64,000 nucleotides of DNA, from positions 124,001-188,000 of the forward strand of contig NZ_JAFKLZ010000001.1 in NCBI RefSeq assembly GCF_017304615.1, given 5' to 3'. Made by a program: the position numbers and the translations under genes. Of the stretch, positions 1 to 64,000 are shown piece after piece; within the stretch, counting starts at the first letter, position 1, and the number at the start of each line of letters is the position of its first letter. This stretch comes from Sphingomonas sp. Lineage in GTDB: Bacteria; Pseudomonadota; Alphaproteobacteria; Sphingomonadales; Sphingomonadaceae. Under the pieces are notes generated by a model that saw nothing but the letters and a program-made list of their open reading frames with translations, did not search any database and had not been told where the DNA came from.

Positions 1-430
1 GATCTTCGGTAACGCCAACACCTGGTGGTCGCAGGCCGCCGGAAAGTATGAACGGGGCAATGCGCCGAAGGTCGGCGCGGTGCTCTCGTTCCGGTCGACC
101 GGCAAGATGCGCCTCGGTCATGTTGCGACAGTTGCGGCGATCGTCAGCGATCGCGAAGTACTGCTCAACCATGCCAATTGGTCGCGCCGCGGCGGCATCG
201 AATATACCGCGCGCGCGGTCGACGTGTCGGCGGCGGGCGACTGGAGCGAGGTTCGCGTATGGTACGGGCCGCAGGGCGGCCTCGGCACTTCGGTCTATCC
301 GACCAACGGCTTCATCTACGCCAACGGCGCGCCGAGCGACGACCGGATGGATGACGAACCCAAGCTGCCCTCGCTGCAAATGGCGAGTGTCGCCGCCGGC
401 ACCGGCCGCATGGTGGGTGTGCGCGACTAA
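1..430 (+). CDS. CHAP-domain protein, C-terminal part (5' end outside window)
   Basis: The reading frame is open from base 2 to the stop at 428-430, so the gene starts before the window. The visible 142 residues include NTWWSQAAGKYERG, then GAVLSF and the GHVATVAAI strand with a histidine, and NHANW further on. This fits the second half of a CHAP (NlpC/P60-like) amidase domain, whose catalytic His sits in a G-H-V-A motif and a polar residue follows; the catalytic Cys would lie upstream. Such proteins are usually secreted peptidoglycan hydrolases. The tail after about residue 80 is low in recognisable motifs. A terminator hairpin follows 22 bases after the stop. Confidence 0.75.
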   Translation, partial: IFGNANTWWSQAAGKYERGNAPKVGAVLSFRSTGKMRLGHVATVAAIVSDREVLLNHANWSRRGGIEYTARAVDVSAAGDWSEVRVWYGPQGGLGTSVYPTNGFIYANGAPSDDRMDDEPKLPSLQMASVAAGTGRMVGVRD

Positions 431-452
431 GCCGATCCAGCGCAGGTTTTCG

Positions 453-489
453 AAAGCCCCGTCCCGGACAGCCGGGGCGGGGCTTTTTC
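453..489. terminator. Rho-independent terminator between convergent genes
   Basis: A GC-rich stem (AAGCCCCGTCCCGG pairing with CCGGGGCGGGGCTT, four-base loop) is followed by TTTTTCTT on the plus strand. It lies between the stops of the CHAP gene and the convergent msrB-like gene; the minus side has only a short T tract, so it mainly serves the plus-strand gene but could act in both directions. Confidence 0.8.
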
Positions 490-490
490 T

Positions 491-982
491 TCATGCCTTG
501 CCCGGTGCGAAGGTCATCGCGACGCCGTTCATGCAGTATCGCAACCCGGTCGGCTTCGGCCCGTCGTTGAATACATGGCCCAGATGCCCGCCACAGCGGC
601 GGCAATGCACTTCGGTCCGTGACATGCCTAGCGATCCATCGGCGCGCGTGCGGATCGCGTTGGGCAACGGCTTCCAGAAGCTGGGCCAGCCGGTGCCGCT
701 GTCGAATTTGGTCGCTGACGAATAGAGCGCCAGCGCGCAGCCCTTGCACGAAAACGTGCCCGCGCGGTGCTCGTCGTTGAGTGGGCTGGAAAAGGGTCGT
801 TCGGTATCTTCGTGGCGCAGCACTTCGTACGCCGCCGGACCGAGCTTTTTGCGCCATTCGGCGTCGGTCATCGTCACTTCGAACTTTTCGGGCGGCTGGG
901 CGGGAGCCGCGCGGCAGCCGAAAAGGACGATGCTGGCGGTGCCGGCGCTCGCAAGGCTCAGGAATTCGCGTCGATTGGTCAT
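491..982 (-). CDS. msrB: Peptide-methionine (R)-S-oxide reductase, Tat-exported lipoprotein type
   Basis: MsrB reduces methionine-R-sulfoxide in proteins. The 163-residue product shows the zinc pairs C79-x2-C82 and C127-x2-C130, the GTGWPSF motif at 96-102, the GGHLGHVF motif and the RYCMN catalytic motif with C150. The N-terminus has twin arginines (NRREFL), a hydrophobic stretch and a VLFGC lipobox at Cys23, so it is probably a Tat-exported lipoprotein acting outside the cytoplasm rather than the usual cytosolic enzyme. It lies 52 bases downstream of the P450 gene and may be co-transcribed with it. Family call is secure; export is inferred from the signal sequence. Confidence 0.93.
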   Translation of the reverse strand: MTNRREFLSLASAGTASIVLFGCRAAPAQPPEKFEVTMTDAEWRKKLGPAAYEVLRHEDTERPFSSPLNDEHRAGTFSCKGCALALYSSATKFDSGTGWPSFWKPLPNAIRTRADGSLGMSRTEVHCRRCGGHLGHVFNDGPKPTGLRYCMNGVAMTFAPGKA

Positions 983-1034
983 ATCGGGTCTCCGTCGTTC
1001 ATAGATACGAGCGACGGACGCATTTTGTTACCCG

Positions 1035-2309
1035 TCAGTATTTGCTGAGTTCGACCGGCAGCTTGCGATAACCGTGGACGAAACAGGCGGACACGCGCTC
1101 CGGCTCGCCGACCACGTTCACGCGCATGCGGCGCTTGGCCATTTCCTCCAGCAGAACGCTGACCTGCAATTCGGCGAGGCGCGCGCCGACGCAGCGGTGG
1201 ATGCCGTGCCCGAACGCCAGGTGGCGCCGCGCATTGGGGCGATCGACCTGAATGTCGTCGGCGTTGTCGCCGAACACGCTCGCGTCGCGATTGGCCGATA
1301 GATACCACAGGGCCAGCTTGTCGCCCGCCTTGATGAGCTGGCCTTCGAGTTCATGATCCTGCGTCGCGGTGCGGCGCATATGCGCGAGCGGGGTCTGCCA
1401 GCGGATGATTTCCTGGACCGTATTGGCGATCAGCGACGGGTCGCCCTCCACCTTGGCGCGCTCGTCGGGAAATTTGTCGAGGCCATAGGCGATCGCGCTC
1501 ATCGTGTTGCGCGTCGTGTCGTTGCCGCCGACGATCAGCAGGATCAGGTTCCCCAGGAATTCGTACTGGTCCATTTCCGACATCGCGTCCGAATGGATCA
1601 TCATGCTGATGAGGTCGGGGGTGGGTTCCTTGCCGACCTTCTGGTTCCACAGATTGCCGAAATAGGCCCCGCACTCGAACATGTGCTTCAGGCGTTCCTC
1701 ACGCAGTTCGGGCGTCTTCACCAGTTCGATATCGCCCGCCCAGTCGGACCAGAAGGTCAGCTTGCGCCGGTCCTCCCACGGGAAATCGAAAAGGATCGCC
1801 AGCATCTGCGTGGTCAGTTCGATCGACACGGTATCGACCCAATCGAACTCCCTGCCATATTCGAGACTGTCGAGAATCTCTGCGGTGCGGCGGACAATGT
1901 CGTCCTTCATCCGCACCATCTCGCTCGGCGTGAAGGCGGGGGCGACGGTACGACGCTGGCCGGTGTGTTTCGGCCGATCCATCGCGATGAACATCGGCAT
2001 CTTCACGTCGCTGTCGGGCATCATGTCGGCGAGCGTGATGCCGCCGGCCTCGGACGAGAAGATGTCGGGGAGCGATTCAGCCTCGACGATCGGCTTGTAG
2101 GTGGAAACGGACCAATAGGGGCCGAAGTCCGATCCCTCGACGCGATAGACCGGGGCCTTTTCGCGCAGTTCCTCGAACGGAGCCTGCCATATGTCGTCGC
2201 GGTAGAGTTCGGGACGGGAGACGTCGAGCGGATCGATGGGTCCGTCATATTTGAGGACGGGGCCGCCCGCCACCATCTGCATGACCTCTTCCTGCGATTT
2301 GGTCGCCAT
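1035..2309 (-). CDS. Cytochrome P450, CYP153-like
   Basis: A 424-residue soluble bacterial P450. Visible landmarks are the I-helix motif GGNDTTRN, the ExxR of helix K (EIIRW), and the haem-ligand loop FGHGIHRCVGARL with the Cys at about 373. The sequence style (SSEAGGITLAD near residue 85, APAFTPSEMVRMKD, the C-terminal VHGYRKLPV) resembles CYP153 alkane/fatty-acid terminal hydroxylases; this subfamily call is from memory of the family. The start at 2309 was chosen over an upstream ATG (2354) because AGGAGAG stands 8 bases before it. No ferredoxin or ferredoxin reductase gene is adjacent, so redox partners must be elsewhere. It sits behind an ABC exporter on the same strand (63-base gap). Confidence 0.9.
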   Translation of the reverse strand: MATKSQEEVMQMVAGGPVLKYDGPIDPLDVSRPELYRDDIWQAPFEELREKAPVYRVEGSDFGPYWSVSTYKPIVEAESLPDIFSSEAGGITLADMMPDSDVKMPMFIAMDRPKHTGQRRTVAPAFTPSEMVRMKDDIVRRTAEILDSLEYGREFDWVDTVSIELTTQMLAILFDFPWEDRRKLTFWSDWAGDIELVKTPELREERLKHMFECGAYFGNLWNQKVGKEPTPDLISMMIHSDAMSEMDQYEFLGNLILLIVGGNDTTRNTMSAIAYGLDKFPDERAKVEGDPSLIANTVQEIIRWQTPLAHMRRTATQDHELEGQLIKAGDKLALWYLSANRDASVFGDNADDIQVDRPNARRHLAFGHGIHRCVGARLAELQVSVLLEEMAKRRMRVNVVGEPERVSACFVHGYRKLPVELSKY

Positions 2310-2372
2310 CGCCCACTCTCCTATTTTTACCAGATCAAGACGATACTTACACAAATGTCAATAGCGTATCGG

Positions 2373-3599
2373 CTAACCTGCTTTCGATCTCTTCGGTCCG
2401 CCGCCCGATTTGAGCACGCCCCGCCGGAACCAACTCGCGCCGAGCCAGATCACCACCGATACCCACAGTAATTGCCACAGGATCGCGATCGCATGCGGCC
2501 AGAGCGACGGCGAATTCGCGGCTTGCGCGGCCATCGCCATCGGCGAACTGAACGGGAAGATTTCGGCGATCAGCGCGATCATGCCGCCGGGATTGGCCGC
2601 GGCGGTCGTCGCCAGCCCGACCATGCCCATCTGCACGAACGTCATCGGCAGTGACATCATCTGCAATTCGCGCTGGGTCGACGCCTGTGCGCCCAGGATC
2701 AGATAGGCCGCGCCGACCAGCAGATAGGACATCACGAAATAGATGAGGAACAGCAGGGCGAACATCGGCTTGCCCACCGCCGGTGCGACTTGCGCGAGTT
2801 CGACCGCCATGCGGGCGGGCAACAGGCTGGTGATTTGCGAGACGACCGTGCCCCAGAACCCGACGAACAGCAAAGCGACGCCGAACATGCCGATCAGCTT
2901 GCCGACGAACACCGATTCGAGCGGCACTGCGGCGGCGAGCACTTCGATCACCTTGTTGTTGCGTTCCTCCGCCATCGTCCCGATCGTGAGGCCGGCAAGG
3001 AACAGTGTCAGCAGGAATATCGCCATCACCGCCAGGAACGCGGCGGTGCCATGTCCGGTGACGGTCACTTGCGTCTGCGCGATCCGAGTCTTGATCGGCG
3101 TGCTGAGAGGCGCGGCCGAACCCACGCGATCGGCGCGCAGCACCTGGTCGGCCAGCATTGCGAGATAGTTCGCCTCGCTCGCCGCGCCGTTGCCGTAGAG
3201 GATGTGCGGCTTTTCGAGTGGGCCGTAGAGGACGGCATCGACATCGCCCTCGCGGCTGCCGATCAGGCCGCGTGCCTGGGCGTCGGGGTTCCGTTCGGGC
3301 AGCTTGAACTCGATCGGCGGGGGCGCCTCGCGACGATCGAACACCGTGCGCAACTGCGCATCGATCGTCTGGATCGCGGGGGTGCGGTCGGGCGTGGTCA
3401 GCACGACCAATTTGCTGCGCTCGATCACGCTCTGCGTCATTGACGACGCCCCGACGCCGCCCGCCGCGCCGAACGCGATGGTGAGGAGAGGAGAGAGCAG
3501 GAATATCAGGAACGTCGGCGTGAAGACGGTCGCGATGAAATCGCGTCGCGCCACGGTCAGCGCCTGGCGGATATGGCGGCGGAACGAACCGGCGGCCAT
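2373..3599 (-). CDS. ABC-2 type transporter permease (NatB-like)
   Basis: This 408-residue inner-membrane protein has one membrane segment near residues 22-48, a long periplasmic domain to about 170, and then five or six membrane segments to about 385. That is the ABC-2/NatB layout (sodium or drug export permease). The ATP-binding partner lies directly upstream, and its stop codon overlaps this ATG (TGATG); a GTG three bases earlier is an alternative start. Substrate cannot be read from the sequence. Confidence 0.88.
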   Translation of the reverse strand: MAAGSFRRHIRQALTVARRDFIATVFTPTFLIFLLSPLLTIAFGAAGGVGASSMTQSVIERSKLVVLTTPDRTPAIQTIDAQLRTVFDRREAPPPIEFKLPERNPDAQARGLIGSREGDVDAVLYGPLEKPHILYGNGAASEANYLAMLADQVLRADRVGSAAPLSTPIKTRIAQTQVTVTGHGTAAFLAVMAIFLLTLFLAGLTIGTMAEERNNKVIEVLAAAVPLESVFVGKLIGMFGVALLFVGFWGTVVSQITSLLPARMAVELAQVAPAVGKPMFALLFLIYFVMSYLLVGAAYLILGAQASTQRELQMMSLPMTFVQMGMVGLATTAAANPGGMIALIAEIFPFSSPMAMAAQAANSPSLWPHAIAILWQLLWVSVVIWLGASWFRRGVLKSGGGPKRSKAG

Positions 3600-4540
3600 C
3601 ACAACGACTCCGTTTCAATTTGGGCTTCGGCTTCGGCCAGCGCCTTAGCGCCGACGATCTTGACGAAGGCGTCATGCAGACCGGGCCGCTCGATCGACAG
3701 CCCCGCCACACCATGGCCCGATTGCGTCAACAGCCGCAACATGTCTTCGATCCCGCCATCGGGCACCGGGAAGATCCATTCCCGCCCATTATGCCGCGCG
3801 TCGGCGGGCAGGATTCCGGCGATCGACTGGTCGTCGCGTTCGGGCGTGTAGTGCGCCTGCATCGGCAATTGCCCGCGGGCATCGTTGACCGTGCCCTCGA
3901 ACCGGCGCTTGCCCCCGGCGATGATCGCGAGCCGGTCGCACAGCCGCTCGGCGTGCGCCATGACATGGGTCGAAAACAGTACCGTCGCCCCGCGCGCCTG
4001 CTCGCCGCGGATCAGCTTTTCGAGATTCTCCTGGTTGACCGGATCGAGTCCCGAAAACGGCTCATCCAGCACCAGCAGATCGGGCTGATGCACCACCGAT
4101 CCGAGCAACTGGACGAGCTGCGCCATGCCCTTCGACAGTTTGCGGATCTTGGTGTCGACCGCATAGCCCAGGCCCGCATTCTCCATCAGGTCGACCGCGC
4201 GCTTGCGTCCCACGGTCCATGGCAGGCCGCGCAACGCCCCCATGAACGCGATCGCCTCGCGCGCCTTCATCGCCGGGTAGAGACCACGTTCCTCGGGCAG
4301 ATAGCCGACCTGATCGCTGGCGTCGCGCGGATGGCTGTGGCCGAGTAACGTCCGCTTGCCTTCGTCCGGCTCGATGATGCCGAGCAGCATACGGAGCGTC
4401 GTCGTCTTGCCCGCGCCGTTGGGACCCAGCACGCCGTAGATGGTGCCCGCCGGCACCGCCAGGTCGATCCCGTCGACCACTCTCCGTTGCCCGAATTTCT
4501 TGACCAGGCCGTTGGCGGTGACCGCCAGGGTTTGTGTCAC
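3599..4540 (-). CDS. ABC transporter ATP-binding protein (NatA-like)
   Basis: The 313-residue ATPase powers the ABC-2 permease encoded next to it. Walker A is GPNGAGKTT (39-47), the signature is LSKGMAQ and Walker B is LLVLDEPFSGLDP. The C-terminal roughly 90 residues after the ATPase core resemble the DUF4162 extension of such exporters. I chose the GTG at 4540 because AAAGGG precedes it by about nine bases; an ATG at 4603 would overlap the divergent queG start by 19 bases. The intergenic 44 bases then serve as a divergent promoter region. Confidence 0.88.
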   Translation of the reverse strand: MTQTLAVTANGLVKKFGQRRVVDGIDLAVPAGTIYGVLGPNGAGKTTTLRMLLGIIEPDEGKRTLLGHSHPRDASDQVGYLPEERGLYPAMKAREAIAFMGALRGLPWTVGRKRAVDLMENAGLGYAVDTKIRKLSKGMAQLVQLLGSVVHQPDLLVLDEPFSGLDPVNQENLEKLIRGEQARGATVLFSTHVMAHAERLCDRLAIIAGGKRRFEGTVNDARGQLPMQAHYTPERDDQSIAGILPADARHNGREWIFPVPDGGIEDMLRLLTQSGHGVAGLSIERPGLHDAFVKIVGAKALAEAEAQIETESL

Positions 4541-4584
4541 GCAAACTATCCCTTTGTTCTCGGCAATCGTGGTAGCGGGGCGCG

Positions 4585-5646
4585 GTGGATCACGAAAGGC
4601 CATTCGAGGAACGGTTGCGGGCCGAGGCGTTAGCGCTCGGTTTCGCGGACATCGGCGTCGCTCGCGCCGACGCCGCGCCGCTGGCGGGCGCGCGTTTGCG
4701 GCAATGGCTGGACGAAGGCCGCCATGGCGAGATGATATGGATGGAGGAGCGCGCGGCGCAGCGCGGGGCCCCGGTCGGGTTATGGCCCGAGGTGAAAAGC
4801 GTGATCGCGCTGGGGATGAGCTACGCGCCCGGCCGCGATCCGCTGGCGTTGGCGGGCGAGGGGGATCTGGGATGGATTTCGGTCTATGCGCAAGGGGGCG
4901 ACTATCATGACGTCGTCAAGCGCGCGTTGAAGGCGCTGGCGCGGTGGATCGTCGCCGAAGCGCCGGGTTCCGACCTCAAGGTGTTCGTGGACACCGCACC
5001 CGTGATGGAAAAGCCGCTGGCCGAGGCCGCGGGACTGGGCTGGCAGGGCAAGCATACCAACCTGGTCAGCCGCACGCATGGCAGCTGGCTGTTTCTCGGC
5101 GCGATCTACACCACGCTCGACCTCGCGCCGTCGCGGGCGGGGGATAATCGCTGCGGGTCGTGCGACGCGTGCCAGCGCGCCTGCCCGACCGACGCGTTTC
5201 CTGCGCCCTATCGTCTCGATGCGCGGCGCTGCATCTCCTACCTGACGATCGAGCATAAGGGGCCGGTGCCGGAAGAGTTCAGGGCGGCGCTCGGCAATCG
5301 CATTTACGGCTGCGACGATTGTCTCGCGGTGTGCCCGTGGAACAAGTTCGCCGATGCTGCGGCTGCTAACCGCGCCTTCCTGCCGCGCGCGGAATTCGCA
5401 GCTCCTGCACTCGCGGAGCTGCTGGCGCTCGACGATGCGGGGTTTCGTCAGGTGTTCGCGGGATCGCCGATCAAGCGGATCGGGCGTGATCGGATGGTGC
5501 GGAACGCCGCCTATGCGGCGGGCAACAGCGGTGACGCGGCGCTGGTTCCGTTACTGGAGGTGCTTAGCAACGATTCTTCGGAGGTCGTTCGCGATGCCGC
5601 CGGCTGGGCGATCGCGCGGCTACTTCCCGCCACCCCGCCGCGCTAA
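4585..5646 (+). CDS. queG: Epoxyqueuosine reductase QueG
   Basis: QueG performs the last step of queuosine synthesis in tRNA, reducing epoxyqueuosine with cobalamin and two 4Fe-4S clusters. The 353-residue protein has the catalytic VDTAPVMEK motif with D136, the first cluster motif C190-x2-C193-x2-C196-x3-C200 and the second motif C243-x2-C246-x3-C250, plus a C-terminal HEAT-like region. It starts at a GTG. queF, an earlier step of the same pathway, lies at 56.4 kb. The 3' end overlaps the convergent lipoprotein gene by 27 bases. Confidence 0.95.
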
Positions 5647-5988
5647 CGCTGCCACGCAACTCGCGCGGTCGATCGGGCTGCCGTCCGGCTGGCGGGTATC
5701 GACATAGGTGACGGTTGCCTCGCCGCCGCCTTTGGACGGGTAGAGATAGGTGTCGAGAACGCAGATCGTCCCCTTGAACTGTAGTTTGCGCGCATTGCCT
5801 TCGCGGACATCGGCATCGGGCGCGCCGAACGTGCGGGTGAGTTCGGCGGCGTCACGGCCCATGACGCGCTCGAGCCCAGTGGTCGGGATCGGCCGCAGCA
5901 CGATCGGGGCCACGGTTACCGGGCGCGGCGCCGCCTCGCCGCATCCGGCAAGCAGCAGCGCGCCGCCGACTATCATCGCCCGCTTCAT
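5620..5988 (-). CDS. Small lipoprotein, unknown function
   Basis: A 122-residue product beginning with a lipoprotein signal (charged MKR, hydrophobic run, LLAGC lipobox). The mature part contains a phrase of the SmpA/BamE style ([22 protein letters not shown]... [13 protein letters not shown]), hinting at a small two-layer fold of outer-membrane lipoproteins, but I do not recognise a named family. The ATG at 5988 has GGGAG six bases upstream and overlaps the stop of the EI24 gene (ATGA), so the pair is probably translationally coupled. Its last 27 bases overlap queG convergently. Confidence 0.72.
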
Positions 5989-6665
5989 CGCCGTCTCCCA
6001 TGGAATTGATGAGTCGCCATCGCCGCGCCGAGCACGGGCGCGACAAGGTTGACGATCGGCACGCTCAGCAACGCCGCGACGATCACGCCCATGTCCCACC
6101 GCCTCCATCGCGTATCGCGCGCCCATTGTTTCATCTCAGCGCTGGACAGGTGCCGCGCCGCGACCATCTCGCCCAGATCGGCGCCGAGCAGCCAGCCGTT
6201 GGCCGCATAGAACAGCAACGGCGTGCCCACTCCCGTAACCAGCAGCACGACATAGACCGGGGCCAGCACGATATTGATCAGCAAGGTACGCAACGCGGAG
6301 CGCAACCCCATTGCCGCCGACCGCGCGATCGGCACATGATGCGCGCTGGCCAGCGCCTCCGGATAGTGCCGCCGTTCGACAGCGACCACGATCTCGTCGC
6401 CGAACAGCCAGATCACCGCTACCGCGATCGCGCGGAACAATACCCAGCCGAACAGCAGCATCGCCAGGAACCCGCTGATCGCGGCGAGATTGCCGGTCTC
6501 TTCGTCCCAGCCGAGCTGGTCGATAACCAGCCACCGCGTCGCGAACCACAATCCCGCGCCGAGCAAGAGGAACACGACCACCGTCAGCGCGATGGTCTTA
6601 GCAAACACGCGCAGGATCGCGGGGTCGGTCAGGTCGCCGATCGACAGGAAGAACGCGCGAAACAT
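5985..6665 (-). CDS. EI24-domain (CysZ-like) membrane protein
   Basis: A 226-residue protein with about five membrane segments. The order of segments, the central AALNGW-like stretch (here FYAANGWLLGADLGEMVAAR) and the total length match the EI24 family, which includes the sulfate permease CysZ. It probably sits in the inner membrane. No sulfur-assimilation gene is next to it, so a sulfate role is only a family-level possibility. It is followed by the small lipoprotein gene with a 4-base overlap and is divergent from the sugar kinase. Confidence 0.8.
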   Translation of the reverse strand: MFRAFFLSIGDLTDPAILRVFAKTIALTVVVFLLLGAGLWFATRWLVIDQLGWDEETGNLAAISGFLAMLLFGWVLFRAIAVAVIWLFGDEIVVAVERRHYPEALASAHHVPIARSAAMGLRSALRTLLINIVLAPVYVVLLVTGVGTPLLFYAANGWLLGADLGEMVAARHLSSAEMKQWARDTRWRRWDMGVIVAALLSVPIVNLVAPVLGAAMATHQFHGRRR

Positions 6666-6724
6666 CGTTGCGCGGGTCTAGCGAGATGCGTAGGGCGCGG
6701 CCAACCTTTTCCCGGAGACATATT

Positions 6725-7723
6725 TTGACCAGCCCGACCTATGACGTCGTCGCGATCGGCAACGCGATCGTCGACATCCTTTCCCAGGCGACCGACGAGT
6801 TCATCGTAGCCGAGGGGATGACCAAGGGCGGCATGCAGTTGATCTTCGATCCCGCCGCCGCCGACGCGCTGTATTCACGGATGGGGCCCGGGCGCGAAGT
6901 GTCGGGCGGATCGGCCGCCAACACGATCGCGGGGCTCGCCGCGCTCGGCCATGCGACCGGCTTTATCGGCCAGGTCGCGGATGACCAGCTTGGCGCGGTC
7001 TTCGCGCATGACGTGAAGGCGCTGGGCGTGCATTTCCCGACTGCGCCCGCGACCGGTGGCGATCCGACGGGACGCTGCCTTGTGCTGATCACGCCAGATG
7101 GCCAGCGCACCATGAACACCTTCCTCGGCGCGGCGCAGTTTCTGCCCGAAGCGGCCGTCGATCAGGCGACGATCGAAGCGGGCGCGATCCTCTATCTCGA
7201 AGGCTATCTGTGGAATGCCGACCAGTCGCGCGACGCGATGAAGCGCGCGATCGCGATGGCGCGGGGGGCGGGGCGCAAGGTCGCGCTTACGCTGTCCGAC
7301 GTGTTCGTGGTCGAGGGGCATCGCGCCGAATTCTTCGAACTGATCGACGCCGGCCAGATCGACATCTTGTTCGCCAACGACAACGAAGTCCGCGCGATGA
7401 TGCAGGACGACGACATTGCCGCGGCGGTGTCCGCCTTGTCGGCGCGCGTGCCGCTGCTGGTCTGCACGCATGGCGCATCGGGGGCCGAGGCGCACAAGGA
7501 TGGCGAGCATGCCCGCGTACCCGCCGAACCCGTCGATGACGTGGTGGACACGACCGGCGCGGGCGACCTGTTCGCCGCCGGTTTCCTGGCCGGGCAGGCG
7601 CAGGGCCGCGATCTCGCCACGAGCCTCCGCATGGGCGCGCTCTGCGCCGCCGAATGCATCGGCCATATCGGCCCGCGTCCTGTCGCCGACATCAAGCAGC
7701 TGGTCGCCGATAAGATCGGCTGA
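6725..7723 (+). CDS. PfkB-family kinase, adenosine-kinase-like
   Basis: A 332-residue PfkB (ribokinase-superfamily) kinase. It shows the N-terminal GNAIVDI, the GGSAANT substrate motif and the C-terminal DTTGAGDLFAAGF catalytic/anion-hole motif with its Asp. The length and overall sequence style match the adenosine kinase-like group of alphaproteobacteria. The start is set at the TTG at 6725, which has GGAGA seven bases upstream and begins where homologues begin; an upstream ATG at 6668 would add an unlikely basic leader. A terminator follows the gene. Confidence 0.88.
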   Translation: MTSPTYDVVAIGNAIVDILSQATDEFIVAEGMTKGGMQLIFDPAAADALYSRMGPGREVSGGSAANTIAGLAALGHATGFIGQVADDQLGAVFAHDVKALGVHFPTAPATGGDPTGRCLVLITPDGQRTMNTFLGAAQFLPEAAVDQATIEAGAILYLEGYLWNADQSRDAMKRAIAMARGAGRKVALTLSDVFVVEGHRAEFFELIDAGQIDILFANDNEVRAMMQDDDIAAAVSALSARVPLLVCTHGASGAEAHKDGEHARVPAEPVDDVVDTTGAGDLFAAGFLAGQAQGRDLATSLRMGALCAAECIGHIGPRPVADIKQLVADKIG

Positions 7724-7740
7724 GCGAGCCTGGGACAAAC

Positions 7741-7777
7741 AAAAAAAGGCCGGGGATCGCCCCCCGGCCTTTTTTGT
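7741..7777. terminator. Bidirectional Rho-independent terminator
   Basis: AAAAAAGGCCGGGG, a four-base loop and CCCCCCGGCC followed by TTTTTT form a strong hairpin flanked by A and T tracts. It lies between the convergent stops of the kinase gene and the amino-acid permease gene and should work on both strands. Confidence 0.92.
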
Positions 7778-7794
7778 TTTCGCCTGTCCGCCGA

Positions 7795-9408
7795 TTAGTC
7801 GAGCGGGTGCGACGTCTCAGGCAGCATCGCCGGGTCGTCGACCACGTCGATGATCCCGCGCCCGACATGGCTCCGGCTACGGCTGTAGAGGAAATAGACG
7901 ACCAGGCCGATTGCGCCCCAGCCAACCAGCACGAGCTTCGATGTCGTGTCCAGCGCAGCATAGAGGACGATGCAGCCGATGATCGCCAACGGCGCTACAA
8001 TCCACACCGCTGGGGTGCGGAACGCGCGCTTGCGAGTTGGGTCCTTGCGACGCAGCACCAGCACTGCGGTCGCGACCATCGCGAACGCGAACAACGTGCC
8101 TGCGTTGGAATAGTCCGCCAGGCTGCCGACCGGTAACAGACCGGCGAAGACCAAAGCGAACGTGCCGGTGACGGCGGTTACGACATATGGCGTCTTAAAC
8201 TTCGGATGCACCTTCGCGAACGACGACGGAAGCAAGCCGTCACGCGCCATCGTGAAGAACACGCGGGTCTGGCCGAACATCATCATTAGCACGACCGACG
8301 GCAACGCGATGATTGCGGCGAGACCCACAAAATAACCGATCCGCGAATAACCGATCGTCTGGAGCACATGTACCAACGCGTGATCGGAGCAGACCAAGGG
8401 CTGGGTCGCGCCGCTCGCCACGATTGCTGCACACCGGCCGGTCATTTCGGGCGACCCTGGCGCCAGGAATGCGCCAGCGGCCGACGTCACCGGTTGCGCG
8501 CCCAGCGTGCCAATCGCACCCGCTGCTACGAGCAAGTAGATCAAGGTGCAGATCAACAGGCTGCAGATCAGACCGATCGGCACATTGCGCTGCGGATTCT
8601 TGGTTTCCTCCGCCGCAGTCGAAACCGCGTCAAAACCGACGTAAGCGAAGAAAATCGACGCGGCTGCACCGACATAACCCGTGCCGCTGGTCAGATTGCC
8701 GAAACCGGTCGGCGTGAACGGGCTGAAATTGTCGGACTTCAGCAAGGGCAATGTCAGGATGATGAACGCCGTCAACGCGACGAGCTTGACGACGACAAGC
8801 ACGGCATTGACCATCGCGCTCTCCGTCGTTCCCCAGATCAGCAAACCGGTCACGACCAACACGATAACGACCGCCGGGAGGTTGATATAGCCGCCATGCT
8901 GCGCGGCATTGAGCAAGTCTTGGGTCGGCGCGCTGCCGAATGCCAGTGACACCTTAGCCATCAGGCCATTGGCGTTGCTGATTATCTCCGGAAAATATAC
9001 GTGGCTATCTTTTAGCGCGCCGACGAAGTGGTTTGACCACCCTACGGCCACCGCGCTGGCGCCCAGGGCATATTCTAAGACAAGTGCCCATCCGACCATC
9101 CAGGCCAGCGTCTCGCCCATAACGGCATAGGTGTAGGTGTAAGCTGACCCGGCAACCGGCACCATCGACGCCAGTTCCGAATAGCAAAGCGCCGCCACCG
9201 CGCAGACGAAGCCGGCGATGCAGAAACTGATCATCATGCCTGGGCCGGCCTTTTGCGCGGCGACGGCTGTCAGTACAAAGATACCCGTGCCAATCACCGC
9301 GCCGACGCCCAACATGGTGAGCTGGAACGCGCCGAGCGACCGGTGCAGCCCTTTCTTCTCGGCGGTCGCGAGGATCGCGTCCAATGGTTTAACGCGGTCG
9401 AAAATCAT
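7795..9408 (-). CDS. APC-family amino acid permease
   Basis: A 537-residue inner-membrane transporter with about 12 to 14 membrane segments. The first carries the APC signature GVGAVIGTGIFV, and later GFDAVSTAAEETKNPQRNVP is the typical motif of the CAT/YfnA-like branch (amino acid:cation symport). The ATG at 9408 is preferred because AAGGGG stands just upstream; a GTG at 9447 is an alternative. It is transcribed alone between a terminator and the HIT gene. Amino-acid specificity cannot be judged. Confidence 0.9.
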   Translation of the reverse strand: MIFDRVKPLDAILATAEKKGLHRSLGAFQLTMLGVGAVIGTGIFVLTAVAAQKAGPGMMISFCIAGFVCAVAALCYSELASMVPVAGSAYTYTYAVMGETLAWMVGWALVLEYALGASAVAVGWSNHFVGALKDSHVYFPEIISNANGLMAKVSLAFGSAPTQDLLNAAQHGGYINLPAVVIVLVVTGLLIWGTTESAMVNAVLVVVKLVALTAFIILTLPLLKSDNFSPFTPTGFGNLTSGTGYVGAAASIFFAYVGFDAVSTAAEETKNPQRNVPIGLICSLLICTLIYLLVAAGAIGTLGAQPVTSAAGAFLAPGSPEMTGRCAAIVASGATQPLVCSDHALVHVLQTIGYSRIGYFVGLAAIIALPSVVLMMMFGQTRVFFTMARDGLLPSSFAKVHPKFKTPYVVTAVTGTFALVFAGLLPVGSLADYSNAGTLFAFAMVATAVLVLRRKDPTRKRAFRTPAVWIVAPLAIIGCIVLYAALDTTSKLVLVGWGAIGLVVYFLYSRSRSHVGRGIIDVVDDPAMLPETSHPLD

Positions 9409-9482
9409 GTGTGGGCCACCCCTTGGCTTGTCATTTTGTGTTGGCACCGGAGCCTAACCACAAAAGCGGGTGGCGCAATCCC

Positions 9483-9863
9483 TTAACGCGCGAGCATCGG
9501 CCCCATCGGTTTGCCGCCGAACAGATGGACGTGCAGGTGGGGAATCTCCTGTCCGCTGTGCAGCCCGACATTGGCGAGCAGGCGATAACCCGGCGCGACG
9601 AGATCGAGATCGCGCGCGACCTTGCCCACGACACGCACGAAGCCCGCGATTTCTTCCGCCGACGCCCGCGCGCTGAAATCGTCCCATGAGACATAGGCGC
9701 CGGTCGGGATCACCAGGATATGGATCGGCGCGACCGGGGCGATGTCGTGGAACGCGATCGCCCACTCGTCCTCGTACACCCGCTTCGACGGGATTTCGTC
9801 GCGCAGGATCTTCGCGAAGATGTTCTGGTCGTCATAGGGCAAGGTCGCGTCGATCGGCATCAT
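9483..9863 (-). CDS. HIT-family hydrolase (HinT-like)
   Basis: A 126-residue histidine-triad protein. The active-site motif HLHVHLFGG near the C-terminus contains the three histidines, and the N-terminal IFAKILRDEIPSKRVYED matches the HinT branch, which hydrolyses nucleoside phosphoramidates and aminoacyl-adenylates. The start overlaps the hisE stop by four bases (ATGA), making it the last gene of the his operon. This hisE-hint order is common in alphaproteobacteria. Confidence 0.93.
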   Translation of the reverse strand: MMPIDATLPYDDQNIFAKILRDEIPSKRVYEDEWAIAFHDIAPVAPIHILVIPTGAYVSWDDFSARASAEEIAGFVRVVGKVARDLDLVAPGYRLLANVGLHSGQEIPHLHVHLFGGKPMGPMLAR

Positions 9864-10180
9864 TCGCTCCGATTGGCTTTTTCGGTCAGGCCCGATTGTC
9901 CAGTGCGCCGCGCGAGTTCGGCGCGGACGTCGTCGAGCGACAGGCCCGCGTCGGCGAGCAGCACAAGGAGGTGATAGATCAGGTCCGCGGCCTCCACCGT
10001 CAGCGCGCTCGCGTCGTCGCCCATCGCCGCGATGACCGTCTCGACGGCTTCCTCCCCGACCTTCTGCGCGATCTTGGCTCGGCCCTTGGCGAACAATTGC
10101 GCGGTGTAGGAGGTCGCGGGATCATCGCCCCTGCGCGAGCGGATAATTGCGTCGAGCGCATCCAGCGGGTCGTCGGCCAT
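9860..10180 (-). CDS. hisE: Phosphoribosyl-ATP diphosphatase HisE
   Basis: HisE hydrolyses phosphoribosyl-ATP to phosphoribosyl-AMP in histidine synthesis. The 106-residue all-helical protein carries the motifs SYTAQLFAKG, KIAQKVGEEAVETVIAA and EAADLIYHLLVLLADAGL, with the acidic metal-binding residues in the middle and last of these (MazG-like fold). It is separate from HisI, as usual in this group. It follows the small membrane-protein gene by 33 bases and overlaps the HIT gene. Confidence 0.95.
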   Translation of the reverse strand: MADDPLDALDAIIRSRRGDDPATSYTAQLFAKGRAKIAQKVGEEAVETVIAAMGDDASALTVEAADLIYHLLVLLADAGLSLDDVRAELARRTGQSGLTEKANRSE

Positions 10181-10213
10181 CGAACGGATCGGTGGCCGCG
10201 CGCGCGCGCAACG

Positions 10214-10414
10214 TCAATCCTCGACGTGGGTATCGGGCTGCTTGAACCGCTTCCGGAGCGCGCGGCGGACTAGCCACACGCCGCCGACCGCCATCGCGAA
10301 TAGGGCGATATCCGAGAGTTCGGGCATGCTGCGCGTGTGGATGATGCCACTGTGCGGCGGTACCTGCGCGAAGGCCGGGGTCGCGAACAGCAACAAGGAC
10401 AGGACGAAGCGCAT
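10214..10414 (-). CDS. Small signal-peptide plus membrane-anchor protein, unknown
   Basis: A 66-residue product: a signal peptide (MRFVLSLLLFATPAFAQ), about 12 exposed residues, then PELSDIALFAMAVGGVWLVRR followed by a basic tail. The last part has the outline of a C-terminal sorting signal (P-E motif, hydrophobic helix, Arg cluster) like PEP-CTERM domains, although the motif is PEL and 12 residues follow the basic cluster. It may equally be a simple bitopic membrane protein. It lies within the his cluster between hisF and hisE. I cannot assign a function. Confidence 0.6.
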   Translation of the reverse strand: MRFVLSLLLFATPAFAQVPPHSGIIHTRSMPELSDIALFAMAVGGVWLVRRALRKRFKQPDTHVED

Positions 10415-10447
10415 GGCGTCTGATTAAACACCCAACTCTTAATTCTC

Positions 10448-10522
10448 CGTCATGCCGGACGTGTTCCGGCATCCGGCTTCTTCTCTGGCGGAACAGCGGG
10501 ACCCCGGATCAAGTCGGGGGGG
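10448..10522. repeat. REPIN-like palindromic repeat, copy A
   Basis: Two hairpin units are joined by a spacer. The first is CGTCATGCCGGA ... TCCGGCATCC; the second is ACCCCGGATCAAGTCGGGG. The same two units occur at 13769-13849 (inverted) and 63229-63316. In this copy the distal TGACG end of the second unit is missing. It lies between the stop of hisF and the small membrane-protein gene. Confidence 0.8.
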
Positions 10523-10525
10523 CGA

Positions 10526-11293
10526 TCAGGAGAGAGGGACCCGCACCGGAATCCCCGCTGTCGCCAATGCGCGGTGGGCGTCGGCAATGCTGGCCTCGCC
10601 GAAATGGAAAATGCTGGCGGCGAGCACCGCGCTGGCATGGCCGTCGCGAATGCCCGCGACCAGGTCGTCGAGCCCGCCGACGCCACCCGACGCCACCACC
10701 GGCACGCTCACCCGGTCGGCGATCGTGCGGATCAGGTCGAGGTCGTAGCCGTCGCGCTTGCCGTCGCGGTCCATGCTGGTGACCAACAATTCGCCCGCAC
10801 CCAGCTCGGCGAGCCGTAACGCGTGCGCGACAGCGTCAAGTCCGGTCGACTTGCGCCCGCCATGCGTGAACACTTCCCAGCCGCCACCCGACCGCCGCGC
10901 ATCGACCGAGCCAACGACGCACTGGCTGCCGAAGCGTTCGGCGATCTCGCCGACCAGGTCGGGCCGCGCCACCGCCGCCGAATTGACCGCGACCTTGTCC
11001 GCGCCCGCTAGCAACAGCGCCCGTGCATCCTCGACCGAGCGCACCCCGCCGCCGACCGTCAACGGCATGAAGCACACTTCCGCCGTCCGCCGCACGACGT
11101 CGAGGATCGTCCCCCGCGCCTCGTGGCTGGCGGTGATGTCGAGGAAGCAAAGCTCGTCCGCCCCCGCGGCGTCATACGCTTGTGCCTGCTCGACCGGATC
11201 GCCGGCGTCGCGCAGGTCGACGAAATTGACCCCTTTAACCACGCGCCCGTTCGCAACGTCGAGGCATGGAATCACGCGTGCCCGGACGGTCAC
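10526..11293 (-). CDS. hisF: Imidazole glycerol phosphate synthase cyclase subunit HisF
   Basis: HisF is the cyclase half of IGP synthase and converts PRFAR and ammonia to imidazole glycerol phosphate and AICAR. The 255-residue (beta/alpha)8 barrel starts with [16 protein letters not shown] (catalytic Asp11) and shows the paired phosphate-binding loops (GGVRSVEDA and ASGGVGGL) and the second catalytic Asp in VVGSVDARR. Its start overlaps hisA by four bases. It works with HisH, encoded two genes upstream. Confidence 0.97.
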
Positions 11294-12027
11294 GCGCCTG
11301 CTTCCGCCACCGCGATCGCCGTCGCCAGATCGAGGCGGCCGTCATACAGTGCGCGGCCCGTGATCACGCCTTCGATCCCGTCGCGAGCGTGCAGTGCCAG
11401 CACGTGGATTTCGCCGATCCCTGCCACGCCGCCGCTCGCGATGACGGGAATGTCAACCGATCGTGCGAGATCGACGGTGGCCTCGACGTTACAGCCCTTG
11501 AGCAACCCGTCGCGCCCGACATCGGTGAAAAGGAGCGCCGCCACCCCGGCGTCCTCGAACCGGCGCGCGAGATCGTGGACCGCGACGTCCGATACGTCCG
11601 CCCAGCCGCGCGTCGCGATCATGCCGTCCTTGGCATCGACCGCGACGACGATCCCGCCGGGAAAATCGTGCGCCGCCTCGCGAACCAGATCGGGGTTCTC
11701 CAGCGCGGCGGTTCCGATCACCAGCCGCGCAACGCCGGCGTCGAACCAGCCCTCGATCGCCGCGCGGTCGCGAATGCCGCCACCGAGCTGGACATGGCCG
11801 GGGAATGCCTCGACCACCGCGCGCACAACCTCGCCGTTGACCGACTGTCCGGCGAACGCGCCGTCGAGATCGACCATGTGGAGGTGCTGCGCGCCCGCCG
11901 CGGCGAACGCCATCGCCTGCGCGATCGGATCGTTGCCGTAGATTGTCGCCGAGTCCATGTCGCCTTCGGACAGGCGGACGACGTTGCCGCCCTTCAGGTC
12001 GATGGCGGGGAAGACGATCAGGCTCAT
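11290..12027 (-). CDS. hisA: ProFAR isomerase HisA
   Basis: HisA isomerises the aminoaldose ProFAR to the aminoketose PRFAR. The 245-residue barrel begins [19 protein letters not shown] with catalytic Asp near position 9, has [17 protein letters not shown] and the second phosphate loop [10 protein letters not shown], and the second acidic residue in VVAVDAKDG. The ATG at 12027 overlaps the hisH stop (ATGA), which makes it preferable to the in-frame ATG nine bases earlier. HisA and HisF are homologous half-barrel duplications. Confidence 0.97.
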
Positions 12028-12629
12028 GGCCGCCACTCCAGAAAACGCGAGAGCAGATCAAGGCCGTAGCGCTGGCTCTTTTCGGGGTGGAACTGCACCC
12101 CAGCGAGGTTGTCGCGCGCGATCGCCGCGACGACCGGGCCGGCATGGTCGGTCGTCGCCACCACATCGTCGCCCTCGAACGCGAAGGAATGAAGGAAATA
12201 GGCCTCGCCCGGTTCGATCAACGGGTGGGGAGCGGTGGGGCGGACGTCGTTCCAGCCCATGTGCGGGACTTTGGCGGTGGGATCGCTCGGCTTCAGGCGC
12301 CGGACGCGTCCGCTGATCCAGCCAAGGCCCGGATGCTCGCCCATTTCCTCGCCAGCGTCGGCCATCAATTGCATGCCGACACAGATGCCGAGGAAGGGCG
12401 CGCCATCGCCGCGTACGCGCTGTTCGATCGCCTCGACCATGCCGTCCACGCCGCGCAATGCCGACGCGCACGCGCCGAACGCGCCGACGCCCGGCAGGAC
12501 GATGCGATCAGCTTTCGCCACCACATCCGGGTTGTCGGTCACCGCGATGTCGTGCGCGCCAGCGACCTTCAGCGCGTTCGCGACCGAATGGAGGTTGCCC
12601 GCGCCATAGTCGATCAAGGCGACGGTCAA
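12024..12629 (-). CDS. hisH: Imidazole glycerol phosphate synthase glutaminase subunit HisH
   Basis: HisH is a class I glutamine amidotransferase that feeds ammonia to HisF. The 201-residue protein has the oxyanion region LPGVGAFG, the nucleophile motif GICVGMQLM with the Cys, and the C-terminal His-Glu pair in FHPEKSQ. It overlaps both hisB and hisA by four bases, as expected for a coupled operon that makes subunits in step. Confidence 0.97.
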
Positions 12630-13213
12630 AGCGTTCCCTTGGTCGAGGGGATCGCGTCGGCCTTGCGCGGATCAATCTCGACCGCCTCGCGCAACGCGCG
12701 CGCCAGTCCCTTGAACGCGGCCTCGGCGATGTGATGGTTGTTCGACCCGTAGAGCGTCTCGATGTGCAAGGTAAGCCCGGCGGTCTGCGCGAACGAGTGG
12801 AAGAAATGCTCGAACATCTCGGTATCCATCTCGCCGAGGCGTTTTTGCGAAAACTCGGCTTTCCACACCAGGAACGGCCGCCCGGAAATGTCGAGCGCGA
12901 CGCGCGTCAGCGTCTCGTCCATCGGTGACAGCGCATCGGCATAGCGCCGGATGCCGCGCTTCTCGCCCAGCGCCTGCGCCACTGCCTCGCCGATCGCGAG
13001 CCCGGTATCCTCGACCGTGTGATGCTGGTCGATGTGCAGGTCGCCGACCGTCTTCACGTCGAGATCGATCAGCGAATGGCGGCTGAGCTGTTCGAGCATA
13101 TGGTCGAAGAACCCGATGCCCGTGGACACCCGATACGCCCCCGTCCCGTCGAGATTGACGGTGACGTCGATGCTGGTCTCGCTCGTCTTGCGGCTGATCG
13201 TCGCGGTGCGCAT
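12626..13213 (-). CDS. hisB: Imidazoleglycerol-phosphate dehydratase HisB
   Basis: HisB (monofunctional, 195 residues) dehydrates imidazole glycerol phosphate using manganese. Both metal-binding His clusters are visible: [13 protein letters not shown] with [12 protein letters not shown], and the second repeat with HFFHSFAQ and [12 protein letters not shown]. The ATG at 13213 has GGGGAG just upstream and is preferred to the ATG at 13225. It is the first gene of the his run and is divergent from sspB with 71 bases between them. Confidence 0.96.
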
Positions 13214-13284
13214 GCCGCTCCCCATAGCGCCACCGCGCGCCTATGCAATCTTGACCCCGTCCTCGCATTGGTTACCGAAGGGAT

Positions 13285-13761
13285 ATGAGCGAGCAGTTGC
13301 CCGACAGCCTGATTCCCTATGACGAGATCGTCCAAGAGGCGTTGCGCGCCGTGGTCGGCCGCGTGCTGGGGTCGGTCGCGGCTGGCGGCGGCCTGCCCGG
13401 CGAGCATCATTTCTACATCACCTTCAAGACTCAGGCGCCTGGCGTCGACATCCCGTCGCGGCTGATCGAGCGATTTCCGGACGAGATGACGATCGTCCTG
13501 CAGAACCGGTATTGGGATCTCACGGTGGACGATGAGCGGTTTTCGGTGGGTCTCAGCTTCAATCAGGTGCCGTCGAAGCTCGACATTCCCTATTCGGCGA
13601 TCACGGGTTTTCACGATCCAGCGGTGAACTTCGAACTGCGCTTCCAGGCGCAGGAGGAACCCGAAGGACCGGAGCCGCACGACGAGGCTGAAAACGATCC
13701 GGTCGAGCGGGTCGATGACGGGTCGAACGTCGTGAGCGTGGATTTCAAGCGGAAGAAATAA
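13285..13761 (+). CDS. sspB: ClpXP adaptor SspB (alphaproteobacterial type)
   Basis: SspB binds ssrA-tagged peptides and delivers them to ClpXP. The 158-residue protein has the SspB beta-fold core (IPYDEIVQEALRAVVG, HHFYITFKT, PGVDIP, LQNRYWDL), an acidic linker from about 120 to 145, and a basic C-terminal tail VSVDFKRKK that matches the XB motif used to tether to ClpX. GAAGGGAT precedes the ATG. A REPIN-like repeat follows 7 bases after the stop. Confidence 0.93.
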   Translation: MSEQLPDSLIPYDEIVQEALRAVVGRVLGSVAAGGGLPGEHHFYITFKTQAPGVDIPSRLIERFPDEMTIVLQNRYWDLTVDDERFSVGLSFNQVPSKLDIPYSAITGFHDPAVNFELRFQAQEEPEGPEPHDEAENDPVERVDDGSNVVSVDFKRKK

Positions 13762-13768
13762 ACTTCTT

Positions 13769-13849
13769 CGTCACCCCGGCCTTGAGCCGGGGTCCCGCTC
13801 CTTCAGCCGGCGGAAGAAGCGGGATGCCGGATCAAGTCCGGCATGACGG
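13769..13849. repeat. REPIN-like palindromic repeat, copy B
   Basis: Inverted relative to copies A and C. It begins CGTCACCCCGG, contains the hairpin GACCCCGG-type unit, a short spacer, and the unit GGATGCCGGATCAAGTCCGG ending CATGACGG. The terminal CGTCA and TGACG are inverted copies. Its right end lies eight bases before the chosen fumC start. Confidence 0.85.
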
Positions 13850-13857
13850 AGATGGTG

Positions 13858-15245
<1,388 letters not shown>

Positions 15246-15249
<4 letters not shown>

Positions 15250-15572
15250 TCGGCGGCAACGAGATATTCGTCGATCCGGTCGAACGGCCGCCGCCGGTCG
15301 CGGCGCCGGTCATCGACCCAATGCTCGACGAGCCGCATCGCGACCGGATCGATCATGCAGGTCCGCACGCGTCCTTCCTTATACGATCGCACCAGTCCGG
15401 CAGTTTCGAGTACCGCAAGATGCTGCATCACCGCCGGAAGCGACATGGGGAACGGCGCCGCGATCGCGCTGACGGTCATCGGCTGCTCCACGAGCCGCTC
15501 GACGATGGCGCGTCGCGTGGGGTCGGAAAGCGCCTGAAACACACGGTCGAGCAGATTCGATTCGCTAAGCAT
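15246..15572 (-). CDS. ArsR-family winged-helix regulator
   Basis: A 108-residue DNA-binding protein. [21 protein letters not shown] is the typical ArsR N-terminal helix, followed by the recognition region ([25 protein letters not shown]). There is no obvious CxC metal site, so it more likely belongs to the non-metal (SdpR-like) branch that often regulates neighbouring SRPBCC/AHSA1 genes, though none is visible here. A 12-base perfect palindrome overlaps its start codon and could be its own operator. Confidence 0.85.
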
Positions 15573-15578
15573 ATGCTT
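15567..15578. promoter_or_regulatory. Palindrome at the ArsR-gene start, possible operator
   Basis: AAGCATATGCTT is a perfect 12-base palindrome covering the ATG of the ArsR-type gene. Dimeric ArsR proteins bind such palindromes near their own promoter, so autoregulation is plausible but inferred only from position. Confidence 0.35.
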
Positions 15579-15656
15579 TACTATTGAGCTTCGCTCGATT
15601 TGCGAAGGAACCTTGGCCGCGCGGCGCAGTTTCATCGCAAAAGCGAAAGGGCACTC

Positions 15657-15878
15657 ATGAAATTCAGCACGATTCTGGGCGCGACGATCGGTAGCGCGAT
15701 CGATGGCAGCGATGGGGACGATTCGACCGTGGACGGCGCGATCATCGGCGCAGCGACGGCGGCCGCGGTGCGCGTTGCCGTGCCGCTGGCCGTAACGTTC
15801 GCGACCGGCTGGCTGGTGTGGCGCGGCATCGGCAAGGCGCGTGACGCCGTGTTCGGACCCAAACCGGTCACCGAATAG
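15657..15878 (+). CDS. Small membrane protein, unknown
   Basis: A 73-residue product, divergent from the ArsR gene (84 bases apart). After an N-terminal Gly/Ala-rich part (ILGATIGSAIDG, DGAIIGAATAAAVRV) there is one hydrophobic helix and a short polar tail. The Gly/Ala spacing looks like a glycine-zipper. AAAGGG precedes the ATG at 15657. Function unknown. Confidence 0.6.
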   Translation: MKFSTILGATIGSAIDGSDGDDSTVDGAIIGAATAAAVRVAVPLAVTFATGWLVWRGIGKARDAVFGPKPVTE

Positions 15879-15926
15879 CACGCGACTCGCCTTGACGTGG
15901 AGCGGTGCTCCACGCCAAAGGCGCAC

Positions 15927-16586
15927 ATGGTCGATCATCGCGCGTCGCAACCCAAAAGCTTCAAACGGCGCGGCTTGATGTTCGTGCTGTCATCGCCATC
16001 GGGGGCAGGCAAATCGACGATCGCCAAACGGCTGCTCAAGGAAGAGCACAACCGGCTGAAAATGTCGGTGTCCTACACGACGCGCCCGATCCGCGAGGGT
16101 GAGGTCGACGGCAAGGACTATCACTTCGTCGATACCGCGACGTTCCGCCAGATGGTGGAGGACGACCAGTTCCTCGAATGGGCCCGCGTGATGGGCGACA
16201 ATCGCTATGGCACGCCGCGCGATACGGTGTTCAAGGATCTGGAGCACGGGCGTGACATCCTGTTCGACATCGATTGGCAGGGTGCTCAGCAATTGTTCCA
16301 GCTTGCCGGGGGCGACGTGGTGCGCGTGTTCATCCTGCCGCCGGGGCTCAGGACGCTGCGGGAGCGGCTCGAAAAGCGCGCGACCGACAGCAAGGAAGTC
16401 ATCGACAACCGCATGGACCGCGCGCTCGGCGAAGTCAGCCACTGGGACGGCTACGATTATGTCCTGGTCAATGACGACCTCGACGATTGCTATGAGTGCG
16501 TGCAGACGATCCTGACGGCCGAACGGTTGAAGCGCTCACGCCAGCGCGGTATGATCGGGTTCATCCGGCGCCTGCCGGAGATGTAG
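15927..16586 (+). CDS. gmk: Guanylate kinase
   Basis: Gmk phosphorylates GMP to GDP. The 219-residue protein has the P-loop SSPSGAGKST, the GMP-binding SYTTRPIREGEVDGKDYHF, and the C-terminal RxxxA-type region. The basic leader before the P-loop (SFKRRGLMFVL) is typical of this group. ATG 15927 with AAGG upstream is preferred to the GTG at 15897. Confidence 0.96.
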   Translation: MVDHRASQPKSFKRRGLMFVLSSPSGAGKSTIAKRLLKEEHNRLKMSVSYTTRPIREGEVDGKDYHFVDTATFRQMVEDDQFLEWARVMGDNRYGTPRDTVFKDLEHGRDILFDIDWQGAQQLFQLAGGDVVRVFILPPGLRTLRERLEKRATDSKEVIDNRMDRALGEVSHWDGYDYVLVNDDLDDCYECVQTILTAERLKRSRQRGMIGFIRRLPEM

Positions 16587-16605
16587 CCACGGCTTGGGGG
16601 AGCCG

Positions 16606-17379
16606 ATGATGCCCTATCGTTACGCGCATTACGTCATTCTGCTGGCGCTGGTCCCGGCGATCGGCCTTGCGTTCTGGCCAGCTTATTTCAGCAATCTACG
16701 CGGCGCGAGCTGGGTATTCCATGCGCACGGCCTGACGGCGAGCTGCTGGATCATACTCGCGCTGGCGCAGAGCTGGACGGCGCACGCCAAGCGGTTCGTG
16801 TGGCACAGACTGGCGGCTCGCTCGGTGCTGGTGCTGGTGCCACTGTTCGCCGCCGGCGGGGCGCTCGCGCTGCAGGGCATGGCGACCAAGTTCTTGACGA
16901 AGAGCGACCCGTTCTATGGGGCGTTCGGCGCGCGGCTGGGCATGGATGATATCGTTTCGACAATCATGCTGGTGGCTATGGTCCGCGCGGCGATCGTCAA
17001 TCGCCGGCGGGTCGGGCTGCACGCCGCTTACATGCTCGCGACCGTGGCGCTGGTGCTGCCACCAGTGTTCTCGCGATTGCCGCTGCCACGCTGGTGGCAC
17101 CTTGCGGACCTGCTGACGATCGCCATCGCGCTCGCGGTTTATCTCGCGCGGCGGCGCGACGGCTGGCCGTTCCTGCTCGTCACGGTGTACAGCGTCTGGC
17201 GCATCGTCCAGTTCGAGACGATTGCCGCGAGCGACTGGTGGGCGGCCGCATTCGCACAGATCAAGGATCTGCCGCCGCTGCCGATCGTACTGGGCGCGTT
17301 CGTCGCGTCCGGCGTGGCGATCTGGTCGGCGTGGCCCTGGAAGCGGACGACGCGCGTCCGACCGTTATCAGCGGCCTAG
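16606..17379 (+). CDS. Seven-helix membrane protein, unknown
   Basis: A 257-residue inner-membrane protein with about seven membrane segments. Histidines lie in or near helices (HAHGLTASCWIILA, RFVWHRLAAR, GLHAAYMLATV), which recalls haem- or metal-associated DUF2306-like membrane proteins, but this is only a resemblance. GGGGGAG stands just before the ATG at 16606. It follows gmk by 19 bases and overlaps the convergent ATP12 gene by 12. Confidence 0.72.
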   Translation: MMPYRYAHYVILLALVPAIGLAFWPAYFSNLRGASWVFHAHGLTASCWIILALAQSWTAHAKRFVWHRLAARSVLVLVPLFAAGGALALQGMATKFLTKSDPFYGAFGARLGMDDIVSTIMLVAMVRAAIVNRRRVGLHAAYMLATVALVLPPVFSRLPLPRWWHLADLLTIAIALAVYLARRRDGWPFLLVTVYSVWRIVQFETIAASDWWAAAFAQIKDLPPLPIVLGAFVASGVAIWSAWPWKRTTRVRPLSAA

Positions 17380-18051
17380 CGTCAGGAAGCGCACCGCCGC
17401 GTCGAATTCGGCGCGATGCGCGGCGCGCGTTTGCGCGGCCAGCGCGTCCTCGCCCCATTGCTCAGCCTGCCAATCCTCGTCGAGGTTCGCGGCGGTCCAC
17501 ACGGCCTCCGCCGCCATCGCGCCTTCGATCAGCGCGAGGCCGAGCACCAGCGACCCGGTGATCGTGACGATCGGGGACAGCCCTGCGAGTTCAAAGGCAT
17601 CGCGCGTCGCCACCGCGACCGCCAGTTTCTCGATCGTCGCGTCGGGTTGCGGTTGGTGCATGACCCCCGACGCCAGCTCGAACTGCACGCCATAGCGTCC
17701 CTCCGCCCAGTCGAGCGGCGGATTCCACAACGCGTTCTGCCGCTCGATCAGGTCGGGCGGCGCGTCGGCGCGGTAGCAGAGCAAGTCGCTCTCGGCATAA
17801 GCGGCGAGGTTGGCGGCGAACACCGCGGGGTCGGCCGGGATGCGTTCGATCGCGGCGTTTGACAGGCCCGTCAGCGGCATCGCGCGCGGGTCTATGTCGC
17901 CCTCGACGCTGCGCCATTCCTCGGCGACCGCGTCGGCGAGCGCGTCGGTCGGCAGCACCAGCGGCAGCCGGCCGGGCGTGCGGACCGGCTTGCCGTCGAG
18001 CCGTACGCCGCGCTCGGCATCGACGGTGACGTCCTTCCAGAACCTCTTCAT
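17368..18051 (-). CDS. ATP12-family F1-ATPase assembly chaperone
   Basis: The 227-residue protein matches the ATP12 family, whose members help assemble the F1 part of ATP synthase in mitochondria and alphaproteobacteria. It starts MKRFWKDVTV, has the segments LDGKPVRTPGRLPL and CYRADAPPDLIERQ, and the later W-P-P-like NPPLDWAEGRYGV and SLVLGLALIEGAM stretches. Its ATG overlaps the upstream gene (ATGA). It ends a run of overlapping minus-strand genes. Confidence 0.9.
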   Translation of the reverse strand: MKRFWKDVTVDAERGVRLDGKPVRTPGRLPLVLPTDALADAVAEEWRSVEGDIDPRAMPLTGLSNAAIERIPADPAVFAANLAAYAESDLLCYRADAPPDLIERQNALWNPPLDWAEGRYGVQFELASGVMHQPQPDATIEKLAVAVATRDAFELAGLSPIVTITGSLVLGLALIEGAMAAEAVWTAANLDEDWQAEQWGEDALAAQTRAAHRAEFDAAVRFLTLGR

Positions 18052-18311
18052 TTCCGCAGCTTGGGCGGCCGCCGCCGGTTGGTCCGCACGTTCCCCGGCG
18101 TCGCCCAGCGATGCGCGAGCGCCAGCGGCACGACCCATGACATGTAGATCGCCGACAGCACGATCGCGCCGCCCAGCACCTTCATCTGCCATTGCGGATA
18201 GCGAGCGGTGAGCACCAGCCCGAATACGGCCCCGGCGGCGCCGATCAGCCGCGTGGCGGTAATCATGAGGTAGCGATTGCGCGACTGCGCCGGGCTGGGT
18301 TCTTCGGTCAT
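18048..18311 (-). CDS. Small membrane protein, two helices
   Basis: An 87-residue protein with two hydrophobic segments (ITATRLIGAAGAVFGLVL and VLGGAIVLSAIYMSWVVP) and a basic C-terminus. The start is the ATG at 18311 that shares a base with the HAD stop (TGATG), or the GTG three bases earlier. Unknown function; coupled to the ATP12 and HAD genes. Confidence 0.65.
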   Translation of the reverse strand: MTEEPSPAQSRNRYLMITATRLIGAAGAVFGLVLTARYPQWQMKVLGGAIVLSAIYMSWVVPLALAHRWATPGNVRTNRRRPPKLRK

Positions 18312-18967
18312 CACGCTTCCAGATGCTGCGGCAAGTCGGCGACTTCAAGCGCGATGCTATGCGCGCCAGCGTCCGCCAGTTCGTCCGGCGAATGATAACC
18401 CCAGCCCACGCCGATCGCACGCACGCCGGCATTTACCGCCATCATGACGTCATAGGTCGTATCGCCGATCATCGCGGTACGCGCGGGATCGGCCCCGGTT
18501 TCGGCGATTGCCACCTCGATCATCGACGGATGCGGCTTGGACGGGTGGCGATCCGACGTCTGGAGCGTCACGAAATGATGCGCGAGTCCGTGCGTCGATA
18601 GGACATGCGCCAGCCCGCGATCGGACTTGCCCGTCGCGACGCCGAGCCGCCAGCCTTGGTCGGCGAGCCGCTCGACCAGCGCGCCGACCCCGTCGAACAG
18701 CGGCTCCTCGTCGAGCGCCCCGCTCGCGCGCATCGCGACAAACTTGTCCTTGTATTTCTGCGCAAGGACGCGGTGGTCGGCGTCCGATGCGTCGGGCAGC
18801 AACGCCTGCATCGCCTCGACCAGGCTCAACCCGACGATCCGGCGGATCGCGTCGCGCGGCGGCACGGCGATCCGCGCTTCAGCGAACGCTTCCTCGACAG
18901 CGCGGCAGATATTCGCCTGGCTATCGACCAGCGTCCCGTCGCAGTCGAAGATCGCGAGCCGCGTCAC
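18311..18967 (-). CDS. HAD-superfamily phosphatase (Gph-like)
   Basis: A 218-residue HAD hydrolase. Motif I is FDCDGTLVDS, motif II is VATGKSDRG, the Lys of motif III is in HPSKPHPSM and motif IV is MIGDTTYDVMMAVNAG. The cap type and length fit phosphoglycolate phosphatase-like enzymes, but substrates of this group are hard to predict. The GTG start overlaps the stop of the PaiB-like gene (GTGA). Confidence 0.87.
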   Translation of the reverse strand: MTRLAIFDCDGTLVDSQANICRAVEEAFAEARIAVPPRDAIRRIVGLSLVEAMQALLPDASDADHRVLAQKYKDKFVAMRASGALDEEPLFDGVGALVERLADQGWRLGVATGKSDRGLAHVLSTHGLAHHFVTLQTSDRHPSKPHPSMIEVAIAETGADPARTAMIGDTTYDVMMAVNAGVRAIGVGWGYHSPDELADAGAHSIALEVADLPQHLEA

Positions 18968-19563
18968 AGGTTGCGCATCCAGTGTGCGATCCCGCGCCGG
19001 CCCGATGCCTCGGCGCCGTCGGCGGCAGCAAGGCGCGCAGCCTCGGGCTTGTTCTGGCCGAGCTTGAGCGTTCCGCGCCATCCCGCGATTTCCAGCCGGA
19101 AGCCTACAATCGCGGCGGTCAGCTTGCCGAACAATTTGGGGTCCATCTTGTCGCGCGTCCACGGCGTCTTGGGCGCGAGCTTCGCTTCTTGTTCGGCGGA
19201 CAGCTGATCGAGTTGCGCGACCAGATCGTCGTCGATCATCCGCCGCATCACGCCTTCCAGCTCGACCGCGACGTAATTCCAGGTCGGCACCTGATCCGGC
19301 CCGAGTCGATACCAGTCCGGGCTGACGTAACCGTCCGGCCCCAGCGCCGTGAAGAGCCCGGTCGCGCCGTCGAGGTACCGCGCGATCCCGTTGCCGCGCG
19401 CGACGTGCAGACCCAGCGTGTCGTCGTCCAGCCACACCACCGGCACCTGCGCCACGCGCGGCCCGTCTGGCGTCGCGGCGAACAACTGGCCGAAGCCAAG
19501 TTCGCTCACCAGCGCGCGCATGGCGTCGCGATCTTCCCAGCGGAAGGTGGAATTGGGATGCAT
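18964..19563 (-). CDS. PaiB-type FMN-binding protein
   Basis: A 199-residue member of the PaiB/FMN-binding split-barrel family (MHPNSTFRWED, VPVVWLDDDTLGLHVARGN, TWNYVAVELEG, GFRLEIAGWRGTLKLGQN, C-terminal AHWMRN). In Bacillus PaiB was described as a negative regulator; most members are better viewed as FMN/haem-binding proteins of unknown activity. It lies between the pseudouridine synthase and the HAD genes with overlapping codons. Confidence 0.85.
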   Translation of the reverse strand: MHPNSTFRWEDRDAMRALVSELGFGQLFAATPDGPRVAQVPVVWLDDDTLGLHVARGNGIARYLDGATGLFTALGPDGYVSPDWYRLGPDQVPTWNYVAVELEGVMRRMIDDDLVAQLDQLSAEQEAKLAPKTPWTRDKMDPKLFGKLTAAIVGFRLEIAGWRGTLKLGQNKPEAARLAAADGAEASGRRGIAHWMRNL

Positions 19564-20714
19564 CAGCGCTTCTTCGGGCTGGGCTTTTTCGTACCCGGCT
19601 TCCTGCCCTTCGCCGCACCCCGGCGCGGCGCATCGGCCGCCCCGCGATTGCGCCGTTCGCCCTTGCGCTCCTTGCGCACGGTCTTGGCGTGCTGCTTGGC
19701 GCGGGTCTTCTGTTCGGCCTTGGTCGGGGCGGGGGCCTCGTCGAGCGGCATCATGTTGCCGAGCATCTGGTCGAACCCGAGTTGCGCCAGGCTTTCGGCG
19801 AAATGCGCGGGCAGTTCGGCCTCGACGTCGATCTTGCCACCGTCGGGATGATCGACCGCGATCCGCCGCGAATGGAGGTGCATCTTGCGGCTGATCCCGC
19901 CGGTCAGGAACGCCGCAGGCCCGCCATATTTGCCGTCGCCGACGATCGGGTGGCCGATCGCCGCCATGTGGACGCGGAGCTGGTGCGTGCGGCCGGTATA
20001 GGGGGTCAGCTCGACCCAGGCGGTCGAATTGCCGGCGCGTTCGATCACGCGATAGCGGCTCCGCGACGCTTGCCCGTTCTCCTCATCGACATGCATCTTC
20101 TCGCCGCCGGTGCCGGGCTGCTTGGCGAGCGGCAAGTCGATCACGCCGTCCTCGATCGACGGCACGCCGACGATCAGCGCCCAATAGACCTTCTTGGCGC
20201 TGCGCCCCGAAAAGCTCTTGGCGAAGAAGGCGGCGGCACGAGCCGTGCGCGCCACGAGCAACGCCCCCGACGTATCCTTGTCGAGCCGGTGGACCAGCTT
20301 GGGCCGGCCCTCATTGTCGTATTGCAGCGCGTCGAGCAGGCCATCGACATGCGCGGTCGTCTTGGTCCCGCCCTGCGTCGCGAGGCCGGGCGGCTTGTTG
20401 AGCACGAACGCCTGTGCGTCCTGGTGGATCACCATGTCGCGCGCGAATTCCACTTCCTCGTCGGACAAAGGCGGCCGTTCGCGCTTGGGCTTGCCCGCGA
20501 CCTGGACCGGCTCGGGCGGCGGCACGCGAAGCGTCTGGCCCGCGGCGATGCGATCGCCCGGCGTCGCGCGCGCGCCGTCGACCCGGAGCTGGCCGGTACG
20601 CGCCCATTTCGCGACGAGCGTGAAGCTGGTGTCGGGCAAATGCCGCTTGAACCAGCGATCTAGCCGGATGCCGTCGTCGTCGGGCGCGACGGTGAAGGTG
20701 CGGATGTCGCTCAT
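19563..20714 (-). CDS. RluC/RluD-family rRNA pseudouridine synthase
   Basis: A 383-residue protein with an N-terminal S4-like RNA-binding domain (DIRTFTVAPDDDGIRLDRWFKR..) and a catalytic domain with HRLDKDTSGALLVA containing the nucleophilic Asp. The C-terminal roughly 60 residues are a Lys/Arg/Ala-rich tail, common in sphingomonad members. The start overlaps the crcB stop by four bases. Whether it acts like RluC (positions 955/2504/2580) or RluD cannot be told from sequence alone. Confidence 0.92.
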   Translation of the reverse strand: MSDIRTFTVAPDDDGIRLDRWFKRHLPDTSFTLVAKWARTGQLRVDGARATPGDRIAAGQTLRVPPPEPVQVAGKPKRERPPLSDEEVEFARDMVIHQDAQAFVLNKPPGLATQGGTKTTAHVDGLLDALQYDNEGRPKLVHRLDKDTSGALLVARTARAAAFFAKSFSGRSAKKVYWALIVGVPSIEDGVIDLPLAKQPGTGGEKMHVDEENGQASRSRYRVIERAGNSTAWVELTPYTGRTHQLRVHMAAIGHPIVGDGKYGGPAAFLTGGISRKMHLHSRRIAVDHPDGGKIDVEAELPAHFAESLAQLGFDQMLGNMMPLDEAPAPTKAEQKTRAKQHAKTVRKERKGERRNRGAADAPRRGAAKGRKPGTKKPSPKKR

Positions 20715-21082
20715 GCAATGGCCCTGACCAGATACAGCCCGCCGAACAGCGCCAGCACCGATCCGATCACCGATACAAGCACGTAGGTCAGCGCGACGCC
20801 CCATTGCCCGCGTTCGATCATCGTCACCGTATCGAGCGAAAAGGCGGAGAAGGTCGTGAACCCGCCGAGCACGCCGACGCCGATCAGCAACCGCGTATGC
20901 TCGTTGCCTCCCGTGCGGGCCAGCAATCCTGCGAGCAGTCCCATGACGAACCCGCCAATCAGGTTCACCGCCAGCGTGCCCCAAGGATAATTGGGTCCGA
21001 ACGCCGCCAGCATCGTCTTGCCGACAGCGTAACGTCCCGCGCTGCCGACCGCGCCGCCGACCATGACCAGAAGGAAATTCAT
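20711..21082 (-). CDS. crcB: Fluoride channel CrcB/Fluc
   Basis: A 123-residue protein with four membrane helices. It shows GGAVGSAGRYAVG in helix one, GTLAVNLIGGFVMG in helix two and GGFTTFSAFS with the Phe box lining the fluoride path. It works as a dual-topology dimer exporting fluoride. The ATG at 21082 has AGGCGGA just before it. A 16-base inverted repeat lies upstream; the fluoride riboswitch consensus is not visible there. Confidence 0.93.
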   Translation of the reverse strand: MNFLLVMVGGAVGSAGRYAVGKTMLAAFGPNYPWGTLAVNLIGGFVMGLLAGLLARTGGNEHTRLLIGVGVLGGFTTFSAFSLDTVTMIERGQWGVALTYVLVSVIGSVLALFGGLYLVRAIA

Positions 21083-21125
21083 TATCCGCCTGTAGCGGAG
21101 CGACGCCGCTAAACAAACGGCTGGT

Positions 21126-21196
21126 TTCAGCACCCACGCGAACTGCGCTGCCTATGCTGTCCGCTATCGGGTAGGCGGCCTCGCGTGGGTGCTGAA
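21126..21196. repeat. Perfect 16-base inverted repeat with 39-base loop
   Basis: TTCAGCACCCACGCGA (21126-21141) is the exact reverse complement of 21181-21196. It lies between the lipoprotein gene stop and the crcB start, both on the minus strand. It lacks a T tract, so a classic terminator is unlikely; a transcript would fold into a long stem. Confidence 0.6.
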
Positions 21197-21221
21197 GGGG
21201 GTAGAAGCGATCAGCGGGACA

Positions 21222-21989
21222 TCAGTTCCCGTTGTTCGCCACAATATCGACCTCGGTACGGCCATCGCCGCGCGTGTCAAAGTAAATTACGTATGCGGCG
21301 CCATCGCGGCGCGTGCCGCCGAGCACATGCTGGCCGTCATTGGCCTGATGCTCGGCCGAATAGCCGGCGGCGGTGACGCGGCCGTAATACCAGTCGAGCA
21401 CGGTCTGGATCGACGCCTCGGTCGAAAAGTTGACTACGCGCAGCGCGCAACCGCCTGCCGCGGCCCCCGCGGCTTCATCGACGCGTGCATCGGGATAGAG
21501 CGGCAAAGCGGCGGGCAGGCGCTGCGCCCAGCCGGTCGAATATTGCAGCTCGTTCGCGCAGCCCGCGGTGCGCTGGTCGCGCTGGCGCCTGGCGAGCGCG
21601 CCGAGTGTCACCGAATCGTTCTTCACCTTGCACTGCGGGCAATCGCCTGAGGCGGGCGGGGTCGGCTTGCTGCCGCTCGACGATGATGAACCGCCCGCGG
21701 CGATGGTGCCGTCGGTCTTGCCACCCGCGACCGAATCCGGCGGCAGCGCACCCGAATAGGGTTGCTGCGGTGGGCGCACCGCGTCGGCGTTGGACTGGCC
21801 GGTCAGCGCCGGATCGACCATGATCTGATCCTGCAACGCGGCGCGTATCGCTGGGTCGCTGGAATTGGCGGTGTTGCTCGCGAGTTCGGCGTCGAGCGAA
21901 TCGAGATTGCTTTCGGCGGCCGGCTGCGACCCGCACGCGACAAGCCCGAGCGGGGCGAGTGCGACTAGTATCAAATGGCGGACAGCCAC
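21222..21989 (-). CDS. Lipoprotein, unknown function
   Basis: A 255-residue product starting at a GTG, with a lipoprotein signal (RHLILVALAPLGLVAC, Cys at about 19). The mature part has a low-complexity linker (GGSSSSSGSKPTPPAS) and then a C-terminal domain of about 120 residues with a C-P-Q-C pair and two further cysteines. No named family was recognised. It is the first gene of the minus-strand stretch that continues to crcB. Confidence 0.7.
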   Translation of the reverse strand: MAVRHLILVALAPLGLVACGSQPAAESNLDSLDAELASNTANSSDPAIRAALQDQIMVDPALTGQSNADAVRPPQQPYSGALPPDSVAGGKTDGTIAAGGSSSSSGSKPTPPASGDCPQCKVKNDSVTLGALARRQRDQRTAGCANELQYSTGWAQRLPAALPLYPDARVDEAAGAAAGGCALRVVNFSTEASIQTVLDWYYGRVTAAGYSAEHQANDGQHVLGGTRRDGAAYVIYFDTRGDGRTEVDIVANNGN

Positions 21990-22093
21990 GCCGGCAACAC
22001 TCCGATGGTTCGATGCGGGCGATAGCAAAGAAGGCGTTAAGATAGAGCTACGCAGGCCTTGCGCGGCGGTGCGCACATCCCACATGCTGGCTC

Positions 22094-22315
22094 ATGCTCA
22101 ACCTTGTCTCGATCCTGATCGGCATCGTCCTGCTCGTCTTCGTGCTGGTCGGCCTGATCCCGTTCCTCGGCTGGCTCAACTGGCTGGCGCTGGTGATAGG
22201 CGCGGTCGGCGTGCTGTTGGGTGCCTTGTCGCGGCACAAGTCCGGGTTGATCTTCAACATCGTCCTGCTGCTGATCGCCGCGTGGCGGCTGTCGCTCGGC
22301 GGCGGGATCTTATGA
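22094..22315 (+). CDS. Small hydrophobic membrane protein
   Basis: A 73-residue, almost entirely hydrophobic product with three membrane segments separated by short polar turns (LSRHKSG is the longest). It lacks a named family as far as I can tell; its outline is like small DUF-type membrane proteins of sphingomonads. A hairpin with a short T-poor tail follows its stop. Confidence 0.6.
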   Translation: MLNLVSILIGIVLLVFVLVGLIPFLGWLNWLALVIGAVGVLLGALSRHKSGLIFNIVLLLIAAWRLSLGGGIL

Positions 22316-22319
22316 CGCG

Positions 22320-22352
22320 AAAAGGGCCCGGCGGTTGCCGAGCCCTTCGCTT
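22320..22352. terminator. Terminator-like hairpin between convergent genes
   Basis: AAAAGGGCCCGGC, a GGTT loop and GCCGAGCCCTT form a hairpin between the stops of the small membrane-protein gene and the glycine-zipper gene. T tracts are weak on both sides, so efficiency is uncertain. Confidence 0.5.
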
Positions 22353-22370
22353 GACCGGTAGGTCAGTCGC

Positions 22371-22940
22371 TTAGCGGCATTGGACCTGCCCGCGGTCGAT
22401 CGACGACCCCAAAGCCGCGCCGCCAGCCGCGCCCAGCAGGGTGCCGAGCGTGCTCGACCGTCCGTTCGACAGTGAGTTGCCGATCAGCCCGCCCAGCACA
22501 CCGCCGACGATCAGGCCTGTCGTCCCGTCCGAACGGCGGCAATAATATTGGCCGTTCGATCCGCGATAGATGCGGTCGTTCCGATACAGCCGGCGCGGCT
22601 GGTAATAGCGGCCGTCGCGATAATAGCGGTTGGCATAATAGTAACGCTGGCCGGGCTCCAGCCGATTATAGTCATACCCGCGCCACGTCTGCCAGTTGCG
22701 CGTGTCGCGGCGATAGTCGCGCCGGGCGTCGCGGATTTCCCGATCGCGCTCGCGCTGCGCCCGGGCCACATCGCGGCGGCTATCGGCATTGCGCAAGTCA
22801 CGGCGATAGTCCTTGTTCGCATCGCGTACTTCGTCGCGATATTCGCGGCCGGCATCGCGCGGATTGCTTTGGGCAAAAGACGTCATCGGGGCCGCCATCG
22901 TGGTGGCGGCCAGGGCGGCCAGAAGGAGCCGTCGCATCAT
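22371..22940 (-). CDS. Glycine-zipper envelope protein with RcnB-like basic region
   Basis: A 189-residue exported protein: signal peptide ending near SFAQ, a highly charged Arg/Asp/Tyr-rich middle (REYRDEVRDANKDYRRD..), a YY/RY-rich stretch, then YCRRSDGTTGLIVGGVLGGLIGN and a second GxxxG run of the glycine-zipper 2TM type. It probably sits in the outer membrane or periplasm. The last 60 residues match the product of 23541-23849. Confidence 0.8.
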   Translation of the reverse strand: MMRRLLLAALAATTMAAPMTSFAQSNPRDAGREYRDEVRDANKDYRRDLRNADSRRDVARAQRERDREIRDARRDYRRDTRNWQTWRGYDYNRLEPGQRYYYANRYYRDGRYYQPRRLYRNDRIYRGSNGQYYCRRSDGTTGLIVGGVLGGLIGNSLSNGRSSTLGTLLGAAGGAALGSSIDRGQVQCR

Positions 22941-23039
22941 AATTCTCCCTTTCGTTTTGGAGTTCCCGTAAAACCCGCCGTGTCGCTCGAAGGTTGCGTG
23001 AACCCGAAACTACCGGGCGTTCAGGCGCGCGACAGGTTT

Positions 23040-23465
23040 TCAGGTGAGCGTGTGTTCCAACGTGATCTCGGCGTTGAGCACCTTCGATACCGGGCAGTTC
23101 GCCTTGGCGTCGGCGGCGATTTGCGCAAAGCGGTCGGCATCCATGCCCGGCACGCTGGCGGTCAGCGTCAGGTCGGATCGTGTGATCGCGAACCCTTCGC
23201 CTTGCTTGTCCAGGGTGACCTTGGCGGTCGTTTGCAGCGTGCCGTCGCTGAACCCCTCGCGGGCGAGGGCGAAGCTCAGGGCCATGGTGAAGCAGCTCGC
23301 GTGCGCTGCGGCGATCAGCTCCTCCGGGTTGGTACCCGGCTCGTCGCCGAACCGCGTGCCGAACCCGTATTTCTGGTCACTTAGCACGCCCGACTGCGTC
23401 GACACATGCCCGACGCCATCCTTCCCGAAACCTTCATATTTCGCCGAACCGCTGCGTGTCGTCAT
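23040..23465 (-). CDS. OsmC/Ohr-family peroxidase
   Basis: A 141-residue OsmC-family protein, which reduces organic hydroperoxides with two cysteines. Both are seen: HASCFTMALS and ANCPVSK. The GTNPEELIAAAHA helix is typical of the OsmC branch. The second ATG (23465) has GGAG six bases upstream and is preferred over the ATG at 23477. It lies between two glycine-zipper genes. Confidence 0.92.
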   Translation of the reverse strand: MTTRSGSAKYEGFGKDGVGHVSTQSGVLSDQKYGFGTRFGDEPGTNPEELIAAAHASCFTMALSFALAREGFSDGTLQTTAKVTLDKQGEGFAITRSDLTLTASVPGMDADRFAQIAADAKANCPVSKVLNAEITLEHTLT

Positions 23466-23478
23466 TGCTGGCTCCATA

Positions 23479-23514
23479 AGAAAAAAGGGGCACGACCCAT
23501 TGGCCGCGCCCCGT
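23479..23514 (-). terminator. Rho-independent terminator of the second glycine-zipper gene
   Basis: Read on the minus strand, GGGGCGCGGCC ... GTGCCCC followed by TTTTTTCTT. It ends transcripts from 23541-23849 just before the OsmC gene begins. Confidence 0.8.
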
Positions 23515-23540
23515 TCGTATCACACCTGACGGCGCAGCGC

Positions 23541-23849
23541 TCAGCGGCAGCGGCGCTTCTTGGTGATCGTCTTGTCGATCGCCTGGCCACCGAATGCCCC
23601 GGCCACGCCACCCACTGCGGTGCCGAGCAGCTTGTCGCCGCGACCCGCGATGCCGTTGCCGATCAGCGCGCCGGCGACGCCCCCAACCACCAGGCCGGTC
23701 GTGCCGTTCGAACGGCGGCAATAGGTGCGGCCATCCTTGCCGCGCCATTCGCGATAATGGTATTTCTTGGCCTGCACCGGCGTGACCGGCACGATGGCGG
23801 TCGATGCGACCATCGTCATCGCCCCGCAGGCGAGCAGCAGCTTTCGCAT
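23541..23849 (-). CDS. Glycine-zipper 2TM domain protein
   Basis: A 102-residue exported protein with signal peptide ending at VQA, then RTYCRRSNGTTGLVVGGV and a repeated GxxxG zipper (AGALIGNGIAGRG, GTAVGGVAGAFGG). It is a shorter paralogue of the protein at 22371-22940 and lacks the charged middle region. AAGGGA lies about seven bases before the ATG at 23849. Confidence 0.8.
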   Translation of the reverse strand: MRKLLLACGAMTMVASTAIVPVTPVQAKKYHYREWRGKDGRTYCRRSNGTTGLVVGGVAGALIGNGIAGRGDKLLGTAVGGVAGAFGGQAIDKTITKKRRCR

Positions 23850-23966
23850 GTCGAATTCCCTTTGCTTTGGATCAATGCCGCAAGCGTAACGTCTTTGCTG
23901 CCCGCAAAGTTTCATCCCGTTCCAAATCCCCTGCGGCAGCTGATCAGCATGTGCACGATATCCACG

Positions 23967-23975
23967 TTATCCACA
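23967..23975 (+). promoter_or_regulatory. Perfect DnaA box
   Basis: TTATCCACA matches the TTATNCACA consensus exactly. Two GAATC (GANTC, CcrM-type) sites follow at 24005-24015. It stands upstream of the hairpin-array RNA candidate. A single box is not an origin; it could modulate a promoter. Confidence 0.4.
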
Positions 23976-24035
23976 GGCTGCCGGCGTCGGTTAACGCTTG
24001 GCGCGAATCGGAATCGATGACAGCTTCATGACATC

Positions 24036-24750
24036 AGGAAGCTGAACGGCTTGGCGAGAAATCGGCAGTTTGTTCAAGGACTTGAGCTTCGAGAAACAGG
24101 CCGGACCGCAAGGGAAGGACGATGGTTTCGAAGGTGGGACATCGGCCCCCGCTGACCCCGGACGGATCGCGCAAGCGAGAAGACCGGAACAGGCATCACC
24201 GATGTTCCAAATGCGAAGAAGGTAGCTTCGGCTAGGTTCTTCGTAAGGCCGCCGGTGGCCGGGAATGCTGAGACTCTTCGGATGATCGCGCCCGGCCCCG
24301 ACGACCGAACCGGGAAGTCTGGTGGATCTTCGGATCAAACCGACGGATCGGATGCGAGATTCAGGAAGCCTTCGGGTTTTCGGGGTGGAGCAGATCGCGA
24401 AGCTGGATGTGCCTTCGGGTGGATCGAGTGGAGCGAGCCTTCGGAAACGGAGCGCCTTCGGGCGAAACCGGGCTGGGGCGACCGCGAAGCAGGAAAGGCC
24501 TTCGGGCCGATCGGTGGAGCGGGCGAAGCGAAGGGAGTCTTCTGACGAACGGAGCGGAGCGAAACCGCAGAGTTGCGATGGTCTTCGGGCCGCGCGGCCG
24601 AGCAAACCGTGAAACCTGGCGCCGCTCCTTGGAGCCGCACGGATGTAGCGAGCCGCCGAAACCAGAAGGCGCGGCAGGGGCTTCGGCTCAGGCAAGCGGA
24701 TCGAAGTCCGGCGACAGGGGAGTCGGTCGCAAGACCGGCTCCCCAATTGC
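24036..24750 (+). ncRNA. Candidate large structured RNA with UUCG/GNRA/CUUG hairpins
   Basis: About 710 bases without a credible gene (ends approximate). At least seven UUCG-capped stems are present: 24213-24244 (GCGAAGAA, GG/GG internal loop, TAGC-TTCG-GCTA, TTCTTCGT), 24317-24344, 24364-24381, 24406-24425, 24453-24464, 24497-24508, 24580-24591 and 24678-24689. A GCAA-capped stem lies at 24167-24178, a CTTG-capped stem at 24623-24634, and a 12-base-pair GCAA-capped stem at 24717-24744 closes the region. Stable RNA tetraloops of all three classes in series strongly suggest a folded transcript; the plus strand is chosen because TTCG/GCAA/CTTG are RNA tetraloops only in that sense. It is not a tmRNA, RNase P RNA, 6S or SRP RNA by the motifs I know. 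Overlapping frames are arginine/serine-rich and have no domain. Confidence 0.6.
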
Positions 24751-24797
24751 GTTTGGGGGCGGCTGGACTGGCAACATTTGCCTGATATCACGACGAC

Positions 24798-25412
24798 ATG
24801 TTCGTCTTTGCAGCCCTACTCACTATTGCCGACCCGACAGCGACCTTCATAGATGATTTGCGCAACTGCGGCATCGACGAGACGCGTGCGCTCGTGGAGT
24901 ATCGCGACGACTTGCAGGATCGCGAAACAGGTGTGGGTGGTTCGGCACCCGTATCGGACCAGCAGATGGGCTGCTTGGCTGAGGCTGCCGCGAAACATGG
25001 GTATTTCGTAGAGTTCGCCGATCCCGCGTTGAACCGGCGCTTCTCGGAAATCTACCGACCGAAAATGGGGGAGGTTGGCATGGCTGCGGCTCGACAGGAG
25101 CTTGCGAAACGAGGTCTGCTGGAGAAGGCGCCAAAATTCGATGCCGGGCAGCCGCTTCCTGCTTATGCGGGGCGTGTCGAACATTTTTGTGGAGCCAAGC
25201 CGGGCAGTCTGCTCATAGCGACTGGGGCGACAACGTTGACAATCGATCCGCTGGCTTTGCGGAAGATGCCTAGCAAAAAAGCCAGCGGTCAGATCGAATG
25301 TGTGCTGATGACCCTGATCGCCGCCGACCTAGAGCCCAAAGGCATGTCATTCGGATTCACTGGTAACGAAGCTTACGCACCGGCCCAACCTGATACCGAC
25401 GAGCGTCGCTGA
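24798..25412 (+). CDS. Hypothetical exported protein
   Basis: A 204-residue product of unknown family. The N-terminus (MFVFAALLTIADPTATF) may be a short signal peptide. Cysteines at about 24, 59, 133 and 175 could pair if it is exported. Base composition is less GC-rich than the neighbours, which hints at recent arrival. It begins 48 bases after the closing stem of the RNA candidate and is followed by the TRIC gene after five bases. Confidence 0.6.
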   Translation: MFVFAALLTIADPTATFIDDLRNCGIDETRALVEYRDDLQDRETGVGGSAPVSDQQMGCLAEAAAKHGYFVEFADPALNRRFSEIYRPKMGEVGMAAARQELAKRGLLEKAPKFDAGQPLPAYAGRVEHFCGAKPGSLLIATGATTLTIDPLALRKMPSKKASGQIECVLMTLIAADLEPKGMSFGFTGNEAYAPAQPDTDERR

Positions 25413-25417
25413 CCTCC

Positions 25418-26050
25418 ATGCTTCCCCACACCTCATGGCTCCCCGCGATCGCGCCGTGGCTCGACCTGGCGGGGCTGGTCGTGTTCGCTGCGTCGGGTGC
25501 GCTCGCGGCGGCGCGGCGGGGGCAGACGATGGTGACCCTGTGTTTCTTCGCGCTCGTCACCGGCGTGGGCGGGGGGACGGTGCGCGATCTGCTGATCGGC
25601 GCGCCGGTATTCTGGATCCATGACAGCCGCGCGGCGGCCGCCTGCCTGGTGGTCGCGTTCGCGGTGTGGCTGACCCCTGCGGCATGGTGGCGCGGGCAAG
25701 CGCTCGATTGGTTCGATGCGGTGGGCCTTGCTGGCTATGCCGTGTTCGGCGCGGCCAAGGCGATCGGTTACGGCGTGCCGCCGGTGCCCGCCGCGCTGAT
25801 GGGCGTGGTAACGGGGTGCGTCGGCGGGATCATCCGCGATGTGCTGGCGGGCGAGCCGTCGATCATCATGCGGCCCGAAATCTACGTGACCGCGGCGGCG
25901 CTCGCGGCAGGGCTGTATGTCGGTCTCGGGCAAATCGGCGTGCCGTTACCGGTCGCGGCGGGGTTTGGCGCAGTCGCCGGGTTCGCGTTGCGCGCGGTCG
26001 CGATCCGCTGGAAGCTCGCGCTGCCGGCCTATCGCGGCGGAACGCGGTGA
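25418..26050 (+). CDS. TRIC/UPF0126-family cation channel
   Basis: A 210-residue protein with seven membrane helices in two related halves. Each half carries the family motif: GVGGGTVRDLLIG and CVGGIIRDVLAGE. Bacterial TRIC proteins form trimers that conduct monovalent cations; the older name is UPF0126/YadS. Its stop overlaps the following GTG start. Confidence 0.92.
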   Translation: MLPHTSWLPAIAPWLDLAGLVVFAASGALAAARRGQTMVTLCFFALVTGVGGGTVRDLLIGAPVFWIHDSRAAAACLVVAFAVWLTPAAWWRGQALDWFDAVGLAGYAVFGAAKAIGYGVPPVPAALMGVVTGCVGGIIRDVLAGEPSIIMRPEIYVTAAALAAGLYVGLGQIGVPLPVAAGFGAVAGFALRAVAIRWKLALPAYRGGTR

Positions 26051-26511
26051 TCGCGGCGCTGCTGACGCTGGCGAGCCCGGCGCCGGTATTGCTGCCGCAA
26101 CTCCAGCCGTTTGGTTTCCTCGTCGGTCATTGCTGGCAGGGGGAGATCGCACCGGGGCAGATTGACCGTCATTGCTTCACGGTCCTCACCGACGGGACGG
26201 TGCGAGACCGGCATCTGGTCAGCGAGCGCGGGAAGCGGGTGCTGGCGGGGGAGACCGTCTATCGCTGGGACGCGGGAGCGGGAGCGATCGCGTTCATCTA
26301 TCGCGACTCCATGGGCGGGCGCGTCGCGGGATCGGTGCGTTCGCGCGGCAATCTTATCGGATTTTCCGGCGCCTACACTACGCGCGGCGGCCAGCGATTC
26401 CGCATTGCGTCGCGCTGGGCGCGGATCGGTGACACGACCTATCGGGCCGAGATCCGCTCCACCGACCTGCCGCAGGTCAACGCGACGACACTGTATCGGC
26501 GCATCGACTAG
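26047..26511 (+). CDS. Small exported beta-barrel-like protein, unknown
   Basis: A 154-residue product starting at a GTG that overlaps the TRIC stop (GTGA). A short hydrophobic leader is followed by FGFLVGHCWQGEI, CFTVLTDGTVRDRH and repeated short strands rich in Arg, Gly and Thr. This is reminiscent of lipocalin/calycin-like single-domain proteins, but I cannot name a family. The stop overlaps the convergent GNAT gene. Confidence 0.6.
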   Translation: MIAALLTLASPAPVLLPQLQPFGFLVGHCWQGEIAPGQIDRHCFTVLTDGTVRDRHLVSERGKRVLAGETVYRWDAGAGAIAFIYRDSMGGRVAGSVRSRGNLIGFSGAYTTRGGQRFRIASRWARIGDTTYRAEIRSTDLPQVNATTLYRRID

Positions 26512-27074
26512 CCTCGCTGTACGAGTCCGACCTCGCTGAATTTCTTCGGTTGAGCGGGCGGGATCGTCGCTTCGTTAAGTTCGCACTGCCAAAAACCAAC
26601 GTCGATCCAGCGCCCCTGCTTGAACCCGAGTTCGCGCAACACGCCCTGGCGACGGAACCCGGTCGCTTCGTGCAGCGCCATCGAATAATCGTTGGGCAGC
26701 GAGATAACGCTGATCGCCTGGACGAAGCCCTGCGCACGCAGCGTATCGATCAGCGCGTGATACAGCAGTCTTCCCATTCCCTGGCCCTGCGCGGGTCCGG
26801 CAACATAGACCGACGTTTCGACGACATAGCGATAAGCAGGCCGCTCGCGGAACTTGCTGGCATAGGCATAAGCGAGAACGGCATCGCCATCCTCCTCGCC
26901 ATTGGTCGCGACCAGCCAGGGATAAAGACCCTCCGACGCCGCCATCCGCTCTCCCATCGTCGCGGCGTCGGGCGCTTCGGTCTCGAACGAGACCGTGCCG
27001 GTCATCACATAAGGAGCGTAGATCGCCGCGATCGCCGCCGCATCGTCGGGCCGGGCAGGGCGGAGCGCGATCAA
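26508..27074 (-). CDS. GNAT acetyltransferase, phosphinothricin-acetyltransferase-like
   Basis: A 188-residue GNAT enzyme. RPARPDDAAAIAAIYAPYV, the SFETEAPDA segment, the ETSVYVAGPAQGQGMGRLLY acetyl-CoA loop and the late GFRRQGVLRELGFKQGRW match the Pat/YncA group (N-acetyl transfer to phosphinothricin-like or methionine-sulfone compounds). Natural substrate is unknown. It overlaps sppA by four bases and so is probably translated with it. Confidence 0.88.
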   Translation of the reverse strand: MIALRPARPDDAAAIAAIYAPYVMTGTVSFETEAPDAATMGERMAASEGLYPWLVATNGEEDGDAVLAYAYASKFRERPAYRYVVETSVYVAGPAQGQGMGRLLYHALIDTLRAQGFVQAISVISLPNDYSMALHEATGFRRQGVLRELGFKQGRWIDVGFWQCELNEATIPPAQPKKFSEVGLVQRG

Positions 27075-28954
27075 GACCAGATCGCCTTGACCAGCATCTG
27101 GACCAGGCTGAGGTCGCTACCGCTCGGCCGCTTGTCCTCAAACCCCGCACATTCGAGGCAGCGGGCCTGGACCGAATTTGCCGTCGCCAGCCGTTTCGCA
27201 TCGCCCAGCGCGCGGGCCAGAACGTCCTGACGCTCGGCCGCGATCACCGCGAACACGTCACGCGCACTGGCGCTGTCGCTGCTGCTGTCGTCGTCGCCGT
27301 TGAACCCGGCGATCAATTGCGCGAGCCAGCCCGGCTTCTTTTCCAGATAGACGCGCGCGACGTTCTTGGGGTCGATCCCGGCGCGCTTGGCGGCCTCCGC
27401 GACCGCGTCGTCGAGCGTGCCGAACCGATCGACCAGCCCGATCTGCCGCGCGGTGCCGCCATCCCATACCCGGCCCTGGCCGATCTCATCGACCCGCTGC
27501 GGCGTGAGTTTGCGCGCCGCCGCGACGCGCGCGATGAACTGCGCGTAGCCATGTTCGATCGACGATTGCAGGATCGCATCGACCTGCGGGTTGGTGCCGC
27601 CATAGACGTCCGGCTGGCCCGACAGCGGCGTTGTCTTGACCCCGTCCGTGGTGACGCCGAGCTTGCCGAGCGAATTCTCGAAGGTTGGGATGATCCCGAA
27701 AATGCCGATCGACCCGGTGATCGTGTTGGGCTCGGCAAAGATCACATCGCCCGCGGTAGATACCCAATAGCCGCCCGACGCCGCCAGACCGCCCATCGAC
27801 ACCACGACCGGCAGCCCCTGCTTCTTCGCTTCAAGCACCGCCAGCCGGATCGTTTCCGACGCCAGGGCCGATCCGCCAGGCGAATCGACCCGCACCACCA
27901 GCGCCTTCAATTCTTTTTTCGCCAAAGCGTCGAGCACCGCCTTGGCGATCGTGTCGCCCGCCGCGACGCCCGGACCCGAATTGCCATCGACGATGTCACC
28001 CGCGACGGTCACGATGCCGATCTTGTCGCCACGGGTGGCGAGTGGATTGGCCGCGACCCAGTCGGAATATTTGATCGTGGCATAGGTGCCCGCGACCTTT
28101 TTCGGCGCATCGCCCGCCAGTTCGGCGACGTGGCGGCCGAACGCGATGCGATCGCCCAGCTTGTCGACCAGCCCCGCCGCCAGGTTCGCCTTGGCGATGT
28201 CGCCCGCTGTCGCGGCGACGGCCTGGTCGGGGTTGGTCAGGAACTGGTCGATCTGCGCCTTGGGCCGCGCCTTGTGGATCAAGTCCTTCCACTGGCCGAA
28301 GATCGAGGCATAGAGCGCGGTCAGCGCTTCCTTCGCCTCGGGCGACTGTTCGGAGCGGGTGTAGGGCTCGACGAACGATTTGAACTTGCCGACGCGATAG
28401 ACGTGGACGTTGACGCCAAGCTTGTCGATCAGCCCCTTGTAATAGAGCCGGTTGCCGCCCGGCCCCGAGAACAGCGTGCCGCCCATCGGGTTCACCCAGA
28501 TCTCGCTGGCGCTCGACGCGAGCAGGTAACTGCCGTCGGTATAAGCGGTGGCGTAAGCGAGCACTTTCTTGCCCGAAGCCTTGAACCGGCCGACCGCATT
28601 GGCGACCTCGGTCACCGCGGCGGGCGTACCGCCGCCATAGCTGTCGAGGTCGAGCACCAGCACCTTGACGCGAGCGTCGCTCTTCGCGGCGTCGATCGCG
28701 CGGACGAGGTCGCTCAGGCGGAATTCGCGGTCTGGGCTCGCGCCCTGCGCAGCGGCCAGCGCGGTGGGCGTGGCCGGTTGTTCGACGATCGGCCCATTGA
28801 GCTTCAGCACGAGCGCCCCGTCGCGGATCGCGCCGGCATTCGGCCTGGCCGACAACAGCGCGAACAGCGCGCCGAAGAAGATCAGCATGAACAGCAGAAC
28901 CAGGCCGTCCTTGATGCCGACCAGGATTTTCCAGGCGCCCCGAACCAGTTTCAC
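27071..28954 (-). CDS. sppA: Signal peptide peptidase SppA, 67-kDa type
   Basis: A 627-residue tandem-domain S49 peptidase that digests cleaved signal peptides in the inner membrane. One membrane anchor lies near residues 18-35. The N-terminal half has the catalytic Lys in GKFKSFVEP, and the C-terminal half the nucleophile in SPGGSALASE. GTG 28954 with GGAGAAG upstream is the start; longer frames extend into the insertion sequence region. There is a poly-Asp/Ser patch (DDDSSSDSAS) near the C-terminus. Confidence 0.93.
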   Translation of the reverse strand: MKLVRGAWKILVGIKDGLVLLFMLIFFGALFALLSARPNAGAIRDGALVLKLNGPIVEQPATPTALAAAQGASPDREFRLSDLVRAIDAAKSDARVKVLVLDLDSYGGGTPAAVTEVANAVGRFKASGKKVLAYATAYTDGSYLLASSASEIWVNPMGGTLFSGPGGNRLYYKGLIDKLGVNVHVYRVGKFKSFVEPYTRSEQSPEAKEALTALYASIFGQWKDLIHKARPKAQIDQFLTNPDQAVAATAGDIAKANLAAGLVDKLGDRIAFGRHVAELAGDAPKKVAGTYATIKYSDWVAANPLATRGDKIGIVTVAGDIVDGNSGPGVAAGDTIAKAVLDALAKKELKALVVRVDSPGGSALASETIRLAVLEAKKQGLPVVVSMGGLAASGGYWVSTAGDVIFAEPNTITGSIGIFGIIPTFENSLGKLGVTTDGVKTTPLSGQPDVYGGTNPQVDAILQSSIEHGYAQFIARVAAARKLTPQRVDEIGQGRVWDGGTARQIGLVDRFGTLDDAVAEAAKRAGIDPKNVARVYLEKKPGWLAQLIAGFNGDDDSSSDSASARDVFAVIAAERQDVLARALGDAKRLATANSVQARCLECAGFEDKRPSGSDLSLVQMLVKAIWS

Positions 28955-29087
28955 GTTCGCTTCTCCACGGTGCGCCGGCACGGCGCGCCTCACGCGATAG
29001 CCGCAAGTGTTGTGGTTGAGCAATACGCGCCAAGCAGATAACATATATCCCCTTGAAACAAGTAAGGCGTTGTGCCATACAATATGC

Positions 29088-29969
29088 ATGAGCAACAAAG
29101 CCCCGACGCTTCGCCAGTTTCAGGACCGCTTCCCCACGGAAGATAGCTGTCTGGAGCATCTGATGCGGACCCGCTACGGCGCGCGTCACGACTGTCAGGG
29201 GTGCGGGCGTGAGGCGACTTATTACCGCGTCAAGGCGCGTCGCTCCTACGCGTGCGAGCATTGCGGCTATCAAGTCTATCCGACCGCTGGCACGCCGTTC
29301 GACCGCACCCGCACGCCGCTGCGCGATTGGTTCTTCGTCATGTTCCAGTTCTGCTCTTCGCGGAACGGCGTCGCGGCGAAAGAGGTCGAGCGCCAGCTTG
29401 GGGTTACCTACAAAACGGCTTGGCGCATGTGCCACATGATCCGCGAATATATGGGTCAGGTTGACGGTGACGGCCCGCTGGGCGGCCCGGACGGGATCGT
29501 GGAGATTGACGAAACGATCATTGGCGGTCGCGTCACGGGCAAGGGGTCAGGCCCGCAAATCCGCAGCAAGACTGTCGTCATGGGACTTCTGGAACGTGGC
29601 GGGTCGATCAAGACCACGGTGATCCCGAATGTTCGTCGCGCCACCCTGTGGCCGGTAATCGAGGCGCATGTGTTGCGCGGCACCGTCATCAGCACCGACG
29701 AATTGATCTCGTATCGGTCGATCTCGGTGAAGGGCTACCGTCACATGACGGTCAACCACAATAAGGGTCAGTATGTCGGCGCGGACGGAGCAAGCGTGAA
29801 CGGCGTTGAGTCGTTCTGGTCGGCGTTAAAGCGCGGGATCAACGGCACCCACATTCATGTCAGTCAGAAGCATCTTCCGAAGTATCTGGCGGAGTTTGAG
29901 TATCGCCACAATATGCGTCAGACGCCTCACCTGATGCTTGATCGGCTGATGGCTTCTTTCGTTCGCTAG
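29088..29969 (+). CDS. IS1595-family (ISXO2-like) transposase
   Basis: A 293-residue transposase. The N-terminal zinc ribbon is visible as C-x2-C pairs (DCQGCG and YACEHCGYQ), followed by a helix-turn-helix region (VAAKEVERQLGVTYKTAWRM). The DDE/ISXO2-like catalytic domain has VEIDETIIGGR, STDELISY and the last block VNGVESFWSALKRGINGTHIHVS. The start is the ATG at 29088 (MSNKAPTLRQFQ). It appears intact. Confidence 0.93.
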   Translation: MSNKAPTLRQFQDRFPTEDSCLEHLMRTRYGARHDCQGCGREATYYRVKARRSYACEHCGYQVYPTAGTPFDRTRTPLRDWFFVMFQFCSSRNGVAAKEVERQLGVTYKTAWRMCHMIREYMGQVDGDGPLGGPDGIVEIDETIIGGRVTGKGSGPQIRSKTVVMGLLERGGSIKTTVIPNVRRATLWPVIEAHVLRGTVISTDELISYRSISVKGYRHMTVNHNKGQYVGADGASVNGVESFWSALKRGINGTHIHVSQKHLPKYLAEFEYRHNMRQTPHLMLDRLMASFVR

Positions 29970-30027
29970 GGGGGACCATCGCCTCTAGGAGGCGGTCGAA
30001 CTTGGCGTTGGGGTCGCGATCAGCCAT
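29860..30027 (-). CDS. Small IS passenger protein antisense to transposase end
   Basis: A 55-residue acidic, Ser/Thr-rich product (MADRDPNAKFDRLLEAMV at its start). Its first codons overlap the stop of the membrane-protein gene by eight bases, while its last 110 bases are antisense to the transposase 3' end. Whether it is translated is uncertain; the coupling to the upstream gene is the main support. Confidence 0.4.
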   Translation of the reverse strand: MADRDPNAKFDRLLEAMVPPSERKKPSADQASGEASDAYCGDTQTPPDTSEDASD

Positions 30028-30763
30028 CAATCCGAGCCTCCTGTGGCAATAGATTCGCCAACGATTCTCGTCGCTCGCGCGCGAGATCTCTGTATGCAGC
30101 GTTACTGTTTTCGATCGCCTCAACGTTCAATTGGTGCTCGTTGAAAAACGCCGTATTTTCGGTAGGATCAAATAACCCAATACGGCCCAAACTGCCCTCA
30201 ACCGGTTGAAGTATTGGAACTGGCCTCCTTGGGGTTACTCCGCCTGCGCCTAGCCCCAAAAGGGCGCGAGTGCGATGCTGACCGGAGAACGCGGCATCAC
30301 AGCGTATTTCAAGAATGCTTTTGATTGAAGGCCAGTGTTTCGGCCCACCGTGCCTGGCTTCATCAAGCACCCGCTTGTATTCTTCGATTGCAGCCTCGCC
30401 TCGGTCAATCTCCCTATCTGCGATGACCGCCAAGCGAAATTTCTCGTATCGCGTGGCTACGTCGAGGATTGGGGCAATTGCATTATCGCGCGCTAGCGCA
30501 TTTCTCTCCTCTGACGCTCTGTTTGCGCTGTCGGCCAAATGGCCAATCCGCCACAGCGACAGAAGGACCAGCCCAAGCCCAAACACAGTGAACCATGGCG
30601 AGTGGATTACTGTCTGAAACCAATTAGCGCCCAGCACGCCGACCATTAGACCGCTGCCGCTCTGATAGTCATTGAAGCGGTCCCAGAGAAAGGCCAGCAG
30701 ACCAAAAAATCCGGCAAAACTCCATTTTGGGTTCGCCCGAAGGCGGGAGAGAATCGATCGCAT
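30020..30763 (-). CDS. IS passenger gene: two-helix membrane protein, unknown
   Basis: A 247-residue protein with two membrane segments near the N-terminus (SFAGFFGLLAFLWDRF and SPWFTVFGLGLVLLSLWRI), a helical stretch and a cytoplasmic C-terminal domain with no motif I recognise. Base composition is lower in GC than the chromosome. A GTG at 30778 is an alternative start. It lies inside the insertion sequence, opposite to the transposase. Confidence 0.65.
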   Translation of the reverse strand: MRSILSRLRANPKWSFAGFFGLLAFLWDRFNDYQSGSGLMVGVLGANWFQTVIHSPWFTVFGLGLVLLSLWRIGHLADSANRASEERNALARDNAIAPILDVATRYEKFRLAVIADREIDRGEAAIEEYKRVLDEARHGGPKHWPSIKSILEIRCDAAFSGQHRTRALLGLGAGGVTPRRPVPILQPVEGSLGRIGLFDPTENTAFFNEHQLNVEAIENSNAAYRDLARERRESLANLLPQEARIDG

Positions 30764-30832
30764 ACGCCCTGATAGCACATAATGAGGCTACTTGTCTTGA
30801 CGGTATATATGGGAAGCAGATAGGGGCAGGAT

Positions 30833-32245
30833 ATGGACGCGCCAGCCGCCCTCACGCCGCTGGCCGGCCCCGCACCCGCGACGATCGGGGAGGAAACGCG
30901 CGCGCTTGCACGACTGGCTTTGCCGCTGGCGGGCGCCAACCTGCTCCAGATGGCGGTCTATGCGATCGACGTGATGTTCGTCGCACGTCTGTCGGCGATC
31001 GATTTCGCGGCGGCGACGCTCGGGGTGTTCCTGTTCGGGCTGCTGATGTGGGCGCTGATGGGACTGACGGGGGCCTGTGCGCCGCTGATCGCGGCCGAAC
31101 TCGGCGCGCGGGCGCATGCCGTGCGCCAAGTGCGGCGGTCGTTCCGCATGGCGATGTGGCTGGCGATGGTCAGCAGCCTGGCGGCGATCGTGCTGCTCGC
31201 GAACGGCGAGCGAGTCTTGCTGCTGCTGGGTCAGGACCCGCATGTGTCGCGGCGAGCTGGGGCGTTTCTCGGCATCCTGCTGTTCGCGCTGCTGCCCAAT
31301 ATCTGGGGCAGCGTGATGCGCACCGTCGCGGCGGCGCTCGGTCGGCCGGGCTGGGCGATGCTGGTGACGGCGGGCGCGGTCGGGGTCAACGCGCTCGGCA
31401 ACTGGTTGCTGGTGTTCGGTCATGGCGGCTTTCCCGCGCTCGGGCTGGAAGGCTCGGCGACCGCCAGCGTGATCACCGCGGTCGCGATGATGCTGGCCTA
31501 TGCCCTGATCTTGGCGTTCGACCCGCGCCTTCGCCGGTATCGTTTGTTCGGCAAATGGTGGCAGCCGCATTGGCGGCGGTTTAGGGAGATCGTCCGCATC
31601 GGCACGCCGATCGCGCTGATCTTCACGCTCGAAGGCGGATTGTTCGGCGGGGCGGCATTCCTGATGGGCCTGATCGGCGTGACCGAGGTTGCCGCGCACG
31701 CGATCGCCCTGAACATCGCGGCGCTCGCCTTTCAGGTGCCGCTGGGCATTTCCCAGGCCGCGACGATCCGCGTCGGGATGGCCTATGGCGCGCGCGACCA
31801 TGCCTGGATCGGCCGCGCGGGCTGGGCGGCGATCGTCGGCGGCACCGGGTTCATGGTCCTGACCGCGACCTTCATCTGGCTCGCGCCGCGGCTGGTGATC
31901 GGCATCTATGTCGATCCGGGCGATCCGTCGCGCGCGGGCGAGGTGGCGCTCGCGATCCGGTATCTGGCGGTCGCCGCCGCGTTCCAGTTGTTCGACGGCG
32001 CTCAAGCCGTCGGCGCGGGGAGCCTTCGCGGGCTTCAGGATACGCGCGCGCCGATGCTGATCGCGGCGTTCGGATACTGGGTTGCGGGGTTCGGCACCGC
32101 CATCTTCCTCGGCTTTCATACCCCCTTGCGCGGGGTCGGCATCTGGATCGGACTGGCGGTCGGCTTGTTCGTCGTTTCCGGCCTGCTCGTCGTGCGCTGG
32201 GCGATGCGCGATCGGCTCGGCCTGCTCCCGCCACGCGCCGCCTGA
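30833..32245 (+). CDS. MATE-family multidrug/sodium antiporter
   Basis: A 470-residue exporter with 12 membrane helices, in two related halves. N-terminal [26 protein letters not shown] is a typical MATE (NorM-type) opening, and the second half begins at [29 protein letters not shown] precedes the ATG. The insertion-sequence end lies only 28 bases upstream, so its original promoter may have been separated from it or replaced. Confidence 0.92.
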
Positions 32246-32277
32246 CTGGCGGTTTTCAAATAAACCATGCGGGGCCA

Positions 32278-32306
32278 TTGACGCGGCCCTGCACGCTCCA
32301 CATATG
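32278..32306 (+). promoter_or_regulatory. Candidate sigma-70 promoter of groESL
   Basis: TTGACG (32278-32283) and CATATG (32301-32306) are 17 bases apart. Transcription would begin near 32313, placing the CIRCE operator right at the start of the transcript. Assignment is from sequence only. Confidence 0.5.
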
Positions 32307-32313
32307 CGCCCCG

Positions 32314-32340
32314 TTGGCACTCACGTGAGTCGAGTGCCAA
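32314..32340. promoter_or_regulatory. CIRCE operator (HrcA site)
   Basis: TTGGCACTC, nine bases, GAGTGCCAA. The 9-base arms are exact inverted copies and match the TTAGCACTC-N9-GAGTGCTAA consensus except for one symmetrical change. HrcA is therefore expected to repress groESL and release it on heat shock. Confidence 0.9.
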
Positions 32341-32375
32341 GGACCGTTTTTCAGTCAAGCAAGAGGGTAACAGCA

Positions 32376-32663
32376 ATGAACTTCCGTCCGTTGCACGACC
32401 GCGTTCTCGTCCGCCGCATCGAGGCCGACGAAAAGACCGCGGGCGGGATCATCATCCCGGACACCGCCAAGGAAAAGCCGCAGGAAGGCGAAGTGATCGC
32501 CGCCGGCGCCGGCGCCAAGGACGAAGCCGGCAAGGTTACGCCGCTCGACGTCAAGGCGGGCGACAAGATCCTGTTCGGCAAGTGGTCGGGCACCGAGGTC
32601 AAGCTGAACGGCGAAGACCTGCTGATCATGAAGGAATCCGACATCCTCGGGATCGTCGGCTGA
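32376..32663 (+). CDS. groES: Co-chaperonin GroES
   Basis: A 95-residue subunit of the heptameric GroES lid. [12 protein letters not shown] begins the barrel, [19 protein letters not shown]-like mobile loop (here [12 protein letters not shown]) binds GroEL, and the C-terminus reads [11 protein letters not shown]. It is followed by groEL after 54 bases, in one operon under the CIRCE site. Confidence 0.98.
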
Positions 32664-32690
32664 GCCTTCTTTCACCTAACTTTCGACTAA

Positions 32691-34361
<1,671 letters not shown>

Positions 34362-34490
34362 TCCGAACGCGGCTTGGGCCCAGCAAGCTTGGCCCCGGAC
34401 TCGCGTCGGATCGGACGGCGGGCTTCGGCCCACGGCCGAAGTCCCGGTCGACGACAGCGCGGGCTTTGCCCGCGCCGCTCAGACGAAAAG

Positions 34491-34527
34491 AAGGGGCCGG
34501 TGGAGCGATCCGCCGGCCCTTTTTTTG
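34491..34527 (+). terminator. Rho-independent terminator of groESL
   Basis: AAGGGGCCGGTGGA, loop GCGA, TCCGCCGGCCC followed by TTTTTTT. A weaker GCGCGGGC/GCCCGCGC hairpin precedes it at 34457-34476. The 34362-34615 gap holds these hairpins and a palindromic repeat and no gene. Confidence 0.9.
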
Positions 34528-34536
34528 TCAGCTGCT

Positions 34537-34609
34537 GTGCTCCGGTGAAGGCCGGAGCCTTGGCAAGGGAATTCGACTGAGGCCAACGCTCCGGCCTCCG
34601 CCGGAGCAC
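34537..34609. repeat. Two-hairpin palindromic repeat (second family)
   Basis: GTGCTCCGG ... GGCCGGAGC and GCTCCGGCC ... CCGGAGCAC are two hairpins of the same type, facing each other with about 30 bases between. It differs from the CGTCA-ended family. It lies between groEL and the convergent GNAT gene. Confidence 0.6.
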
Positions 34610-34615
34610 GTCTAT

Positions 34616-35098
34616 CTACCGCGGTCCCACATACAGCATCGCGACGTTGCACCGGGCATAGCGCCGCCCGAACTCCTCCATGATCCCGGTATCATGGACG
34701 AACCCGGTCTTTTCATACAGCCGCACCCCGGTCGCGCCCTTCGTGTTGCTGAGCAGGTAGAGCCGGTCGCACCCCAGCGCGAACGCCCGGTCGATCATCG
34801 CGTGGAGCAGGAATTCCCCGGCGCCGCGCCCGCGCGCCTCCGGCACCACGCCCATCTTGGTCAGCTCGAACTGGCGATCCCCCGTCTTCTGCAACCCGCA
34901 CGTGCCGATGATGCCGAGTTCACGGTCCTCGACGAAGAGTATCGCGCCGCCGGGGTCGACGATCCGCTCTCGCGGGTTTTCCAGCACCTCGATGTCGGTC
35001 GGTTCAAGCATGTACATGTCCGCGATCCACTGCGCGTTGATGCGGTGGAAGTGGCTGGCGAGGTCGTCGCTGAATTCGCGGATGACGAGGCTGGGCAT
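34616..35098 (-). CDS. GNAT-family N-acetyltransferase
   Basis: A 160-residue GNAT enzyme. The acetyl-CoA-binding region is KMGVVPEARGRGAGEFLLHAMID and the C-terminal LYEKTGFVHD is usual for the family. The AILFVEDRELGIIGTCGL strand pair is typical. Substrate unknown. It starts at 35098 (cat at 35096-35098) and its long upstream frame is antisense to the peptidase gene. Confidence 0.85.
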   Translation of the reverse strand: MPSLVIREFSDDLASHFHRINAQWIADMYMLEPTDIEVLENPRERIVDPGGAILFVEDRELGIIGTCGLQKTGDRQFELTKMGVVPEARGRGAGEFLLHAMIDRAFALGCDRLYLLSNTKGATGVRLYEKTGFVHDTGIMEEFGRRYARCNVAMLYVGPR

Positions 35099-35217
35099 GC
35101 GATCATCCTGGCCTGTCGCTCCAACGGCGGCAAGGTGTCTCGCTTGGGCAAAACACTCTTTTCTTTCCAACGCCGCCGGGACACATTGCGCGCTTCCTTC
35201 CTTCTCCGGAGTCGCAC

Positions 35218-37077
35218 ATGCTCGACCTGTCCCGCCGTGAAGCCCTGGCCGCGACTGCCCTTGCCGGGCTCGTCGCCTCAATGCCCGCCTGGGCGCAGGA
35301 CGGCGGCGGCGGGGCGCAATGGGATCTGACCGATCTCTATCCGAACGACGCGGCTTGGGACGAAGCGCGCAAGAAGGTGATGGCCGACATCCCGTCGCTG
35401 ACGAAATACCAGGGTCGGCTGGGTGAGAGCGCCGCGACACTGGCCGCGTTCCTGACCGCGCAGTCGAACCTGGATCGCGCCGCCAGCCGGGTGTTCGTCT
35501 ACGCCTCGCTGAGCGCTGACGCCGATTTGCGCGTCTCCGCCAACCAGGAGCGCGAGGCGCAGGCGCGCGACCTGCTGACCAGTTTCGGCGAGGCGGTCGC
35601 ATGGTCCGGGCCTGAGCTGCTCGCGCTGGGCAAGGCGAAGATCGAGGGTTTCATCGCGAGCAACGACACGCTGAAGAAGCATTTCGATTTCCAGCTCCGC
35701 GATGTCATCCGCCAGGCCGATCATTTGCTGTCGCCGGAGGGCGAGGCGCTGCTGGCCGGACTCGGATCACCGCTGTCCGGCCCAGGCAACATCCGCGAAC
35801 AATTGGTGGCGTCGGATATTCCGTGGCCCACCGTCAAGCTGTCGACGGGCAAGGACGTGCGGCTCGACGATCAGGCCTATACGCTCAACCGCGACGCGCC
35901 GAACCGCGCGGACCGCAAGCTGGTGTTCGATACGTTCTGGGCGGCGTACGGCAAGTTCCAGAACTCGCTGGGCGCGGCGTACCTCTCGCATCTGAAGGCC
36001 GACATCTTTCGCAAGAAGGCGCGCAAATACCCGACTTCGCTGGCGATGGCGCTGTCGGACAGCAACGTGCCCGAAGGCGTGTACCGCACCCTGGTCGCGG
36101 AGACGAACAACGGCTTGCCCCAGCTGCATCGTTATTTCGAGCTTCGGCGCAAGATGCTCGGTCTGCCCGACATGGCTTATTACGATATTTACCCGCCGCT
36201 GGTGTCGCTGGACAAGAAGGTCTCGGTGCCGGAAATGCGCACCGCCACGATGGCGGCGGTCAAGCCGCTCGGCCCGGAATATGGCGATATGTTCGCCAAG
36301 GCCAGCGCGCTGAAATGGATGGATCCCTTGCCGCGGCCGGGCAAGAAATCGGGGGCGTACATGAACCCCGGCGCCGCGTTCGACGTCCACCCCTATCTGT
36401 TGCTCAACCTGGGTGAGAATTACGAGGGGATGACGACCTACGCCCATGAATGGGGGCATGCGATGCACACGTTGCTCGCCAACAAGTATCAGGTTTACGA
36501 AAAGACCAATTATCCGATTTTCACTGCAGAGATCGCCTCGACCTGCAACGAGCAATTGCTGGTCGCCTACATGGTCGCCAACGCGAAAACCAAGCAGGAG
36601 AAACTGTTCTATCTCGGCCAGTTGCTGGAGGGGATACGCGGCACCTTCTTCCGCCAGACGATGTTCGCCGAATTCGAGTTGTCGGTGCATGACAAGGCGG
36701 AAGCCGGGGAGGGGCTGTCGGGCGAGAAGTTCAGCGCGATCTATCTCGACCTGCTCAAGCGCTATCACGGGCCGAAGGTCACGGTGTCGGACACCTATGC
36801 GTCGGAATGGGCCTATATTCCGCACTTTTACAACAGCTTCTACGTCTATCAGTATGCGACCTGCATCTCCGCCGCGTCTTTTTTCGCGCGGTCGGTGCTG
36901 AAGGGTGGACCCAAGGAGCGCGACAATTATCTCGGCGTGCTGAAGGCGGGCGGATCGGATTACCCATATGACATCCTGAAGCGCGCCGGACTCGATATGG
37001 CGTCGCCGGCACCGTACCAGGCGGTGATCGCGACGTTCAAGGACACGCTCGACCAGATCGAGGCGCTGATCGCATAA
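35218..37077 (+). CDS. pepF: M3-family oligoendopeptidase, Tat-exported
   Basis: A 619-residue metallopeptidase of the PepF/M3B group. The zinc site HEWGH is near residues 411-415 (TYAHEWGHAMHTLL) with a downstream Glu in the AEIAST region (about 30 residues later). Unlike the cytosolic PepF, it begins with a twin-arginine signal (SRREALAATALAGLVAS and WAQ cleavage-like site), so it is probably periplasmic. It cleaves short peptides. A 50-base gap separates it from the next gene. Confidence 0.9.
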   Translation: MLDLSRREALAATALAGLVASMPAWAQDGGGGAQWDLTDLYPNDAAWDEARKKVMADIPSLTKYQGRLGESAATLAAFLTAQSNLDRAASRVFVYASLSADADLRVSANQEREAQARDLLTSFGEAVAWSGPELLALGKAKIEGFIASNDTLKKHFDFQLRDVIRQADHLLSPEGEALLAGLGSPLSGPGNIREQLVASDIPWPTVKLSTGKDVRLDDQAYTLNRDAPNRADRKLVFDTFWAAYGKFQNSLGAAYLSHLKADIFRKKARKYPTSLAMALSDSNVPEGVYRTLVAETNNGLPQLHRYFELRRKMLGLPDMAYYDIYPPLVSLDKKVSVPEMRTATMAAVKPLGPEYGDMFAKASALKWMDPLPRPGKKSGAYMNPGAAFDVHPYLLLNLGENYEGMTTYAHEWGHAMHTLLANKYQVYEKTNYPIFTAEIASTCNEQLLVAYMVANAKTKQEKLFYLGQLLEGIRGTFFRQTMFAEFELSVHDKAEAGEGLSGEKFSAIYLDLLKRYHGPKVTVSDTYASEWAYIPHFYNSFYVYQYATCISAASFFARSVLKGGPKERDNYLGVLKAGGSDYPYDILKRAGLDMASPAPYQAVIATFKDTLDQIEALIA

Positions 37078-37127
37078 ATCGCCGCGCCGTTAACCCTATT
37101 TTCCGCCCGGTGCGGCAATAGGGTGCA

Positions 37128-38750
37128 ATGCGTTCGATCTACATTCGTGCGGCGGTCCTGACCGCGATCGCGCTGGCGATGTTCGGCGCGTGGATGCATT
37201 GGTCGGTGCTCGACCCGCACAATGTCGGCTGGTTGCTGTCGGGTGAGGATCGCGGGCAGGGTCCGATCGGGATGGTCGCCTATCTGCGCGCGGGCGGGCC
37301 GTGGCCGTCGCTACACGAACCGCTGTTGATGGCGCCGGAGGGGCTGTCGCTGTTGTTCAGCGACAGCATTCCACTGCTCGGGCTGCTGCTCAAGCCGCTC
37401 GGCGTATCGGGCGACCTCCAGTTTGTCGGCCTCTGGTATCTCCTCTGCGTCGTGTTGCAGGTGTGGTTCGCTTGGAGGCTGGTCCGGCCCTACGCGCCCG
37501 ACGACCTTGCGGCGCTCGTGGGCACGGTATTGCTCGCGGCAATGCCGGCTTTGTTCAATCGCTACGGGCATCCCAGCCTGTGCGCGCAATGGCTGGTCCT
37601 GTGGGCGCTTTGGGTATTTGTCGACGAAGATCGTGCACGGCGCCCCGCGCAGTGGATGGCGGTTCTGGGCATCGCTGCGATGGTCCACACCTATCTGCTG
37701 CTGATGGTCGCGGCGTTCTGGGGCAGCGCAATGCTCTGTGCACTGTGGGCCGGACCGGCTCGGGCCCGAGTGCTGGCGGGTGCGGCGGCGGTGGTGGTGT
37801 TCGTCGCAGCGATCCTGTGGTGGCACGGGGCCTTCGCCGGCCGTTACGCCTCGACCGGCACCTATGGCGCGTTTCCGCTGGCGCTGGATGCGTGGTGGAA
37901 CCCGGCAAACCCCGGCTACACCGCCTTGATCCCATCGTCGCCGGAGGATCACGGGCGAGGGTTCGAGGGGTTGCAGTATCTGGGCGCCGGCTTGCTTGCA
38001 TTGGTGGTGGTCGCGCTCGGCTCATGGCTCGCCCGGCGTGGGGAGGATGGCGGTAAAGGATCGCCCTCATCGCTCGCGCGGCTGCGCTGGCTGCTGCCGG
38101 CGTTCGCGGTCGTCGCGATCGCCGCGATTGGGCCGCAGCCGATGTGGCGCGGCGCACCGATCTTTACGATCCACTTGCCGCAAGGCCTGACCGACGCGCT
38201 CGATCCGATCCGCGCGGGGGGAAGGCTCGCCTGGCCGCCGACCTATACGCTGGCGTTCGCGGCGATCGTCATGGCGATGCGGCTGCGGCGTGCGACGGTC
38301 GTGTTAGCCGCGGCGCTCGCGCTGCAGGTCGTCGATCTTGCGCCGATGCTGGCGGCCGTTCATGCAACTAGTGCCAAGGCGACTGACCGGTCGGTCTATC
38401 ACCGCACGACCGATCCGCGGTGGTCCGCCTTGACCGCCGGGGCAAGTTCGGTCGAATTCGAACCCGCCACGCCGTTTGTCGATTTGCAAACGATGCAGGA
38501 AATCTCGTGGCGCGCGGTGACCGCCTGCCGGCCGGTGCGGTTCACCTATGCCGCGCGCGAGAGCATCGCCGTGCGCGCGAGGCTGGATGCCGACAGCGCG
38601 GCGTTTCAGGGCGGCAGGCTCGATCCGACGCGGCTCTACGTGCTGCTCGACGGCAAAGCGCCGGCGGCGCTGGCAGGGCGCGTACAGCGGCTCGACGGGG
38701 TCGCGATCATCGCGCCCACGGCCTCAGCGCCCCAGACCGTCTGCCGCTAG
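37128..38750 (+). CDS. DUF6311-like polytopic membrane protein
   Basis: A 540-residue membrane protein with about 10-11 helices and a C-terminal soluble domain from about 410. The opening (WLLSGEDRGQGPIGMVAYLRAGGPW, LFSDSIPLLGLLLKPLG) is like GT-C/DUF6311-type glycosyltransferase-like proteins, but no catalytic motif can be verified here. Next to manC on the other strand and upstream of the EPS genes, it may act in cell-surface glycan assembly. The 3' end overlaps manC by four bases. Confidence 0.7.
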   Translation: MRSIYIRAAVLTAIALAMFGAWMHWSVLDPHNVGWLLSGEDRGQGPIGMVAYLRAGGPWPSLHEPLLMAPEGLSLLFSDSIPLLGLLLKPLGVSGDLQFVGLWYLLCVVLQVWFAWRLVRPYAPDDLAALVGTVLLAAMPALFNRYGHPSLCAQWLVLWALWVFVDEDRARRPAQWMAVLGIAAMVHTYLLLMVAAFWGSAMLCALWAGPARARVLAGAAAVVVFVAAILWWHGAFAGRYASTGTYGAFPLALDAWWNPANPGYTALIPSSPEDHGRGFEGLQYLGAGLLALVVVALGSWLARRGEDGGKGSPSSLARLRWLLPAFAVVAIAAIGPQPMWRGAPIFTIHLPQGLTDALDPIRAGGRLAWPPTYTLAFAAIVMAMRLRRATVVLAAALALQVVDLAPMLAAVHATSAKATDRSVYHRTTDPRWSALTAGASSVEFEPATPFVDLQTMQEISWRAVTACRPVRFTYAARESIAVRARLDADSAAFQGGRLDPTRLYVLLDGKAPAALAGRVQRLDGVAIIAPTASAPQTVCR

Positions 38751-39796
38751 TCCTTCATCGCCTCGATCAGTTTCTTGACCTCTTGGCTGCGCCCGCGCGG
38801 CATCACGAGCACGTCCTTGCCGTTGGCGACGACGATCAGGTCGGTCACGCCCACCAGAGCGACCCGGACGCCATCAGCCTGGACCAGGCAATTCTCGGTC
38901 TCGATCGCGACGACATCGCCGTTGCAGGCATTGCCGCTGTCGTCGCAGGCGCTGAGTTCGTGGAGCGCATCCCAGCTGCCGAGGTCGCTCCACCCCATGC
39001 TGACCGGCACGACCGCGACGCGATCGGCCTTTTCCATCACCGCATAATCGACCGATTCGGACGGCGACGCGGCGAAGGCGTCGGCGTCGGGGTATAGCCG
39101 CGTGCCCTTCGTTTCGCCCTTCGAGAGCGCCTGTTGAGCGGCGTTGAGCATGTCAGGCGCATGCGCCGCCAGCGCGTTCAGGAACGCATCGGCGCGGAAC
39201 AGGAATATCCCGCCGTTCCACACATGATCGCCCGCCGCGAGCATCGCCTCTGCGCGATCACGCGGCGGCTTTTCGACGAAGCGCGCGACGCGGTGGACGC
39301 GGGGCGCGATGCTCTCACCGACATGAATCCAGCCATACCCAGTTTCCGGCGCGTGCGGATCGATCCCGAACGTGACCAGCCAGCCTTGGTCGACCATCGG
39401 CATCGCCGCCTCGATCGCGGCGTGGAAGGCGGGCGTGTCGGCGATGACATGGTCGGACGGCATCACCAGCAACGCCGCATCGTTTCCCGCCGTCAGCGCC
39501 GCCAGCGCGATCGCCGGAGCTGTATTGCGGGCCACCGGTTCCAGGATCAGGCGATGCTCGGAGAGGCCGATGTCGCCGAGCTGAGCCTCGATCTCGTCGG
39601 CATGGCGGGCATTGGCGACCACGATCGGCGTACCGAAGGCGGTACCCGCGGTGCGCCGCGCGGTCAGTTGCAGCATGGTTTCGTCGTCGGTCAGGGCGAG
39701 CAATTGCTTGGGCTTTTCCGGCGTCGACATCGGCCACAAGCGCGTTCCCGATCCTCCCGACAGGATGACAGGAATGATCGTCGTCGGCGCGTCCAT
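38747..39796 (-). CDS. manC: Mannose-1-phosphate guanylyltransferase
   Basis: A 349-residue nucleotidyltransferase that makes GDP-mannose from mannose-1-phosphate and GTP. The signature GGSGTRLWPMS with PEKPKQLLAL is at residues 15-32, followed by PSDHVI and the FVEKP loop. It lacks the C-terminal isomerase domain of the longer bifunctional enzymes. It is divergent from epsB with 184 bases between, and supplies a precursor for polysaccharide or mannoside synthesis. Confidence 0.94.
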   Translation of the reverse strand: MDAPTTIIPVILSGGSGTRLWPMSTPEKPKQLLALTDDETMLQLTARRTAGTAFGTPIVVANARHADEIEAQLGDIGLSEHRLILEPVARNTAPAIALAALTAGNDAALLVMPSDHVIADTPAFHAAIEAAMPMVDQGWLVTFGIDPHAPETGYGWIHVGESIAPRVHRVARFVEKPPRDRAEAMLAAGDHVWNGGIFLFRADAFLNALAAHAPDMLNAAQQALSKGETKGTRLYPDADAFAASPSESVDYAVMEKADRVAVVPVSMGWSDLGSWDALHELSACDDSGNACNGDVVAIETENCLVQADGVRVALVGVTDLIVVANGKDVLVMPRGRSQEVKKLIEAMKD

Positions 39797-39902
39797 GCGT
39801 GAGTCCTTGGGTTGAGTTGACGTGGCTGTAGTGTCTTCCCCGGATTTGCCAAACTCGCAGGAGCAGCACGAGTTTCCGCGGTGGGCGCATTCACCCTTCG
39901 TT

Positions 39903-39919
39903 TGTCAATTTCTGCGACA
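39903..39919. promoter_or_regulatory. TGTC-N9-GACA palindrome in divergent manC/epsB region
   Basis: TGTCAATTTCTGCGACA has exact four-base inverted ends within the 184-base gap between two divergent polysaccharide genes. It could be a regulator site. No clear sigma-54 consensus was seen in this gap. Low confidence. Confidence 0.25.
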
Positions 39920-39980
39920 CGCTTTCCCGGGCCCTGTCGGAAATCCTTACACGCCGCGCGGGGCCAAGAGGCGATGACGA

Positions 39981-41369
39981 ATGATCAGGCTGTTCAAGCA
40001 CTATGTGCCGCATGCCGTCCTGTTTCTGGGGTTCCTGGACTTCGCGCTGCTGATCGCGGCGATGGAAGTGGGCTATGCGCTGCGCCTGCATCAGCTCGGC
40101 AGCGTGGTGGAGCCGATCAGCGAACGCTTGCCGCAATTGCTCGTCTATGCCGCCTCGCTGGAGATCGCGATGGTCGCGGTCGGGGTGTACGGCGCGGATT
40201 CGCTGCAATCGCTGCGCCGCGCGACGGCGCGCATCCTAGTCGCGATTTCGCTCGGCGTAATCTTGCTGTCGGTGGTCTTTTTTATCTCGCCCGTACTCAG
40301 TTTCTGGCGATCCAACCTGTTCTACGCGATGGCGATCTCGGTCCCCGCCTTGGTCGCCCTGCGCGTCCTGCTCGGCAAGATGCTCGGCAGCCAGGTGTTC
40401 AAGCGCCGCGTCGTCGTGCTTGGCGCGGGCGCTCGCGCGGCCCGACTCAAGGCGTTGGCGCAACGACCCGGATCGGCGTTCGTCGTCGTCGGCTATGTGT
40501 CGATGAGCGAAACCAACCGGGTCATACCGGAAGCGATCGCGCGCGACGCGATCTACAATCTGGCGGATCATGTCGTGCTGCTCAATGCGAGCGAGGTCGT
40601 GCTGGCGCTGGAGGAACGGCGTAACGCGTTGCCGCTCAAGGACTTGTTGCGGATCAAGACCACAGGCGTCCACGTCAACGAAATCTCGACCTTCCTGGAG
40701 CGCGAGACCGGGCGAGTTGACCTGCAATCGGTCAATCCGAGCTGGTTGATCTTTTCCGACGGTTTTTCGTCGGGACGGATGCTGTCGGGCGTGTTCAAGC
40801 GGTTGTTCGACATCGTCGTCAGCGCGCTGCTGCTGACGCTGGTCGCGCCGATCATCATCGCGACAGCCATCGCGATCAAGCTGGAGAGCAAGGGTCCCGC
40901 CTTCTACCGCCAGCGTCGCGTCGGACTTTATGGCGAGGGGTTCGACTGCATCAAGCTGCGCTCGATGCGGCAGGACGCGGAGGTCGGCGGCAAGGCGATC
41001 TGGGCCGAAAAGGCAGATCCGCGCATCACGCGCATCGGGCGCTTCATCCGCAAGGTGCGGATCGACGAATTGCCGCAATGCTGGTCCGTGCTGAAGGGCG
41101 AAATGAGTTTCGTCGGCCCCCGTCCCGAACGCCCGGAGTTCGTCGAGGATCTGGAACAGCGGATCAACTATTATGCCGAGCGCCACATGGTGAAGCCGGG
41201 GATCACCGGCTGGGCGCAGATCAACTATCCGTACGGAGCATCGATCGAGGATAGCCGGCAGAAGCTCGAATACGATCTCTACTATGCCAAGAATTATTCG
41301 CCCTTCCTCGACCTGCTGATCATTCTTCAGACGATCCGCGTCGTGATCTGGCCGGAAGGGGCGCGGTAA
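39981..41369 (+). CDS. epsB: Polyprenyl glycosylphosphotransferase, EpsB/TIGR03013-like
   Basis: A 462-residue membrane protein that transfers a sugar-phosphate to undecaprenyl phosphate to start a repeat unit. There are about four N-terminal helices, a Rossmann-like middle with VVVLGAGARAARL, another helix at about 270, then the transferase domain with KLESKGPAFYRQRR, KLRSMRQDAE, FVGPRPERPEF and KPGITGWAQ. The layout matches the family linked to exosortase/PEP-CTERM loci. It is followed immediately by prsK (1-base gap). Confidence 0.9.
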   Translation: MIRLFKHYVPHAVLFLGFLDFALLIAAMEVGYALRLHQLGSVVEPISERLPQLLVYAASLEIAMVAVGVYGADSLQSLRRATARILVAISLGVILLSVVFFISPVLSFWRSNLFYAMAISVPALVALRVLLGKMLGSQVFKRRVVVLGAGARAARLKALAQRPGSAFVVVGYVSMSETNRVIPEAIARDAIYNLADHVVLLNASEVVLALEERRNALPLKDLLRIKTTGVHVNEISTFLERETGRVDLQSVNPSWLIFSDGFSSGRMLSGVFKRLFDIVVSALLLTLVAPIIIATAIAIKLESKGPAFYRQRRVGLYGEGFDCIKLRSMRQDAEVGGKAIWAEKADPRITRIGRFIRKVRIDELPQCWSVLKGEMSFVGPRPERPEFVEDLEQRINYYAERHMVKPGITGWAQINYPYGASIEDSRQKLEYDLYYAKNYSPFLDLLIILQTIRVVIWPEGAR

Positions 41370-41370
41370 C

Positions 41371-43419
41371 ATGGTCGCCGCGGCGGTCATTCTGTGGGGT
41401 CATGCGCTGGCGGCATTGCTATTCGCCGGTCTGGCCCTGTCGCGGTTGCACGCGGGCGGGGGTAGCCTGCCGCGGACGGCGTTCCTGGCCGCGCTGGCGC
41501 TGACCGCATTGTGGGCGCTGGCGATGGCGGGGATCGGCGGTGGCGAGCTGGTGACGGGGGTCGCTGAATCGCTCCGCAATCTCGGCTGGCTGGGCTTCAT
41601 GTTCGCCTTGCTCCGCCGCGACAGCGCCCGCCGGGGGACGGCGGTGACGACGATATACGGCGTCATCGCGCTCGTCGCGCTGGTGGGGATTGGGCTGGCG
41701 CTATTCCAGACGGCGGCGGAGCCGAACATTGCCGGGCCAATCGCCGCGGCGCGGATCGTCTTGCGAATGATGGTCGCGGTAGGCGCGCTGGTGCTGGTCA
41801 ATCACCTCTATTCGATGGTCGCACCCGCGGCGAGAGGCGGTATCCGGCTGGCGGTGATCGCGCTGGCGATGATGTGGCTAGCCGATCTGGCGCTCTATGC
41901 CTTGGCCTATATTGGTGGCGACTGGCCACAGGCGCTGATCGCGGCGCGGGGTATCGTGATGGCAGCGATCGTGCCGATGCTGGCGGTAGCGGTGCACCGC
42001 AACGGCGACTGGACGCTCAACATCTCGCGGACGGTGACGTGGCAGTCACTGACGCTCGTCGCGCTGACGATCTACGCGATGGCGACGGTCCTGGTAATCG
42101 GCGCGATCCAGACGTTCGGTGGCGGTTACGCCCGGGTGGCGCAGACCGCGTTCGTATTCGGATCGGCCGCCGCGCTGCTGACATTGCTGTCGTCGCCGAC
42201 GGTGAAAGCGTGGCTGCGCGTGATCGTGGCGAAGCACCTGTTCCGTCACCGCTATGACTACCGCGCCGAATGGGTGCGCTTTACCGAAACGCTGGGGTTG
42301 CCCGGCGAAAGCGCGGCGCCGCTCGAGGAGCGCATTGTCAAGGCGGTCGCCGATCTGACGGATTCCCCCGCAGGGTTGTTGCTGATGGCGGACGGCAATG
42401 GGTTATCGCTCGGCACCGGGTGGCAATGGCAGGGCGAGCCGCCAGTCGGCGTCGCGGGGGAAGGGTTGGCGCGCCTCCTGGCTAACGGCGCGCATATCGT
42501 CGAACTCGACACAGTGCGCAGCGGCGATGCCGAGCGCGATGAACTCGCCGCCGTCCCGCAATGGATGCTCGACCATCACGCCGCCTGGGCGGTAGTGCCG
42601 TTAGTTCATGTGAACGCGCTGATCGGCGCGATCCTGCTCGCTAGGCCGCCGATCGACCGCAGCCTGGACTGGGAGGATTTCGACCTGCTCCGCATCGCCG
42701 GGCGGCAAGTCGCCAGCTATCTGGCGGAGGCGCGCGCGCACGAGCAACTCGCCGATGCACGCCGGTTCGACGAATTCAACCGCCGTTTCGCTTTCATCCT
42801 CCATGACGTAAAGAACCTGGTCAGTCAGCTTACCCTGGTCGCGCGCAACGCCGAGCGTCATGCCGACAATCCCGAGTTCCGCGCCGATATGATCGCGACG
42901 CTGCAGGAGTCGGCGGGCAAGATGAACGACCTGCTCGCGCGCCTGTCGCAGCATAATTCCGGGCGCGCCGACGATCCACAGGCGGTCGAACTGATGCCGC
43001 TCGCCCAGCGTGTTGCCAAGACCCGCGGCGGTAGCCATCCGGTGATCGTGTCGGGTACGCGTGACGCGCTCGCGGTGGCCGATGCCGGTCGCCTCGAACA
43101 GGCGCTCGGCCATCTGATCCAGAACGCGGTCGAAGCGAGCGCGAACGGTGAGCCGGTGACGGTGACGGTCGGGCGCGGATCAATCGAGGTCGCCGACCGC
43201 GGAACCGGGATGACCGCAGCCTTCGTCCGCGACCATCTATTCCGCCCCTTCGTATCGACCAAGCATGGCGGCTTCGGGATCGGCGCGTTCGAGGCACGTC
43301 AGGTGATCCAGGCGATGGGCGGCACGCTCGACGTCGTTAGTCGCGAGGGCGAGGGCACCATTTTCACGATTCTCCTGCCGGCGATGTTGGCGCCGCAAGT
43401 GATGGAACGCGCAGCATGA
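41371..43419 (+). CDS. prsK: PEP-CTERM system histidine kinase PrsK
   Basis: A 682-residue sensor kinase. The N-terminal half has about eight membrane helices to residue 300, then a GAF-like domain, then the kinase core with FILHDVKNLVSQL (phospho-His in HDVKN), the N box LIQNAVEAS, VADRGTGM and FGIGAFEARQ. This unusual arrangement matches PrsK. It is the cognate kinase for the downstream PrsR. Its stop overlaps the prsR start by four bases. Confidence 0.9.
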   Translation: MVAAAVILWGHALAALLFAGLALSRLHAGGGSLPRTAFLAALALTALWALAMAGIGGGELVTGVAESLRNLGWLGFMFALLRRDSARRGTAVTTIYGVIALVALVGIGLALFQTAAEPNIAGPIAAARIVLRMMVAVGALVLVNHLYSMVAPAARGGIRLAVIALAMMWLADLALYALAYIGGDWPQALIAARGIVMAAIVPMLAVAVHRNGDWTLNISRTVTWQSLTLVALTIYAMATVLVIGAIQTFGGGYARVAQTAFVFGSAAALLTLLSSPTVKAWLRVIVAKHLFRHRYDYRAEWVRFTETLGLPGESAAPLEERIVKAVADLTDSPAGLLLMADGNGLSLGTGWQWQGEPPVGVAGEGLARLLANGAHIVELDTVRSGDAERDELAAVPQWMLDHHAAWAVVPLVHVNALIGAILLARPPIDRSLDWEDFDLLRIAGRQVASYLAEARAHEQLADARRFDEFNRRFAFILHDVKNLVSQLTLVARNAERHADNPEFRADMIATLQESAGKMNDLLARLSQHNSGRADDPQAVELMPLAQRVAKTRGGSHPVIVSGTRDALAVADAGRLEQALGHLIQNAVEASANGEPVTVTVGRGSIEVADRGTGMTAAFVRDHLFRPFVSTKHGGFGIGAFEARQVIQAMGGTLDVVSREGEGTIFTILLPAMLAPQVMERAA

Positions 43420-44762
43420 CGACCGCCAAACCCAAACTCCTGATCGTCGAGGACGATGCCGGGCTGCAGCGCCAGTTGCGCTGGGCGTATGACGGCTACG
43501 AGGTGATCGTCGCGAGTGATCGGCGCGAGGCAATCGACGCGGTGCGTGCCGAGGAGCCGTCGGTGGTGACGCTCGACCTCGGCCTACCGCCCGATCCCGA
43601 TGGCGTGACCGAAGGGTTCGCGACGCTCTCCGAGATCCTGCGGCTCAAGCCCGACACCAAGGTCATCGTCGCCTCCGGTCACGGCGCGCGCGAAAGCGCG
43701 TTGCGCGCGATCGGCGAGGGGGCATGGGATTTCTACCAAAAGCCGATCGACATCGACGCGCTGGGTCTGATCGTCGCCCGTGCGTTCCATGTTCATGCGC
43801 TGGAGGCGGAGAACCGGCGGCTGGCGGCGTCGCCAGCGGCGGCGCTCGGTGGGCTGATTACCGGCGCGCCGGAGATGCTCAAGGTTACCGGCATGATCGA
43901 GCGCGTCGCGAGCGCCGACGTGTCGGTAATGCTGCTCGGTGCGAGCGGCACCGGCAAGGAAGTGCTCGCGCGCGGGTTGCACAACGCGTCGGGCCGGAAG
44001 GGCGAATTCGTCGCGATCAACTGCGCCGCGATCCCCGAGACCCTGCTCGAAAGCGAATTGTTCGGCCACGAAAAGGGGGCGTTCACCGGCGCGGTCAAGA
44101 CGACCGAGGGCAAGATCGAACAGGCCAATGGCGGCACGCTGTTTCTGGACGAAATCGGCGACGTGCCGCTGCCTCTCCAGGTCAAGCTTCTGCGTTTCCT
44201 GCAGGAGCGCGTGATCGAGCGGATCGGCGGGCGCAAGGCTATTCCGGTCGATGTCCGCATCGTCTGCGCGACGCATCAGGATGTCGACGCGATGGTCGCG
44301 AGCGGGAGCTTCCGCGAGGACCTGTACTATCGGCTCGCCGAGATCATCGTGCGCATCCCCAGCCTGGCGGAGCGTGCAGGCGACGCGACGTTGCTCGCCA
44401 AACATTTCCTCCATCAGTACGCCAAGGCGATGAACCGGCCTGTCGTCGGCCTGTCGTCCGATGCGCTGGCGGCGATCGACGCTTGGGGCTGGCCGGGCAA
44501 TGTCCGCGAGCTCGAAAATCGCATGAAGCGCGCGGTGATCATGGCGGACGGTAAGCACGTCACCGCTGCCGATCTCGACTTGGGCGGCAAGGACGAGGCC
44601 GAAGCGATCAACTTGAAGGCAGCGCGCGAAACCGCCGACCGCAAGGCGATCCGTCACGCGCTGGCGCGCGCCGAGGGCAATATCTCGAACACCGCCAAAT
44701 TGCTCGGGATCAGTCGCCCTACGCTCTACGATCTGCTCAAGAGCTACGACCTCCATGCGTAG
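43416..44762 (+). CDS. prsR: PEP-CTERM-box sigma-54 response regulator PrsR
   Basis: A 448-residue NtrC-type activator. The receiver domain has acidic E12/D13 and phosphoacceptor D54 (VTLDLGLPPD). The AAA+ domain has GASGTGKE (about 172), an intact GAFTGA loop for sigma-54 contact and LDEIGDVPL. A Fis-type helix-turn-helix ends the protein (NISNTAKLLGISRPTLYDLLKSY). It would switch on sigma-54-dependent promoters of PEP-CTERM proteins and surface polysaccharide. Confidence 0.93.
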   Translation: MTTAKPKLLIVEDDAGLQRQLRWAYDGYEVIVASDRREAIDAVRAEEPSVVTLDLGLPPDPDGVTEGFATLSEILRLKPDTKVIVASGHGARESALRAIGEGAWDFYQKPIDIDALGLIVARAFHVHALEAENRRLAASPAAALGGLITGAPEMLKVTGMIERVASADVSVMLLGASGTGKEVLARGLHNASGRKGEFVAINCAAIPETLLESELFGHEKGAFTGAVKTTEGKIEQANGGTLFLDEIGDVPLPLQVKLLRFLQERVIERIGGRKAIPVDVRIVCATHQDVDAMVASGSFREDLYYRLAEIIVRIPSLAERAGDATLLAKHFLHQYAKAMNRPVVGLSSDALAAIDAWGWPGNVRELENRMKRAVIMADGKHVTAADLDLGGKDEAEAINLKAARETADRKAIRHALARAEGNISNTAKLLGISRPTLYDLLKSYDLHA

Positions 44763-46806
44763 GATCAGCCCGATGAGGATGTTGGCCGCGGTGGCATTCG
44801 GCACCGCTGCGCTGACCGGGGTCGCGCTAAGCGCCGCCACGCCCGCGCATGCCGACGGCGCGGTCGCGAAGCGCGACGTGGTGCTGAGCCTCGGCCTGTT
44901 GACCGACGGCAATTTCAACGCCGCGCGCTCCTATGCGGAAAAAGCGATTGCCGCCGATCCGACATGGGGACTGGCGCATGCGATGCTGGCGCGGACCTAT
45001 CTGGCGCTCGGCGACGGGGTAGGAGCGGAGGCCGAACTGGGTCGCGCCGCCGCGAATGGCTTCGACATGAAGCGTGGGCACCAGATGCTCGCACACGCCT
45101 GGCTGTTGCAGGGCGACGCCAAGCGTGCGCTGGCGGAGGCCGCGAAGGCCGATCCACGGTTCGGCGGCTATGCGACGCGCATTACCGCCAAGGCGCTGGC
45201 GATGCAGGGCAAGTCGCCCGACGCGATCGCCCTGCTCGGCGAATTGCTCGACGCCGATCTGGGTAATTCGTATGGCTGGTCGGACCTCGCGCGGATCCGC
45301 TACAATGCCGGTGACATTGCGGGCGCGACGGCCAACTCGGCGCGGGCGGTGTCGCTCGACCCGAACAATCTCGAGGCGCTGACTCTGCGCGGCGAACTGA
45401 TGCGTCAGCAATATGGCCTGGCCGCCGCGACGCCATGGTTCGAGGGCGCGCTGAAACGCGATGCCTACTATTTCCCGGCGCTGATCGAATATGCCGCGAC
45501 GCTCGGCGACATGGGGCGCTACAACGACATGCTGGCGACGACGCGCAAGGCGCTGGCGGCGCGGCCGGGCAACCCACAGGCGCTTTACCTCCAGGCGGTG
45601 CTAGCCGCGCGAGCGCAGAATTACGACCTAGCGCGCAGCCTGATGCAGCGCACCGGCGGTGCGATCGACGATCAGCCCGGCGTTCTGCTGCTGGGTGGAA
45701 CGCTCGATTATCAGGCGGGCGCTTACGAACAGGCGATCGGGAAGTGGCGCGAGCTGATCGGGCGGCAGCCGATGAACGTGACCGCGCGTCGCTTGCTCGG
45801 CGTGGCGCTGCTGCGATCGGGTGATGCGAAGGGTGCGCTCGACGTACTGCGTCCGGTGGCGTTGCGCGGGGATGCGGACAGCTACACGCTGGCGCTGGTC
45901 GGCCGCGCGTTCGAGGCGACCGGCGAGCGCGACTGGGCGTCGAAATATCTCGACCGATCGGCCTGGCCCGCGACCGCAACGGCGACGCCGCTCGGCAGCG
46001 ATGACGGGCTGGCGGTGCTGGCCAGCGCGGCGGCTAACGATCCCGGCAATCCGGTGGCGATGGTCGGGATGATCCGCGGGCTGATCGACGCGGGCCAAGC
46101 GGGCAGCGCGCTCGACAAGGCGAAGGCGCTCGTCGCTGCCAATCCCGGCGCGCCGGCCGCATACTTGCTGGTCGGCGACACGCTGATGACGATGAGGCGG
46201 TTCGGCGACGCCGCCGACGCCTATCGCCGCGCGGCCGACATTCGGTTCGACGAGACGACGATGCTGCGCGCGGTCGATGCGCTCGACCATGCCGGTCGGC
46301 GGCCGGAAGCGACTCGCGTGTTGTCGCTGTTCCTCGCCCAGCATCCCGAAAACGTACCCGCCTTGCGCTTCGTCGCGCACTGGCAGATCGCTGCGGGCGA
46401 CTGGGAAGGCGCGATCGGCACGCTCGAGGATCTTCGCTCGCGCGTAGGGTCGCGCGATGCCGCACTGCTCGCCGAACTGACCTATGCCAATGTCGGGGCG
46501 CAGAATGTCGATGACGCGCTCGATTACGGCGCCGCCGCCTATGCGATCGCGCCGATGAACCCGGCCGCGACTGACGCTTACGGCTGGGCGTTTTATGCGG
46601 CGGGCGACAGCGAAAAGGCGAAGGACCTGCTGGAAAAGGCAGCGTTGCTCGCGCCGCGCCAGCCGGACATCCGCTGGCATCTCGCGCAGGCCTATGCCGA
46701 TCTCGGCCGCAACGCAGAGGCGAAGGCGCAGATCGCGCTCGCACTTGCCGATCCGTCCTTCACCGATCGTGCCCCGGCGCAGGCGTTGCTCAAGACGCTT
46801 GGCTGA
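44755..46806 (+). CDS. Exported TPR-repeat protein, PrsT-like
   Basis: A 683-residue exported protein made mostly of tetratricopeptide repeats (signals such as NPQALYLQAVLAARAQNYDLA and MNPAATDAYGWAFYAAGDSEKAKDLLEKA). The signal peptide ends around HAD. Its ATG overlaps the prsR stop by eight bases; the ATG at 44773 is an alternative. Downstream position after PrsK/PrsR suggests the PEP-CTERM TPR protein PrsT, but the match is by position and repeat type only. Confidence 0.8.
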   Translation: MRRISPMRMLAAVAFGTAALTGVALSAATPAHADGAVAKRDVVLSLGLLTDGNFNAARSYAEKAIAADPTWGLAHAMLARTYLALGDGVGAEAELGRAAANGFDMKRGHQMLAHAWLLQGDAKRALAEAAKADPRFGGYATRITAKALAMQGKSPDAIALLGELLDADLGNSYGWSDLARIRYNAGDIAGATANSARAVSLDPNNLEALTLRGELMRQQYGLAAATPWFEGALKRDAYYFPALIEYAATLGDMGRYNDMLATTRKALAARPGNPQALYLQAVLAARAQNYDLARSLMQRTGGAIDDQPGVLLLGGTLDYQAGAYEQAIGKWRELIGRQPMNVTARRLLGVALLRSGDAKGALDVLRPVALRGDADSYTLALVGRAFEATGERDWASKYLDRSAWPATATATPLGSDDGLAVLASAAANDPGNPVAMVGMIRGLIDAGQAGSALDKAKALVAANPGAPAAYLLVGDTLMTMRRFGDAADAYRRAADIRFDETTMLRAVDALDHAGRRPEATRVLSLFLAQHPENVPALRFVAHWQIAAGDWEGAIGTLEDLRSRVGSRDAALLAELTYANVGAQNVDDALDYGAAAYAIAPMNPAATDAYGWAFYAAGDSEKAKDLLEKAALLAPRQPDIRWHLAQAYADLGRNAEAKAQIALALADPSFTDRAPAQALLKTLG

Positions 46807-46821
46807 GTGTAACGCGGGCCG

Positions 46822-47631
46822 ATGACCGACCCGATCGCTCGTATCGCCGCCGCGCTGGAGCGGATCGCGCCGCCCGCGCCCGTCGATGCCGATCCGCTAG
46901 CGCACCCGGCTTATGTCTGGCGCGACGGGGGTCTGGCGGCGGCGCGTGCATTCGACCCGGTGCCGATCGACCTGCTGTTCGGGATCGACGCGCAGAAGGC
47001 GACGTTGGTCGAGGATTTCCGCCGGCTTGCGGCGGGCCATGCCGCGCAGGACGTGTTGCTGTGGGGCGCGCGGGGCAGCGGCAAGTCGGCTTTGGTCAAG
47101 AGCGCGGTCGCCGCGATCCAGGCTGAAGGGGCGGCTATCGCCTTGATCGAGGTCGCGCGGATGGACGGCCTCCGCGCGCTGTTCGACCGGATCGAGGGTC
47201 TGCCGCGCGCCTATGTCCTGTTCCTCGACGATCTCGGATTCGACGCGGCGGCGGACGCCCGTGCGCTACGGTCGCTGCTACAGGGTGGGGCAGAGGCGCG
47301 TCCGGCGAACGCCCGCCTTGTCGTGACCTCCAACCGCCGCCACCTGCTCCCGCGTGACATCGCCGAGCAGGAAAGCGCGATCAACCCGCGCGACAGCGTC
47401 GACGATCATCTCGCGCTGGCCGACCGGTTTGGGCTGAGCCTGGGTTTCCACGCGCTCGACCAGAATGGTTATCTCGCAATCGTCCGGGCCTATGCCGATC
47501 GGTTCGGGTTGGTGTTCGACGCGGACGAAGCGATCGGCTGGGCTACACGGCGCGGCGGCCGGTCGGGGCGGGTCGCCTGGTACTATATCACGGACCTGGC
47601 GGGGCGCTCTGGACGCGGGCTACCTTTCTGA
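46822..47631 (+). CDS. DUF815 AAA-type ATPase
   Basis: A 269-residue P-loop protein of the DUF815 family. Walker A is GARGSGKS (about residues 78-85), Walker B is LFLDDLGF and the arginine/sensor region includes TSNRRHLLPRD. The DNA-binding or replication-linked role suggested for this family is unproven. It lies 15 bases after the TPR gene. Confidence 0.88.
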   Translation: MTDPIARIAAALERIAPPAPVDADPLAHPAYVWRDGGLAAARAFDPVPIDLLFGIDAQKATLVEDFRRLAAGHAAQDVLLWGARGSGKSALVKSAVAAIQAEGAAIALIEVARMDGLRALFDRIEGLPRAYVLFLDDLGFDAAADARALRSLLQGGAEARPANARLVVTSNRRHLLPRDIAEQESAINPRDSVDDHLALADRFGLSLGFHALDQNGYLAIVRAYADRFGLVFDADEAIGWATRRGGRSGRVAWYYITDLAGRSGRGLPF

Positions 47632-47681
47632 TTAGGCAGGGTTAGTTTAGCCGCGTTCGGGCTGATATTGGGAGCACGGCT

Positions 47682-48707
47682 ATGCCGAATTCGGTCGTGC
47701 CAAGACTAGGCGAACTCGATCTTCCCGATCGGCTCGCGCCGACCATACCGCGCTTTGGGACACAGCTTGGTGTAGCATTGTTGTGCGCGGCCGGCGTCGA
47801 GGTCAGCCGCGTGGCAGTCAACGCGATTGCGCCGGGCTCCGCGGTATTTGCCCTGATCTTTCCGGCGATAATGCTGGCGACCCTGCTGGCGCGCTGGCAG
47901 GCAGGGGCGCTGACGGCGGCGATCTCGATCGCCTATACCTTTTTCGTCGTCTATTTACCCACCGCGTCCGGCCGTACCCCGATCAACCCCCATTTGGCGG
48001 TGTTCGCGGTTGGCGTCTCGGCGTTGCTGACCATCGTTCTCGCCGAAACATTTCGCCGCGCCGTTCGGCGTGCCGCTACCGAACGCAATCGCCAGATCGC
48101 CGACCGCGACCTGATGCTGGCCGAATTCGAACATCGCGTGAAGAACAACTTCGCGGTCGTCGCCAGCATGCTCGACATTCAGCGGCGGCGTGCGGGAGAC
48201 ACCCCAGCCGGCGAGGCGCTGGGCGCGGCGATGATGCGGGTCGATAGTATCGCGCGCGCGCATCGCCATCTCTATCGCGACGGGCGCGGCAGCGAGGTCA
48301 ACATCAAGGATTATCTGGAGGATCTGTGCGCAACCCTGTCCGATGCGCTGCTGTTGCGCGGTGGGGTGCGGCTGGAATGCGATGTCGATCCCGCGCCGAT
48401 CCAGCGCGACCATGCCGTGTCGATCGGGCTGGTGGTCAACGAACTGGTGACCAATGCGGCGAAACACGCATTCGAAGGTCGCGAGAGCGGCAGAGTCATG
48501 GTGTCATGGAAACGCCGCCCGGAAGGCGGATGGCGGTTGACGGTCGCCGATGATGGCGTCGGCATACCGCCCGGGCCGCGTCCCAAGCGAAAGGACGGTG
48601 GCCTCGGCCAGCGATTGATCGAAGCCTTCGCGCATCAGGCTGGCGGCACGGTGACCACCGACAGTGACAAGGCCGGCACGCAAGTGATGATGGACGTGCC
48701 CGATTGA
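47682..48707 (+). CDS. HRxxN (HisKA_2) sensor histidine kinase with membrane domain
   Basis: A 341-residue kinase. Three or four N-terminal helices form a DUF4118-like membrane domain (up to about residue 120), followed by HisKA_2 with EFEHRVKNNFAVVASML (HRVKN) and an HATPase domain with VVNELVTNAAKHA and GGLGQRLIEAF. Such HWE/HisKA_2 kinases often work with single-domain receivers in the general stress response of alphaproteobacteria; its target here is unknown. Confidence 0.88.
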   Translation: MPNSVVPRLGELDLPDRLAPTIPRFGTQLGVALLCAAGVEVSRVAVNAIAPGSAVFALIFPAIMLATLLARWQAGALTAAISIAYTFFVVYLPTASGRTPINPHLAVFAVGVSALLTIVLAETFRRAVRRAATERNRQIADRDLMLAEFEHRVKNNFAVVASMLDIQRRRAGDTPAGEALGAAMMRVDSIARAHRHLYRDGRGSEVNIKDYLEDLCATLSDALLLRGGVRLECDVDPAPIQRDHAVSIGLVVNELVTNAAKHAFEGRESGRVMVSWKRRPEGGWRLTVADDGVGIPPGPRPKRKDGGLGQRLIEAFAHQAGGTVTTDSDKAGTQVMMDVPD

Positions 48708-48738
48708 TCGAACGCGGCGCGTGTGCGTTGGTGAAACC

Positions 48739-49509
48739 ATGATCCGTCTGTTCCACGTCAGCGACGTCCATTTCGGGCGGGAGGACAAGGCGGCGGTGGC
48801 GTGGTTCGGCGGACTCGTCGCCGCCGAGCAGCCCGACGCGGTGGTAATGACCGGCGACTTGACGATGCGCGCGCGATCCAGGGAGTTCGCGAAGGGACTC
48901 GGCTGGCTGCAATCGCTCGGCAGGCCGGTGACGCTGGAGGTCGGCAATCACGATCTCCCCTATTTCAACCCGATCGACCGGATATTCCGGCCCTATCGCC
49001 GTTACAAAGCGATCGAGCGGATCATCGAGCAACCGCTCGACTTGCCCGGCGTGACGGTGGTGCCACTCAAAACCACGCGCCGCGCGCAGTGGCGGTGGAA
49101 CTGGGCAGAGGGTCATGTCGGCCGCGTTGCGCTGGCCGAGACGTTGGCGTTGATCGCGGCGGCTCCCAAGGAGGGGCTGATATTCGTGGCTGCTCACCAC
49201 CCGCTGGTCGATCTCGACGCCCGGGGATCGGCGAGGACGCACCGAGGGGAGGAGGCGCTGGCGGCGCTGGCGGCGGCGGGGGTGGATGCGGTGCTGACCG
49301 GGCATGTCCACGACGCGTTCAATATCGAACATAAGGTCGAGGGGCGCACCATCCGCACGATCGGCGCGGGGACGCTGTCCGAACGCACGCGCGCCGATCC
49401 GCCCTCCTTCAACGAGATCCGCATCGACGGGGGGATGTTCGAGGTGATGTGTCGCAAGATGGGCGCGCAACCGGACGAGGTGCTGCAGGTGGAGGCGGCG
49501 ACCGCTTGA
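48739..49509 (+). CDS. Calcineurin-type metallophosphoesterase
   Basis: A 256-residue hydrolase with all metal-binding motifs: VSDVHFG (D-x-H), MTGDLTM (GD), VGNHDLPY (GNHD), AAHHPLVD and TGHVHDAF (GHxH). The second ATG (48739) is chosen because the family motif begins eight residues in. Substrate not predictable; the family includes UDP-diacylglucosamine pyrophosphatase-like and cyclic-nucleotide enzymes. Confidence 0.88.
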   Translation: MIRLFHVSDVHFGREDKAAVAWFGGLVAAEQPDAVVMTGDLTMRARSREFAKGLGWLQSLGRPVTLEVGNHDLPYFNPIDRIFRPYRRYKAIERIIEQPLDLPGVTVVPLKTTRRAQWRWNWAEGHVGRVALAETLALIAAAPKEGLIFVAAHHPLVDLDARGSARTHRGEEALAALAAAGVDAVLTGHVHDAFNIEHKVEGRTIRTIGAGTLSERTRADPPSFNEIRIDGGMFEVMCRKMGAQPDEVLQVEAATA

Positions 49510-49539
49510 CCGGGCCGGGGCTGGCGATACGCTGGCCCG

Positions 49540-50811
49540 ATGCGCTACGCTTTCGCTCTCCTGCTCGCCGCGCCGCTGTTCGTCAGCGCCGCACCCGAAG
49601 ACAAGGTTTCGGCCTATCAATCGCGCGTCGCCGCGGTGCTGGCGAAGACGCCGCTGATCGACGGGCATAACGACTGGGCCGAGACACTGGCCGAGAAAGC
49701 GGGCGATGCGCGCTGGACGATGGACCTCACCAAGCTCGACCCCAGCCAATTCAACACCGACATCACGCGGCTGCGTGCGGGGCGCGTCGGCGGTCAGTTC
49801 TGGTCGGTCTACGTTTCCGCCAGCCTGCCGGGACCGGAACAGGTCAAGGAAACGCTCGACCAGATCGCGCTGATGAAGGAGATATTCCGGCGCTACCCCA
49901 ATGTATTCGCGCAGGCGACGACCGCCGCCGACGTTCGCCGCATCCACGCGCAGGGCAAGATCGCCAGCATGTTCGGGGTCGAGGGCGGGGGACAGATCGA
50001 CGGCAGTTTCGCGGTGCTGCGCGCCTATCGCGCGCTCGGCGCATCCTATCTGACGCTGACCCATTCGAAGACGATCGAATGGGCGGATTCGGCGACCGAC
50101 GACCCCAAGCACGGCGGGCTGACCAAGTTCGGCGAAGCGGTGGTGAGGGAGCTCAACCGGCTCGGGATGCTGGTCGACCTCAGCCATGTCAGCGAGGATA
50201 CGATGATCGACGCGATCCGCGTGTCGAAGGCGCCGGTGATCTTCTCACACTCCTCGGCGCGCGGGGTCGACGATTCGCCGCGCAACGTGTCGGACAAGGT
50301 GCTGAAGCTGGTCGCGGCGAACGGCGGCGTCGTGATGGTCAATTATGCGCCGGGTTATGTATCTGAAGCACGACGGCGCTGGGACGCCGACCGCAATGCC
50401 GAGCGCGGCCGCTATTATTCGCCGCCCTATGGGGGACTGTATATCGGCCAGCCCGACCGCGCCAAAGCCGCGATGGCGGAATGGGAGCGCCAGCATCCGC
50501 GGCCTGTGGTGACTCTATCGCAGGTCGCCGATCACATCGAATGGATCGTCAAGGTCGCAGGCATCGACCATGTCGGGCTGGGCGGTGACCTCGACGGCAC
50601 CGGCGGCGACTTGCCTGAGGGACTGGACGGGGTCGACACGAATCCCGCCTTGCTCGCCGAACTGATGCGGCGCGGCTGGACCGACGCGATGATCGCCAAG
50701 CTGGCGGGCGGGAATATCCTGCGCGTCATGGAGGCGGCGGAGCGTGTCGCGGCGGGTATGGCAAACGAGCCGCCGGCGACCGCGACGATCGCGATGCTCG
50801 ACGGTAAATGA
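49540..50811 (+). CDS. Membrane dipeptidase, M19 family
   Basis: A 423-residue exported dipeptidase (renal-dipeptidase fold). Signal peptide MRYAFALLLAAPLFVSA, then DGHNDWAET with the first metal ligands, the internal Glu in SMFGVEGGGQI, LVDLSHVSE and the late GLGGDLDGTG. It hydrolyses dipeptides with a D-residue or dehydro residue. Its stop overlaps the GNAT start by four bases. Confidence 0.92.
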   Translation: MRYAFALLLAAPLFVSAAPEDKVSAYQSRVAAVLAKTPLIDGHNDWAETLAEKAGDARWTMDLTKLDPSQFNTDITRLRAGRVGGQFWSVYVSASLPGPEQVKETLDQIALMKEIFRRYPNVFAQATTAADVRRIHAQGKIASMFGVEGGGQIDGSFAVLRAYRALGASYLTLTHSKTIEWADSATDDPKHGGLTKFGEAVVRELNRLGMLVDLSHVSEDTMIDAIRVSKAPVIFSHSSARGVDDSPRNVSDKVLKLVAANGGVVMVNYAPGYVSEARRRWDADRNAERGRYYSPPYGGLYIGQPDRAKAAMAEWERQHPRPVVTLSQVADHIEWIVKVAGIDHVGLGGDLDGTGGDLPEGLDGVDTNPALLAELMRRGWTDAMIAKLAGGNILRVMEAAERVAAGMANEPPATATIAMLDGK

Positions 50812-51350
50812 GCTTTACCACGCGGATTGCGACGGCCGACGACATTCCCGCCATCGCCGCGTTGATGGATCGTGCCATCGCCGAACTCCAGCGCCCCTAT
50901 CTGAGCGATGCGGAGATCGCATCCAGTCAGCTGAGCATGGGACTCGACACACAATTGATCGCCGACGGCACCTATGTCGTGGTCGAGGACTTTGACGGCC
51001 GGATCGTCGGGTGCGGCGGATGGAGCTTTCGTGCGACTTTGTACGGTGGCGACCACAATCCCGCCTTGCGCGACGCCGCGCCGCTCGATCCGGCAAAGGA
51101 CGCGGCGCGGATTCGGGCGATGTACACCGACCCCGATTACGTGCGGCGCGGGATCGGCCGGATGGTGCTCGCCGCGAACGAGAGGGCGGCGAAGGCGGCG
51201 GGGTTTCGGCGCGCCGAGCTGATGGCGACGCTGGCGGGCGAACCGCTCTATTTGGCGTGCGGCTACGAACCGATCGAACGAGTCAGCAAGATGAGCGACG
51301 GCGGGGTGCCGGTGCCGGGTGTACGAATGGGCAAGGCGCTGTCGAGCTGA
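50808..51350 (+). CDS. GNAT-family N-acetyltransferase
   Basis: A 180-residue GNAT enzyme coupled to the dipeptidase gene. The acetyl-CoA loop is YTDPDYVRRGIGRMVLAANERAAK, and YLACGYEPIERV follows. VVEDFDGRIVGCGGWSF is the usual central strand pair. Substrate unknown. Confidence 0.87.
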   Translation: MSFTTRIATADDIPAIAALMDRAIAELQRPYLSDAEIASSQLSMGLDTQLIADGTYVVVEDFDGRIVGCGGWSFRATLYGGDHNPALRDAAPLDPAKDAARIRAMYTDPDYVRRGIGRMVLAANERAAKAAGFRRAELMATLAGEPLYLACGYEPIERVSKMSDGGVPVPGVRMGKALSS

Positions 51351-51488
51351 TCGGGAAGGGTCGGGCAGAAGACCCGGCGCGCCATGCAACAAACGCGCCC
51401 GCGACCCGTTTCGTCTCGGCTGCCTTGCCGCGTTAGCGCTGGTGAGGGTATGGCCATTTCAGTCATGGGGGCGGGAGAAACAACGACC

Positions 51489-52220
51489 ATGACGTTGCGT
51501 GCGTACGTGATTTTTGTGGCCATGGGACTGGCGATCGGTCTTGCCGGATGTTCCCAGCCGACCCCGCCGCCCCGCTTCGTCGCGACGGTGACGCCGGTCA
51601 AGCCGCCGCCCCCGGTGATGCCCCCCGGCGGCTATCCCGAAGTCTATACCGCCCCACGGCGGCCCGACGGCACGTATATTCCCCCGCATTTCGATACGAC
51701 GGACGGCGCTGCGGTCTGGCAATTGCGTGGCGCCCTCAATGTTGCGGCCTTGGGCTGCGACCGGGCGGGCGGGGGCGTGCTGGAGGGATATAACGCGTGG
51801 GTGCGCACTCACAGCGCCATCCTGACCCGCTATTTCAAAGAATATCTGCACGATTGGGAGGAAGCCGGCTGGAACGATTGGCGTAATGCGTTCGAAACCC
51901 AGCAGACGCGCTTCTACAACTTCTACAGCCAGTCGCCGATCAGGATGGCGTTCTGCGCCGCGGCGCGCATCGAAATCGCCAAGGTCGCGACGGTGCCGGA
52001 CGCCGATTTGCCGACCTTCGCGCGGGCGTCACTCGCTCGTCTCGATCAGCCGTTCTTCGATTTCTACCGAGCCGTCGATGCGTGGCGCGACTATTATCAT
52101 CCGAACACGCCACCGCCCGCGGTCGTGCCCACTATTCGGAATGAGGCTGCGAGCAGCGTGGCAGCGGCGGACGGATCGGCGTCCGTCAAGGCGCCGGATC
52201 CTCAGCCTGCGGCGAAATGA
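51489..52220 (+). CDS. Lipoprotein with proline-rich linker, unknown
   Basis: A 243-residue lipoprotein: signal ending in LAGC (Cys at about 20), a Pro-rich linker (PTPPP, VKPPPPVMPPGG), then a helical domain of about 150 residues containing YFKEYLHDWEEAGWNDWRNAF and a conserved-looking FYNFYSQSPIRMAFC. Two cysteines are present in the folded part. No family recognised. Start chosen at 51489 because the lipobox then lies at the right distance. Confidence 0.68.
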   Translation: MTLRAYVIFVAMGLAIGLAGCSQPTPPPRFVATVTPVKPPPPVMPPGGYPEVYTAPRRPDGTYIPPHFDTTDGAAVWQLRGALNVAALGCDRAGGGVLEGYNAWVRTHSAILTRYFKEYLHDWEEAGWNDWRNAFETQQTRFYNFYSQSPIRMAFCAAARIEIAKVATVPDADLPTFARASLARLDQPFFDFYRAVDAWRDYYHPNTPPPAVVPTIRNEAASSVAAADGSASVKAPDPQPAAK

Positions 52221-52221
52221 C

Positions 52222-52689
52222 TTAGTCGCAATCCGCGCACTTGCCGCGCACTTCGATCACCGGGCGAACCGGCGAGAATCCTGCGGCCTCCGCAGCGTGG
52301 CGGACGTTGTCGGCGATCTTGTCGTCGTCGATATGCACGGTCTGGCCGCAATTGTCGCAGACCAGGAATATGCAGTCGTGCAGGCAATCCGGGTGGGCGT
52401 TCGCGACATACGCGTTCGAGCTTTCGACACGCCGCGCCAGATTGGCGCCCACGAACAGGTCGAGGATACGATAGACGCTGTTGGCGGCGACACGGCGGCC
52501 TTCGCTTTTCGAGACGGCTTCGGCGATGTCGTAGGCGCTGGCGGGTTTGTCGAACTTCGCCAGCGCGTCGAAAATGCTCGCGCGCATCGTCGTCCACTGC
52601 TCGCCCGATTTCTCGAGCGTCGCCTGCGCGGCAGCGGCCAGGTCGGCACCGGCCGGTTCGCTGTGGTGATGATGAGCGTGTGCGGACAT
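52222..52689 (-). CDS. zur: Zinc uptake regulator Zur (Fur family)
   Basis: A 155-residue Fur-family repressor. An N-terminal His-rich stretch (AHAHHHH) precedes the winged helix (SAYDIAEAVSKSEGRRVAANSVYRILDLFV). The dimer domain has AHPDCLHDCIFLVCDNCGQ and a C-terminal CADCD, i.e. the structural zinc C-x2-C pairs typical of Zur. It lies 41 bases downstream of merC and is probably co-transcribed with it. Confidence 0.88.
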   Translation of the reverse strand: MSAHAHHHHSEPAGADLAAAAQATLEKSGEQWTTMRASIFDALAKFDKPASAYDIAEAVSKSEGRRVAANSVYRILDLFVGANLARRVESSNAYVANAHPDCLHDCIFLVCDNCGQTVHIDDDKIADNVRHAAEAAGFSPVRPVIEVRGKCADCD

Positions 52690-52730
52690 GGGTGTAATTT
52701 AGGCGCTGCGAGCGCTGCTAACAAGCGTGG

Positions 52731-53117
52731 TTAGTTGGCCGCTCGCCGATTGAGATCGTGGCCGAGCGCCAGGATGGCGACGCCGACCAGCGTCCAGAAT
52801 GTCTCGCCGCCATTGCCATGGGGCAGGGTCATTGCGCCCGCCATGATGCCGAGGCCGAACGAACCCGTCACGGCAGGCGCCATATAGCCGTGATCGAAGA
52901 TGCCCCGTCCCAACGCCACCACACCGAGCCCGATCGCGATCGTCAGCCCGATTTCGTGGAACAGCGGATTGAGCAACATCCCGCCCGCGGTCGAGGCAAG
53001 CGCGACGAGCACCGCGCTCGCCAGGCAGTGCACCGCGCACAATCCCGACAACCCCATCGCGTAGCGATCGAGGCGTGGCATGTGTGAGGACAGGGTATGG
53101 CGAATCGTCGCGACCAT
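52731..53117 (-). CDS. MerC-domain membrane protein
   Basis: A 128-residue protein with four membrane helices. MGLSGLCAVHCLASA carries the MerC Cys pair, and later GHDLNRR closes the domain. MerC was described as a mercury transporter, but copies beside Zur in alphaproteobacteria are more likely zinc-linked. ATGs at 53117 and 53126 are both possible. A candidate Zur site lies about 20-40 bases upstream. Confidence 0.88.
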   Translation of the reverse strand: MVATIRHTLSSHMPRLDRYAMGLSGLCAVHCLASAVLVALASTAGGMLLNPLFHEIGLTIAIGLGVVALGRGIFDHGYMAPAVTGSFGLGIMAGAMTLPHGNGGETFWTLVGVAILALGHDLNRRAAN

Positions 53118-53145
53118 GGCGTGCATCTAGGCGGATCGGCGCGAC

Positions 53146-53195
53146 GTTACAATATCACATCTTATCTACTGATGTGATTTAGTGATGTGATTTAG
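53146..53195. promoter_or_regulatory. Zur-box-like site with nested and tandem repeats
   Basis: GTTACAATATCAC at 53146-53158 is an imperfect palindrome of the Zur-box kind. Next to it ATCACATC (53154-53161), nine bases, and GATGTGAT (53171-53178) form an inverted repeat, and TGATGTGATTTAG is repeated exactly in tandem at 53170-53195. Together they make a dense cluster upstream of merC-zur. Assignment to Zur is inferred from position and shape. Confidence 0.5.
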
Positions 53196-53202
53196 ACTTT
53201 TG

Positions 53203-53230
53203 GGCGGGGAAGGCCTGCGCCATCCCCGCC
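53203..53230 (-). terminator. Terminator-like hairpin after the porin gene
   Basis: GGCGGGGA ... TCCCCGCC with a 12-base loop, followed on the minus strand by CCAAAA rather than a T tract. It may stop or pause porin transcripts before merC. Confidence 0.45.
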
Positions 53231-53237
53231 TGCTCGA

Positions 53238-54092
53238 TCAGAAGCTGGCGCCGAGCGACACCACAACGCCGCTGCGCGCGGCATTCTTGCCATTGGCGAG
53301 CGTGAAGACGCCATCGGTGTCGACATAGCTGACGCCCAGCGTCAGGTTCTTCCACGCCAGCGAAGCGCCCACGCCCCAGTCGGTATATTCGTTGCCGAGC
53401 GCCAGCCAGCTCGGACCCCAAGTGTGGCCGATATGCGCCGAAAGCGAGAGCGGCGTCTTGGGGATCGCGGCGCTGAGATCGCCCGCCAGATAGACGTTGT
53501 CATTTTTCGGCAGCAGTCCGGTCTGGCCCTGGTCGAGCGACAGCGCCTTCTGCTTCCATGCGTAGTTGACCGTCACCTTCGCAGTGACCGGGCCGAGCGT
53601 ATAGGAGACGTCGGCATAGGGTTCGAAGAAGTCCCCCTTGCTATTGTCGCCGACTGGCCGCGAGCGCGGATAGATATAGTAGAGCAGACCGCCGTCGAGC
53701 TTGAAGCCGCCGACCGTCTTGCTGTAACCAACGATGGCGTCGATTTCCTGGCTGCCGGTTCCCGAGAAGGTCACGTAGCCGGAGGTCGAGGAACTCCACA
53801 CCGTGGCGTAGAAGCCCGATTTGTGGGTGACGCTCAACGTGCCCTGGATCGCGGGTTGCAGATTGGTCTGCGAGATGCCGCGAAAGCGATAATCCGACAC
53901 TAGCGTCACGCCACCGGTCACGGTGATTTCGGGCGGTGGGGCGGTTTCGTCTGCGGCAGCGGCGGGCGCAGGTGCTTCGCCGGCGGGCGCTGCTGCAACG
54001 GGATCGACCGGCCCGGCCGGCTTGGGATCCGCAAACGCGGGGGTGGCGACGGCAAGCGCAAGCGCGCCGAGGCTAACGTGGGAGAAGCGCAT
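53238..54092 (-). CDS. TorF-family putative porin
   Basis: A 284-residue outer-membrane protein. A signal peptide (ends FADPK) is followed by a Pro/Ala-rich segment (residues 25-55), then ITVTGGVTLVSDYRFRGISQT, the opening of the TIGR02001/TorF beta-barrel family, and alternating strands ending in GASF with a terminal Phe. It probably forms a small outer-membrane channel. AAAGGAA lies just before the ATG, within a 14-base palindrome. Confidence 0.87.
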   Translation of the reverse strand: MRFSHVSLGALALAVATPAFADPKPAGPVDPVAAAPAGEAPAPAAAADETAPPPEITVTGGVTLVSDYRFRGISQTNLQPAIQGTLSVTHKSGFYATVWSSSTSGYVTFSGTGSQEIDAIVGYSKTVGGFKLDGGLLYYIYPRSRPVGDNSKGDFFEPYADVSYTLGPVTAKVTVNYAWKQKALSLDQGQTGLLPKNDNVYLAGDLSAAIPKTPLSLSAHIGHTWGPSWLALGNEYTDWGVGASLAWKNLTLGVSYVDTDGVFTLANGKNAARSGVVVSLGASF

Positions 54093-54100
54093 GTTATTCC

Positions 54101-54114
54101 TTTCCGATCGGAAA
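54101..54114. promoter_or_regulatory. Palindrome at the porin ribosome-binding region
   Basis: TTTCCGATCGGAAA is a perfect 14-base palindrome eight bases before the porin start. On the minus-strand transcript it includes the AAAGGAA ribosome site, so a hairpin or a bound protein could control porin translation. Confidence 0.35.
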
Positions 54115-54304
54115 AATCGTGCGTTCCCGCCTGCACGTGTCGGCTCTGCCTCTTTATCGGTTGAAAGCCGACGGGCCGTTGCTTCGACACGGCAACATCA
54201 GTGCCCTTTTGCGCTGCGCCGCACAACACTTTTCGGACGCAGATTGTCGCACGAACGTAATGATGTTGCGATCGCGCAACAGTTTCGGCCGTGATTCCGG
54301 CTGT

Positions 54305-55495
54305 TCAGCCCTGAGCGGCGCGAAAGGCGACGAACCCCTGGTCGAGGTCGGCAATCAGATCGTCGGCATCCTCCAGCCCGATATGCAGCCGCACCAGCGC
54401 ACCGCCATGATGGGGTACGCCGAGTGCGCGCTTCGGATCGGCGGGTATCGCGAGGCTTTCGAATCCGCCCCAGCTGAAGCCGATCCCGAACAGGCGAAGC
54501 GCATCGATGAACGCAGCGCGGCTGGCTTCGTCGCCGTCCCTCAACGCGAACGAAAAGAGTCCCGACGATCCCTTGAAATCGCGGACGAAATATTCGTGGC
54601 CGGGGCAGCTTGGCAAAGCGGGGTGGAGGACGGTCGCAACTTCGGGCCGAGCCGACAGCCATTGCGCGATCTTCAGCGCGCTTGCCTCGTGTTGCTTGAG
54701 CCGCACCGCCATCGTGCGCAAGCCCCGCGCGCCAAGCCAGCAATCGTCCGGACTCGCGACCTGACCGAGTTGGAAGCTGATGTTGCGCAGTTTCGCAAAG
54801 AAACCGGGTCCGGCGGTGACCGACCCGAGCATCGCGTCCGAATGACCGACGACATATTTGGTGCAGGCCAGGATCGTCAGGTCGATGCCTTTTTCGATCG
54901 CCGGGAACAGCAACGGCGTCGCCCAGGTATTGTCGAGGATCGTCACGATCTCGCGCGCTTTCGCCGCCGCGACGATCGCGGGAATATCCTGCACCTCGAA
55001 CGTCAGGCTGCCCGGGCTTTCGAGCAGGATCGCGCGCGTTTTCTCGCCGATCAGCCCGGCGATACCGCCGCCGACCAGCGGGTCGTAATGGCGCGTTGCA
55101 ATGCCGAATGTCTTGAGGAACCCGGCGGCGAAGTTGGTCGTCGGGTCGTAGGCAGAGTCGACCAGCAGCAGTTCGTCGCCAGGCGTCAGCACCGACAGCA
55201 ACGCCGCCGTCACTGCCGCCACGCCCGAGCAATAGAGGAAGGTGCCCTCCGCACCCGGCTCGAGTTCGGTCAGCGCATCGGCGAGCGCCCATTGCGTCGG
55301 CGTACCGCGGCGACCGTAATAAAGCGTGTGGTGCGTGTCGCGGCGTTTTCCGGTTTCGCGCAGATGGGCGACATTGTCGTAAAGGATCGTCGAGGCGCGC
55401 CAGACAGGAGTGTTGACCACACCCTGCGTCCATTCCTTTCGCCGCCCGCCGGTGACGACGCGGGTTGCCGGTTGATCGTCGTCCTTGCCGCTCAT
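54305..55495 (-). CDS. metC: Cystathionine beta-lyase / PLP-dependent trans-sulfuration enzyme
   Basis: A 396-residue type I PLP enzyme. It has GRRGTPTQWALADALTELE, the PLP Lys motif TKYVVGHSDAMLGS (SxxxK-type TKY...), and the C-terminal GWGGFESL (here SWGGFESLAIP). The length and these motifs fit the MetC/MetB group; beta-lyase is likely but not proven. Its ATG overlaps the stop of the sulfurtransferase gene (ATGA). Both handle sulfur compounds. Confidence 0.9.
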   Translation of the reverse strand: MSGKDDDQPATRVVTGGRRKEWTQGVVNTPVWRASTILYDNVAHLRETGKRRDTHHTLYYGRRGTPTQWALADALTELEPGAEGTFLYCSGVAAVTAALLSVLTPGDELLLVDSAYDPTTNFAAGFLKTFGIATRHYDPLVGGGIAGLIGEKTRAILLESPGSLTFEVQDIPAIVAAAKAREIVTILDNTWATPLLFPAIEKGIDLTILACTKYVVGHSDAMLGSVTAGPGFFAKLRNISFQLGQVASPDDCWLGARGLRTMAVRLKQHEASALKIAQWLSARPEVATVLHPALPSCPGHEYFVRDFKGSSGLFSFALRDGDEASRAAFIDALRLFGIGFSWGGFESLAIPADPKRALGVPHHGGALVRLHIGLEDADDLIADLDQGFVAFRAAQG

Positions 55496-56340
55496 GCCGT
55501 TCCCGTCGATTTGGGTGTGGAAGGATCGCCGCCCCATTCGGACCAGCTCCCGTCATAGAGCGCCGCGTCGTTGCCGAGGAGATGCGAGCCGAATGCGAGG
55601 ACGGCGGCGGTGATGCCAGAGCCACAGGTCGTGACCAGCGGCTTGGCAAGGTCGATACCGGCGGCGTCGAACTCGGCACGGAGCGCATCGTAGCGCTTCC
55701 ACGTGCCATCGGCATTGAGCAAACGCCCATAGGGCAGGTTGCGCGACCCCGGAATGTGCCCCGACGCGGTGGCGGGACGAGGGTCGGCCTCTTCTCCCGT
55801 GAAACGCGCCGCGCCGCGCGCGTCGAGCATCTGCTCTGTCCGGCTCGCGACGTTGACCTTCATCTGATCGAGCGTGCGGACGCCCTTCGGATCGAACCGG
55901 GCGGTGAAAGAGCGCGGGGTGGGGTGTTCCACTCCACTCGCGACCGGGCGTCCCTCTGCGCGCCACTTCGCGAGGCCGCCGTCGAGGATCGCGACGTTGC
56001 GCGCGCCAATCGTGCGGAGCATCCACCACGCACGTGTCGATGTGTGATAGTGCGACACATCGTAGAGCACTATCCGATCGCCGTTGCCGATGCCGAGGGA
56101 CCCAAGGCGCTCGGCGAACTGTCCGGGCGGAGGAAGCATCGACGGCAAGTCGCTGGTCGCGTCGGCCAGCGTTTCGAGGTCGAGGAACACCGCGCCCGGT
56201 ATATGCGCCGCCTGGTACTCAGCGCGAGCGTTGCGCCCCGGACCGCCAGGTACCGACCCGAAATAGGTCGCATCCACCACGCGCAGATCGGACGCGCCCA
56301 GTTCCCCCGCCAGCCATTCGGTCGTCACCAGCGCATCCAT
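55492..56340 (-). CDS. sseA: 3-mercaptopyruvate/thiosulfate sulfurtransferase
   Basis: A 282-residue two-domain rhodanese. The catalytic loop CGSGITA fits mercaptopyruvate sulfurtransferases (CG[ST]GVTA) better than classic rhodaneses. DATYF, HIPGAVFLDLE in domain one and HIPGSRNLPYG in domain two are typical. ATG 56340 has AAGGGG upstream. It is coupled to the downstream cystathionine lyase gene. Confidence 0.92.
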   Translation of the reverse strand: MDALVTTEWLAGELGASDLRVVDATYFGSVPGGPGRNARAEYQAAHIPGAVFLDLETLADATSDLPSMLPPPGQFAERLGSLGIGNGDRIVLYDVSHYHTSTRAWWMLRTIGARNVAILDGGLAKWRAEGRPVASGVEHPTPRSFTARFDPKGVRTLDQMKVNVASRTEQMLDARGAARFTGEEADPRPATASGHIPGSRNLPYGRLLNADGTWKRYDALRAEFDAAGIDLAKPLVTTCGSGITAAVLAFGSHLLGNDAALYDGSWSEWGGDPSTPKSTGTA

Positions 56341-56423
56341 CGCCACCCCTTAGCCTTATCGCACGGCGCCGGGAAACCCTCTGCCCACGTTGCTTTGGCC
56401 GACCATGCGCCTAAATATCGGCC

Positions 56424-56870
56424 ATGACCCCCAAACATCTCGGCCAATCCAGTAGCTTGCCCGCGTCGCCTGACGAAGCGGTGCTCGACTATGTGCCCAA
56501 TCCGCGCCCCGGTCGGCCCTATCTGGTGCGCTTCACCGCGCCCGAATTCACCTCGCTGTGCCCGGTCACCGGCCAGCCCGATTTCGCGCATCTGGTGATC
56601 GATTACGTGCCGGGCGACAGCATCGTCGAATCCAAGTCGCTGAAGTTGTTCCTGGGCAGCTTTCGCAATCATGCTGGATTTCACGAGGATTGTACGGTCG
56701 GGATCGGCGAGCGGCTGACTGCGGAGATGAAGCCGCAATGGCTGCGTATCGGCGGCTATTGGTATCCGCGCGGCGGCATTCCGATCGATGTGTTCTGGCA
56801 GTCCGGGCCAGTGCCCGATGGGCTGTGGCTGCCCGATCAGGGCGTGCCGACCTATCGTGGCCGCGGGTAA
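56424..56870 (+). CDS. queF: NADPH-dependent preQ1 synthase QueF
   Basis: A 148-residue unimodular QueF, which reduces the nitrile of preQ0 to preQ1. [11 protein letters not shown] has the active-site Cys46 and Asp53, and [16 protein letters not shown] is the QueF motif. It acts upstream of QueG, encoded at 4.6 kb. It is divergent from the sulfurtransferase gene (83 bases). Confidence 0.95.
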
Positions 56871-56907
56871 CTTTCCTCGGACATTTAACGCAGGTCAGCA
56901 TGAATCC

Positions 56908-56926
56908 TTTGTTGCAATGCAACAAA
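56908..56926. promoter_or_regulatory. Operator-like palindrome upstream of the GT gene
   Basis: TTTGTTGC, AAT, GCAACAAA. Eight-base arms are exact inverted copies. It lies about 82 bases upstream of the glycosyltransferase start, and the size and symmetry are those of a LacI-type or similar operator. No regulator gene is adjacent. Confidence 0.4.
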
Positions 56927-57008
56927 AGCGCAACCATATTTCTTTCAGTCCGTTCAGGGAGGTGAGTCGCGGGAAAAATCCCGGCTTTGTCCAGCAAGAA
57001 AGACCGAA

Positions 57009-59276
57009 ATGGCCACGTCGTTCGTCCAGCCACGCACTCGTCATATCGCCCTGATCGGCAACTTTCTGCCGCGCCAATGCGGCATTGCGACATATACGAC
57101 CGACACATTCAAGGCGCTGACCGATCGCTTTGCCGACCTTAAGGTCGATGTTTATGCGATGAACGACCGGCCGCAGGGTTACGATTATCCCGCCGCCGTC
57201 ACCGGTACGATCGATCAGGAAGACCGCATGGCGTATCTCGCCGCGGCGCGCGATATTGGGGCGAGCGGTGCACAGGCGGTCTGGGTCCAGCACGAATACG
57301 GCATCTATGGCGGCCCGGCGGGCGAACATATCCTGGCGCTGCTCGATCGGTTGACGGTGCCGGTCATCGTCACGCTTCATACCGTGCTCGACCAGCCCAA
57401 CGACGATCAGCGCCGCGTGATGGACGGCCTGCTTCAGCGCGCCGCCAAGGTCATCGTGATGGCGGAGATCGGCCGGGAGATTCTGGTGCGCGTCTATGGC
57501 GCCAATCCCAAGGCGATCATGATGATCCCCCACGGCGTGCCCGACCGTGAACTGATCGAGCCGGACACGATGAAGCAGCGTTTTGGCTGGGAAGGGCACA
57601 AGGTACTGCTGACGTTCGGGCTGCTCGCGCCGAACAAGGGAATCGAAAGCGTCATTGCGGCAATGCCGACGGTGGTCGCGGCCAATCCGGACGCGCTGTA
57701 CGTCGTGCTCGGCGCAACGCACCCCAATCTGGTCGCGCATGAGGGAGAAGCCTATCGCGACCGGCTGAAGGCGCTGACCGTCGATCTGGGCGTAGCTGGC
57801 AACGTGCGCTTCATCGATGGGTTTGTGGAGCACGAGCAATTGCTCGATTATCTGCAGGCCGCCGATCTCTACGTCACGCCCTATACCAATCCTCAACAGA
57901 TCACCTCCGGCACGCTGAGCTACGCGGTTGGCGTCGGGAAAGCGGTGGTATCCACGCCCTACATTCACGCGACCGAGATCCTGGCGGACGGGCATGGCGT
58001 GCTGGTCGATTTCGGCGATGTCGACGGCTTCGCGCGCGTGATCGCCCGCTTGCTGCATGACGATGCCGAACGCGCTGAATTGTCGGGGCGCGCCTATGAT
58101 CGTGGCCGGACCATGATCTGGCCGCGGCTCGCGGAAACGTCGATGGCCGCGATCGACTCGATCGTCGCCGCGCGTCCGCGCCGTATCAAGAGCGCGATGC
58201 CGCTGCCGGTGCTCGAACCCAGCATCGCCGCAGTCGAGCGGATGAGCGACGCGACCGGTATGTTCCAGCATGCGATCCTGTCGGTGCCCGATCGCCGCCA
58301 TGGCTATTGCATCGACGACAATGTCCGTGCGCTGATGCTGATGAGTGCGATCCCCGACCTCGACGCCGAAGTGCGCGACAAGTGGATGACCATCTACGCC
58401 GCGTTCGTCCAGTATGCGTGGAATCCGGATGCGCGGCGTTATCGCAACTTCATGCGGTTCGACCGCAGCTGGTGCGAGGATGCTGGATCGGAGGATTCGA
58501 ACGGCCGCACGATCTGGGCGCTGGGCGTCACCGCGAAGCGTGCAGGTCTGGCCAAGCATCGCGACTGGGCGCTGCGTCTGTTCGACGAGACTGCCAGTCT
58601 GGCATTCGACCTGGTCAGCCCGCGGGCGCAGGCGTTCGCGATGCTCGGCGCAGCCGCTATCCTAGGCGCGCATCCCGGGCATCAACTTGCATGCAATATC
58701 CTCGAACGTTTCTCGGCGGACCTGCTCGCATTGCTCGAGGAAGCACGGCGGCCCGAATGGGAATGGTTCGAGATTGTGCTGGCCTATGATAACGCCCGGC
58801 TCCCTGAGGCGTTGATCCGCGCCGGAATGGCGCTAGGCCGCGACGATCTGCTCAAGGCCGGCCTTGCGACGCTCGACTGGATCGTCGAGCAACAGACCAG
58901 CCCGGAAGGCCGCTTTCGCGCGGTCGGCACCGAGAGTTTCGGGCGCCCCTATGAAGCGCCGCTCGCGTTCGACCAGCAACCGTTGGAAGCGCAAGCGACG
59001 ATCGACGCATGTGCGGCGGCGTTCAAGGCGACCGGCGACGACAAGTGGCGCGACGAAGCGGCTCGCGCCTATCGCTGGTATCTAGGCCAGAACGACCTCG
59101 ATCTGCCGCTTGCAACGGCACAGGACGGGGGCTGTTTCGACGGGCTGATGCCCAGCGGTCTGAACCGAAATCAGGGCGCCGAGTCGATTTTGGCGCTGCA
59201 ATTGGCGAGTTGCGCGATTTCCGCTCTTGGAAAAGCGGCGAAAACCGTGGCAGGGACGAGTCGCGCCGTCGCGTAG
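57009..59276 (+). CDS. GT4 glycosyltransferase fused to an all-helical C-terminal domain
   Basis: A 755-residue protein. Residues 1 to about 395 form a GT-B glycosyltransferase (GIATYT, LRPLLTF-like LLTFGLLAPNKGIESV, and E-x7-E-like TEILADGHGVLVDF). Residues about 400 to 745 form a helical region with GYCIDDNVRALML, WEWFE and FDQQPLEAQATIDAC that looks like an alpha/alpha-barrel sugar-processing domain. A GH130 gene follows after 48 bases. Together they may make or trim a mannose-containing glycan; the activity cannot be told from sequence. Confidence 0.85.
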   Translation: MATSFVQPRTRHIALIGNFLPRQCGIATYTTDTFKALTDRFADLKVDVYAMNDRPQGYDYPAAVTGTIDQEDRMAYLAAARDIGASGAQAVWVQHEYGIYGGPAGEHILALLDRLTVPVIVTLHTVLDQPNDDQRRVMDGLLQRAAKVIVMAEIGREILVRVYGANPKAIMMIPHGVPDRELIEPDTMKQRFGWEGHKVLLTFGLLAPNKGIESVIAAMPTVVAANPDALYVVLGATHPNLVAHEGEAYRDRLKALTVDLGVAGNVRFIDGFVEHEQLLDYLQAADLYVTPYTNPQQITSGTLSYAVGVGKAVVSTPYIHATEILADGHGVLVDFGDVDGFARVIARLLHDDAERAELSGRAYDRGRTMIWPRLAETSMAAIDSIVAARPRRIKSAMPLPVLEPSIAAVERMSDATGMFQHAILSVPDRRHGYCIDDNVRALMLMSAIPDLDAEVRDKWMTIYAAFVQYAWNPDARRYRNFMRFDRSWCEDAGSEDSNGRTIWALGVTAKRAGLAKHRDWALRLFDETASLAFDLVSPRAQAFAMLGAAAILGAHPGHQLACNILERFSADLLALLEEARRPEWEWFEIVLAYDNARLPEALIRAGMALGRDDLLKAGLATLDWIVEQQTSPEGRFRAVGTESFGRPYEAPLAFDQQPLEAQATIDACAAAFKATGDDKWRDEAARAYRWYLGQNDLDLPLATAQDGGCFDGLMPSGLNRNQGAESILALQLASCAISALGKAAKTVAGTSRAVA

Positions 59277-59324
59277 CAACGACACGCGGCGCCGCTTGGG
59301 CGGGATTACAAGCGGGGTCTTTCG

Positions 59325-60611
59325 TTGCTCGATATTTTCACGCATCGCCTGAAGCTGCATGCCGATCCGTCGCGCGTCGTGGTGCGGCCGTTCCATATCG
59401 GCTGGGCGCCCGGCGGGGTGTCGTCGGGCCGGACGGAGCGGCTGGTCGGCGAAGTGCTGGCGCTGTCGACGCAGGAAACGCGCGCCGAACTGGAGACGGT
59501 GCTCAAGGATTTCGAGGCGCGACACTGGCAGACACGCCGCGTCTTTATGACCCGCTACGACGAGATCGAGGAGATGATGGGCCTCGACGGGACCGAGATC
59601 GGCGACGAGAAGCGGCAGTTGATCGGCGCCTATTTCTGCCACGAATACAGCTATGCCGCCGCCGCGCTGATGAACCCCAGCGCGGTGCCGCATTTCGACC
59701 AGTCGGGCATGCCCAAAGGGTCGATGCGTATCCTGATGTCGTTGCGCGCGGTGGGTGAGGGTCACATTTCGTCAGTCGCGTTCCGCGAGGGCATCATTAC
59801 CGCGAAGAACGAACTCAAGCTCGCGCCCGAACCGCCCTTCGCGACCGCCGCCGACATCTATGGCAGCGACGAGGAGCATATCCCGTCGGGACCGGTCACG
59901 GTGCATCGCCATCGCGATTCGACCTTGTCCGGCACGGTAATCTTCCCGATCACCGCCGCGCAGTCGAAGGGGCTGGAGGATCTGCGTCTCGTCCAGTTCA
60001 CGCACGACGACGGTGAGATCGAATGGCTCGGCACCTATACCGCGTATAACGGCTCGCAGATTCAGTCCGAACTGCTGCGGACCAAGGATTTCCGCTCGTT
60101 CGATCTCGTGCCGATGACGGGTCCGGCGGCGCGCAACAAGGGCATCGCCCTGTTCCCGCGCAAGATCGGCGGGCGCTATCTGGCGATCGGGCGGCAGGAC
60201 GGCGAGAATCTGTTCCTGCTCGATTCCGACCGGCTGACGCACTGGGAGGAGGGGGTTCGTATCCTCGAGCCACATTATCCGTGGGAGCTGGTCCAGATCG
60301 GCAATTGCGGACCGCCGATCGAACTCGACGAAGGCTGGCTGTTGTTGACCCATGGGGTCGGCGCCATGCGCAAATATTCGATCGGCGCGGTTTTGCTCGA
60401 CAAGGGCGACCCGTCGAAGATCATCGGCCGCACGCCTCAGCCGATCCTCGCCGCCGCCGATGAGGATCGCGAGGGCTATGTCCCCAACGTCGTCTATTCG
60501 TGCGGCGCGATCCGCCACGGCGACTGCCTGTTCCTGCCCTATGGCGTGGCGGACAGTTCGGTTGCGTTCGCGTTCGTCCCGATCGCCGGGCTGGTTGCCT
60601 CGATGGCCTAG
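59325..60611 (+). CDS. GH130 glycoside phosphorylase/hydrolase
   Basis: A 428-residue five-bladed propeller enzyme of family GH130. It shows NKGIALFPRKIGGRYLAIGR, NCGPPIELDEGWLLLTHGVG and VYSCGA..LFLPYGVADS. Characterised members phosphorolyse beta-mannosides (mannobiose, mannosylglucose, beta-1,2-mannan), and some are hydrolases. The start is a TTG; an N-terminal domain of about 120 residues precedes the propeller. Paired with the preceding GT gene. Confidence 0.88.
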   Translation: MLDIFTHRLKLHADPSRVVVRPFHIGWAPGGVSSGRTERLVGEVLALSTQETRAELETVLKDFEARHWQTRRVFMTRYDEIEEMMGLDGTEIGDEKRQLIGAYFCHEYSYAAAALMNPSAVPHFDQSGMPKGSMRILMSLRAVGEGHISSVAFREGIITAKNELKLAPEPPFATAADIYGSDEEHIPSGPVTVHRHRDSTLSGTVIFPITAAQSKGLEDLRLVQFTHDDGEIEWLGTYTAYNGSQIQSELLRTKDFRSFDLVPMTGPAARNKGIALFPRKIGGRYLAIGRQDGENLFLLDSDRLTHWEEGVRILEPHYPWELVQIGNCGPPIELDEGWLLLTHGVGAMRKYSIGAVLLDKGDPSKIIGRTPQPILAAADEDREGYVPNVVYSCGAIRHGDCLFLPYGVADSSVAFAFVPIAGLVASMA

Positions 60612-62560
60612 CGCCCGGCGCGTTGCGCGTAGCGGTACAGTGCGGTGGTCAGCGCGATAAACAGCAAGGTCCCGCCGATCAGGGCGGTCGAAACGAAGCC
60701 GTCGCCGACGACCGCCAGCGGGGTGTCGGTCCCCGACGCCGCGACGATCCCGGCGAACGCGACGCCCCACAGGCTTTCACCGACGATCATGCCCGTCGCG
60801 GTCAGCACGCCGAGCCTCTTCGCGAATTCCGGGTCGCGCGTACCGTCCGCCCATCGCTCGTAGAACCAGCCGACGATCGACCCGATCGTCACCGGCAGGA
60901 TCACCGCCATCGGCAGGTAGATACCGATCCCGATCGCTAGCGGCGGCAAACGAAGTCGCTTGAGCACACCCAGCGTCTCGTCCATCGCGATGAAGATCAC
61001 GCCCGCGACCGCGCCCCATCCGAGCATCCGCCAGTTGAGGTCGCCGCCCAGCACTCCCTTGGCGAGGCTGGAGATGAGGTTGGCCTGAGGCGCACCGAGC
61101 GCGTTCGGCCCGGCATTGGGCGCGCCGGCGAACCCGAACGCGACGTTCAGCAATTCGAGCACCGGCGGCACGACGATCGATCCGAACACGACGCCGATGA
61201 TCAAGGCGACCTGCTGCTTCCACGGCGTTGCACCGACCAATTGACCGGTCTTCAGGTCCTGCAAATTGTCGTTCGCGATCGTCGCGACACCGAAGATCAC
61301 GCCCGTAACGATCAGCGCGTAGGCGACCAGTGCTTGGGTCGTGTCGTGCGGCGTGCCGCGTCCGAACAGCCCGACTAGCATCAGCGACGAAGCGAGCACC
61401 GACAGGATCCCGATCCCCGACACCGGCGAATTCGACGCGCCGATCAATCCAGCCATATAGCCCGTTACCGCCGCGATCATCAGCCCGATTACGACGATGA
61501 AGACCAAAGCGCCCCCGATCAGCAACAGCGCCGATCCGGCGATCGGGCCGCCGGCGATAGTGCTCCACAGCAGCCATGCAATCGGGGCGAGGATTGCGAG
61601 CGAACCACCGGCCACCCAGCCGATCGGCAAGTCGCGCTCGGTCAGTTCCAGCGCCTCGCCCGCATGGCGCGCGCGGCTCGCGGCCATTGCCGACCGGATG
61701 CCGCCGATCACCGGCCCCGCGATCTTGAGCAGGGTCCAAACCGCTGCAACGCCGATCACGCCCGCGCCGAAGAAGCGGACATCGGCGCGGAACACGGTGT
61801 TGGCGATTTCCTCCGCCGTCCCGCTGCCTCCCGCCTGCGCGGTCAGGATCGGCAGCACGATCCACCATCCGGTGACCAGCCCGACAAGCTGCGCCAGCCC
61901 GACCGACAGCCCGACCAGATGGCCGACGCCGAACAACGCGAATGACAGCCCACCGGAAATTCCCGTCGCGCCGCGCCCTACCCGGAACCAGGTCGATGCC
62001 TCGGCGGCGGCGAGCTTCATTTGCGTCAGGATCGCGAACCCGGCCGACACGATGCTGTTCCATAGGAGGATACGCAGGCCCGCCGCATTCTGCTCGGCCG
62101 CGCCGCCTTCGCCCGATCCGACTTCCAGCACTTCGGCCGCCGCGCGTCCTTCCGGGTAGGGCAGGTCGGTATCGACCACGAGCGCGCGGCGCAGCGGGAC
62201 CGAGAACATCACGCCCAATATGCCGCCCGTCGCGGTGATTGCCGCCGTCGTCCAGAATGGAAATCCGTGCCACCAGCCGACGATGATCAAACCGGGCAGC
62301 ACGAAGATGATCGCCGCCAGCGTCCCGGCCGCGCTCGCGATCGTCTGGACGATATTGTTCTCCAGGATCGACGAGTTCTTGAACAATCGCAGGATCGCCA
62401 TCGAGATCACCGCTGCGGGGATCGACGTCGCGAAGGTCAGCCCGACCTTCAGGCCGAGATAGACGTTCGCTGCGGTGAACAGCAGGGTGATGAGGCCGCC
62501 CAGGATGATGCCGCGGACGGTGAGTTCGGCGATCGGGCGGGGGGATGCGGAAGTGCTCAT
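60608..62560 (-). CDS. OPT-family oligopeptide/metal-chelate transporter
   Basis: A 650-residue membrane transporter with about 14-16 helices. TVRGIILGGLITLLFTAANVYLGLKVGLTFATSIPAA is the OPT opening, LPYPEGRAAAEVL the family motif and GLIGASNSPVSGIGI the second signature. It probably imports small peptides or metal chelates. The stop overlaps the convergent GH130 gene by four bases. The ATG at 62560 is used; the longer frame runs into the GNAT gene. Confidence 0.92.
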   Translation of the reverse strand: MSTSASPRPIAELTVRGIILGGLITLLFTAANVYLGLKVGLTFATSIPAAVISMAILRLFKNSSILENNIVQTIASAAGTLAAIIFVLPGLIIVGWWHGFPFWTTAAITATGGILGVMFSVPLRRALVVDTDLPYPEGRAAAEVLEVGSGEGGAAEQNAAGLRILLWNSIVSAGFAILTQMKLAAAEASTWFRVGRGATGISGGLSFALFGVGHLVGLSVGLAQLVGLVTGWWIVLPILTAQAGGSGTAEEIANTVFRADVRFFGAGVIGVAAVWTLLKIAGPVIGGIRSAMAASRARHAGEALELTERDLPIGWVAGGSLAILAPIAWLLWSTIAGGPIAGSALLLIGGALVFIVVIGLMIAAVTGYMAGLIGASNSPVSGIGILSVLASSLMLVGLFGRGTPHDTTQALVAYALIVTGVIFGVATIANDNLQDLKTGQLVGATPWKQQVALIIGVVFGSIVVPPVLELLNVAFGFAGAPNAGPNALGAPQANLISSLAKGVLGGDLNWRMLGWGAVAGVIFIAMDETLGVLKRLRLPPLAIGIGIYLPMAVILPVTIGSIVGWFYERWADGTRDPEFAKRLGVLTATGMIVGESLWGVAFAGIVAASGTDTPLAVVGDGFVSTALIGGTLLFIALTTALYRYAQRAGR

Positions 62561-62580
62561 TCGTCCACCGTGGCACAGTT

Positions 62581-63234
62581 TTACGGAGCGAGCGAGGCCG
62601 TGGTGTAATCGCTGTGCAGCGACCAGCCGAGGCGTTCGTACAGCGCGCGGCCCGGTGGTGTGGCGCAGAGCATCGCGTCGTGGATGCCGAGCATGTCGGC
62701 CTCCGCGGCGAGCGTGCGCATGATCGCGCTGCCGAGGCCGCGGCGCTGATGTTTGTCGGCGGTGCGGATGCGGTCGAACACGACGAGATCGCCCATCGCG
62801 ATGATGCGGCCGCGCGCGGCTTCTTCGCCGCTGGGGTCTGTGATGGTGGCGAATGTAACGGCGCCGTCGCGGGCTAGGTAGGCGGTGAATTCGTCCGGCA
62901 GCACTGGCGGACTCGCCAGCATCGCCGCGACCGGAGCGGTCATCATGTAGCCGGGCGTCGCGATCTCCCAGCCGGGCGGGAGCAGGGGGCGGACGGAGTC
63001 TGCGGGCGCGCAAACTTTGAGGTAGAGGAGGGGCTGGTCGATCCGCGCGGCAAGATCGCGGATCGGCTCCGCGTCGAGGCTCGCGAATATGTAGCGCCCG
63101 ACCTGTTCGGGCTGGCCGACATGGATGTAGAGGCCACGGTCCTGCGCGACTGGCGCCGCCGCGTCACGCGAGATCGCCCAAGCTTCGGCCCAGCGGGTGA
63201 TCAGCGCGGGATCCGCCTCCAGCCATTCCGTCAT
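62581..63234 (-). CDS. GNAT-family acetyltransferase with N-terminal extension
   Basis: A 217-residue protein. The C-terminal half is a GNAT domain with VVFDRIRTADKHQRRGLGSAIMRTLA and LYERLGWSLHSDY. The N-terminal 90 residues contain WAISRDAAAP and a second GNAT-like fold may be present. The start codon ATG (63234) lies inside REPIN-like copy C, and no ribosome site is visible before it, so an internal start is possible. Confidence 0.78.
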   Translation of the reverse strand: MTEWLEADPALITRWAEAWAISRDAAAPVAQDRGLYIHVGQPEQVGRYIFASLDAEPIRDLAARIDQPLLYLKVCAPADSVRPLLPPGWEIATPGYMMTAPVAAMLASPPVLPDEFTAYLARDGAVTFATITDPSGEEAARGRIIAMGDLVVFDRIRTADKHQRRGLGSAIMRTLAAEADMLGIHDAMLCATPPGRALYERLGWSLHSDYTTASLAP

Positions 63235-63316
63235 GCCGGTCTTGTTCCGGCATCCAAAGTGCCGCGAGGTATGCGGCTTGGGGAGGGTTGGACCCCGCAA
63301 CAAGTGCGGGGTGACG
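63229..63316. repeat. REPIN-like palindromic repeat, copy C
   Basis: CGTCATGCCGG ... TCCGGCATCC, about 40 bases, then GGACCCCGCAACAAGTGCGGGG ends in TGACG as the inverted copy of the left terminus. It is the most complete copy in the same orientation as copy A. It overlaps the start of the GNAT gene. Confidence 0.85.
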
Positions 63317-63340
63317 ACGGAGTGGAGGACGTAGCCGAGC

Positions 63341-64000
63341 TCAATCGAACCCGTTTTCCAGAAATCGCTCGGCATACGCGCAGTGCATCGCGATGCCCTT
63401 GGCCATCACCGATTCCTCGATGGTCATCTTCGTGTTGTGGAGCGGCGGATTGGTCGACGGGTCGCTGCCCTCCGGCGCGACGCCGATGAACGCCATCGCG
63501 CCGGGAACTTCACGCAGCACGTAACTGAAATCCTCGCCGCCCATGATCGGCGCGGGCATCGGGAGCCACTGGCCTTCTTCCAGGCTGTCGGAGACCTTCT
63601 CGACCAAGTCGACCGCGCGCGGATCGCACATCGTCACGGGGTAGCCGTCGTCGATCCGCACCTCCGCCGTCAGCCCGTGCGCCGCGGCGACATTCTCGAC
63701 GATGCGAGTCAGACCGCTGCGCGCCTTTTCGCGAGTTGCGGAGCTGAGCGTGCGGAGAGTGCCGAGCATTTTCACCTCGCCCGGCACGATGTTGTAGGCG
63801 GAACCGGCCTCGATCTTGGTGATCGACAGGACGGCAGGGTCGGTCGCCGGGATCTGGCGCGCGACGAATACCGACAGCGCAGTGACGATCTCGGCCGCGA
63901 CCGGGATCGGATCGAGGCAATCGTGCGGCATCGCGGCATGTCCGCCCGCGCCCTTGACGGTGATGTTGAGCGCATCGGTCGAGGCGAGCAACGGGCCTTT
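63341..64000 (-). CDS. M20-family amidohydrolase, C-terminal part (5' end outside window)
   Basis: The frame is open to base 64000, so 219 C-terminal residues are visible. GAGGHAAMPHDCLDPI, IEAGSAYNIVPGEV, the metal-site Glu/Asp region PIMGGEDFSYVL and the late LHNTKMTIEESVM match the M20D group (HipO/IAA-amino-acid hydrolase, amidohydrolase). The dimerisation domain with the catalytic GHAAMPH is present. The catalytic zinc domain's first half is missing from the window. Confidence 0.9.
   Translation of the reverse strand, partial: KGPLLASTDALNITVKGAGGHAAMPHDCLDPIPVAAEIVTALSVFVARQIPATDPAVLSITKIEAGSAYNIVPGEVKMLGTLRTLSSATREKARSGLTRIVENVAAAHGLTAEVRIDDGYPVTMCDPRAVDLVEKVSDSLEEGQWLPMPAPIMGGEDFSYVLREVPGAMAFIGVAPEGSDPSTNPPLHNTKMTIEESVMAKGIAMHCAYAERFLENGFD

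Follow-up and report, generated by a model that had tools for sequence, protein, structure and literature searches.

What kind of element lies at 23958-24750 of the window (the whole stretch of Sphingomonas DNA that was analysed, 64,000 nucleotides), where tetraloop hairpins stand in an array on one strand? The initial annotation had taken 24036..24750 for a gene-free stretch with a large candidate structured RNA, in which no described class was recognised. Our results indicate that the locus is probably a gene in its own right, encoding a large, ornate non-coding RNA of sphingomonads, a reading that, taken whole, also comprises a putative control of its promoter and an action in trans. Judged from its sequence, the locus is an independent unit of promoter, RNA and terminator, with a conserved secondary structure and no coding signal; the structure is strongly supported, and a control of the promoter is suggested by its motifs.

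Extent of the unit and its tetraloop hairpins

The predicted non-coding RNA occupies 24032..24750 on the plus strand, about 720 nt from a start derived from the position of the -10 element to the end of the terminator stem. The interval first annotated had the RNA right and left out the promoter block (23958-24026, plus strand), which lies before it, so that the unit starts further upstream. The conserved promoter and the terminator, one at either end, are indirect evidence that the RNA is transcribed. In 74 loci the predicted RNA measures 399-822 nt, with a median of 563. The RNA ends in a stem of 12 pairs with a GCAA loop (24717..24744, plus strand), which had been described as a perfect 12-pair stem; it is perfect, and is best read as an intrinsic terminator. 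The terminator scan found one such structure against 1.3 expected from shuffles, so the call alone is not significant; the helix (helix 5 of the 3' module alignment) is paired in 99.7% of cells and changed on both sides in 6/10 pairs. In one genome (G030; L019, plus strand, about 5930-6000) the terminator hairpin core is doubled in tandem.

A hairpin listing over 24032-24753 confirmed the array of tetraloop hairpins on the plus strand. Where at least seven UUCG-capped stems had been claimed, we counted eight TTCG loops, at 24227, 24329, 24371, 24414, 24457, 24501, 24584 and 24682 (plus strand), each capping an unbroken stem of 4 or more pairs; TTCG loops at 24277 and 24379 close 2 pairs only. 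The two GCAA-capped stems of the annotation were found, one of 4 pairs with its loop at 24171 and one of 12 pairs with its loop at 24729, as was its CTTG-capped stem (loop at 24628, 4 pairs); a further GCAA loop lies at 24108 (2 pairs), and GAAA loops lie at 24058 (3 pairs) and 24444 (5 pairs). That such an array is improbable by chance is borne out by 500 dinucleotide shuffles of the window's RNA, in which TTCG loops on stems of at least 3 pairs averaged 0.22, with a maximum of 2, against the eight observed.

The same enrichment was seen across 74 related RNAs, which are not independent of one another: on stems of at least 4 pairs, UUCG hairpins numbered 142 against 3.6 expected, GNRA hairpins 263 against 34 and GCAA hairpins 149 against 2.9; all tetraloop hairpins taken together rose only to 940 from 630 expected. 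The dominant tetraloops are GCAA, TTCG, GAAA and GCGA.

Identification by known models gave no match. The tRNA/tmRNA search returned 0 genes in the whole window, and this identity was rejected; a repeat array was likewise rejected, the repeats in the region being only short and imperfect.

Homologues and taxonomic range

Plain BLASTN against the own genome and 60 relatives reached just 10 of the relatives, each belonging to the same genus, and for that reason covariance models were built. In homologues where both ends could be aligned, a conserved block stands at each end and the middle differs; distant members align by BLASTN at their 5' and 3' ends only, the repeated part remaining unaligned, and the length differences between subfamilies are blocks that hold hairpins.

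Model R1 describes the 3' end (6 sequences; 24649-24753 of the window). Model R2 describes the promoter and 5' hairpin (25 sequences) and leaves out the window's subfamily: from 28 aligned rows, the window, L027 and L030 were removed, since MAFFT had shifted this subfamily by one base in hairpin P1. The first MAFFT alignments also misplaced the inner 3' hairpin. Of the later alignments, A5 holds 67 sources (75 were searched for promoter rows, L024 being without a match) and excludes two chance rows, L059:3444 and window:46188, that were included in A4. E-values of both models are rough, as the calibration was short.

At E<=0.01, R1 matched 144/295 genomes of the genus and R2 141/295, and R2, trained without the window, recovered it at E=2.4e-24. 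An R2 match lies 100-1500 nt upstream on the same strand in 111/116 R1 rows (R1 E<=9.3e-4), the five exceptions being G003, G237, G122, a second row of G112, and G310. Since the two models share no sequence, this co-location is strong evidence for one unit. Taken together (R1 E<=9.3e-4, R2 E<=4.9e-5), the models place the RNA in 141/295 genomes of the genus; in the remaining 154 it is absent or was missed at these thresholds.

Across the order, R2 matched 80/396 genomes in 15/84 genera at E<=0.01. At E<=1e-5 the count was 32 genomes from 10 genera beyond the window's own, none of them outside its family; G050, a weak R2 row (E=8e-4), belongs to another family. In a class-wide sample of 385 genomes the own genome alone matched (E<=0.001), which shows that R2 is specific and that the RNA family is lineage-restricted. 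Twenty loci from outside the genus were fetched, and those listed contain the promoter, a hairpin-rich RNA and a tetraloop-capped terminator; an R1 match lies downstream of the promoter on its strand in 19/20 (E from 1e-5 to 0.11, only some of them strong), L160 having no R1 row. A genome of another genus (G615) carries two R2 matches that face each other from opposite strands at a distance of about 2.7 kb (L168:3001-3117, plus, and 5775-5902, minus); the other order-wide genomes listed have one R2 match each.

A promoter pattern search over one genome per species (84,980 species) returned 32 stretches, one bearing just the title Proteobacteria and every other one titled as a sphingomonad; named carriers include Sphingomonas soli, S. 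tagetis, Hephaestia and Stakelama. The promoter profile was found in 71/71 entries scanned, at 35.1-94.3 bits against a best opposite-strand score of -7.0. These entries are the window and 70 loci, among which L029 repeats the window and a few more share their genome with training rows; the weak rows L053 (promoter score 35.1, no GANTC) and L057 (38.9) were retained.

Conserved secondary structure

In the predicted RNA a 5' hairpin and a 3' module are fixed, and the array of tetraloop hairpins between them varies; all elements given below lie on the plus strand. Hairpin P1 (24033..24086), capped by CGA-GAAA-TCG, has 17 pairs, one of them changed on both sides and eight on one side, with 7/153 cells unpaired. 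It is followed by a second hairpin (24087..24133; GCAA loop 24108-24111) with two-sided changes in 6/17 pairs and 14/152 cells unpaired, and by a GCAA-capped hairpin (24163..24182; 1/6 two-sided) enclosed by helix 24136-24145/24199-24208 (2/8 two-sided).

The nested helices proposed at 24213-24244 and 24317-24344 are real, as two-sided covariation in the window's subfamily attests. The first belongs to a TTCG-capped nested hairpin (24211..24244) with 2/7 outer pairs two-sided and 10/63 cells unpaired, in which the consensus pairs next to the loop stand in another register and are poorly kept (9/27 cells unpaired); the second is a TTCG-capped hairpin (24318..24343) with 3/9 pairs two-sided and 0/81 cells unpaired. 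Between them lies a conserved domain, GGCCGCCG.GGCCGG ... CCGGCCCCGACGACC (24247..24306), of 19 pairs with 1/171 cells unpaired and no two-sided change in the subfamily. As this helix is nearly invariant there, it is mute on covariation; in other subfamilies its sequence is different yet complementary, as judged by eye and uncounted.

The variable array follows, with TTCG hairpins at 24359..24386 (3/10 pairs two-sided), 24395..24436 (6/15, two nested helices), 24449..24468 (1/6; 8/54 cells unpaired) and 24482..24522 (8/14, three nested helices). A hairpin whose loop is TTCT in the window (24528..24555; 3/9 two-sided) and a further TTCG hairpin (24572..24598; 4/9) precede the 3' module (24608..24710). 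This module, called from covariation and covered by R1 at 24649-24753, consists of the CTTG hairpin (24621-24638), GCCGCCGAAACCAG, an inner TTCG hairpin (24674-24693) and GAAGTCCGGCGAC; in the window's subfamily, 4/7 pairs of the CTTG hairpin and 2/6 of the inner hairpin are two-sided.

We compared these pairings with controls. In the 3' module alignment, which was fitted to the model and hence leans towards it, 94.9% of cells are paired, against 27-47% in slid controls, and 17/26 pairs are two-sided, a number that 0/500 shuffles reached. For the 5' hairpin, in subfamilies other than the window's, 80.5% of cells are paired against 28-40% when slid, and 13/16 pairs are two-sided; here the MAFFT alignment was unfitted to the structure, and the structure was taken from one row, which favours it over its slid versions. 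Consensus folds over the full length of four subfamilies (9, 9, 5 and 10 rows, that is 33/74 loci, picked by length and likeness) had energy z-scores of -12.0, -10.0, -13.5 and -12.1 and contained 54, 47, 45 and 37 covarying pairs against means of 29.8, 27.8, 19.6 and 18.6 (z 4.1-6.9), in comparison with 24 column-shuffled alignments each, a shuffling that loses dinucleotides. In the single sequence of the window the fold beats 20 shuffles by only a moderate margin (z -2.4 on the plus strand, -0.4 on the minus strand).

Covariation across related genomes, which the initial annotation had proposed as a check, is present in the 3' module, the 5' hairpin and the full-length folds. It exceeds the controls, as is characteristic of a structured non-coding RNA, and together with the absence of a coding signal it supports the large structured RNA that had been suspected here.

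Absence of a coding signal

In the region described as gene-free, mechanical ORFs are present, including one of 266 aa on the minus strand, but the Pfam scan of three ORFs of the region gave no match, and the codon-position tests were flat. In 8/8 comparisons the substitutions are spread evenly across the three codon positions (p 0.43-0.96), while the neighbouring gene 25418-26050, taken as control, shows codon periodicity (p=2e-15 and 6e-13). The runs of gaps are not multiples of three in 83/99 cases. Conserved coding potential had been named as a finding that would overturn the RNA reading, and it is contradicted by these even substitutions.

A protein-coding gene on the minus strand could draw on the 266-aa frame and on an excess of openness, since this strand is open over at least 90% of the RNA length in 52/74 loci against 27.8 in shuffles. 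The codon test outweighs this openness: periodicity is absent from all eight comparisons and strong in the neighbouring gene, most gap runs break the frame, and a Pfam match is lacking. We therefore rejected protein coding on either strand, and the chance that a minus-strand gene explains the locus is negligible.

Neighbouring genes

Upstream of the RNA, the divergent glycine-zipper gene (23541-23915) has a tblastn match in 66/73 other loci, a count in which the paralogue in the same block cross-matches. Among the 40 rows listed, 39 place the match on the opposite strand, 47-561 nt upstream of the box; that of L092 lies elsewhere. OsmC matches were obtained in 45/73 loci, on either side of the RNA, and a glycine-transporter-like gene matched in 19/73. 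In the window, two glycine-zipper paralogues flank the OsmC gene (22371-23915), and many loci again have pieces of this block next to the RNA. Just after the terminator, the 204-aa ORF 24798-25412 (plus strand) has no Pfam match and no tblastn homologue in any of the 73 other loci; it is probably an insertion peculiar to this lineage, which separates the RNA from the glycine-transporter-like gene. These synteny counts are lower bounds, because in 29 loci (all of L027-L056 except L029) the sequence reaches only about 0.7-1.1 kb upstream and no more than 1.5 kb downstream.

From this pattern (glycine-zipper gene 66/73, downstream ORF 0/73) it follows that the RNA is mostly inherited in place and is no conserved gene's leader. 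In the window itself, ORF 24798-25412 lies on the same strand and starts about 50 nt past the terminator stem, as would suit the riboswitch or attenuator of a downstream gene. This ORF is without a homologue in the 73 loci (L027 and L040 hold at most 150 nt downstream), the next gene is present in just 19, and a covarying intrinsic terminator closes the unit. The missing ORF and the closing terminator refute a leader as the general function, and a cis-acting leader is a highly improbable account of the locus.

Promoter architecture and putative cell-cycle control

Activators of class I bind around -61/-70, and at this distance from the predicted start the unit carries two tandem DnaA-box-like repeats of 9 bp, ATATCCACG|TTATCCACA (23958..23975, plus strand), centred at about -70 and -61. 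The second 9-mer is exactly TTATCCACA in 46/74 loci and differs from it in 28/74, being TTATCAACA in 12; TTATCCACA is also the DnaA box consensus as quoted in a passage of PMC8203912. The 20-nt box stands 19-21 bases from the -35 T in 74/74 loci (scan window 17-24). The own genome has one occurrence of the tandem box pattern and two of a loose promoter core, one of which is at the RNA locus.

The putative -35 element is TTGGCG (23998..24003, plus strand), the first two T of which are kept in 74/74 loci, the commonest forms being TTGGCG, TTTGCG and TTGGTG. After a 17-nt spacer follows an extended -10, TGA plus CAGCTT (24018..24026, plus strand); TGA precedes the -10 in 72/74 loci, and the commonest -10 is CAGCAT (37/74). 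A scan with an E. coli-type sigma-70 consensus found no promoter of that type.

Within the spacer, on the minus strand, lies a GANTC that fits the extended motif of GcrA, YGAKTCK, here CGATTCG (24004..24010). The motif occurs on the bottom strand in 70/74 loci (CGAGTCG 64, CGATTCG 5, TGAGTCG 1) and on the top strand in 0/74; because the rows are phylogenetically related, these are not 70 independent events. The best-kept promoter core is CGA[C/A]TCG, N of GANTC being C in 65 loci, A in 5 and never G or T, and the change from C to A is found in two subfamilies, window/L030/L031 and L062/L079. Four of the 74 promoters are without GANTC at the fixed offset, L087 and L092 having GATTC elsewhere in the block; outside the genus a GANTC was found in 19/20 loci, in a narrow promoter slice. 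According to passages of PMC7987155, YGAKTCK was proposed for GcrA-activated genes in Caulobacter, and in Brevundimonas subvibrioides this preference was not seen, with a slight one for C before the site. The RNA promoter resembles the GcrA/CcrM-controlled promoters described there in having GANTC in YGAKTCK within the promoter, and differs from that description in driving a non-coding RNA and in its extra tandem DnaA-box-like sites at fixed spacing.

A GcrA gene was found in 21/21 genomes searched, the own genome included, by a search whose control set also matched in Caulobacter and, unexpectedly, in Sulfolobus. A protein with a RAMA domain (PF18755) was found in 19/21, including the own genome (a 375-aa open frame); CcrM carries this domain, and the RAMA protein is a candidate CcrM-like protein.

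We propose that sigma-70 RNA polymerase would use the -35/extended -10 promoter, that firing would need GcrA at the CcrM-methylated GANTC (YGAKTCK) in the spacer, and that an activator at the class I position (-61/-70), most likely DnaA, would also be required. RNA output would be tied in this way to replication initiation and methylation state, since firing would depend on GcrA/CcrM and on a DnaA-like activator. Going by these motifs, we lean slightly towards a transcription coupled to GcrA/CcrM; for a coupling to DnaA the balance is even.

Comparison with known RNAs

The claim that the element belongs to no known RNA class stood: Rfam 15 gave 0 matches in the window at the gathering score and in 23900-24900 up to E=10, and a known RNA family was rejected. 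Nearest in kind are OLE, GOLLD and ROOL, which are likewise several hundred nucleotides long, elaborate, stand-alone and of largely unknown function (as parts of PMC12286853 describe them). They come from other taxa, by titles and abstracts, and no homology to them was found in Rfam; from OLE, GOLLD and ROOL as described there, the sphingomonad RNA is set apart by its conserved promoter and by a hairpin array that varies. Cryo-EM of these three RNAs, as reported in the same parts of PMC12286853, indicates that such RNAs can form RNA-only particles.

The 6S RNA (RF00013) is, like the sphingomonad RNA, a stand-alone structured non-coding RNA in alphaproteobacteria. RF00013 gave no match in 23900-24900 and matched elsewhere in 16/21 genomes searched (7 over the cut-off), among them the RNA carriers G004, G011 and G012; because it matches at other places, in RNA carriers too, we rejected identity with 6S RNA or replacement of it. 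In the own genome (G000) RF00013 has no match, and a diverged copy could escape the model.

Small RNAs have been described in related bacteria too. Zymomonas, the source of the Zms sRNAs, is a relative in the same broad group. The SuhB sRNA of Sphingopyxis granuli is also a sphingomonad non-coding RNA; by its description in passages of PMC6563040 it is Hfq-dependent, binds the thnR 5' UTR and measures 61 nt, too short to be the large RNA found here. CcnA of Caulobacter is a non-coding RNA in the alphaproteobacterial cell-cycle circuit, likened here by description only (PMC8959179, in part).

The open literature, excluding subscription journals and bioRxiv preprints, yielded no description of such an RNA among the matches listed. 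In the main text of PMC8632094 the sole 'sphingo' passage concerns the odc1 motif, and that of PMC11109978 has no 'sphingo' passage. The RNA family is real, large and apparently undescribed.

Possible function

In the mechanism that we favour, the terminal modules would be functional and the middle array would be a length-tolerant spacer or multivalent platform, so that a rigid, tetraloop-rich RNA may act in trans as an RNP scaffold or multimer. The conserved ends, the length-tolerant array of rigid tetraloop stems and the depletion of GGAGG are features that we count for a scaffold; action in trans is the weakest step, and we put it forward tentatively, somewhat short of an even chance. A bolder proposal, which we hold to be possible and on the unlikely side, is that the cell-cycle circuit of alphaproteobacteria has, as a structural product, an undescribed class of large RNA: DnaA and GcrA would drive a pulse of its synthesis by acting on a freshly (hemi)methylated promoter, and it would form an RNA or RNP particle sized by gain and loss of hairpin units.

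The main rival to a scaffold is a regulatory RNA that works through base pairing or serves as a CsrB-like protein sponge, or a precursor cut into several small RNAs. It would agree with the repeated hairpins with purine-rich linkers and with the autonomous promoter and terminator, and the variation in length by hairpin-holding blocks is as in multivalent sponges. The tetraloops, however, are mostly GCAA, TTCG, GAAA and GCGA, and the CGGA tetraloop numbers 13 against 7.2 expected, in a count of tetraloops only that leaves larger loops with GGA outside. Shine-Dalgarno-like GGAGG is depleted inside the RNAs (45 against 111 expected), and in distant members the parts aligned by BLASTN are the ends and not the repeats. 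On this evidence we regard a regulatory RNA or precursor as unlikely. A DNA-level element with an incidental RNA (a DnaA titration or reactivation site, an origin or a hairpin repeat array) would account for the tandem DnaA-box-like repeats and the GANTC site, and hairpins form in single-stranded DNA too. Against it, there are two boxes only, at a fixed distance from the promoter, and a single copy in the own genome; the loops are RNA-type tetraloops, the plus strand folds better than the minus strand, and the terminator is strand-specific. Such an element is very improbable, and a replication origin was rejected because the tandem box pattern occurs once in the own genome, with two boxes only.

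Leaving these rivals for the favoured reading of a stand-alone RNA that may serve as a scaffold, bacterial RNAs this large and complex are few, and the family is present in named strains and comes with two covariance models. Because the promoter predicts dependence on GcrA/CcrM and DnaA, the function of this RNA in sphingomonads would be open to genetic attack at once.
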